DNA from: a virus | Direction: 5' to 3' (one strand) | Length of the DNA stretch: 31,256 nucleotides | IMG/VR virus record: IMGVR_UViG_3300009128_000088 | Location: 1 to 31,256 of that record | Part shown: one piece after another, positions 1 through 31,256 of the stretch | Position numbering within the stretch: the stretch's first letter is position 1 | Layout: every line of letters starts with the position of its first letter | Notes under the pieces: generated by a model | What the model was told of the DNA's origin: nothing | Seen by the model: the letters and a program-made list of their open reading frames with translations, nothing else | The model's database searches: none | Translations under genes and position numbers: made by a program

Positions 1-176
1 TTGATCGCCTTGGACGACGCCCCTAACGGGGTACCGACCACGTCGGCGGACGCAACGTCGGCGCGAGCGTAACCTGACTTCATACGGAGGACACGCACAA
101 ACAGGCAACGCCATCCGGCAGACAGAGCCGGGCCTGGTACCCTCAATACCGTTGATAGGTTCGCCCAAAACTGACA
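1..176. other. Left edge, no identifiable gene
   Basis: I find no gene here that I can support. On the minus strand a frame opens with ATG at 93 and runs off the left edge for about 31 codons, but it has no Shine-Dalgarno sequence. It could be the 5' end of a gene beyond the window or chance. It lies downstream of the tape measure terminator, so a gene here would need its own promoter, and none is obvious. Confidence 0.4.
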
Positions 177-244
177 AGATCGCCATTTCTACCTCAAAAC
201 GCGGGTCTGCCGCTACCCGCGTTTTAGGCAAGAAATGGCGATCT
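177..244 (-). terminator. Nested double hairpin at the end of the tape measure gene
   Basis: An outer perfect 14-bp inverted repeat (177-190 with 231-244) encloses an inner perfect 11-bp inverted repeat (196-206 with 215-225, arms AAAACGCGGGT and ACCCGCGTTTT, 8-nt loop). On the minus strand the inner stem ends in TTTT, as in an intrinsic terminator. The outer right arm overlaps the tape measure stop codon at 243-245. The inner stem has A and T runs on both sides, so it could act in both directions. I read it as the end of the late transcript. Confidence 0.8.
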
Positions 245-3137
245 ACACCACGACGGAGGGGGTGAAGTGCAGGTCGTGGACGGTCTCCTCGAGGTCCCTT
301 GTTCCCAAAGTGAGACGGGTTGATGCTCGAGCGCGGAGGGCGTTGATGGGGTTGGGTTGGGCTGCTTGGATCTCTCGGCCGATCAGCCTCGCCAGGCGGC
401 CCTCGTCGCGCCTGGCTACTGCCGGCGCCATGGTGAAGGCACCCGCTCGGCGTTGCTGGTCTTCGACTCCAGAGAGGAAGTGGCGGGCCAGGTCTCGGCC
501 GCTCTGTTTCGCGCCTCGGTCGTTCGCCGGATCATGGAACAGCCCACCGATCAACCCACCCGCCAGCGCACCGATCGGGCCACCCACCATGAAGCCCAAT
601 GCCGCCCCACTCAGCACCTTGCCGGCGGTTCCCCCGACGTTCATCCCCGCCGTCAACGCCAACGCCGGCAGGCTCAGGTTCAGGCCGCCGGTGGGCATGA
701 TCTGCTTTCCGAACAGCTCCCCGCCGCCCAACAGGCCGCCCGTCTTGCCGCCGAACATCCGCTTCATCAGCTTCCCGAACTGCCCCATTACGCTCCGCAT
801 GGTATCCCCGATAGTGGCTTCGTACACCGCCCGGGCCAGCATCTCCTTCAGGTCCTGGCCGGCTCGGCGGAACAGGTCCCCGAAGTCGCGCCGGCGGCCG
901 GACACCGCGCGGGCGAAGTTATTGGCAAACCGGTCCGTCATCTGGGCGAGCTCGCGATCGAGCCACCGCATGGACTCCGCCACCTTCTCCCGGCGCCCGC
1001 CCATGATGTTGCCGGGCGAGGGGATCCGCGGGAGCTGCGACAGGTCCATCCGCGGCATGCCCAACCCACCGCCCCACGGGTACTGATACCGCTTCGGCGG
1101 TGCCGGCCGCGTGTAGACTCGCTTCCCGAGGCCCAGATCACGCCCAGGCGTCGCCGGCGGCGGCATGTACCAGGTCGGCACCTCCTCCCCCTGGATCGCC
1201 GGCATATCGGCGAACGACCGCTGCCGCTCGCGGGCTCGGAAGCTCACCCCCGCCGGCGTCGCCGCCCGCGCCAACCGCCGCGCCGCCGACTGAACCACAC
1301 TCTCACTCGCCAACATCCCCGCCGCCAAGTTCTCACCGATTGCCCGTCCCGCTTCCTCCAGGCCGTACAGCGGCGAGGTAGGGTCCTTCGGATCCGAACC
1401 CGGCATCAGATTGCGGATCTTCTGCAACACGTTCCGGACGCTCTGCACCGTCGCCTTTGCCTGCGCCTTGATACCCGCCCCAATGTTCCGCATCAACGCC
1501 TTGCCGCCCTCATACATCCGCCCCAGGTACTCCGTCACCGCCGTCCAAGCGTTCTGCAGCGCCTCCGAAATCCGCCGCGCCAGCTCCTTCACTAAGCCAG
1601 TCATCAGCAGGATGGTCATATGCAACGGGTGGAACTTCTGCGACAGGAGCCCAATAGCTATCCCCACCGGGCCGAGCAGCTTCCACACACCCGTTAGCTT
1701 GGTGCTAAACAACATCACCGCACTCGCTACACTCGCCAACACACCCACCAAATGCGTCAGCGGCCCGGCTAACAGTGCGGCGTTCATCAAGAACTCCTGC
1801 GTCTTCGGGTTCAGATTATCGAACCAGTCCGACAGCTTCGTCACTCCACGAATCACCTTCGGCAGATGGCTCGCTATATCGCCCAGAGCCTTCCCAACCG
1901 ACTCCCCGAACCTCTTCAGCGACCCATCTTCCTCAAGCTTCTTCAGTTCATCCACCAAGTCCTTCACGCCCGTAGTCACACCAGGTAGCACCTCAGTCCC
2001 TACCACAATCAGCGCCGAGTCCACAGCCGCCTTGAGCCTATTGAACTCAAACTGAGCCGTCTTCCGCATCTTCCCGACAGCCTCACCGGTCGCCCCAGCC
2101 GCCTTCTGCATCTCCGCCAAGTCCGCCGCAAACATCTTCGCCCCCTCGCCCGTCAGCGCAAACGCACCCCGGACACTCCGGACGTTGCCAAACAGCGCCG
2201 TCAGCGCCTCTTCGTTGTCGCCGGCCTTCTGCTGGATCTCACCCAGGAACTCCGCGAACCCCTTCGACTTCAGCGCCGCAATGCTGAACTCCAGCCCCAA
2301 CGCCTCCGCCGCCTTCTTCGCCTGTGCGCTCGGCTTGATAACGTTCGCCAGCACCTGGTTCAGCGAGACAATGGCCGCTTCAGGGTTCAGTCCGCGCTTG
2401 GTCAGCGTGGCGAGCGCCGCCCCCAGCTCCTCGATAGTCACCTCCGCCTGCGCCGCCGAGCCTACCACCATGCCTAGGCTATTGGCAAGCTGTGGGAACT
2501 CGATGATGCCGCGATCGATGGTCTTGAACAGCACATCCGACACCCGGCCCGCCTGGTCCACTTCCATCCCATAGGCGTTCAGCGCCGCCGTGATCGTCCG
2601 CACCGCATCCGGCACCTCCGCCTGCCCCGCGATCGACGCTTCGGCCGCCACCCGCAGCAGGTCATAGGCGTCACTGGCATCTTCCACGCCCGAGCTCAGG
2701 ATCTGGTACTGCGCCGCCGCCAACTCGACGGCCGGCTTGCCCATCTCCACACTCAGCTCCCGGATCCGCTTGCCCAAGGCGCCCAGGTCGCGCTCGTTCA
2801 GCTTGGCAATGGTGTTCACATAGGCCATGCCCTGCTGAAACTTCGTCGCGCTACGCACCGCCAACCCGATCGGCGCCACCACCGAAGCCGTCATCACCGT
2901 ACCGAACCGCCGTAGGCCCTGGCTCACCCGGTCCAACCGGTCCGCCGTCGACCGCAGCCGCTTCTCCACGTCCTTCATCCGCGCCTCAAACCGCTTCGCC
3001 CCCCGCTCCGAATCGCGGCTGAACCCCTTCACCCCCTTCGTCAGCTTGCCCAACTGCCGCTCAACTTGCTTGAACGACCGATTCAGGCCCGACAGGGTGT
3101 CCGCATCAATCTCTATGACCAAGCGCTCAACAGCCAT
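243..3137 (-). CDS. Phage tail tape measure protein (TP901-type)
   Basis: This 964-residue protein is the tail length ruler, around which the tail tube polymerises. Residues about 75-330 carry the PhageMin_Tail/TP901 core: a helical block with repeated Ala-rich stretches and the phrase ATKFQQGMAYVNTIAKL. The N-terminus (about 25-75) is charged and probably coiled. A hydrophobic stretch lies near 455 and a long Gly/Ala-rich hydrophobic stretch near 825-867, as expected for a protein that meets the host membrane during DNA entry. I chose ATG at 3137 because GGAG lies 7 nt upstream and the sequence before it does not look like protein. It overlaps the preceding gene by 11 nt. It is the last gene before the terminator. 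Its position after the Dit/Tal-like genes, not before them, is unusual. Confidence 0.93.
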   Translation of the reverse strand: MAVERLVIEIDADTLSGLNRSFKQVERQLGKLTKGVKGFSRDSERGAKRFEARMKDVEKRLRSTADRLDRVSQGLRRFGTVMTASVVAPIGLAVRSATKFQQGMAYVNTIAKLNERDLGALGKRIRELSVEMGKPAVELAAAQYQILSSGVEDASDAYDLLRVAAEASIAGQAEVPDAVRTITAALNAYGMEVDQAGRVSDVLFKTIDRGIIEFPQLANSLGMVVGSAAQAEVTIEELGAALATLTKRGLNPEAAIVSLNQVLANVIKPSAQAKKAAEALGLEFSIAALKSKGFAEFLGEIQQKAGDNEEALTALFGNVRSVRGAFALTGEGAKMFAADLAEMQKAAGATGEAVGKMRKTAQFEFNRLKAAVDSALIVVGTEVLPGVTTGVKDLVDELKKLEEDGSLKRFGESVGKALGDIASHLPKVIRGVTKLSDWFDNLNPKTQEFLMNAALLAGPLTHLVGVLASVASAVMLFSTKLTGVWKLLGPVGIAIGLLSQKFHPLHMTILLMTGLVKELARRISEALQNAWTAVTEYLGRMYEGGKALMRNIGAGIKAQAKATVQSVRNVLQKIRNLMPGSDPKDPTSPLYGLEEAGRAIGENLAAGMLASESVVQSAARRLARAATPAGVSFRARERQRSFADMPAIQGEEVPTWYMPPPATPGRDLGLGKRVYTRPAPPKRYQYPWGGGLGMPRMDLSQLPRIPSPGNIMGGRREKVAESMRWLDRELAQMTDRFANNFARAVSGRRRDFGDLFRRAGQDLKEMLARAVYEATIGDTMRSVMGQFGKLMKRMFGGKTGGLLGGGELFGKQIMPTGGLNLSLPALALTAGMNVGGTAGKVLSGAALGFMVGGPIGALAGGLIGGLFHDPANDRGAKQSGRDLARHFLSGVEDQQRRAGAFTMAPAVARRDEGRLARLIGREIQAAQPNPINALRARASTRLTLGTRDLEETVHDLHFTPSVVV

Positions 3138-3708
3138 CACCGCACTCCAGTTCCGCGCCTGGCTCACGTTCCTCAACGGACGGCAACGGCTCCAACACAC
3201 AGAACCGCCGCAGTCCGAACCGCTCAACCCGCGGGTCCTCGCTCGGCACCCTCCGCAGGTCAAGGTCGAAGTGACATTGTATACGGGTCTCCGTATTCGT
3301 GCTGATCCACTGCGCCTGCCGGATGGACAGCGCATGTGCCGGCGGGTACTCCAGCACCGTCCGCTTGGCGCCGCTCACCAGGTCCGCCAGATGCTGCCAC
3401 GCCGGCTCCGTCATCCCCTCCAACGCCAGCCCCATCAGCAGCACCCCGTCCGGCGCCGGATCCAGCCACTCCCTCTCCACGTTCTGGAATGGCACGTCAT
3501 AGCCAGTCTCCACCCCGAATCCAATATCCACGCCAGGCCCCACCAGCGTAATGTCCACGAAGTTCATCGGCCCGCCCTGTGCCGCAATCCCTCGCCCTAC
3601 GGCGCCGATCTCCAGCAACTCCGCGCAGTGGTAAGCCAGCAGGTCGGCCGCGATCGCATACCGCAACCGAAACGGCTCCGAATCCAGATACTCCCAACGC
3701 CCGCTCAC
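3127..3708 (-). CDS. Unknown protein, faint methyltransferase-like pattern
   Basis: This 193-residue protein begins with GTG at 3708, overlapping the stop of the methyltransferase gene (GTGA) and preceded by AGGAGGTG. I do not recognise a family with confidence. Residues about 10-45 read like the start of a class I SAM-binding fold (a helix, then LLEIGAVGRGIA). A later DGVLLMGLALEG strand-like segment could be the next core strand. Glycine spacing in the presumed SAM loop is poor, so it may be a degenerate or inactive relative of its upstream neighbour. It sits between that methyltransferase and the tape measure gene, in the same coupled operon. A tail-assembly role is equally possible. Confidence 0.7.
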   Translation of the reverse strand: MSGRWEYLDSEPFRLRYAIAADLLAYHCAELLEIGAVGRGIAAQGGPMNFVDITLVGPGVDIGFGVETGYDVPFQNVEREWLDPAPDGVLLMGLALEGMTEPAWQHLADLVSGAKRTVLEYPPAHALSIRQAQWISTNTETRIQCHFDLDLRRVPSEDPRVERFGLRRFCVLEPLPSVEEREPGAELECGDGC

Positions 3709-4352
3709 CCCGCCACCTCCTTGATAACCCGAACCACCGCCACCCCGTTCCGGATCGGCCAATCCATCAGCTCGAAATGCCCCGGTAGCTCCCGGATCAG
3801 CCGGACCAGGTAGCGCACGCCAAAGGAGCTGTGCTTGGAATCGTGCAGGGTCACCACTGAGCCCCGATGCAGCCACGGCTGCACCGCCCAGAAGTCGGAG
3901 CTCACATACTCCCACCGGTGGTCCGCATCGATGTGCAGGTAGTCTATCCGCGGGTCATTCTCCCCCCTGGGCAATACCTCAAACAGCGCCTCCCACGTCC
4001 CCTCCACGATCTCAATCTCCGGGAAGTTCCGCCGCAGCGGCCCCGGGTCCCCGTCCTCGCCCGGATCCACAAAGTAGTCCGGCTTGCCCCCGTCCGCCCC
4101 CTCCGTATTCGCATCCACGATAATCGTCCGCCGCGGCAACGCCTCCGCCGCCTGCTGTCCCAGGCTCATCCACTTCGCCACATACCCCGAGCCCGTCCCT
4201 AGGCACACACACACCCGGGCCCGCATCAGATACGGCAACGTGGCATACAGCAACCCCGCCCCCTGATAATCCCCGTCCGCACCATGCCCACGGGCAAACC
4301 GCTCCCCCTCGAGCACTTTCGCCACTGTTCCACTGTTCAGCAGCTCTCGCAT
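3705..4352 (-). CDS. Class I SAM-dependent methyltransferase (Methyltransf_24-like)
   Basis: This 215-residue protein has a glycine-rich SAM loop at about residues 50-57 (CLGTGSGY), an acidic strand end at about 77-80 (IIVDA), the family phrase HIDADH at about 140-145 followed by a helix, and VTLHDS at about 167-172. This pattern is typical of the Methyltransf_24/TylF-like group, which often methylates sugars or small molecules with help from a divalent metal. That suggests O-methylation of a glycan or virion component, but the substrate is unknown. ATG at 4352 lies just after the XRE gene stop (4360); no clear Shine-Dalgarno is present, so it probably depends on coupling. Further upstream starts would overlap the regulator. 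Confidence 0.85.
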   Translation of the reverse strand: MRELLNSGTVAKVLEGERFARGHGADGDYQGAGLLYATLPYLMRARVCVCLGTGSGYVAKWMSLGQQAAEALPRRTIIVDANTEGADGGKPDYFVDPGEDGDPGPLRRNFPEIEIVEGTWEALFEVLPRGENDPRIDYLHIDADHRWEYVSSDFWAVQPWLHRGSVVTLHDSKHSSFGVRYLVRLIRELPGHFELMDWPIRNGVAVVRVIKEVAG

Positions 4353-4359
4353 TTCTGGG

Positions 4360-4581
4360 TCACGCTGCCGCCTCCAACTCCTCCAGCCCCACACGAAGAA
4401 CACCCCGCATGATCTCCTTCGCGCGTTCTGGTTCCACTCGGCGCTCCCCACGTTCAATTTTGCTCAAGTGACTCTTGCTCAGACCCGACGCCTCGGCGAC
4501 TCGTTCACCATCGAGCCGAAGCACTGATCGAACGACCCGAATGTCCGTGGCCCCATAATCCTCGAACGCTTTGGTTGGCAT
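4360..4581 (-). CDS. XRE-family helix-turn-helix regulator
   Basis: This 73-residue protein is little more than a Cro/C1-type HTH. The core lies at about residues 28-50, with GERVAEASGLSKSHLSKIERGERR as the recognisable turn and recognition helix (split here: VAEASGLSKSHL, then SKIERGERR). A strong ribosome site (AGGAGG, 5 nt from ATG) fixes the start at 4581. It heads a small operon (regulator, methyltransferase, unknown protein, tape measure) that follows its own promoter candidate and a leader hairpin. It probably controls this transcript or another phage promoter. A DNA-binding regulator placed between tail genes is unusual. Confidence 0.88.
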   Translation of the reverse strand: MPTKAFEDYGATDIRVVRSVLRLDGERVAEASGLSKSHLSKIERGERRVEPERAKEIMRGVLRVGLEELEAAA

Positions 4582-4613
4582 CGTCTCCTCCTGTCTCCAT
4601 CAGCAGTCAGGCA

Positions 4614-4680
4614 CAAAAAAACGGTTAGCTCGGCACACGCCAATCGCTGTGAAACGATTCGCGCCTGCCGGTCTAACCGT
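4614..4680 (-). terminator. Large leader hairpin with T7 tract upstream of the XRE gene
   Basis: On the minus strand an outer 8-bp stem (ACGGTTAG at 4680-4673 with CTAACCGT at 4628-4621) encloses a CGGCA/TGCCG stem and an inner imperfect stem around AATCG/CGATT. Seven T follow directly (4621-4615). This is a textbook intrinsic terminator in form, but it lies between a promoter candidate and the XRE start at 4581. Read-through would be needed to express the regulator and the tape measure gene, so it may work as an attenuator or as the 3' end of a small RNA. Confidence 0.72.
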
Positions 4681-4763
4681 TGATGGTGTCGCGGACCGAC
4701 TCTTGTTGAGTTGTGGTGGGACATGCGCTCTCGCCTTCGCGAGTTCGCTCCCACACATGTCGT

Positions 4764-4774
4764 ATGATAGCACA
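4764..4774 (-). promoter_or_regulatory. Extended -10 promoter candidate for the XRE/tape measure operon
   Basis: The minus strand reads TGTGCTATCAT, giving TGnTATCAT (extended -10, one mismatch from TATAAT). No good -35 box is seen 16-18 bp upstream. A start about 7 nt downstream would give a leader of roughly 140 nt ending in the T7 hairpin. Confidence 0.45.
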
Positions 4775-4886
4775 GCCTGGGGATTTGGGGTCTGTTCTAT
4801 TGTGCGGATCCGGCCCGATCGGCGCCTCATCACCGCCAATTTCTGCCCCGAAGCGGCAACAATGCGGCAAGTTTGCGCTGAAGAAA

Positions 4887-4939
4887 GCCCCTCCGGAGTT
4901 GGCCGGCGGCGCGGTACCGGCTCAGTACTCCGGAGGGGC
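4887..4939 (-). terminator. Intrinsic terminator after the tail operon
   Basis: A perfect 13-bp inverted repeat (4887-4899 with 4927-4939, arm GCCCCTCCGGAGT) with a 27-nt loop is followed on the minus strand by TTTCTT. It begins 45 nt after the stop of the 108-residue gene at 4984. It ends the transcript that carries the tail tube, Dit, Tal and chaperone genes. Confidence 0.72.
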
Positions 4940-4983
4940 AAAACGCCAAGGAACCGCCTGCGGTTCCCCGCGCCAACAAGCCG

Positions 4984-5310
4984 TTACGGCGCCAGCGGCA
5001 GCCGGTCCGGATCGTACTGCGTGCCCGCACGGAGCTTGGAGAACACCGGCTCCGTGGTCACGACAAGCACCAACGCCAACAGAATCGGCAGCGGGCCGAC
5101 CTTCTTGTCGTGTGGATCCGCGATCAGCCGGCCGTTGTGCATGACGGAACCGTTCAGTTCACAATCGAGCAGGTCGTACATGTTGCCGAACCGCTTCCAG
5201 AAACACGGTCGAGCCAATATCGCTGTCACGTCCGCCCACCCCTCGATGGACTCTCGCAGTTCCTTCTTGTCCACAAACCGGCTCAACAGCGTCCAGATCG
5301 CTTCTCTCAT
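4984..5310 (-). CDS. Hypothetical protein, 108 residues
   Basis: I do not recognise a family. The N-terminal two thirds look helical and charged (an EGWADVTAILARPCFWKRF segment near residues 22-41). A hydrophobic run near residues 73-87 (PLPILLALVLVVTTEP) could be a membrane segment or a buried helix. It starts with ATG overlapping the previous stop (ATGA) and ends 45 nt before a terminator, so it is the last gene of the tail operon. By position it could be a tail assembly accessory protein. Confidence 0.7.
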   Translation of the reverse strand: MREAIWTLLSRFVDKKELRESIEGWADVTAILARPCFWKRFGNMYDLLDCELNGSVMHNGRLIADPHDKKVGPLPILLALVLVVTTEPVFSKLRAGTQYDPDRLPLAP

Positions 5311-5459
5311 CTCAGCACCTCACCAACCTTAGCCTGCGGCCCCTGCCGATACTCCTGGCCCCGCTCTCGTCGCCAGCACCCCTTCCCCTCCGCCTCCGCC
5401 AGCCGCTTCTGCCACCACCGCCAAGCGCGGAAGTCCGCTTCCACCTCCGGCAGCGTCAT
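5307..5459 (-). CDS. Small coupled protein, 50 residues
   Basis: ATG at 5459 overlaps the stop of the chaperone candidate (ATGA) and its own TGA at 5307-5309 overlaps the next ATG at 5310 in the same way. This exact double coupling is the main evidence that it is a gene. The product is basic and tryptophan-rich (FRAWRWWQKRLAEAEGK near residues 10-26), probably one amphipathic helix. Small proteins in this position, just after the first tail chaperone, sometimes represent the second chaperone (gpT-like) of siphophages. Here it is a separate overlapping gene, not a frameshift product. Confidence 0.75.
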   Translation of the reverse strand: MTLPEVEADFRAWRWWQKRLAEAEGKGCWRRERGQEYRQGPQAKVGEVLR

Positions 5460-5932
5460 CGTAGGTATTTCGCATCGATGCTCACCGCAGTGGACTCGGA
5501 GGAACCAGAAGACGCATCCCCAATCACTGGCGGCTCCGCCGTCTCCTCTGGGCGGGGTGGGCCGGCGCCCTCGGGCTCGGCGTCCGGAGGGTTTCCCGCC
5601 TCACTCTCCTCCTGCACCGCCAGCCCGGAACGTTCCATGATCTGCTCGAGCACCGCCGTAGCCGTACCATCCACCAACGCCTTCGCCGGCACGTGCTTCA
5701 TCAGGTCCTCTTCCGTCATGTTCCGCCCCTCCGTCGTCGACCCCACCGACAGGCACAGGAACCAAGCCGCATCCGTTATCCCGCCGAACTTGATGTCTCC
5801 CAACCCCCCGAACTTCTTCTCAATCTTCGACAGCGCCAACAGGTCAAGCGGCCAGAACTTCAACCCCCAAGCCTCCACCGCCTGAGGAATCGCCTCCGCC
5901 AAAGTTCCCTGCGTCTCCGTCTCCTGCGTCAT
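5456..5932 (-). CDS. Tail assembly chaperone candidate
   Basis: This 158-residue protein has a folded N-terminal part (1-100: an AWGLKFWPLDLLALSKIEKKFG segment, a short AWFLCLSVGS helix, then a helical VPAKALVDGTATAVLEQIM segment; phrases shortened) and a disordered Pro/Glu-rich tail. That layout, its size, and its place before the tape measure gene fit siphophage tail chaperones. I see no obvious slippery heptamer at its 3' end, and the next frame is opened by an ATGA overlap instead. A purine-rich stretch with GGAGG lies upstream of ATG 5932. The family call is by layout and context. Confidence 0.62.
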   Translation of the reverse strand: MTQETETQGTLAEAIPQAVEAWGLKFWPLDLLALSKIEKKFGGLGDIKFGGITDAAWFLCLSVGSTTEGRNMTEEDLMKHVPAKALVDGTATAVLEQIMERSGLAVQEESEAGNPPDAEPEGAGPPRPEETAEPPVIGDASSGSSESTAVSIDAKYLR

Positions 5933-5945
5933 TACCTCAACCTCC

Positions 5946-6001
5946 AGCTCTTCGCCCTTCTTCAGCGTTTCCGCTCTTCCGCGCTTCCGCGTTAGCCGTT
6001 A
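5946..6001. repeat. Degenerate GCG/TTCCGC repeat (family B)
   Basis: Plus-strand units such as CGTTTCCGCTCTTCCGCG repeat imperfectly across this junction between the Tal-like gene and the chaperone candidate. Read on the minus strand the repeat is purine-rich (GGAAGAGCGGAAACGC). Related tracts occur at 10176, 15655, 17205 and 17295. Confidence 0.7.
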
Positions 6002-7921
6002 CCGCGAAGCACGTACCACCTGCTTCTGCGCACTCTCCGCCACCGCCTGAATCATCTTCGTCAACCGCGCCGGCTCCGAGCCCGCAAAGATCGTCTGCTC
6101 GATGTTGCCGCCCTCGAGACGACACCGCACCGTCGTCACCGCCAGATCATCAATCGTCTCATCCGTGCCCAGCACCCGGAACATCCGCCCAGGCTCCACG
6201 TACCACGGGTCTTCTTGCCGGGTCGTCAGTTGGCACTCTACCGTATGCTGAGGCGTGGAATAGCTCGTCAGCAGCCCGACGGCCAACTCCTGGGTCTCAT
6301 AATGATCGCGGCCCTCCGGGAACGTGATCACCTTCACCCGCGGCCCGTACCGCGTGATGGACAGCGCTTCGTCGGAGTCTTCGGAGAAGCCCGTCTCGGG
6401 CACCGGCACGCCCTCAATCAGGTAGCAATGCCCCGCCAACGGCGAGGGCATGGACCCCGGCGCCAGGTTCACGTCGAAGTACCCGTTCCCCCAAGCCTTG
6501 ATGGTCGACGCCACGCTGCTCTGGGCGAAGCCAAAGAAGTTCACCGTCTGCCCGGTACCAAGCCCGAGGGTGGTCCAGTCGATATTCTCCGTGTACACGC
6601 GCGTACCGCCGGATCCGTCCGACACCTCGGTAGCCGTGCACACGCCCCACGCCTCCGCCTGAAGGAGCGAGCACCCGGGCACCAACGGAATCCCATCCGC
6701 CCCGCCCATCTCCAGCGCCTGCGCCACCTCCACCAGGTCCGACCCGTATCCTGGCGGCAGCCACCGGAACCCGTCGAACTGCAGCTCCGACGCCCCCGCC
6801 TGGAAGAACTGGATGCCAACGAAGTACTGCCCGCCCGTCCCCGCCCCCCACGTCTCCGTGAATAGGCGCCAACGCCCGTCATTCGTGATCGTGTGCGCAG
6901 CCGGGCTAACCCCTATCGCTCCCCAGGTAGGGTCTGCCGTGAAGAACTTGAAGTCCTTCGACCCCGCCCCCGTGTTGCGGGCCCACACCTGGAACGTATA
7001 GCCCGACACCCCGTCGAACTGCGTCGGGTCGGCAGTGTGAAGATACGCATTCGCCGCGAAGCCCGCCGTGGTCGTCACATGGGCACACCTCAGCCCGTGG
7101 AGCCCGATCGCCTCGCCCGACGACACCGACAGCGAGATGTTCGCCCCGTTGAGCGACCACTGCTTGTAATCGACCGCCTCCACATCCTCGAAGCTCTGAT
7201 CCCTGATCCGCGACGTGAGCCGATCCCCCGGCGTCGGGATAATCAGCGCCACGTTCATCAGGTTGCGGGCATCCTTATGCAACTCGAGCCGGTCCATGTC
7301 CCGTACCTGGGCGGGGTAGAACGTCGCCGTATGCCGCTGCCCCATCTCGATCGTCTCCGTCCCCGAGTTATCGTACATCCGCCAATAGGTAACCCCATCC
7401 GTCGCCCGGACGATACGCTCGATCACCTGCGACAGCGTTTGGTTTCGGCCATCGAACTCCTGATACGTCTGCCCCGTGTTGGTAGCACTCGCCGTCATGT
7501 CGGCAAGCCGCCGGTTCACCCGCGAAGCCACCTTGGCAGCCCACTCGAACAGGAACCGATAATCCTCCGCCCCGCCCGACACCGACCGGTCCGCATCCAC
7601 CGGCGTCGCCCCGATCAAGTCCGCCACCCCCTGCGCCTGAAACGATACCAGCTCCCCGTGCACCAAATCCCGAACCGTCTTCACAATCGCCCCGCGCCAC
7701 CAAACCGTCCCGTCCGAATCGTCCAGGACGTCGACCTCATCCCCCTCCTCGAGCGCAGGCCGAGGGTCAAGCTGCGAATCCGGATCCACCACAAACGAAG
7801 CCAACCCCACCCAATTGCCAGCATCCTTCAGCTCCAACTCGACGGCACCAAGCAGCGGCGTGAGGTCGCAGATGCGGCTCCGTCCCGAGCTCCACGGTTC
7901 AAAGGCGATCACCCGCAGCAT
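5999..7921 (-). CDS. Tail tip protein, Tal-like, with carbohydrate-binding-like insert
   Basis: This 640-residue protein has an N-terminal part (about 1-130) rich in beta strands with LEEGDEVDVLDDSDGTVWWRG, the sort of small barrel found in phage baseplate hub and tail-associated proteins. Residues about 245-395 read like a CBM/galactose-binding jelly roll: an opening SFEDVEAVDYKQW, a GLRCAHV core, FQVWARN, and a final LQFDGFRWLPPGYG. The C-terminal part returns to hub-like sequence. I infer a tail-tip protein that contacts the host surface, perhaps a glycan. The start at 7921 overlaps the DNA methyltransferase stop (TGATG). It precedes the chaperone and tape measure genes, the reverse of the usual order. 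Confidence 0.75.
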   Translation of the reverse strand: MLRVIAFEPWSSGRSRICDLTPLLGAVELELKDAGNWVGLASFVVDPDSQLDPRPALEEGDEVDVLDDSDGTVWWRGAIVKTVRDLVHGELVSFQAQGVADLIGATPVDADRSVSGGAEDYRFLFEWAAKVASRVNRRLADMTASATNTGQTYQEFDGRNQTLSQVIERIVRATDGVTYWRMYDNSGTETIEMGQRHTATFYPAQVRDMDRLELHKDARNLMNVALIIPTPGDRLTSRIRDQSFEDVEAVDYKQWSLNGANISLSVSSGEAIGLHGLRCAHVTTTAGFAANAYLHTADPTQFDGVSGYTFQVWARNTGAGSKDFKFFTADPTWGAIGVSPAAHTITNDGRWRLFTETWGAGTGGQYFVGIQFFQAGASELQFDGFRWLPPGYGSDLVEVAQALEMGGADGIPLVPGCSLLQAEAWGVCTATEVSDGSGGTRVYTENIDWTTLGLGTGQTVNFFGFAQSSVASTIKAWGNGYFDVNLAPGSMPSPLAGHCYLIEGVPVPETGFSEDSDEALSITRYGPRVKVITFPEGRDHYETQELAVGLLTSYSTPQHTVECQLTTRQEDPWYVEPGRMFRVLGTDETIDDLAVTTVRCRLEGGNIEQTIFAGSEPARLTKMIQAVAESAQKQVVRASR

Positions 7922-8640
7922 CAGGCTGCCTCCTCGTAAGCGAGTGTCGGATGGCAGGTGACGGGTGGCGAGTGTCGGGTGTCGTCCGCCCCCTCATTGA
8001 ACGGCAGAACCTGTTGATCCAAACGCTTTACGGCGACTTCGCAATAACGCTCCTCCAGCTCAACCCCGATACCGCTGCAGCCATTCTCCTTCGCCGCCTC
8101 GATCGTCTGACCCGTGCCCATGAATGGATCAAGCACCACACTGCTGGCATCAGTGAATGCTCTCACAACCAGCGCCAGGTACTTCGGATTCTTGCGCCAC
8201 TTGTGAAGGTGGGTGTGCGGCTTGCTCCATGACGTCGACAACCACCCGTCAGGAACGTAGTTCTTCACACACCCGCTTCCCCACCATACGAGGTGATGGC
8301 TTTTCGCAATCACCCGGCCATTCATCGCCGCCCCACTCCCGTTGAGGTAGGACAAGACCGGCAATTCCGTCCGCATTGCTCGCATGACCCGCGACAGCCA
8401 CTTGGCGTTGACGAACGCCAACCCGTTGCCAGCCTGACTCAACCCGTGCCAATCCTCGAGGAAGGCATAGTCCTCTATCCGATCATAGACCGGATCCGTC
8501 AACACCAACTCCACCGACCCCTCCGGCATCAACGGCAACAGCTCCCGACAATCCCCACAGTAAAGCACCTGCCGCCCATCCGGCGAGCGATAGTACGGCT
8601 CAACCCCAGGGATGCCAACTTCTCGCGTCTCCAAGCTCAT
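7921..8640 (-). CDS. Adenine-N6 or cytosine-N4 DNA methyltransferase
   Basis: This 239-residue protein belongs to the N6_N4_Mtase family with permuted (beta-type) motif order. Catalytic motif IV appears as TDPVYD at residues 48-53, and the SAM-binding motif as VVLDPFMGTGQT at about 168-179, followed by IGVELEERYCEVA. The usual form of motif IV is DPPY; here the second proline is valine, which may alter activity. Such enzymes methylate phage DNA to evade host restriction or mark regulatory sites. The recognition site cannot be read from the sequence. It lies between the Dit-like and Tal-like tail genes; a repeat of family A precedes it and no strong ribosome site is seen before ATG 8640. Confidence 0.88.
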   Translation of the reverse strand: MSLETREVGIPGVEPYYRSPDGRQVLYCGDCRELLPLMPEGSVELVLTDPVYDRIEDYAFLEDWHGLSQAGNGLAFVNAKWLSRVMRAMRTELPVLSYLNGSGAAMNGRVIAKSHHLVWWGSGCVKNYVPDGWLSTSWSKPHTHLHKWRKNPKYLALVVRAFTDASSVVLDPFMGTGQTIEAAKENGCSGIGVELEERYCEVAVKRLDQQVLPFNEGADDTRHSPPVTCHPTLAYEEAA

Positions 8641-8654
8641 CTCTCGCGCCTGCC

Positions 8655-8690
8655 AAAGCTGATAGCTGAAAGCTGACAGCTAATAGCTGC
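8655..8690. repeat. AGCTGATAGCTGA repeat (family A), upstream of the DNA methyltransferase
   Basis: Four imperfect units (AAAGCTGATAGCTGAAAGCT followed by GACAGCTAATAGCTG) fill the gap between the Dit-like stop at 8692 and the methyltransferase. This copy is mostly in the opposite orientation to the copies at 9955, 11580, 14893 and 26107. Confidence 0.85.
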
Positions 8691-8691
8691 C

Positions 8692-9957
8692 TCAGTCCTG
8701 CTCAAACGGCCACCGCGGAAACCACCCCATATGAACCTCCGTGGGCCGCGTCCCCGCAATCGTCTCCACATACATCTCCGACCGCGTACCCGACAGGTAC
8801 AGCGGCGTCGAATCCTGTGACAGCCAATCGTTCTTGTCGACGTGGGTCGGAGCGTCGTCGTCAAACGTGCAGTAGCCATCGGTGTTCACCTGGACGAAGG
8901 CCGAGTTCGCCGTCGCCTGGTCTGTGGTGAACTCGAACTTCCACTGGGTGCCAGTGATCCCCACCGCGATCTGCGTCGGGTTCGCGAAGCCACCGTCGAA
9001 GTACACGCAGACATGGATCGGCGTCAATGCGCCGAGGGTCGGGTCCAGCACCTCGCGATGGTCGTCGGAGTCAACCTCGAAGAACTCCCGGTCCGCCGCA
9101 TACTGGATCCAGTGCACGTCCCGCACCGCCGCCCGCAGAACGATCTTGTCCGCCCGGCCCGGCACCGTCGCCTCCACCCCCTGCGGGATGATCCGGGCAT
9201 ACCGAGCCGGCGGGTCGTCATCAGTGAGCCACAGCCGTAGCGGCTCCTTCAGGGTCCACCAATCCAGGAGCGCGTTCCGCTTGCGGAGGCCGTCAGTATC
9301 GTTGGCGAACACCAACGGCACCGACACCACCTTCCCGATCTGGTGACTCTCGATGATCCGGTGGGACAGGTTCGCCTCCGAGCCCGCCACCTGGTGCGTC
9401 AGCTCAACAGCAACGTCATCTTCAAGCTCGTCGTCCAGGTCAAGGAACATCTCGACGTCCACGAAATCGCCGTAGAAGTTCCCCACGCCCTCCGCCTGCA
9501 GCTCGGCCCGCAGGTAGCGGTGATCGCTGGCAACGGTCCACTCGCCCTCACACCAGTTCCACGAGCCCGCGATGATGCCGGACACATCGTTCTCCGCCGC
9601 CAGGTTCCACGCCCCCGCATCGTTCACGCCGCGGACCCGCGCCCGCGGCGTGGTCGGCCCGGGCGCCGCCCAGATGGTAAACACGCCCCCCATCCGCACC
9701 CCCGCCCCCACCGGCGCCGGCGGCAGGCACTGATAGATAAGCGAGTTCTGTCCGGCAGCATTCACCAGACCGAGCGACCGCGTGCCCCCCATCACGCCAT
9801 CGTGGTCGTACTCCGTCGTGCCGGTCGTGGACGCGTGCTCATACCACGTCCCCTGAAGCTCCACCCCCGCCGGCGCCGGCGGCGCCGCAGCTGGATAAGC
9901 CTCGGCGTCGCCGTTGCCGTAAGCACCATGAATCAGGATGCGAGAGACTCTTGCCAT
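8692..9957 (-). CDS. Distal tail (Dit)-like protein
   Basis: This 421-residue protein has an N-terminal beta-rich part (1-190) containing GTWYEHASTTGTTEYD and GGVFTIWAAPG, possibly a jelly roll. A middle part (about 195-290) has the Dit-like pattern: HRIIESHQIGKVVSVPLVF, a helix in which LRKRNALLDWWTL leads to LRLWLTDDD, and a strand set ending RDVHWIQY. The C-terminal part is another beta domain. Dit proteins join the tail tube to the tip. Its ATG lies inside the end of a family A repeat (GCTGATGGC at 9951-9959 region), so the repeat supplied the start codon. Confidence 0.68.
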   Translation of the reverse strand: MARVSRILIHGAYGNGDAEAYPAAAPPAPAGVELQGTWYEHASTTGTTEYDHDGVMGGTRSLGLVNAAGQNSLIYQCLPPAPVGAGVRMGGVFTIWAAPGPTTPRARVRGVNDAGAWNLAAENDVSGIIAGSWNWCEGEWTVASDHRYLRAELQAEGVGNFYGDFVDVEMFLDLDDELEDDVAVELTHQVAGSEANLSHRIIESHQIGKVVSVPLVFANDTDGLRKRNALLDWWTLKEPLRLWLTDDDPPARYARIIPQGVEATVPGRADKIVLRAAVRDVHWIQYAADREFFEVDSDDHREVLDPTLGALTPIHVCVYFDGGFANPTQIAVGITGTQWKFEFTTDQATANSAFVQVNTDGYCTFDDDAPTHVDKNDWLSQDSTPLYLSGTRSEMYVETIAGTRPTEVHMGWFPRWPFEQD

Positions 9958-9979
9958 CAGCTCTCAGCTTTCAGCTCAC
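9955..9979. repeat. AGCTGA repeat (family A) carrying the Dit start codon
   Basis: The minus strand reads GAGCTGAAAGCTGAGAGCTG followed by ATGGC. The repeat spans the stop of the 61-residue gene (9976) and the ATG of the Dit-like gene (9957). The start codon is part of the repeat. Confidence 0.85.
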
Positions 9980-10161
9980 TTGCTCTTCCCCGCCGGTGCG
10001 GGATTCTCGTATTTCTGAATCGCCGTCAACACCTGGTCAACGGCTGTCCCCCACGCCTCGAACGCATACGGCTCCGGTTCATTGCCGTGCGTGATCCGGT
10101 TGGCAATCGCCCGGCCAACATCCGCCACCGAATCCACAAGGGATGCCAACTCCTGCGACAT
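9976..10161 (-). CDS. Small hypothetical protein, 61 residues
   Basis: ATG at 10161 follows GAGGAGGTGA by 4 nt, a strong ribosome site that rules out the longer basic upstream extension, which is repeat-derived. The product is a short acidic helix-rich protein (LVDSVADVGRAIANRI, then AWGTAVDQVLTAIQKY) with a Pro/Lys tail. No family is recognised. It sits between the tail tube and the Dit-like gene, where small tail chaperones or completion proteins are common. Confidence 0.72.
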   Translation of the reverse strand: MSQELASLVDSVADVGRAIANRITHGNEPEPYAFEAWGTAVDQVLTAIQKYENPAPAGKSK

Positions 10162-10175
10162 ACTCTCACCTCCTC

Positions 10176-10240
10176 GCCTTCCTTTACTCTTCGCCCTTCC
10201 TTTGCGCCTTGGCACCTTAGCGCCTTAGCGTTAGCCGTTC
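10176..10240. repeat. GCGCCTTAGCGCCTTAGCG repeat (family B)
   Basis: Units of GCGCCTT and CTTCGCCCTTCC repeat imperfectly between the tail tube stop (10241) and the small 61-residue gene. On the minus strand it reads as purine-rich GGCGCAAAGGAAGGGCGAAG and runs straight into that gene's ribosome site. Confidence 0.85.
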
Positions 10241-11293
10241 TCAAACCCACGTCGGCTGCGAAGCCAGATTCGAGCCCAGCCCGGAAACCGCCGACTGATC
10301 CGTCTTGATCGTCACGATGGGCTTCGTGCTGGAGTCGTAGCGCACCGAGAACGGAATCGTCTGCTCGATCGCCTCCGGGCCCGCGATGGGCTCCGACACC
10401 CCGTCTTCCCACTGCACCAGGGGGAAGTCGAACAGGAGCTGCCGGTTATCGGTCCCCACCGCATCCGACTGGAACCGCAGGTGCAGGTCCCGTTCGCGGG
10501 TCGCATCTGACGGCGCCTCCGGGAACGACGGCGAGGAGCTGTCAATCCCCATGAACTCCAGCCGCTCCGCTTCGGTGGAGAAGTAGAGGGTCAGGTCGCC
10601 CTCGATGGTCAGCGACGAGTCATACCGCCCGTGCTCGTGCCGGCTGTCGCGAAGGACAGTCTTGCTCTGCGCCGTGGACGCAATCCGCCAGGACGCATCG
10701 AACGGGTCATTCCACTGCGAGCCGCCACCGTCGAACGACAGGTACGACCGGGTGAACACCATGGCGCCGTCCGCATCGTAAGCCGCCGCCCCCATCTGCG
10801 AGCTGTCATACATCGCCTCACCGTGCCCGGCCAAGGCAACCTCACAGATGAGCACGTGGTCATCGCCTTCACCGGCGGTGATGGAGTACGCCAGCTCGTT
10901 CGGGTACATGCCGCCATAGGCGTAGTAGCGGCCCGCCCGCTTCACGTGCCACGAGGAGGGGATCGGTTCGCCGGCGTCCAGGTCAAACGTATGGGTATAC
11001 GGATCCCCGCCTCCGGCGGTGCTCACCGAATTGCAGAACGCATACAGCAGCCGGGCATGAGACTGCGGCGTCACCTCGATGACCACCGAGCCATCCGCCC
11101 AACTCTTCCCCGGCAGCGCCTGCCGCCGCCGCATCCGCCCCCGCCGCGCCTGCGACTTCACCGCCACGTTGTGGCCGACAAGACTCTCCGTCCGGAAGTC
11201 GACCAAGTGCTGAGGGGTTACGAGCGTGCCTCTCGTGTTCTCCAGACCGAACCCAACAATTGCCGCCTCGCCTGTGTAATCGTACTGTGCCAT
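10241..11293 (-). CDS. Phage tail tube protein
   Basis: This 350-residue protein has the features of a large tube protein of the Phage_tube family: EAAIVGFGLENTRGT at about 8-22, then VTPQHLVDFRTESL, a beta-rich body, and the strand TLYFSTEAERLEFMG near 240. Tube monomers stack into the rigid tail interior around the tape measure protein. ATG at 11293 is chosen because GAGGTGA lies 5 nt upstream and overlaps the previous stop; the GTG at 11302 lacks this. It begins the tail module after the sugar-modification genes. Confidence 0.82.
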   Translation of the reverse strand: MAQYDYTGEAAIVGFGLENTRGTLVTPQHLVDFRTESLVGHNVAVKSQARRGRMRRRQALPGKSWADGSVVIEVTPQSHARLLYAFCNSVSTAGGGDPYTHTFDLDAGEPIPSSWHVKRAGRYYAYGGMYPNELAYSITAGEGDDHVLICEVALAGHGEAMYDSSQMGAAAYDADGAMVFTRSYLSFDGGGSQWNDPFDASWRIASTAQSKTVLRDSRHEHGRYDSSLTIEGDLTLYFSTEAERLEFMGIDSSSPSFPEAPSDATRERDLHLRFQSDAVGTDNRQLLFDFPLVQWEDGVSEPIAGPEAIEQTIPFSVRYDSSTKPIVTIKTDQSAVSGLGSNLASQPTWV

Positions 11294-11298
11294 CTGAC

Positions 11299-11562
11299 TC
11301 ACCTCGCGGGTTTACGGCGGGTTGCCCGCCGAATCTTCCGCGCCAACTGGAGGAGCCACCTAAGAACTCGGAGAGTTCTCGTTGGCTCCCTGACGAACAC
11401 CTCAAGCGCCTTCCCTTTCCGCCAGCGAACCATGCACACGTCGGCTTCATGTCCGAACATCTCGACCGAAGCCGTCATGTTCTTCGCCGCAGTCCGCAGC
11501 GAGTGTCTCCACACCCGCCGCGTCTTCGGGATGACTACGCGCCTACGCCTGTAAAGGATCAT
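11299..11562 (-). CDS. Small very basic hypothetical protein, 87 residues
   Basis: This protein is unusually rich in Arg and Lys at both ends (MILYRRRRVVIPKTRR at the start, ARKIRRATRRKPAR at the end) with a more ordinary middle. No family is recognised. In its favour, it fills the gap between the glycosyltransferase and tail tube genes, and its stop codon overlaps the tube gene's ribosome site. Against it, its ribosome site is weak and Arg-rich frames are easily produced by chance in high-GC DNA. Confidence 0.5.
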   Translation of the reverse strand: MILYRRRRVVIPKTRRVWRHSLRTAAKNMTASVEMFGHEADVCMVRWRKGKALEVFVREPTRTLRVLRWLLQLARKIRRATRRKPAR

Positions 11563-11579
11563 CGCGCCTGTCCAAACTG

Positions 11580-11600
11580 TCAGCCATCAGCTATCAGCCG
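11580..11600. repeat. AGCTGATAGCTGATGGCTGA repeat (family A)
   Basis: The minus strand carries two or three units. The repeat includes the stop codon of the glycosyltransferase and encodes its last residues (ADS), so the 3' end of that gene was formed by the repeat. Confidence 0.8.
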
Positions 11601-13344
11601 TCGTCTCCTTCATGTACTCCGTACCGTCATGGTAGTGCCGCGCCACGCACCCCCAATGAACGCGGATCGCGTACCCATGCTGCCGCAGGTCATAGCACGC
11701 CCCGATGTCCTGGCCGCCCCAGCGGGAGATGCATGGATCCAGGAACCCGCGGAACGTCACGAACCGCAGTGCCTCCCGGCGGATCAGCGCACACCCCGTG
11801 CCGGCGCCGTCCACGTTCTGGATCGCCCGGATACCGGTGTAGTTCCCCCATATCTCCTCCGTGAAGTTCCCCATCCCCCACGGCGGGTCGACGGGCTTCG
11901 CCCGGTACGGCGATCGCGACTCGACCGACCACACCAGATACCCGCGGTTCTCATACCGCGACAGGTACGGCGCCCCCACCATCGCCACCCCCGGCTGGAT
12001 CCCGTCCATCAGCTTCGACGCAAACCAGTCCGGCGGCCGGATGTCATCCTCGAGGGTCAGCAGCCAATCCGCCCCGCACAGTTGCCGCGCCCGCTCGAAA
12101 TGCGACGCCACCCGCACCGACACCTCCGATACCCGCCGCTGCCGCTCATGCTGATCCCCCGAAGCCAACTCCTCCGCCGTCATCTCCAGCGGCGGCGCCT
12201 CCGCAATGCGACAGTACGTCACCACCGAAACCCCCAGCTCCGTCAACGCCTTCCGCAACTGCGTCCCAAACTTCCGATCTGGAACAACCCCCTGCCCTTC
12301 CTCTTGCCCTTCCCCGCTTCTGCCCTTCCCCGCTTCTGCGTTCCGCCCTTGACCTTCCACCCAAGAGTCATCAGTCACAATGACCTGCAATCGGTCCACG
12401 GGCCATCCGCAATTCGCCACAACCTCCTTCCATCTCGTCACCGACCCCGCCCGCCCACAGAACGGCGTGAAGATTGCGAGGGTATGCGAATCCCGGATCG
12501 CTTCCACCCGCCGCGCCACCATGTCCTGGGTGGCCGTCATGTTCCGCTCATGCCGGCGGTAGTTGAACCACGCCTCCGACACCGCGAACTGCCACCCCGC
12601 ATTCGCGTACCGCTTCCACATTCCCCAGTCCTGCACGGCCGCCGGGTTCTCCGTGTACCCGCCCACTTGCTCGTGGGCCGCCCGGAGTTGCAGGCACGGA
12701 TGCGGGAACAGGTTCTCCTTCGCGATCTCCTGCCGGATCCAGTCGGCCGAGAAGTCCCCCAACCGATGCCCCGCCCGGTTCGGCAGCGGGAACACGAGCT
12801 CGCCACTGGCCCCGTCGCCGAAGCGTTTCGCTTTCAGCGGCGAAACGCAAGCCACCTCCGGCCGCCACGCCGCAAACAGCAACTCCGCATACTCCGGCGG
12901 GAACGTGTCGTCATAGTCGAGGACGGCGAAGAAGGGCGCCTCGCAATTCATCAGCGCCCGGTTCACCTTCGCCCCCTGGCATTTCACCTCAGGCTCCGAC
13001 AGGGTTGTGACGCGCCCATACACTTCCGCCCGCGCACGCAGTTCGGCGTACTCCTTCCCCTGGGCACACGTAACCACCCACGTCTCTTTGGGCAGCACCG
13101 TCTGCTTCTCAGTCGAGCCAAGGCACTCCATCAGGAAGTCGATGTCATCCCCCGCGCGATGGCAAACGATCGCATCCCACTCCCGCGCCGGCGGCTCATA
13201 CCCCGTCCGCGGCGCCCGGCCCACGACACCGCGAATCGGTTCCACCGCCGCCGCCTCTTCCGACCGCCCGACAGAAGCACCAAGCTCACTCAACGCCACC
13301 AACGGCCGCTCGTTTACCGGAACATCCTTCATCTCTCGCACCAT
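11587..13344 (-). CDS. Tandem GT2-type glycosyltransferase
   Basis: This 585-residue protein contains two GT-A domains. The first has EWDAIVCHRAGDD at about 55-67 and the metal-binding FFAVLDYDDTFPPEY at about 138-152 (DYDD). The second has LAIFTPFCGRAGS at about 289-301, VIVTDDS at about 321-327 and WLLTLEDDIRPPDWF at about 427-441 (EDD), then an acceptor-side WGGQDIGACYDL near 541-552. Such enzymes move a sugar from a nucleotide sugar to a protein, glycan or DNA. ATG at 13344 is chosen because AAAGG lies 6 nt upstream; longer starts would overlap the upstream gene. A Gly/Glu-rich repeat-derived insert splits the second domain (about 329-354). The neighbouring nucleotidyltransferase suggests a sugar cassette acting on the virion. 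Confidence 0.88.
   Translation of the reverse strand: MVREMKDVPVNERPLVALSELGASVGRSEEAAAVEPIRGVVGRAPRTGYEPPAREWDAIVCHRAGDDIDFLMECLGSTEKQTVLPKETWVVTCAQGKEYAELRARAEVYGRVTTLSEPEVKCQGAKVNRALMNCEAPFFAVLDYDDTFPPEYAELLFAAWRPEVACVSPLKAKRFGDGASGELVFPLPNRAGHRLGDFSADWIRQEIAKENLFPHPCLQLRAAHEQVGGYTENPAAVQDWGMWKRYANAGWQFAVSEAWFNYRRHERNMTATQDMVARRVEAIRDSHTLAIFTPFCGRAGSVTRWKEVVANCGWPVDRLQVIVTDDSWVEGQGRNAEAGKGRSGEGQEEGQGVVPDRKFGTQLRKALTELGVSVVTYCRIAEAPPLEMTAEELASGDQHERQRRVSEVSVRVASHFERARQLCGADWLLTLEDDIRPPDWFASKLMDGIQPGVAMVGAPYLSRYENRGYLVWSVESRSPYRAKPVDPPWGMGNFTEEIWGNYTGIRAIQNVDGAGTGCALIRREALRFVTFRGFLDPCISRWGGQDIGACYDLRQHGYAIRVHWGCVARHYHDGTEYMKETTADS
12290..12360. repeat. Family B repeat inside the glycosyltransferase gene
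   Basis: CCCTTCCCCGCTTCTG units repeat here in frame and encode a Gly/Glu/Arg-rich segment (EGQGRNAEAGKGRSGEGQ). The insert lies after the second domain's VTDDS strand, a position where GT2 enzymes usually have a loop. Confidence 0.8.
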
Positions 13345-13354
13345 GTCGCGCCTT

Positions 13355-13666
13355 TCATCCTGCTCGCAGAGTCTCTCCGCCCGCCAACGGACAAAGGTGT
13401 TCACCCACCAACACCCCAACAGCATCGAGGTCCCAAGCAACAAACAGCTTCCCCTTCAGCACCAACGGCTTCCCATCCGCCACGATCTCCGCCGGCCGCC
13501 CCTCCCGCATCACCGTCACCGCATCGCCGTCATGGAGTTGCACCCCATTGGCAGTATCCACCCGCAACGCACAAACCCGCCGCCGCTGGTCAATCAGCAA
13601 CGCACCCTCGATCGCCGCGCTCGCTCGCCCTTGACCTTCCACTTTCACTTTCCCTTGCACTCTCAC
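13355..13666 (-). CDS. Small hypothetical protein, up to 103 residues
   Basis: GTG at 13666 overlaps the nucleotidyltransferase stop (GTGA). The first 18 residues (VQGKVKVEGQGRAS) come from a repeat-like tract, so the true start may lie further in. The rest reads as a compact beta-rich protein: GALLIDQRRRVCALRVD, GVQLHDGDAVTVM and PLVLKGKLFVAWDLDAV. No family is recognised. It is encoded between the nucleotidyltransferase and the glycosyltransferase and probably belongs to that cassette. Confidence 0.6.
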   Translation of the reverse strand: MRVQGKVKVEGQGRASAAIEGALLIDQRRRVCALRVDTANGVQLHDGDAVTVMREGRPAEIVADGKPLVLKGKLFVAWDLDAVGVLVGEHLCPLAGGETLRAG

Positions 13667-14403
13667 TGTAACAGCGCTCCTTGCACGTTCAGGTAGTTCT
13701 CCTCCGGCGTCGGCTCATCACCCAGGTGGATCCACGCCCCGATGTCCACCGCCCGCACGTCCGTGCCCTCGTCAAGGGCCTCCTGGACGGCCGGCAGGAT
13801 CCGGTGCTCGCCCGTGAGAACATCTCCCTCGGCAATGCGGTCCATCAGCGCCGGCGACAGCCGGAAAATCCCCGCACTCGCCCAACTCGATCGCCCCTTC
13901 CAACAACGTATGACCTTCCCCTCCGGGCTGTCAGTCATCCTCTCCGCCGAGATCCAGCAATGTCCATGCTCCTCATGCCGTGGCCCGTGGTCCGTCACCC
14001 CAAGCACCGCCTCTGCCTCCGCATCCACCATGATCATCCGCCTGAAGGCATCCGCCGAGAAGAACGTATCCCCCAGCCATACGATCGTCGGCTCCGTGAA
14101 CCGAAGCTGCTGGTGGACGACCCCCAACCGCTTCCCCGTGCCCTCCGGCGCCGGCGTCGACACATGGATGATTCGCAGGTTCCCCCACCGCGATCCGAAC
14201 CATTCGCGGATCTGCCAACCCAAGTGCTCAGAGCCGATGACCACCTCCAGTTCCGCTTCACCCTCCTCAGCCAGCCCGTCCAGCTCCTCAATGGCGAACT
14301 GCAGGAACGGCTTCATGCCCACCGGAAGCATTGGCTTCGCGATGTAGTGGGTTAGCGGTCGCATCCGCTTTCCGTATCCGCCTGCCAGGCAAACCGCTCT
14401 CAT
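13663..14403 (-). CDS. Sugar-phosphate nucleotidyltransferase
   Basis: This 246-residue protein has the NTP_transferase signature: AVCLAGGYGKRMRPLT at residues 3-18 (nucleotide-binding G-x-G-x-R loop) and IAKPMLPVGMKPFLQF at 21-36. Further motifs are IVWLGDTFF near 108-116 (metal-binding GD), SWASAGIFRL near 173-182 and GAWIHLGDEPTPEE near 222-235. The family joins a sugar-1-phosphate to an NTP, giving a nucleotide sugar for glycosyltransferases. The exact sugar cannot be told; it is somewhat shorter than RmlA-type enzymes. It starts by ATGA overlap with the tail-terminator candidate and supplies a plausible donor for the GT2 protein downstream. Confidence 0.92.
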   Translation of the reverse strand: MRAVCLAGGYGKRMRPLTHYIAKPMLPVGMKPFLQFAIEELDGLAEEGEAELEVVIGSEHLGWQIREWFGSRWGNLRIIHVSTPAPEGTGKRLGVVHQQLRFTEPTIVWLGDTFFSADAFRRMIMVDAEAEAVLGVTDHGPRHEEHGHCWISAERMTDSPEGKVIRCWKGRSSWASAGIFRLSPALMDRIAEGDVLTGEHRILPAVQEALDEGTDVRAVDIGAWIHLGDEPTPEENYLNVQGALLQ

Positions 14404-14897
14404 GACGTATCTCCCCGCCGTTTCGCACGATCGAGCCGCACCTCAATCACGCTCGCCCGGAAAAGCCGGTTCGTCTTCTGGTCCTTCATCCGTGGCGAGT
14501 CATCACCCCGCACCACCTGCGCCAGCATCACGTCATCACTCAGGTCCGGCGAGTCCTCAAACACCGCCGCCACGGCATCCGCAAACCGGTGCATCCGCCG
14601 GCTCAGTTCCTCCCGGTCCGCCCCCGTCACGAAGCAATGCACGAACAGCGAAAACGTCCGCCCCTGATTCCGCGGCCCCTCCGACCCCAACACCCGCGAC
14701 CGCTGCGTCCAGTTCTGTCGATCGACAGACAGGAACGGACACCGCGAAGTCGGCAGCAGCTCCGGCTCCCCGTACATGTAGCCCTTGTCGTCGACCGTCG
14801 GCTGATTCGTCTCCCCCACCGCCGTCAACTTCGTCGGCAGGTTCGCCTTCAGCAACGTCAGGGCCGCGTCAATCAGGTTCTCGCTCAGAGAAGCCAT
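14400..14897 (-). CDS. Tail terminator / gp37-like neck protein candidate
   Basis: This 165-residue protein follows the connector candidate and precedes the tail genes, the usual place for a tail terminator. It begins with a helix (LIDAALTLLKANLPTKL), has strands RCPFLSVDRQNW and RTFSLFVHCFVTG, a long helix REELSRRMHRFADAVAAVFE, and a last strand RASVIEVRLDRAK. This alpha/beta pattern (helix, strands, helix, strand) fits tail terminator proteins. The ATG at 14897 sits in the GCTGATGGC end of a family A repeat, with no separate ribosome site. Confidence 0.6.
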   Translation of the reverse strand: MASLSENLIDAALTLLKANLPTKLTAVGETNQPTVDDKGYMYGEPELLPTSRCPFLSVDRQNWTQRSRVLGSEGPRNQGRTFSLFVHCFVTGADREELSRRMHRFADAVAAVFEDSPDLSDDVMLAQVVRGDDSPRMKDQKTNRLFRASVIEVRLDRAKRRGDTS

Positions 14898-14921
14898 CAG
14901 CTATCAGCTTTCAGCTCTCAG
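14893..14921. repeat. AGCTGATAGCTGA repeat (family A) carrying a start codon
   Basis: The minus strand reads GAGCTGAAAGCTGATAGCTG then ATGGC. It fills the 26-nt gap after the connector gene and provides the ATG of the gene at 14897. Confidence 0.88.
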
Positions 14922-14923
14922 CG

Positions 14924-15397
14924 CTACCACACGTCGTCTCGCGCAAACATCCGTTCATCAATCGCATCCGACGACGCCTCCATGTCCTCATATGGCGACT
15001 CCGGCGACGCATGCGGCGCCTCGCTTGGGTCCTCGATGTACGATGCATCCGGCAGAATCTTCTCCCCGTCAATCAGTCGTTGCAGCAGCGCCCGGGCCGG
15101 CTCTTCCAGATCATCAGCATACGTCCGCTGCCCCGATTCCATCTGCCCGCTGAACACCACCCGCCACACCCGGGCCGCCACGATCGGCGCGATGATGGAA
15201 TCCCGCAGAATCTCGATGGACTTGATGCCCGACACCGGCGTCGTCACGTTCCGGCAGATCAGCGCCTCCACTTCCGACTCGAACGAATCAAGCCACCGCT
15301 GCGCCGTCGCTTGCGTCGGCTTGCTGGTGGCCGAAGGCGTCCACTGCTCCTCAACAATCAGGTCCGCCACATCCGAGATGTCCGCATAGGTACTCAT
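14924..15397 (-). CDS. Head-tail connector candidate (gp36/DUF1320-like)
   Basis: This 157-residue protein opens with MSTYADISDVADLIVEE, like Mu gp36-type and related head completion proteins that start with a short helix for attachment below the portal. A helical region QRWLDSFESEVEALICRN and ILRDSIIAPIVAARVWRVV follows. The last 40 residues are acidic, Ser/Pro-rich and probably disordered. Order in the operon (capsid, small protein, this gene, terminator candidate) matches Mu-like head genomes. The family call relies on position and helical layout. Confidence 0.68.
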   Translation of the reverse strand: MSTYADISDVADLIVEEQWTPSATSKPTQATAQRWLDSFESEVEALICRNVTTPVSGIKSIEILRDSIIAPIVAARVWRVVFSGQMESGQRTYADDLEEPARALLQRLIDGEKILPDASYIEDPSEAPHASPESPYEDMEASSDAIDERMFARDDVW

Positions 15398-15418
15398 AGC
15401 ACTCTCTCACACCCCGCC

Positions 15419-15471
15419 GGAAAACAGGCGCAAGCCGGTGCCCTTTACTCCCCGGAACCGGCTTGCGCCTG
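15419..15471. repeat. Dispersed GGAAAACAGGCGCAAGCCGG repeat (family E) within a 15-bp inverted repeat
   Basis: The 27-bp unit at 15419-15445 recurs at 30820-30846 with one mismatch, and at 28691-28717 with one substitution and one deletion. At this site CAGGCGCAAGCCGGT (15425-15439) pairs perfectly with 15457-15471 over a 17-nt loop. The right arm encodes the last residues of the 69-residue protein (QAQAGSG). No T tract follows on the minus strand, so a processing or stability role is more likely than termination. Confidence 0.88.
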
Positions 15472-15654
15472 ACTTCCAAGCTCCCATCGGATGATCTCAA
15501 ACGCCGGATCCTCCAGAATCCGCCGCACCTTCTCCTCCCCCAATGCCTTCGCATCCGCGCGATTGATAACGGTCCACCGCCCCTTATGAAAAGCAACACC
15601 CGAGCGCCGAAACGGGTCGCTCGGGTGCATGGGTTGTACTCTCACGAAAAGCAT
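15445..15654 (-). CDS. Small protein, gp35-like candidate
   Basis: This 69-residue basic protein carries RRSGVAFHKGRWTVINRADA followed by a helix ending ALGEEKVRRILEDPAFEI. That pattern, and the position directly after the capsid gene, resemble the small gp35-like (FluMu) proteins of Mu-like phages; their role is not well defined. AAGG, supplied by the family B tract upstream, lies 7 nt before ATG 15654. Its C-terminus is encoded by one arm of the family E inverted repeat. Confidence 0.7.
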   Translation of the reverse strand: MLFVRVQPMHPSDPFRRSGVAFHKGRWTVINRADAKALGEEKVRRILEDPAFEIIRWELGSQAQAGSGE

Positions 15655-15773
15655 CTTCGCGCCTTCTGCTCTTCGACCTGGCCCTTCGCCTTTCTCTGCG
15701 CCTTTGCTTCTCAGCGCCTTGGCGTTGGGTCTTTATCGTGGGCGGCGAGGAGGAGGAGGTCTCCCCGCCGCCC
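15655..15773. repeat. Family B repeat and GC hairpin after the capsid gene
   Basis: Degenerate GCGCCTT/CTTCGCC units occupy 15655-15735. At 15740-15773 GGGCGGCG pairs with CGCCGCCC, starting about 11 nt after the capsid stop on the minus strand. No T tract follows, so I read the hairpin as a transcript-stability element and not as a terminator. Confidence 0.65.
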
Positions 15774-15783
15774 GTGCGGGGGG

Positions 15784-16725
15784 TTAGTGGGTATAGGAGC
15801 CGGAGTTGCTGATCTTCACTCCGAGCTGCCACGGGCCGTAACCGGCGTTGTGCCGGCTCTTCGCCCGCCACGAGTACACGTCTTCCTCGAACACCGTGTC
15901 CGAATCGGTGCTGATGCGAGCACTGATCTTCGGCACCTGGTAGTTCTTGTGCCGGCTCACGATGAACGGCTTCACCGGCTTCGTGGTGCAGAACGCATAC
16001 CAGTCGTTCACGTCCGTCAGGTCCGGATTGCAGATCACGTTCCGGATCTTCGGCACCCACACGTTGGTGGTGGAACTCAACATCATGGCGCCGGCGAACT
16101 CAATCGCCAGGGACGCCAGGCCGGTCGGAACCACGATCGTGTCCGGGTTGATACCTCGCATCGCCGTGCCGCGGTCGTTCTTCCACGTCTGCATCCGGTC
16201 CCACGCGCTCATCCAATCGTTCTTGAACGTGGTGAGCGTGTAGCCCGTGCCGACCGTGCCGGTGATGATGTTGCTCAGGGTTCCACTGCTGCCTTCGGAA
16301 TGGTCCGTGTCGAAGAAGTACTGGCCGTCATAGCAGGTGGTGGCTCCACCATCCCGCATCAGTTGACAGACAAGCTCGCCCGGGTGATTGCGCGCGTTCT
16401 GCCCGAACGTCTGAATCGAAGCCGGGTACAGCCCGAGGTTATCATCCTCGAACGCCGACACCGGAATGTCGAGCGCCTTCCCCCACCGACGATCCTTGAT
16501 CGTGTACGGGGTCGCGCTGACTCGCTGGTGCTGAACCTCCGACAACCACTCCTCCATCGCCGGAGGGGAACCGGGAACCTGCAGCTCCGCTTCGGAGCCG
16601 CTGTACGTGGTGAACGTGACCAGGTTGTCTAACTCTGGCGTCTCTTCCCAATACGCCTTCAGGAACATCGTCATGAAGGTCTTCGAGTAGGACGCCACGC
16701 GGGTCTGAATCAATTCTCGTGCCAT
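15784..16725 (-). CDS. Major capsid protein, Mu gpT-like
   Basis: This 313-residue protein belongs by pattern to the Mu-like major head subunit gpT family. Diagnostic pieces are TRVASYSKTFMTMFLKAYWEE at the start (helical N-arm; first 20 shown), a middle KALDIPVSAFEDDNLGLY, the cysteine-bearing GATTCYDGQYFFDTDH near 126-141, a long helix with NDWMSAWDRMQTWKNDRG, and INPDTIVVPTGLASLAIEF. In this family the mature capsid folds like HK97. Length matches Mu gpT (about 305). It follows the protease, scaffold and decoration genes as in Mu-like phages. Confidence 0.93.
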   Translation of the reverse strand: MARELIQTRVASYSKTFMTMFLKAYWEETPELDNLVTFTTYSGSEAELQVPGSPPAMEEWLSEVQHQRVSATPYTIKDRRWGKALDIPVSAFEDDNLGLYPASIQTFGQNARNHPGELVCQLMRDGGATTCYDGQYFFDTDHSEGSSGTLSNIITGTVGTGYTLTTFKNDWMSAWDRMQTWKNDRGTAMRGINPDTIVVPTGLASLAIEFAGAMMLSSTTNVWVPKIRNVICNPDLTDVNDWYAFCTTKPVKPFIVSRHKNYQVPKISARISTDSDTVFEEDVYSWRAKSRHNAGYGPWQLGVKISNSGSYTH

Positions 16726-16757
16726 CGGCTATCTCTCCTTTCGCGCGCCTACTCGAA

Positions 16758-17171
16758 TTACGCCTTGTCCGCGATGTCGACGAGAACTTCCGTCGCCGAC
16801 ACGAACTTCACGATGCGACCACACACCACGTCGTTCGTCGTGGTCGCCGCCAGGCCCACCGTCTGGTTATCGACGATGTAGACCAGGTCCCCGACGTTAG
16901 CCTGAGCCATCCCCGCGCAAGCTAACGAGAAGATACCCGTCCGCCAGAACTCGAGGTTCAGGTCGCCGGCGGCGCCGCTGGAGTTATCGCACTGCTCGCG
17001 CGAAACCCCCATGAACACGGCGGATGCCGTATCGGCGCCATTGGTCATGTAGCCGGTGGTGTCTTCCATCACCAGCACACCAGCCGGCACCTTGGTCGCC
17101 GCCTTCACCGGCCCATCGCCGGCATCGCCAACCCACCGCTTGATGTCTCGGTCCGTAGTCGTAGCAGCCAT
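16758..17171 (-). CDS. Capsid decoration protein candidate
   Basis: This 137-residue protein lies between scaffold and capsid genes, the place of small head decoration proteins. The sequence is Gly/Ala/Thr-rich and beta-like: KAATKVPAGVLVMEDTTGYM, ASAVFMGVSREQ, ANVGDLVYIVDNQTVGL and CGRIVKFVSATEVLVDI (segments shortened). This resembles DUF2190 or lambda gpD-like decoration proteins, which sit on the shell and stabilise it. AAAGG about 10 nt before ATG 17171 comes from the repeat tract upstream. Confidence 0.72.
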   Translation of the reverse strand: MAATTTDRDIKRWVGDAGDGPVKAATKVPAGVLVMEDTTGYMTNGADTASAVFMGVSREQCDNSSGAAGDLNLEFWRTGIFSLACAGMAQANVGDLVYIVDNQTVGLAATTTNDVVCGRIVKFVSATEVLVDIADKA

Positions 17172-17188
17172 GTGCGTTCTGCCTTTCT

Positions 17189-17358
17189 GGAATCCCCTGG
17201 ATTCCTAATCGCCCTTCGCCTTGCACACGCCGCGCCTGGTAGCAGAAGCCGCCCCGCTCAACGCCACCCTTCGGTGTGATACCGTCAGGCTCCACCTTCT
17301 CTTGTGCTCTTCGCCCTATTCCGCGTTTCCGCTCTTCCGCGTTTCAGCGTTAGGGCTT
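17189..17358. repeat. 17-bp palindrome and family B repeats before the decoration gene
   Basis: GGAATCCCCTGGATTCC (17189-17205) is a near-perfect palindrome related to those at 29369-29385 and 29389-29405. Degenerate CTTCGCC and TTCCGCGTTTCCGCTCTTCC units follow at 17205-17220 and 17295-17358. The whole 194-bp gap between the scaffold stop (17366) and the decoration start (17171) holds no gene that I can support. Confidence 0.72.
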
Positions 17359-17365
17359 GCTCTTC

Positions 17366-17854
17366 TTAGTCCTCGTCGTCATCCTCGCCGTCGGCAACGT
17401 AATCCGGCTCGTCACCGCCGTACTTCGCGAGGTCCTCTTCTGAGACGCCATGCTGGGCGGCAACCTTCTTGTCCCGTGCGGACAGGTCGCTCCGGTCCTT
17501 CGAGCCATCCTCGTTGAACCCCCGCTCGCCGGTGTCCACAATCTCCACCTGGGCGATTGCTTCCGCCAGCTCCTCCCGCAGCTCCGCATCTTCGACCCGC
17601 ATCAGCAGGTCCGCGAACCGCGTTCGGTGGGCCTCCGGGAACGGCTTCTCGCTCAGCTTCGCCTCAATGGCCGCCTTCTGCTCGCGGAGCTGCACCTCGC
17701 CGAGCTCGCCGGCAACCTCGTCGCGCTCGGCGGTCAGGCCGGTAACCTGCTCCGTCAGCTCGGCAATCTGTGCGTCTTTGGCCTCGGTCGTCTCGCGCAA
17801 CTCAGCCAACTGCCGATTGAACTCTTCCCGTAGTTCCTGAATGTCGTCTGCCAT
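17366..17854 (-). CDS. Internal-start scaffold protein (gpZ-like)
   Basis: An in-frame ATG at 17854 inside the protease gene is preceded by AGGAGGG at 7 nt spacing, the best ribosome site in this region. The 162-residue product is almost entirely coiled coil (EELREEFNRQ-type heptads over about residues 4-75) with an acidic tail ending in a DD/ED run. Mu I/Z and lambda C/Nu3 use the same nested layout, where the short product is the scaffold that guides capsid assembly and is then degraded by the protease. Confidence 0.85.
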   Translation of the reverse strand: MADDIQELREEFNRQLAELRETTEAKDAQIAELTEQVTGLTAERDEVAGELGEVQLREQKAAIEAKLSEKPFPEAHRTRFADLLMRVEDAELREELAEAIAQVEIVDTGERGFNEDGSKDRSDLSARDKKVAAQHGVSEEDLAKYGGDEPDYVADGEDDDED

Positions 17855-18433
17855 GTTGGTACCCTCCTGGCCCGCTCCCTCACGGTCGCGGCTCGGATCT
17901 TCGCCGCGGGGTTCGCGGCAGGTGATAAACAGCCCCTCGCTCGCCTCAACCGGCTGCGGTAGTTCCTCGAGCTCGTCCGTCTTGATGAACGGCCGCGTGG
18001 TGATGCCTGCGCCCAGGAACACGTTCTTGAACCGCTTCCCCTTGTTGTTCCGGTACTTCTCCGCGAACTCCGCCGAGATGTAGCGGAACCGTTTCTTCTC
18101 CAGCAGGTCCGTCCCGCGGTCCGTCCAATCGATCTTGATGTGAAGCCCGTTCGTCTCGAGCTTCATGTCCTCGATCCAGCCGACGGCACCTTCCGGATCC
18201 ATGGAGCGGTGTTCGATGTCCACGGGCAGGGTCTGCCCGACCACGCCCTCCTTGAAGTGCGCCAAGTACCGTTCCGCGTCGCTCTCGTCAACGATGATGT
18301 CCCCATACCACGGGTGCGTCCAATCACCGAGCGGCAGCACATGCACCCAGTTCTGATCCGCCAGAATCTCGGAGAAGGTAACCAGCGCAGCCGTTTCGGA
18401 TTTCGGATTTCGGGTTTCGGATTTGCCCTTCAT
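17366..18433 (-). CDS. Prohead protease with C-terminal scaffold region (Mu gpI-like)
   Basis: This 355-residue protein cleaves scaffold and capsid proteins during head maturation. The protease part (about 15-190) contains VDIEHRSMDPEGAVGWIEDM (the catalytic His is probably in DIEH), a WTDRGTDLLEKKRFRYISAEF block whose SAE serine is the likely nucleophile (shown in parts: WTDRGTDLL, RYISAEF), and the C-terminal half is the coiled-coil scaffold. ATG at 18433 overlaps the gpG-like stop (ATGA). Residues about 3-13 (GKSETRNPKSETA) come from a TTTCGGAT repeat, so the N-terminus is repeat-derived and may not be part of the enzyme. Confidence 0.9.
   Translation of the reverse strand: MKGKSETRNPKSETAALVTFSEILADQNWVHVLPLGDWTHPWYGDIIVDESDAERYLAHFKEGVVGQTLPVDIEHRSMDPEGAVGWIEDMKLETNGLHIKIDWTDRGTDLLEKKRFRYISAEFAEKYRNNKGKRFKNVFLGAGITTRPFIKTDELEELPQPVEASEGLFITCREPRGEDPSRDREGAGQEGTNMADDIQELREEFNRQLAELRETTEAKDAQIAELTEQVTGLTAERDEVAGELGEVQLREQKAAIEAKLSEKPFPEAHRTRFADLLMRVEDAELREELAEAIAQVEIVDTGERGFNEDGSKDRSDLSARDKKVAAQHGVSEEDLAKYGGDEPDYVADGEDDDED
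18393..18426. repeat. CGGATTTCGGATTTCGGG repeat (family C)
   Basis: Four to five imperfect units of TTTCGGA lie at the 5' end of the protease gene and encode the KSETRNPKSET peptide. No other copy of this family is seen in the window. Confidence 0.9.
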
Positions 18434-18918
18434 CCGTGTACCTCCTCTATCAGGTGATCCCCAATCCAGCCCACCCAACGGCTCTTGGTGGAATCCAGCA
18501 TCCCCGGGATGGGATCCCGCGCCGGCATCTTCTCCGTGCCGGAATCGAGCAGTCCCGGGATGTCCCACTCGCCGCGCTGCCAGCTCGCGCCCATGGCCAA
18601 GCGTTGCGGGTCCATCTCCAGAATGGAAGCAGCCCCCGGTCCCGTCAACGCCTCGCGCGTCATTCCCGTCAGGACGCCGATCTGCGCGCCGGGAAAGTGC
18701 CGCTGCTTCCAAGCCGCGTATTGCTCGTCCAGCTCCGGCCACTTCGTCCCGCCATGCGCCGCGCCCTGGGCGGCATAGACCTCCGCCTCTATAAGGTAGA
18801 AGTCCAGCAGGATCCGAGCCCAAACCGGTGTCAGATCCTGCGGCCGATCAATCAGGACGTCCCGGAACGTCTCCTGGATCTGCACCGGCCCTCTCAGATT
18901 GACTGTCATCCCGTACAT
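18430..18918 (-). CDS. Phage virion morphogenesis protein, Mu gpG-like
   Basis: This 162-residue protein matches the phage virion morphogenesis family (tail completion S/gpG). It contains a helix RPQDLTPVWARILLDFYLIE, a KWPELDEQYAAWKQRHFPGA segment, the family hallmark ILTG-type phrase here GVLTGMTREALTG, and ARDPIPGMLDS near the end. The product helps join head and tail. ATG at 18918 (or 18909) has no Shine-Dalgarno; the T run of a terminator-like hairpin lies just before it. It begins the coupled head-maturation set (ATGA overlap with the protease). Confidence 0.88.
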   Translation of the reverse strand: MYGMTVNLRGPVQIQETFRDVLIDRPQDLTPVWARILLDFYLIEAEVYAAQGAAHGGTKWPELDEQYAAWKQRHFPGAQIGVLTGMTREALTGPGAASILEMDPQRLAMGASWQRGEWDIPGLLDSGTEKMPARDPIPGMLDSTKSRWVGWIGDHLIEEVHG

Positions 18919-18924
18919 AATGCG

Positions 18925-18976
18925 AAAAACCGGCAGGTAGCCGAAACACCTTTCGGGTTTCGCCTTCCTACCGGTT
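18925..18976 (-). terminator. Terminator-like hairpin before the gpG-like gene
   Basis: On the minus strand AACCGG (18976-18971) pairs with CCGGTT (18933-18928) around an inner CGAAAC/GTTTCG stem; TTTTT follows (18929-18925). A small ATTGCCC/GGGCAAT hairpin lies 60 nt upstream (19034-19050). It separates two adjacent head genes, so it must be read through or bypassed. Confidence 0.6.
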
Positions 18977-19059
18977 CATCGGGTCGTGGGAGGGCTCTTC
19001 AGTTGTCTCGCAGACGCCCTTACGTATTCACGTATTGCCCTGTGGGCAATCTCACGTAC

Positions 19060-19323
19060 TCACGCCTGCTCTTCAAACGTCTTCTGTTCAGGATTATACC
19101 ACAGAATCTCCAGGGAGAATCCGTCAATCGTCTGCTTCCGTTTGTCCAGGTCGGCCTTCGCCACCGCCTCGAGGATCTCCCGGGCAAGCCCCTCTGACGT
19201 ACCTTCAATGAAGGCCAGTTCCCCTTGCGCCGTCAGCTTCACCTGCTGGCGCACCGGCGGGTCTGTCCGCTCAACGAACAGCACCGCCACCGTGTTCTTC
19301 TCGATTCCCTCTGAGCCAATCAT
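19060..19323 (-). CDS. Small hypothetical protein, 87 residues
   Basis: ATG at 19323 overlaps the MuF-like stop (ATGA). The product has a beta-hairpin-like start (NTVAVLFVERTDPPVRQQVKL), an amphipathic helix TSEGLAREILEAVAKADLD and a last strand DGFSLEILWYN (sequence shortened). No family is recognised. It is translated with the MuF/metallopeptidase gene, so it is a candidate partner or immunity protein, as well as a possible structural accessory. The 3' part of the gene contains a promoter-like sequence. Confidence 0.72.
   Translation of the reverse strand: MIGSEGIEKNTVAVLFVERTDPPVRQQVKLTAQGELAFIEGTSEGLAREILEAVAKADLDKRKQTIDGFSLEILWYNPEQKTFEEQA
19094..19102 (-). promoter_or_regulatory. Extended -10 promoter candidate inside the 87-residue gene
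   Basis: The minus strand reads TGGTATAAT (19102-19094), a perfect extended -10. A TTGACG lies 23 bp upstream, too far for a normal -35. A transcript from here would run about 150 nt to the hairpin with five T at 18925. It is in coding sequence (WYN codons), so chance is possible. Confidence 0.35.
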
Positions 19324-20480
19324 CGCAGGTTCAGCCCCAGCAATGCCTTCAATATCGCCACCGTTCGCTTCCGCGGCTTCATCAGCGATCGCGCCGCGCT
19401 GTCGTTCTCCAACTGCCACCGCAGGAACAGCCGGACGTTCTCCGCCTCATCTTCCCCTAAGTCGACCATGGCGTAGTCCGTCACCTGGCCGCGCTCCCGG
19501 TTGTCTTCGCTGATTGCCATGAATAACGCAGAACGCGCCTGCATGGTTGCGGTAGCCGCCACCCCGATCGTCTCCAACACCGGCCCCGTCAACGTCGCCG
19601 GCGACACACTCCCCTCGGAGTTCATCCCCGCCGTCCAACCATGCCCGCTCTCGTGTGCGATCGTGTCCAACAGCCGCCCCTCGGCATTCTGCAGGTTGTG
19701 CAGCCTGGCATCATTCACCACGACCTGCCCGGTATCCCCGCGATAGTAGCCCAACGCCCTGCGCGTGCTCTCCTGCAGTTCCTGCGGCAACAGCGCCACA
19801 TGGGCCGCATACTCCTCGCCCGCGAACGTCATCTCCGTCAATCCCGGCGCCTGCCGCACCTCCCTGGGCAGATCGCGCAGGAACTTCCGCACCCGATCCA
19901 CCGACCAAGGCTCCGTCCCCGACTCCACCTCCTCCTTCGTCGGCAGCAGATTCTCGATGCCGGAGACAGGCGCATCCATCCCCCGCTGCCGCCAGGTGAT
20001 CCGGGAGACAACCTCCCCCGTCTCCGGATCCTTCACCCGCCGGAAGATGAAATCGCGTCCGTTCGCGCGCGCGCGCACACGTAGAGGACTGTACTTCTGC
20101 GGATCGCGAACGAAGTGCCCGTCCCGGTCAATCACCGCCTGTTCCGGACGCACGAAGTTCGGCCGCCGGCCATCGCTCTTGTGAATGTACGTCCAGAAAT
20201 GCGTGCAGTTGATCCCCACCGGAGGCGAGAACTCCGCGAAGGAAGGATCCCGTCGATCGAAGATCTGGTTATGGAGCCGAAGGCACAACTCCCGCCGATT
20301 CCCTTCCGTCGGCCCCGCGTACCGTGCATACGGGTATTCGTCAATCGGGAACGTCGCATCCGAGGCAAACGTGTCCATCTGCCCGATGATGATGGAGCCA
20401 GTGATCCGCAGCGGCTCATTGATCGTCTCCACCGCCGACGGGCCCCAGGTGCGTTCGGATCGCTTCGCTAGGTCAGCCAC
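19320..20480 (-). CDS. MuF-like protein fused to a zinc metallopeptidase-like domain
   Basis: This 386-residue protein has an N-terminal piece resembling the end of MuF/minor head proteins: YARYAGPTEGNRRELCLRLH near 51-70 and PPVGINCTHFWTYI near 86-99. The C-terminal half contains TIAHESGHGWTAG with HExxH at 276-280, preceded by a GQVVVNDARLHN strand at 251-262, and TDYAMVDLGEDEAENVRLFL near 334-353, where E343/E345 could be the third zinc ligand as in EDxAE-type gluzincins (lethal-factor-like fold). MuF proteins ride in the capsid and may carry toxin domains, so this is a candidate injected protease. It follows the HTH regulator with a short overlap. Confidence 0.82.
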   Translation of the reverse strand: MADLAKRSERTWGPSAVETINEPLRITGSIIIGQMDTFASDATFPIDEYPYARYAGPTEGNRRELCLRLHNQIFDRRDPSFAEFSPPVGINCTHFWTYIHKSDGRRPNFVRPEQAVIDRDGHFVRDPQKYSPLRVRARANGRDFIFRRVKDPETGEVVSRITWRQRGMDAPVSGIENLLPTKEEVESGTEPWSVDRVRKFLRDLPREVRQAPGLTEMTFAGEEYAAHVALLPQELQESTRRALGYYRGDTGQVVVNDARLHNLQNAEGRLLDTIAHESGHGWTAGMNSEGSVSPATLTGPVLETIGVAATATMQARSALFMAISEDNRERGQVTDYAMVDLGEDEAENVRLFLRWQLENDSAARSLMKPRKRTVAILKALLGLNLR

Positions 20481-20886
20481 CCTCTACCCCTCCCGTAGCA
20501 TAGCCCCTTGTGGGCGTCGCCCTTCGCCGTCGAAGCACGTACGCATACACAACCCGCAACACGGATGCACCCGACACCTGCACCGACCGCGCCGGAAACC
20601 GCTCCGCCCCCTCGCACCCGCAAACCACCACCCCATCCTCCCGCTCCTCAAACGGCTGTCGACACTCGAGGCAGTTCCGCATCGGATCCAATCGCGGATA
20701 CAGCCCCCGCCGGCGCGCCTCATTCACGATCGCCAGCGTCACCAATCGCACCGTCGCCGCCGCAATCCGCTCCCGCCGGGCCCGCCCCGACACCACCAAC
20801 GAAACTACCGACTTGCTCACCCCCACCCGGCGCGCAATGTCCTGCGCCTCAATATCCGCCTTCAAAATCAGATTCTGCAAAGTCAC
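20473..20886 (-). CDS. HTH regulator with zinc ribbon
   Basis: This 137-residue protein opens with a LacI-like HTH (AQDIARRVGVSKSVVSLVVSGRAR at 14-37, shown in parts: DIARRVGVSKSVV, SLVVSGRAR), a helix EAR RRGLYPRLDP, then a possible zinc site from the four cysteines C72, C75, C88 and C90 (CLECRQPF, VVCGCEG). The tail is basic. It starts at GTG 20886 after GGAGG at 6 nt spacing. A perfect 7-2-7 palindrome lies about 20 bp upstream and is a likely operator. It ends overlapping the MuF-like gene, so that gene is the nearest likely target. Confidence 0.82.
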   Translation of the reverse strand: MTLQNLILKADIEAQDIARRVGVSKSVVSLVVSGRARRERIAAATVRLVTLAIVNEARRRGLYPRLDPMRNCLECRQPFEEREDGVVVCGCEGAERFPARSVQVSGASVLRVVYAYVLRRRRATPTRGYATGGVEGG

Positions 20887-20906
20887 GTCGCGCCTCCAGA
20901 GTACCT

Positions 20907-20922
20907 GCTAAACTGGTTTAGC
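20907..20922. promoter_or_regulatory. Operator candidate, GCTAAAC-TG-GTTTAGC
   Basis: A perfect 16-bp palindrome with 7-bp arms and a 2-bp centre lies 21 bp upstream of the regulator's GTG codon. Its form and distance fit autoregulation by the LacI-like HTH protein, or by a KorA-like protein whose known site GTTTAGCTAAAC has the same half-sites in reversed order. Confidence 0.6.
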
Positions 20923-21000
20923 TTCGCCCGTGTGCGATTCTCCGCGTTCTCGGCAATGCCCCCTACGCCCTCGCCCGCCAATCGCTTAGAACGCCGCACA

Positions 21001-21207
21001 TCACACCGACCGCAACCCACCCCCATTCCCCGGCATCGGCAGGAGAATCTCCGGTCCCTCCTCCTCGTTCGCCACCATCTGGAGCGCCGTCTTCGTCAGT
21101 TGAGCAGTAACCTGCGTCATCACATCCACAAGCTCCAACGGATGCGGCACCCCCTGCGTATCAACCTTCACCTTCCCGTTCTCATCAGCCTCAATCAGAA
21201 TCCTCAC
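21001..21207 (-). CDS. Small hypothetical protein, 68 residues
   Basis: The product starts RILIEADENGKVKVDTQG, a beta-hairpin, then has a helix of about 20 residues (LELVDVMTQVTAQLTKTALQ) and a Gly/Pro tail. No family is recognised. It lies between the Ig-like gene and the HTH regulator; a family A repeat is immediately upstream and about 110 bp without a gene follow. Small proteins of this type with a short strand pair and one helix are common in phage head regions. Confidence 0.65.
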   Translation of the reverse strand: MRILIEADENGKVKVDTQGVPHPLELVDVMTQVTAQLTKTALQMVANEEEGPEILLPMPGNGGGLRSV

Positions 21208-21230
21208 CGCGCCAACTCCTTTCGGAAGAT

Positions 21231-21305
21231 CAGCTTTCAGCCATCAGCTATCAGCTATCAGCCCAGGGCCCTTAGCTGACCGCTGAAAGCTGATTGCTGA
21301 TAGCT
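21231..21305. repeat. Inverted pair of family A repeats
   Basis: The left half (CAGCTTTCAGCCATCAGCTA and on) and right half (TAGCTGACCGCTGAAAGCTG and on) are in opposite orientation around CCCAGGGCCCTT. AGCTTTCAGC at 21232-21241 pairs exactly with 21282-21291. It fills the gap after the Ig-like gene and its last bases reach that gene's stop (21304). Confidence 0.9.
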
Positions 21306-22353
21306 ACACGCCCCTCACCAAATCCCAGAAGTTCTTGTTCGCCGCATCTGGAATCTCCATCCCCGTCACGACTAAGCCCTTCGACTGAACCGATAGCTTC
21401 ACCGTGCCGGTACCCGAGCCGTCCGCCTCCGAGCCCGAGCACAGGTGCTTCTGCCGCGGCACCTCGAGGGTGAAGTAGCCGCTTGCGTTGGTGTCCGCCG
21501 TAAGCTGATCCTTCGTCCACGCGGTATTCCCGTGGCGGTAGTCGCCCTCCAGCTCCGCCACTACCGCCCGCGACTGCGAATCTAACGCATTGCCGCCGCC
21601 GTCCTCGAGATAGCCGTACAGCACGCACAGCTCCGCCGCGCTCGGCGAGGGCGGCGTGAACGCCGTTCCGGTGATGGTCGCCGTCTCGTTCCCGTCCGCA
21701 ATCGTGACCGTCACCACCGAGTTGTCCCAAGCATAGTTGGGCGTATCATCGATATGCACCTTGTACGTGCCATTGGCCTTCGACCAAGTAACCTGCCCGG
21801 AGGCATCCGTCGTCTTTGGCGGCGACTCCGGATTCCCCGCAGCATCCTTGAGCTGCACCAACTGCCCCTGCAGGGGATTCCCTCCGTCATCTTCCACCGT
21901 CAGCGTGATGGACCACAGCCCCGTAACCGTCCCGATCGCGGTCTCGATAGTATCGATCTTCCCCGCCCGTGCATCCGTCCACTGGTCATCTCGCGCCACG
22001 TCTGCCGGGTTCACCTTATAGAGGAAGATGTCCCCGCGCGTGTTGTCCGTCTTCACGTACAGCCGGCAATGCCCCTCCGTGTTCAGTAGCGCCAGCTCGT
22101 CCGCTTCGTCCCCGTCCAGAATCACGTCATAGCAGCCGTACCCGATCTCATCCCAATTCGTGGTAGCGAAGGACGGGAACGCGGTGAACGACGATGCCCC
22201 CTCCTTCGCATACGCCACCGTCATGCCCCCAGCGTCCCACGCCTCGCCGGTCACCACCGCCCCGTCAGAGTCAAGCAGCATCACCGGCAGCCGCACCTCT
22301 TCGCCCGCACCGGGAGCCTTCACGCCAAGCACTTCACCAGCCGTCACACCCAT
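21304..22353 (-). CDS. Ig-like/Cna-B-like structural protein
   Basis: This 349-residue protein is beta-rich with few charged helices. Residues about 145-225 form a carboxypeptidase-regulatory or Cna-B-like unit (LTVEDDGGNPLQGQLVQLKDA, DASGQVTWSKANGTYKVHID; shortened). A second unit around 240-320 repeats the pattern (GYLEDGGGNALDSQSRAVVA, DTNASGYFTLEVP). Such domains form virion surface fibres or decorations. ATG at 22353 follows GGGAG by 10 nt; GTG at 22359 overlapping the LamG stop (GTGA) is an alternative. It follows the LamG gene directly, so both are likely displayed on the head or portal region. Confidence 0.72.
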   Translation of the reverse strand: MGVTAGEVLGVKAPGAGEEVRLPVMLLDSDGAVVTGEAWDAGGMTVAYAKEGASSFTAFPSFATTNWDEIGYGCYDVILDGDEADELALLNTEGHCRLYVKTDNTRGDIFLYKVNPADVARDDQWTDARAGKIDTIETAIGTVTGLWSITLTVEDDGGNPLQGQLVQLKDAAGNPESPPKTTDASGQVTWSKANGTYKVHIDDTPNYAWDNSVVTVTIADGNETATITGTAFTPPSPSAAELCVLYGYLEDGGGNALDSQSRAVVAELEGDYRHGNTAWTKDQLTADTNASGYFTLEVPRQKHLCSGSEADGSGTGTVKLSVQSKGLVVTGMEIPDAANKNFWDLVRGV

Positions 22354-22355
22354 AC

Positions 22356-23207
22356 TCACATCACTCCCGGATTGTGCCCCGGCATGTAGTGCCGCGGGTT
22401 GTGGCGCCGCATACGATACGCTGCCGCCCCGAGAAGCATCCAGTACCTACGCCGCTCGCGGAACATGGCGAAACTGTCATGGTAGAGCTCGGCGACCTCG
22501 GCAGCGAAGAGGGCGCGGTTGTAGATATACGCGTGATCCATCGCCCCCCACCAAGGGTTGTTCGACTGCCATGTGTCCCGGCCGAGTTCCAGGTTCTCCG
22601 CTGAGTTACCAATCACGGAACCGGCAGCAGAGTTCTCCTCAATTCCGTCGACATAGATTCGGATCGTCGTCCCGTCGTTCGTCGCAACTACGTGATACCA
22701 TCCCGCCGCTGTGTGCACTGCCGAAGTAACCCCCGCATCTACATCACTATCGGCACCATCGCGCAACTGAGCGCCGAACTTGGTTCTGAATGAGGCATTC
22801 GGGTGGCTGGTTGTCCAGTAGTGCAAGTTGTATCCGTTCCACCCCCCTGCATTGTCATGCTTCGTGACCAGTCCCATTGCAATCTGGACGCCGGGGTCGG
22901 GGTCTGCCGAGTCCATTCGTACTCGCGCCACCAATGTCATCCCAAGGGTCAGATCGAGTGCCAGAGCGTCCGCGATTGAGACGTACTGTACAGCCCCATC
23001 CATCTCCATCGCGATGCCCCATGGATTGCCGCCCCATCCACTGGCGTCCGCACCCACCCCGTCGTTACCGTTCCCGCTGGCATCGTAGACCGCCAAGCCT
23101 TCGCCCTCCCAGAAGTTCCAGGCACCGACAAGCCCCTGGGCCAAGGGATGGTCTCGGCGCAGGGTCTCTGGTCCACATACAGGAGGTTTCGGCAGATAGC
23201 CAGGCAT
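22356..23207 (-). CDS. LamG/concanavalin-like jelly-roll protein
   Basis: This 283-residue protein carries a LamG-type lectin-like domain: HPLAQGLVGAWNFWEGEGL near 20-38, YDASGNGNDG, MEMDGAVQYVSI, LTLGMTLVARVRMDS, then GWYHVVATNDGTTIRIYVDG near 168-187 and NPWWGAMDHAYIYNRAL near 217-233. The domain often binds glycans or proteins. The C-terminal 40 residues are basic and His/Arg-rich and may anchor it. ATG at 23207 overlaps the previous stop (TGATG). It is encoded between portal and MuF genes, where a decoration protein with host-surface or mucus binding would be plausible. Confidence 0.88.
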   Translation of the reverse strand: MPGYLPKPPVCGPETLRRDHPLAQGLVGAWNFWEGEGLAVYDASGNGNDGVGADASGWGGNPWGIAMEMDGAVQYVSIADALALDLTLGMTLVARVRMDSADPDPGVQIAMGLVTKHDNAGGWNGYNLHYWTTSHPNASFRTKFGAQLRDGADSDVDAGVTSAVHTAAGWYHVVATNDGTTIRIYVDGIEENSAAGSVIGNSAENLELGRDTWQSNNPWWGAMDHAYIYNRALFAAEVAELYHDSFAMFRERRRYWMLLGAAAYRMRRHNPRHYMPGHNPGVM

Positions 23208-23569
23208 CAGCCAGTCACTCCGTCATAGTCCACATCGAGCGTCACGTCTTGGTCATCGCCGTGCGTCGCCACAACACGGAAGTCATTGACGCCCCCCTCG
23301 ATATGCACGGTCCAGGATGCCTCTTCGCTGTTCCCGTCCGGCATCGCCAAGGAACCGCCATTGTCATAGTCTTCGCTGTTGTCGTGGGAGAGTTGCACTT
23401 GCACGTTTCCCGGCGTACTCGGCGCGGTCGCCCCATTCGTCACTTTGATCAGGACGGTCGTCTCGTAATTCCCGCTGACGTCCTGCCAGGCGCTTGTCGT
23501 CGGCCCCGCACCGCCGGTCAGTGTCTGCCCTGAGTAGAGCGCCGTAGCTCCTGCCATGCTCTTTGCCAT
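23207..23569 (-). CDS. Beta-rich hypothetical protein, 120 residues
   Basis: The product is mostly beta-like with acidic Gly/Asn/Asp turns: ALYSGQTLTGGAGP, YETTVLIKVTNGAT, NVQVQLSHDNSEDY, ASWTVHIEGGVNDFRVVATH and VTLDVDYDGVTG. It reads as an immunoglobulin-like or jelly-roll sandwich. No family is recognised. It is coupled on both sides (overlaps at 23569 and 23207), so it is made with the zinc-ribbon and LamG proteins. It may be a structural or decoration protein. Confidence 0.75.
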   Translation of the reverse strand: MAKSMAGATALYSGQTLTGGAGPTTSAWQDVSGNYETTVLIKVTNGATAPSTPGNVQVQLSHDNSEDYDNGGSLAMPDGNSEEASWTVHIEGGVNDFRVVATHGDDQDVTLDVDYDGVTG

Positions 23570-24168
23570 CAGGCCTCACCTCCAGCTTGACGACACCAGC
23601 GGCAGTACGCATCAGCCCCGAGGTCCTGTGTCAATCGCCACCGTCCGCAGGAGGGGCATTTGCTTGACTGCCGCGCAATACCCACGTCAGAGAAGGTCAC
23701 GAGACGACCGAAGAGCTTCTGCGCCTCAGGAATCTCCGGCGTCCACGTCGGGTCTGCCACCGTTATGGCTTGCCCCTCGCCCGCCCATGGATTGCCCCCT
23801 GACCACACTCGTGCGAACAACGCATCAGCCTCCGCCTGTGTGCACTTCTTCTTCTGCCCCACCGGGAACTTGGAGATGATCTGTGCGATGGACTTGTGAT
23901 CCTGCGCATCCAGGTATCCCCGGAACCCCTCCGCCCGGAAGACCCAATCAAGCAATTCGCCCACCGTATCATCGCTCAACGGCTGTGGCGGGTCGCCTAC
24001 CGTCGTCTTTGCGAGATACTCCAACGACATGTGCACCGGCACTTCCGGGCAGGGCACGTTCTCGACCATTCGTCCGTTCAGATTCGCGGCCTCCTCAACC
24101 TGCGATGGCAGCCCGGAGTCGTGGCCTTTGATCCACTCGATCATTGCCGGTGGGATCATCTCACTCAC
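23569..24168 (-). CDS. Hypothetical protein with C-terminal zinc ribbon
   Basis: This 199-residue protein has a helical N-terminal half (MIEWIKGHDSGLPSQVEEAA, VGELLDWVFRAEGFRGYLDA) and a C-terminal CPSCGRW ... CRWC zinc-ribbon at about 170-192. No family is recognised. It starts 8 nt inside the end of the portal gene and overlaps the next gene at 23569. A zinc ribbon next to terminase and portal could bind DNA or a protein at the packaging vertex, but this is a guess. Confidence 0.75.
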   Translation of the reverse strand: MSEMIPPAMIEWIKGHDSGLPSQVEEAANLNGRMVENVPCPEVPVHMSLEYLAKTTVGDPPQPLSDDTVGELLDWVFRAEGFRGYLDAQDHKSIAQIISKFPVGQKKKCTQAEADALFARVWSGGNPWAGEGQAITVADPTWTPEIPEAQKLFGRLVTFSDVGIARQSSKCPSCGRWRLTQDLGADAYCRWCRQAGGEA

Positions 24169-26107
24169 TCACCTTCCCAATCATCTGCGCCGCCGCCTCC
24201 TCCAGGTGTTCGGTCAGCGCCTTCGTAGAAACCTCCCGCATCACCTGCTCCGCATTCATCAGCAGCTCCGGCAGCGGCGCCTCCACGTTCACCCGGTTCA
24301 GGATGTCAGCCACAACGGCGAACCGGAGGTCTTCGCCGTGCTTACCTTCAAGCGAGGCCGACTTCGCTTCCTTCCATCCCGCAAGCCAGTTCGGCGTCGC
24401 CGGCACCGGCACGTTCCCGCGCTCGGCATAGCGTTTGGTCGCCTGCGTCCAAACCTCCGTCATGAAATCCCGCAGCAGCCCCGCATACTCCCCCGAATGC
24501 GGAACCTCCACCGCCCCAATCTCCCGAATGATTGTCCCCGCGTTTGCTTTCGTCGCCTTGGCCAGCTTGGCCAGCAACGGTTCAAGTCGCTTCAAGAACT
24601 TCTCATGCAGCTTCCCAATCACCACCCGAGCCCGCTCCTGGAACGAATCCTGAAGCCCATACTCCGGCGGCACAATCACCTCAGTAGGTTCAGGCTTCTC
24701 CGCAAGCCTGACCCCCAATTGCTGACGGCTGCCAACTGACGGCTGCCCTTCCCCCGCCGCCGCCGGCTCCTGCCCTTCCTCTTCCTCGCCCTTCCTCTGC
24801 GCCTTAGCCTCTTCGCGCCTTTGCGCTTGCCCTTCAGGATCTTCCTTAGCCGGCAGCTTATAGATGTCCCGAACCCACCCCTCAATATCCTCCCCCGCCG
24901 TCAACACCCCAGCCCCCACCAACTGCCGAAGCATCTCCGCCACATCATCCCGCTGCAGCAGTAGCCCCAGGTCCTCATGCCGCAGCTCCGGCCACTCCTC
25001 CCGCGGCAGGCCCGGTGCGTTGTAGCTCAGCCACTGCGGGATAGCATACCGGTTATGCACCTGGGCGAACCAGTCCGCCGAAGCGTTCAGGTTCAGCAGG
25101 AAGAATTTCGTCATCGATTCGGTCACCTGCTGCCCGCCGAACCGGGTATCCCCGAACGAGATGAACTGCGCCAACATGCTGCGCGCGATCAGCGTCAGAT
25201 GATGCTTCATGTACGGATCCATCCGCGCCATGTCGCCCTTCATCTCGAGGGTCCCCAGCTCCTCCACCGTATCCTTGGGGAACGCCGCCGCCCCGTTCTC
25301 CGCCGCCCGCCAGTTCTTCAGGATCTTCAGCGTCTTGTTCCGATCCTCCGCGCTCGCCCCAAGCGCCATCATCGCGAACGGCATGCCCAGGAACACGTGC
25401 TCGAAGCCGATGTTCGCGATCCGGTAGAGGGAGTCGAGGATCTTCCAATGCTTGTACGCCGGCCGGAGGAGCCCGAAGCCCTCGGGGTTGCCCTTCTCTT
25501 TGCGGTAGGAGAATACCAACAGCTTCTCGATCTCAACCGGTACCTCCTGGTAGTCACCGGAGGTGTCCGTGCCCTTCTGCTTGATCCCCGCTAACCCGCC
25601 ATTCTTGTCGAACGTCCACTTGTCAATGGTGTCTGCCGCCCGGATCGCGAACTTGCGGTAGGAGCCGTCCTGGTTCCACACCTTCTCAAACACCTGGTAC
25701 CCCTGCAGCATCGCGATCATCGCCTCGCGAATGTGATCATCCCACGTGTGCGCCGTCGTGTTCCCCAGGTTCTCCCAGTAGGCCTCCGCCGCCTCCGTCG
25801 CCGTGGCGCCGGCCTTCTTTCCCTCCTTCGGCTCCTTCGGCTCAACCGCCCACGTCGCCGACCGGAGGGGCAGCGTCAGCGCCAACTCCACCGCCTGCAC
25901 CTGCCCATCCCCCCGCCGCATCTTGTCACAGGTGTCAATCCAGTCCGACCCCCGAAGGTTCGGGTTGTAGTCCTCCTCGATCAACCCCTCCCAGCCGGCA
26001 TCAAGCCCCGAGAAGCCCTTCTCGCTCCCCTTCGGCCCCACCTTCTTCGGCTCGGCAAGCGTAACAGGGTTTCCGTGCCGGTTCATTATGATGCTGCTCT
26101 CAGGCAT
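24161..26107 (-). CDS. Portal protein, DUF935 (Mu gp29-like)
   Basis: This 648-residue protein forms the portal ring through which DNA enters the head. Family features are DWIDTCDKMRRGDGQVQAVE near 55-74, LALTLPLRSATWAVEP near 75-90, a core with IDKWTFDKNGGLAGIKQKG near 161-179, VFSYRKEKGNPEGFGLLRPAYK near 198-219 (shortened), and FISFGDTRFGG near 315-325. Residues about 421-470 are a Glu/Arg/Gln-rich segment encoded by repeats and look like an insertion before the C-terminal domain. The start at 26107 lies in a family A repeat with no clear ribosome site; ATG at 26086 is an alternative. Confidence 0.92.
   Translation of the reverse strand: MPESSIIMNRHGNPVTLAEPKKVGPKGSEKGFSGLDAGWEGLIEEDYNPNLRGSDWIDTCDKMRRGDGQVQAVELALTLPLRSATWAVEPKEPKEGKKAGATATEAAEAYWENLGNTTAHTWDDHIREAMIAMLQGYQVFEKVWNQDGSYRKFAIRAADTIDKWTFDKNGGLAGIKQKGTDTSGDYQEVPVEIEKLLVFSYRKEKGNPEGFGLLRPAYKHWKILDSLYRIANIGFEHVFLGMPFAMMALGASAEDRNKTLKILKNWRAAENGAAAFPKDTVEELGTLEMKGDMARMDPYMKHHLTLIARSMLAQFISFGDTRFGGQQVTESMTKFFLLNLNASADWFAQVHNRYAIPQWLSYNAPGLPREEWPELRHEDLGLLLQRDDVAEMLRQLVGAGVLTAGEDIEGWVRDIYKLPAKEDPEGQAQRREEAKAQRKGEEEEGQEPAAAGEGQPSVGSRQQLGVRLAEKPEPTEVIVPPEYGLQDSFQERARVVIGKLHEKFLKRLEPLLAKLAKATKANAGTIIREIGAVEVPHSGEYAGLLRDFMTEVWTQATKRYAERGNVPVPATPNWLAGWKEAKSASLEGKHGEDLRFAVVADILNRVNVEAPLPELLMNAEQVMREVSTKALTEHLEEAAAQMIGKVSE
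24713..24840. repeat. Repeat tracts inside the portal gene
   Basis: Two families lie in frame. 24713-24749 is a GCTGACGGCTGCCAACTGAC-type tract related to family A, encoding GQPSVGSRQQLGV. 24767-24840 is a CCTTCCTC/GCGCCTT family B tract encoding QAQRREEAKAQRKGEEEEGQ. Together they make a disordered insert of about 50 residues. Confidence 0.85.
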
Positions 26108-26136
26108 AGCTATCAGCTCTCAGCTACCAGCTCTCA
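26107..26136. repeat. AGCTGATAGCTGA repeat (family A) at the terminase/portal junction
   Basis: The minus strand reads GAGCTGGTAGCTGAGAGCTG then ATAGCT and the portal ATG. It fills the gap after the terminase stop (26134). Confidence 0.85.
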
Positions 26137-27885
26137 CCAGTCGGTGACCGCTATCTTGTCCCCCGCCGTGTAATCCTTCGGATCCGTCATCGGCTCAGGC
26201 TTCACCAGGCCCAGCTCGCGGCCGTGGTCAATGACCACCTTCGCATGGCACTGCGCCATGCCGTAATGGTCCACGTGCGCCCACCGGAATATCTTCTTCT
26301 CCGTCTTCTCCCGCTTGAACGAGCAGAAGTGTTGGCACACGGTGGGAACGTCCTTCCACCGTTTGGGCGGCAGCGTCAGTTCCGACTCGATGAACTGCAC
26401 GCCCTCGTTGATCATCCACTGTCGCGACATGGACAGGACGCGCACGCCCTTGAACGTATCCTCTTCCACCGAGCCCTTCTGCCCGTCGTGGGTGTTGATC
26501 ACCGCGATGTGCTTGCCGCCGATCCTGCGCGCAAACCGCACCGCCGTATGCTTCTCCGGCCGCGCGTCAATGATCGTCGGGCCTTCCCATACCCGCAGCC
26601 ACTTCTCCACCTCGTCCTCTTCATCCGTCTCCAGGACGCTCGCCAGGATCCACCCCAACTCCGGATGGAACATGTTGGCCACGCAATGGAACAAGTCGCC
26701 GACGTCGATGCCGATGGCCAACATCTGCCCAGGGATCGGCTTCGGGAACCAGCGGAACTCTCCGAACCGCAGCCGCTCCTCCGTCAGCGGCTTTCGCTTT
26801 CCGTTCCGCGGCCGACCGAGGGTGATCCAGTAGAACACGCACAGCTTCTCGTCGCCGACCTGCGCCGCATGCCACCGCTGCGCCGCCTTCTCCGGCGTCA
26901 TCTGCGGCCCGTAAAGGCCACAGATCCAATAGGAGGGCTTCGTCTCCCGCAGCGCCGGCGCGTCGTGGTGCCACGCCCACTCGTTGTCTCCCGTCCGCGC
27001 CAACGTAATCCGCGCCGGCCCCGTGGCATCCCGGCACCGCGGACAGGTATAGAACCACTCGTCACACTCCGGCCACGCCCGTCCGCGCTCGAGCTCGGCC
27101 CCTGAGATCAGCCGCCCGTCCGCCTTGCGACCCATCACACATTCGGGCCACGTCAAGCCCAGATCCACCCACGTCCGGCACCGCCGGCACCGCACCCGGT
27201 AGCTCGCCTGACTCCCCTGCTTGTAGGTGGCATCGATCCCCTCATCCTCGAGCTCCGTCTGCGAAGTCTCGCGCCACCACTGAAGCTCACTCGCCTCCAT
27301 CCGGCCGATCAACATGTCCACATAGGAAACGCCCGTCTCCGCATCCTCGATCTGCGCGATCTCCGACGCCTCATCAACCACCACCATGTCCATCGGCGTC
27401 CGCTTCGCTTCCTTCATATCCTGGAGGCCCCGATAGTGCACCCACCCGTCCCCGAACTTCAGCAGCAGCGTATTATCCGGCCGCTGCTTCTTCCGCCGAA
27501 TCTCCTGCTTCACCTCCTGCCAGCCCACGGCCAACTTCGTCAGCGGCTCCGAGTCATCGATCAGCGGATCCACGTGGTTCTGCACATGATCCCTGACGTC
27601 GACCTTCGTCGGCAGGTAGTACCCCACCCGGTTCCCCGGCGCCGCCACGTACAGCATCTGCAGCTCGACGGCCGTGCTCTTCCCCACCTGCGTCGAAGCC
27701 CGGATCGCCTCCCAGTCCCCGCACCACAGCAGCGGCTCCTCCAGGTACTCATACCGCCCAAACGACCACGGCTTCCCCCGCGGCTTCGCGTTGGCATACA
27801 CCCACTCGCGCAAGCCCTCGGCCGACGGCTTCTCCACCGCCACCGCTCGCTTCGCACCGAACTGTTGTCCGAAGGTGTCATCCAT
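26134..27885 (-). CDS. Terminase large subunit (GpA-like)
   Basis: This 583-residue protein is the DNA-packaging motor. The ATPase has a Walker A variant STQVGKST at 64-71 and Walker B DMVVVDEAS at 166-174. The nuclease has GIDVGD at 392-397 (D394), IIDARPEKH near 438-446 (D440) and VDHYG near 538-542. A zinc-binding insert between the domains shows CRRC (233-236) and CPRC (281-284). This insert and the Gln-x-Gly-Lys-Ser loop are typical of the GpA-like branch. The start overlaps the small subunit by 8 nt. It is followed by the portal gene, as in Mu and lambda-like phages. Confidence 0.93.
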   Translation of the reverse strand: MDDTFGQQFGAKRAVAVEKPSAEGLREWVYANAKPRGKPWSFGRYEYLEEPLLWCGDWEAIRASTQVGKSTAVELQMLYVAAPGNRVGYYLPTKVDVRDHVQNHVDPLIDDSEPLTKLAVGWQEVKQEIRRKKQRPDNTLLLKFGDGWVHYRGLQDMKEAKRTPMDMVVVDEASEIAQIEDAETGVSYVDMLIGRMEASELQWWRETSQTELEDEGIDATYKQGSQASYRVRCRRCRTWVDLGLTWPECVMGRKADGRLISGAELERGRAWPECDEWFYTCPRCRDATGPARITLARTGDNEWAWHHDAPALRETKPSYWICGLYGPQMTPEKAAQRWHAAQVGDEKLCVFYWITLGRPRNGKRKPLTEERLRFGEFRWFPKPIPGQMLAIGIDVGDLFHCVANMFHPELGWILASVLETDEEDEVEKWLRVWEGPTIIDARPEKHTAVRFARRIGGKHIAVINTHDGQKGSVEEDTFKGVRVLSMSRQWMINEGVQFIESELTLPPKRWKDVPTVCQHFCSFKREKTEKKIFRWAHVDHYGMAQCHAKVVIDHGRELGLVKPEPMTDPKDYTAGDKIAVTDW

Positions 27886-28669
27886 CCGAGCTCAACGCCT
27901 CGCGAATATCCTCAATCACCGTCTCGTCGTACTTGCCCCGCAGCGCCTCCAACCGGGCCGCCACCTCCATACCGGCCCGCGCCTCCACCATCGCATCCAC
28001 GCCCGCCTGTTTCCGCCGCTCCTGGTGTACCTTCTGCTCCGTCAGCTCCGACCGCGGCGCCGCCGTCAGGTACCGCAGGGCCAGGCTTGCGATACCAAGC
28101 TGCTCCTTGGAGGTATCCCCCGAGTTCGCCTTCACCAGCAGCTTCATCAACAGGTTCTCACACAGTACCCGGATAAGCTCCTGCGCCTTCCCGCCGTGCG
28201 CCTTCTTCGTCTCCTCGATGATCCGTTCGGCGTTCTTCCCAAGGAGCGCCGCCCAGAACCCCACCTCCTTCATGTGCTTGCGATGCCGCCGCATCACCGA
28301 ATCACTGCACGGCACACCCAGCGACCGCACATACTCCACAATCGCCCTCTGCGTCGGCCGCGTCCCCTTGCCCGCCGTCAGCATCTCGTTGACCTTGATG
28401 AACTCCTCTGGGTTGCTCCACAGCAGCCCACATACCGAGCACCCCGTATCAAGCAGCCAATGGGACCCATCCCCGATCACCGTCTCCAGGGCCGCCGTCA
28501 CCTCCGCCGAATCCACCGGCTGTAGCGGCACCTCCTGCGTATTCGGCTTCCCCTTCCGGTCCGACTCCGGCGCCCGCGGCGGCGTCGCTCCGCTCCGCTT
28601 CGCAGCCGCCACCCGCCTCGGGTTCTTCCCCTTCCGCGCCTTCGCTTTCGCCTTCGCCTTAGCAGCCAT
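27878..28669 (-). CDS. Terminase small subunit candidate (Mu gp27/DUF3486-like)
   Basis: This 263-residue protein lies directly before and overlaps the large terminase, the normal place for the DNA-recognition subunit. It begins with a Lys/Ala/Arg-rich disordered tail (AKAKAKARKGKNPRR) followed by a pair of cysteines (CSVCGLLW), a helix-turn-helix-like segment TQRAIVEYVRSLGVPCSDSVM near 105-126 (shortened), and long helices (NAERIIEETKKAHGGKAQEL, RMVEARAGMEVAARLEALRG; shortened). This fits the gp27-like small terminases. ATG at 28669 follows AGGTGA by 6 nt; GTG at 28672 is less likely. Confidence 0.75.
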   Translation of the reverse strand: MAAKAKAKAKARKGKNPRRVAAAKRSGATPPRAPESDRKGKPNTQEVPLQPVDSAEVTAALETVIGDGSHWLLDTGCSVCGLLWSNPEEFIKVNEMLTAGKGTRPTQRAIVEYVRSLGVPCSDSVMRRHRKHMKEVGFWAALLGKNAERIIEETKKAHGGKAQELIRVLCENLLMKLLVKANSGDTSKEQLGIASLALRYLTAAPRSELTEQKVHQERRKQAGVDAMVEARAGMEVAARLEALRGKYDETVIEDIREALSSDG

Positions 28670-28683
28670 CACGAATCACCTGT

Positions 28684-28722
28684 AGCGCCCGGAAAGCAGG
28701 CGCAAGCCGGGCCCTTTGGGCA
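28684..28722. repeat. Family E repeat copy upstream of the small terminase
   Basis: The 27-bp core at 28691-28717 matches the unit at 15419 except for one substitution and one deletion. CCGGG/CCCGG arms around it and a GCCC-TTT-GGGC element at its end give hairpin potential. It lies in the 55-bp gap between the IF2_N-like and small terminase genes. Confidence 0.75.
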
Positions 28723-28724
28723 CC

Positions 28725-28907
28725 TCATCCCTTCTCTCCCCGCAGCAGCACCCGCACCTTCTCCGCATCCACATTCACCAACGCCTGCGCCCTCACCGTG
28801 ATCGTCTCCTCCAGCTTCTCAATCGGGTACCCGTGCGCCTGAACCACCCGAATCACGTCCGCCGTGCGAACGCCCTCCTCCTCCGCCAGCTTCTTCACCG
28901 TAATCAT
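28725..28907 (-). CDS. Small IF2_N-like protein, 60 residues
   Basis: ATG at 28907 overlaps the previous stop (ATGA). The sequence ITVKKLAEEEGVRTADVIRV then LVNVDAEKVRVLLRGEKG resembles the N-terminal helix-bundle module of translation initiation factor IF2 (IF2_N), which is a small nucleic-acid or protein-binding fold. It is far too short to be IF2. Free-standing modules of this kind occur in phages with unknown roles; here it sits between membrane proteins and terminase. Confidence 0.78.
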   Translation of the reverse strand: MITVKKLAEEEGVRTADVIRVVQAHGYPIEKLEETITVRAQALVNVDAEKVRVLLRGEKG

Positions 28908-29161
28908 TGCGCGTCTCCAATGCCGAGCCCCTTCGCCATGAATCCGACAGCCGTAACGAACGCCGCCACCACCGCCGAGATAAGCCCCGTGATTCGCTTC
29001 GTGCCCGCTTCGGAGCGTTCCAACTGGGTCACCCGCTCCTCGTGATCGCTGAGCTCGCCGTCCACGTGCTTGCACCGCTCCTCATACTGCCCCACCAGCT
29101 TCTGCACATCCCCATGAATCGCCGTCAGCTTCTCGTGGATCGCCGTCAGCTCACTGCTCAT
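28904..29161 (-). CDS. Small coiled-coil membrane protein (XhlA/holin-like)
   Basis: This 85-residue protein has an N-terminal coiled coil (about 1-52: LTAIHEKLTAIHGDVQKLVG and QYEERCKHVDGELSDHEERV) followed by one membrane segment (about 58-78: TGLISAVVAAFVTAVGFMAK). That layout is the same as XhlA-type hemolysin/holin-associated proteins and other small phage membrane proteins. It starts 11 nt before the end of the upstream membrane gene. The pair may form a lysis unit, but no endolysin is in the window to confirm it. Confidence 0.75.
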   Translation of the reverse strand: MSSELTAIHEKLTAIHGDVQKLVGQYEERCKHVDGELSDHEERVTQLERSEAGTKRITGLISAVVAAFVTAVGFMAKGLGIGDAQ

Positions 29162-29357
29162 GTCCCTTCCCGTTCCCTCTCCGCGTCACATACTCCCCGA
29201 TCTGCGCCCCAAAGATCGTCAGCATCCACTCCGGCGGCTCGATCTGGAGAAACACCGACGCGCAAAGCGTCACCGCCATCAACAGCAGCGCAATCGCCCG
29301 CACCGACCCGGGCGGCAGTCCCAACGGCGGAGGAGTAGGTTCCATCGTTGCTTCCAT
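29151..29357 (-). CDS. Small membrane protein, holin candidate
   Basis: This 68-residue protein has a Pro-rich N-terminus, the phrase GSVRAIALLLMAVTLCASVF (one membrane segment, about 18-37), then PPEWMLTIFGAQIGEYVTRR, possibly a second amphipathic segment, and a charged tail (RGNGKGHEQ). Similar GSVRA-type proteins are common in tailed phage lysis or head regions. ATG at 29357 follows AGGAG by 6 nt. It is the first gene after the early/late border, so its transcript comes from read-through of the terminator at 29414 or from an unseen promoter. Confidence 0.72.
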   Translation of the reverse strand: MEATMEPTPPPLGLPPGSVRAIALLLMAVTLCASVFLQIEPPEWMLTIFGAQIGEYVTRRGNGKGHEQ

Positions 29358-29368
29358 CACGAGCTCCT

Positions 29369-29405
29369 GGAATCCGCAGGATTCCCAAGGAACGCGAAGC
29401 GTTCC
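29369..29405. repeat. Two adjacent 17-bp palindromes
   Basis: GGAATCCGCAGGATTCC (29369-29385) and GGAACGCGAAGCGTTCC (29389-29405) are separated by 3 bp. The second type resembles GGAACCGC-CT-GCGGTTCC at 4950-4967, and the first resembles 17189-17205. They lie between the terminator and the first late gene. Confidence 0.8.
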
Positions 29406-29413
29406 AACAGAAA

Positions 29414-29460
29414 ACGCCCAGGGGAAGGCATCTCCTGTGAGAAGCCTTCCACCTGGGCGT
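29414..29460 (-). terminator. Strong intrinsic terminator between early and late modules
   Basis: On the minus strand ACGCCCAGG (29460-29452) pairs with CCTGGGCGT (29422-29414) and GAAGGC/GCCTTC extend the stem, giving about 15-16 bp with a 14-nt loop. TTTTCTGTT follows. It ends transcripts from the ASCH gene (stop at 29508) and also lies directly downstream of the promoter candidate at 29487. Confidence 0.85.
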
Positions 29461-29486
29461 CAATGCCGTCGCGGGTGTCGCCTCTC

Positions 29487-29495
29487 ATTATACCA
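29487..29495 (-). promoter_or_regulatory. Extended -10 promoter candidate (TGGTATAAT) after the ASCH gene
   Basis: The minus strand reads TGGTATAAT (29495-29487), a perfect consensus -10 with TGn extension. The -35 region is weak (GTTCTG at 16 bp). A start near 29480 gives a transcript of about 70 nt that ends at the hairpin 29460-29414. It could be a small RNA or a controllable leader for the late operon. Confidence 0.6.
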
Positions 29496-29507
29496 TTCCC
29501 AGCCGGT

Positions 29508-29960
29508 TCAGAACTCGCCCGGCTCCCCGAGCGTAGCCATAACCTCCCGCTCCACATGAGCCGGGAGATTCCACAACATCCGCTGGCCGCGCGCCGCCAC
29601 CGGCAGCCCCACGCGCCGCACGTTCGTCAGCTCCCAGGCGTACCGGTCCGAACTGAAATCGCCGAACCGCCGCTCCGCTTCTGTCACCGGCAGGTCTGCT
29701 GTGGGATGCACCTCCACCAGGTCCGCCACGCCCACCACGCAGCCATAGTGGAAGTCTCTCACGGATCGGTACCCTCGAAAGAACAAGTTCATCCGGTGGG
29801 CGGAAGCATACTCCCAGTGATACCGAACGAACCTGGTGTTCTTGCTCGCATGAATCGCCAACGGCCCCCGGTACCGCGTCGACCACGATCGCGTCTCGAA
29901 CCGCTTGTGGCCGAACACGATCAACGAAGCCCAAGGCTCAATGATCGTCAACGCCTTCAT
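29508..29960 (-). CDS. ASCH-domain protein
   Basis: This 150-residue protein has the ASCH signature at its start, KALTIIEPWASLIVFGHKRF, then ETRSWSTRYRGPLAIHASK (positions about 22-40) and a central GCVVGVADLVEVHPT with a final strand WELTNVRRVGLPV (about 107-119). ASCH folds are PUA-like and bind or act on modified nucleobases or RNA; some family members deaminate or hydrolyse modified nucleosides. In phages they are early proteins of uncertain role. ATG at 29960 overlaps the stop of the small membrane peptide (ATGA). It is the last early gene before the terminator. Confidence 0.88.
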   Translation of the reverse strand: MKALTIIEPWASLIVFGHKRFETRSWSTRYRGPLAIHASKNTRFVRYHWEYASAHRMNLFFRGYRSVRDFHYGCVVGVADLVEVHPTADLPVTEAERRFGDFSSDRYAWELTNVRRVGLPVAARGQRMLWNLPAHVEREVMATLGEPGEF

Positions 29961-30043
29961 CGCCGCCACCAACTCCACCTGGTCACCCCGACAAGGTACA
30001 GCACGAGCGCCACCACAATCAGAACCAGCTCCCAAACGCTCAT
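29957..30043 (-). CDS. 28-residue membrane peptide
   Basis: ATG at 30043 follows GGAGAAGGTG by 6 nt, a strong ribosome site, and its TGA (29957-29959) overlaps the ASCH start (ATGA). The peptide is one hydrophobic segment (SVWELVLIVVALVLYLVGVT at 2-21) with a basic tail ending RWSWWRR. It is likely inserted in the inner membrane. Because it is so short, most gene finders would miss it. Confidence 0.75.
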   Translation of the reverse strand: MSVWELVLIVVALVLYLVGVTRWSWWRR

Positions 30044-30075
30044 GCCTGTCACCTTCTCCGTTTCCGCCCTTGACG

Positions 30076-30789
30076 TCAAGCCGCCTCAGCAGCCACCGCC
30101 TCCTCCCCCGCCTCTTCAGCGACAGAATGGAGCTCCGCCCGTTCGACTTCAAAGAACGGCCCGTCTTCCTGGACCACGCGGAGGCCGTTCTTCGCCAGGC
30201 GCCGCTGTATCGTGTCATGGCTGGGTGCCGGAACGACGTTCCCGCCATCGTCCTTCTCTTCCTTGCCAGCCCAGTGATCGAGCACCGCTTGCTTGTTGAT
30301 CTGCGCCAGTGGCTGTCGCACATAGCCGAGCTTGCGAAGGTTCTTCATCCACTCGTCGTTCTCTTTGACGGCTTTCTCCGTCATGCCCGGCTTCGGCTTC
30401 ACGGCGGGGTTGCCCAGGCGGTACCCGATCAGGCCGTTCGGCAGCTCCCGGGTGCGGTTGCCTGCCTCCCCGGAGAACGCCTGCTCCTGCTCCTCCACGA
30501 ACGCCAACACGTCCGCCGACAGCGCCTCATGCCGGACGTCGAAGTGCTCGTTCTCCACACCCTCCGGCATCGTCTCGAGCACCTCCTGCAGCGTCGCCGG
30601 GATGTCCACGTTCATGTCCACCCCACGCATCAGCCGCGCCTGGATCTGCGCCACCGCCTCCTCGATCTGGTTCCGCCAGTTCTCCACCGCCTGCCGCTTC
30701 GTCTCCAGCTCCCGAAGCTCGGCAAGCCGCTCGTCACAAGCCTCCATCGTCGGAATCGTAGTCTCAACCTTCTTCTTCCGTGCTGCCAT
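30076..30789 (-). CDS. gam: Host-nuclease inhibitor, Gam-like
   Basis: This 237-residue protein resembles Mu Gam, which binds DNA ends and protects linear DNA from exonucleases during phage DNA entry or transposition. A long coiled coil (about 13-45) includes MEACDERLAELRELETKRQA. The Gam core contains ELPNGLIGYRLGNPAVKPKP near 115-134 and LRKLGYVRQPLAQINKQAVL near 149-168, both typical. A Gly/Asp-rich loop and a C-terminal region ending in EEAGEEAVAAEAA follow. ATG at 30789 is chosen (GAGAGG 9 nt upstream); the longer frame to 30873 is translated from a family E repeat. Some are longer than Mu Gam (174) as here. Confidence 0.88.
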   Translation of the reverse strand: MAARKKKVETTIPTMEACDERLAELRELETKRQAVENWRNQIEEAVAQIQARLMRGVDMNVDIPATLQEVLETMPEGVENEHFDVRHEALSADVLAFVEEQEQAFSGEAGNRTRELPNGLIGYRLGNPAVKPKPGMTEKAVKENDEWMKNLRKLGYVRQPLAQINKQAVLDHWAGKEEKDDGGNVVPAPSHDTIQRRLAKNGLRVVQEDGPFFEVERAELHSVAEEAGEEAVAAEAA

Positions 30790-30819
30790 TTCTCGCATCC
30801 TCTCTTCTACCAGTTGCGT

Positions 30820-30846
30820 GGAAAACAGGCGCCAGCCGGTGCCCTT
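30820..30846. repeat. Family E repeat copy upstream of gam
   Basis: The sequence GGAAAACAGGCGCCAGCCGG plus TGCCCTT matches 15419-15445 at 26 of 27 positions. It lies in the 88-bp gap between the coiled-coil gene and gam. Confidence 0.88.
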
Positions 30847-30877
30847 CACGTTGACGGGCCGACCGACACCCACCCTC

Positions 30878-31048
30878 TCACCGAATCATCTCGCCCTCTG
30901 CGGCCCGCACCTCATCCAAGATCATGCAAGCCCGCGCATACTCCATCTCCAACCTCTGCACCTCCTCGCTCAACCGCTGGTTCTCCTGGATCAACTCCGC
31001 AACTTCAACGGCACACTCTGGACAAAGCCCCTCCGTCTGCTCGCTCAT
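30878..31048 (-). CDS. Small coiled-coil protein, 56 residues
   Basis: ATG at 31048 overlaps the previous stop (ATGA) and follows GGAGGTG by 5 nt, so I reject the longer start at 31099. The product has a CPEC pair near 10-13 and then a continuous heptad-rich helix (AVEVAELIQENQRLSEEVQR and onward). It probably forms a coiled-coil dimer or trimer. The CPEC motif could bind zinc with another subunit. No family is recognised. It is part of the early module. Confidence 0.72.
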   Translation of the reverse strand: MSEQTEGLCPECAVEVAELIQENQRLSEEVQRLEMEYARACMILDEVRAAEGEMIR

Positions 31049-31230
31049 CCGAGCACCTCCCCCCCCGCAAACAGTCTCAACGCCCGCCCCCAGAAACACC
31101 GCCGCCGCCCCTTGTATCTTTGCTTCCCCCGCAGCTCCAACAGCCCCAGATCAACCAGCTCCCCTCTGCGCGGCGTAACCCGATTGATCGCCCACCCCAA
31201 CCGCGCCGCAACCTCCAGATCGCACAACAT
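31045..31230 (-). CDS. Winged-helix-like small protein
   Basis: This 61-residue protein has CDLEVAARLGWAINRVTPRR followed by GELVDLGLLELRGKQRYKGR. Helix, turn, recognition helix with RVTPRRGELV, then a beta wing, matches small winged-helix proteins seen in the early regions of transposable and other phages. ATG at 31230 follows GGGAGG closely; GTG at 31248 is possible. The window ends 26 bp upstream, so its promoter is not visible. Confidence 0.72.
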   Translation of the reverse strand: MLCDLEVAARLGWAINRVTPRRGELVDLGLLELRGKQRYKGRRRCFWGRALRLFAGGEVLG

Positions 31231-31256
31231 GGCCCCCTCCCGGAACACCCCCCAAA

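Follow-up and report, generated by a model that had tools for sequence, protein, structure and literature searches.

A 31,256-base IMG/VR virus record from an uncultured phage with Mu-like head genes carries, on its late-gene strand, three modules (E1, E2 and E3) in which an extended -10 motif is followed by a conserved leader and an intrinsic-type terminator, and in which the leader hairpin and the base of the terminator share nucleotides. With moderate confidence, we read these modules as three promoter-proximal attenuators, at which a trans-acting factor would stabilise the leader hairpin and let RNA polymerase pass. Coordinates refer to this whole stretch of 31,256 bases, called the window below.

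Gene layout and the relative G001

The minus strand of the window encodes a Mu-like Gam protein (30076-30873) and an ASCH-domain protein (29508 to about 30000), as well as a Mu gp27-like small terminase, TerL, a Mu portal, and head protease, capsid and tape-measure proteins. The closest comparison is offered by the relative G001 (IMGVR 3300013120_000374; 33,550 bases), whose TerL is 84% identical and which is accompanied by near-identical contigs. Two further genes, for a winged-helix protein (31045-31254; a match to the uncharacterised family phrog_1123) and a coiled-coil protein (30878-31099), are conserved between the two phages at 76% and 49% identity, respectively. None of the contigs has a complete early region.

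Several other features of the window deserve mention. A gene with a laminin-G/concanavalin-like lectin domain lies among the head genes (22356-23207) and one with a methyltransferase domain among the tail genes (3705-4457). Two strong hairpins with T-rich tails are located behind the capsid gene (15597-15627 and 15425-15471), and the relative has a conserved counterpart of the first (CACCCGAG...CTCGGGTG). About 320 nt of the ASCH-domain gene, intact in the window, are gone from the relative (L003 4156-4345), where the promoter-terminator module behind the gene is still intact.

Three modules on the late strand

E1 is located at an operon border, ahead of the lysis, terminase and portal genes. 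Its extended -10 (29487..29495, minus strand) matches TGGTATAAT exactly and is kept in G001 at 4302; no -35 with at least four of six matches was found upstream of it at spacers of 15-19. Transcription would be expected to start at about 29480, only about 5 nt before the conserved leader (CCCGCGAC-GGC-AUUGAC-GCC; 29456..29475, minus strand), a distance also predicted for the G001 copy. The GGC and GCC of this leader can pair to give a mini-hairpin with a hexaloop. The leader runs into a predicted intrinsic terminator (29411..29460, minus strand) with a 16-bp stem of 9+7 bp and one mismatch (29460-29414), directly followed by TTTTCTGTT (UUUU in the RNA), whose pairing is kept in G001. The 80-nt fold has a minimum free energy of -47.4 kcal/mol, compared with -25.8 for shuffled sequences (z = -7.25), and the predicted transcript would be about 72 nt long. 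A preliminary description of this DNA had noted a perfect extended -10 aimed straight into a terminator, and the exact motif, the fold and the conservation in G001 bear this out. The standard promoter and terminator scan missed E1 because it requires a -35 and tolerates loops no longer than 8 nt.

The first gene behind E1 encodes a small predicted membrane protein of 69 aa (29151..29360, minus strand) and is followed by 85-aa and 64-aa genes and those for the Mu gp27-like small terminase, TerL and the portal. The stretch separating the E1 terminator from this gene contains a pair of small, perfect hairpins (GGAACGC/GCGTTCC and GGAATCC/GGATTCC; 29357-29405); the corresponding spot of the relative (L003 4395-4470) holds an unrelated TTGCCAATTG-type repeat.

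The same description took the E1 motif for the only clear promoter before the late operon, which proved wrong, as sister modules are present on the late strand at 19101 and 4772. The extended -10 of E2, again TGGTATAAT (19093..19101, minus strand), lies within the 3' end of a 119-aa gene, where it spells W-Y-N codons; both phages retain TAT and AAT here, although these are in the minority for their amino acids (36% and 19%). Its leader (CCCACGAC-CCG-AUGAAC-CGG; 18971..18990, minus strand) leads into a terminator hairpin with UUUUU (18925..18976, minus strand), immediately ahead of a 162-aa gene (18430-18918) and then the head protease and capsid genes. E3 consists of an extended -10 with one mismatch (TGCTATCAT; 4764..4772, minus strand), the leader UCCGCGAC-ACC-AUCAAC-GGU (4676..4695, minus strand) and a terminator hairpin with U7 (4615..4681, minus strand). 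Behind it lies a 73-aa gene of the HTH_3 (Xre) type (4360..4581, minus strand). E3 and this gene form a cassette situated in a stretch that is missing from G001. The HTH_3 gene with its own putative promoter and attenuator (4360-4870) follows directly on a hairpin (4887-4939) that is present in both phages and 89% identical.

By itself, the extended -10 is within chance expectation: with up to one mismatch, TGNTATAAT occurs three times in the window, all on the minus strand, against 2.8 expected. The combination with a leader and terminator exceeds chance. All three sites lie 20-111 nt upstream of the only three leader-terminator copies in the window, and random placement would yield this with a probability of about 1.5e-7, an order of magnitude only, since motif and distance were picked after looking. 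The leader motif CCRCGAC-N3-AT-N2-AC is found three times, against 0.054 expected from 1000 dinucleotide shuffles.

Leader and terminator pair in mutually exclusive ways

E1 and E2 are both kept in G001: its late strand has perfect extended -10 sites at two positions, 4302 and 15066, and an element follows each of them. An alignment of the five copies (E1, E2 and E3 of the window, E1 and E2 of G001) shows that all share the leader CCRCGAC-NNN-AUNRAC-N'N'N'-YAG, with NNN complementary to N'N'N' in every case (GGC/GCC in three copies, CCG/CGG and ACC/GGU in one each). Every base pair of the leader hairpin is formed in all copies, double changes occur in all three pairs, and the covariation score is 1.13, reached in 0 of 500 shuffles, compared with 0.28 for shuffled alignments. 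With two distinct phages and three states of NNN, the number of compensated changes behind the covariation is two, in a small comparison of five copies. E3 was detected with NNN unconstrained, and its pairing still holds at three of three positions. At the base of the terminator, AC-N'N'N'-YAG pairs with CUR-NNN-GU; here, 97.8% of cells are paired, four pairs show double changes and covariation is 0.53, compared with 0.21 after shuffling.

N'N'N' is therefore part of both the leader hairpin and the base of the 5' terminator arm. Since it is unable to pair with both partners at once, an RNA can form either the mini-hairpin or the complete terminator, but not both. With 3 bp and the hexaloop AUNRAC, the mini-hairpin is weak when taken alone (-1.4 to -3.1 kcal/mol), so that a bound factor or another strong stabiliser would be expected to hold it.

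Other readings of the repeated leader were considered and rejected. It is not a coding sequence: the frame that reads R/H-D-G-I-N/D-A-Q in E1 gives different residues and stops in E2 and E3. Nor is it a mobile, REP-like repeat, as the stem sequences differ while the pairing is kept. In E1 folds, the leader additionally pairs downstream of the U-tract, a contact that the copies as a whole do not consistently show.

In E1 of G001, conservation extends over the promoter, the leader (24 nt) and the base of the stem; the apical stem is wholly different and still paired. This pattern bears on whether the products of the three promoters are small RNAs in their own right, about 70-165 nt long and ending at the terminators, that work in trans or serve as decoys. 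Such RNAs are what a promoter plus a terminator alone would predict. However, conservation is lacking in the apical stems and loops, the likely target-binding parts of such RNAs, and is instead seen where the RNA overlaps the base of the terminator, and each copy lies directly upstream of a group of genes on the same strand; we consider this explanation improbable. The preliminary description had left the choice between a short RNA and antitermination. Of these, we favour attenuation, under which a short RNA is also expected; a short RNA alone leaves the covariation and the repetition of the leader unexplained.

A hairpin that protects the 5' ends of the late mRNAs or blocks read-through from upstream, with no regulated antitermination, would fit the proximity of the E1 hairpin to the 5' end of its RNA, the position of E1 at an operon border and the E2 hairpin abutting a start codon. 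A GC-rich stem followed by U4-U7 would nevertheless be poorly suited to stabilisation alone, and the conserved leader and its pairing with the terminator arm would find no explanation; to this possibility, too, we assign little probability. Both the stand-alone RNAs and the 5' stabiliser are thus less likely than an attenuator regulon. In E2 of G001, the U-tract comprises only UUU, and this terminator may be poor at stopping polymerase.

Spacing of promoter and leader

The distance from the start of the -10 to the leader is 20, 64, 77 or 111 nt across the copies, and this variability argues for an RNA element that acts on its own terminator rather than one that acts while bound at the promoter. 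The point weighs against processive antitermination of the Q type, in which a protein similar to Q, AlpA or GafZ would bind promoter DNA and load onto polymerase, which would then ignore terminators, the leader belonging to a loading or pause site. The modules do have a terminator downstream of a putative late promoter, as in the published layout of promoter, terminator and late or lysis genes for lambdoid Q and AlpA, and GafZ carries polymerase past a terminator located after the first gene (PMC6606751, PMC7969949, PMC11150451). However, the elements of Q, AlpA and GafZ are fixed relative to the promoter, whereas the promoter-leader distance here differs by about 90 nt; inspection of the 45 nt preceding each of the five promoters revealed no common motif between -35 and -10; and every terminator has its own leader copy, which covaries with the terminator arm. 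We regard a Q-type mechanism as rather unlikely. The variable distance, together with a leader copy at every terminator, favours local control by RNA over processive antitermination loaded at the promoter.

Occurrence outside the two phages

Scans of viral and genome collections with the leader patterns returned chance matches only, without a terminator, and a search of bacterial genomes with TerL gave no match and hence no pointer to a host. Among relatives of TerL, MCP and the 162-aa protein, the element was present only in the same virus and its near-identical contigs. Across the whole window, no Rfam family matched at its gathering score; at E1 and E3, only sub-threshold matches occurred, mostly of the microRNA type. 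We attribute these to chance and rejected membership in an Rfam family.

A similar arrangement, in which GTGGTATAAT is followed by a strong terminator within about 50 nt and then a ribosome-binding site, is found in three apparently unrelated viral contigs (G006, L068 5534-5640; G007, L069 4665-4810; G004, L071 6442-6550). In G006 and G007, it lies just upstream of scaffold/capsid-like genes. The leader of E1-E3 is absent from all three. As they were retrieved with a pattern that selects for the layout, these contigs suggest, without measuring, how common it is.

A possible mechanism

In the attenuation mechanism that we propose, each module would comprise, in order, the extended -10, a 5' UTR of variable length, the leader CCRCGAC-NNN-AUNRAC and a terminator whose 5' arm starts with AC-N'N'N'. 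From these features we infer promoter activity, termination, the timing of release and a factor acting on the leader. Host RNA polymerase would initiate unaided at the three promoters and halt at the terminators, so that late genes stay off. An early phage protein encoded outside the present contigs would probably be the trans-acting factor that then binds the leader and stabilises the NNN/N'N'N' mini-hairpin. This would tie up the lowest five bases of the 5' arm and leave a shortened stem detached from the U-tract. Read-through would release the lysis, packaging and portal genes at E1, the head genes at E2, and at E3 the HTH gene together with the tail region that follows it. The late genes are thus probably released together by a factor holding the leader open; within the contigs, the winged-helix and coiled-coil proteins, which the preliminary description had put forward, are candidates for this role.

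Comparison with known systems

In phage Mu, the late genes are arranged in several units, and the late promoters Plys and PI are activated by C. E1 and E2 lie roughly where Plys and PI are located in Mu. In contrast to these activator-dependent promoters, the present phage has putative attenuators behind extended -10 promoters, and no C/Mor gene was seen among the genes scanned.

The modules resemble the targets of the ANTAR proteins EutV, NasR and AmiR in several respects. A hexaloop mini-hairpin overlaps the 5' arm of the terminator in all five copies, all of which have AUNRAC with A at loop position 1; several leaders would belong to one regulon, as with EutV, which governs four (PMC3369936, PMC3369931); and read-through is proposed to occur via a shortened terminator stem. 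In both ANTAR P2 and the LicT RAT, the terminator stem is shortened and parted from the U-tract (PMC3369936). Unlike in ANTAR targets, however, loop position 4 is G only in E1 of the window and A in the other four copies, and no second, upstream hexaloop hairpin (P1, with A1/G4) is present in either E1 copy or in E2 of G001; in E1, the roughly 5 nt between expected start and leader leave no room for it. The elements here also differ in sitting at phage late promoters. The features that define an ANTAR-target RNA, G4 and the second hairpin, are thus lacking. A search of the window and the relative for the ANTAR domain (PF03861) gave no match, in contigs that lack the early region and with control genomes also silent.

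As in the RATs of the BglG/LicT/SacY family, where an RNA-binding protein holds the RAT, a leader RNA element overlaps the 5' arm of the terminator; here it is a 3-bp stem with a hexaloop rather than an extended antiterminator stem, and there is no sugar operon. With lambda Q, 21Q, AlpA and GafZ, the modules share terminators, close to the promoter or in the early operon, beyond which polymerase has to read to express late, lysis or particle genes; the DNA element of Q, AlpA and GafZ lies between -35 and -10, whereas the conserved element here is downstream, in the transcript, at a variable distance. put RNA of HK022 is comparable in that a phage RNA element located close to a promoter would keep polymerase from terminating. 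put, which needs no protein, has two stem-loops in about 70 nt and targets distant terminators, whereas the leader here has about 20 nt and one mini-hairpin and is repeated ahead of each terminator. Tentatively, and at somewhat less than even confidence, we suggest a new class of RNA antiterminator that would govern a late-gene regulon in place of Mu C: a single 3-bp hexaloop hairpin, repeated after each late promoter and recognised by a phage RNA-binding protein.

In the known phage antitermination switch of Q, polymerase is modified at one promoter; here, several late promoters apparently share a leader-controlled attenuator. Cellular regulons such as eut are known to be built in this way. 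If our reading is true, phages would have a second means of co-ordinating their late genes, and the attenuators would offer a handle on the missing RNA-binding protein.
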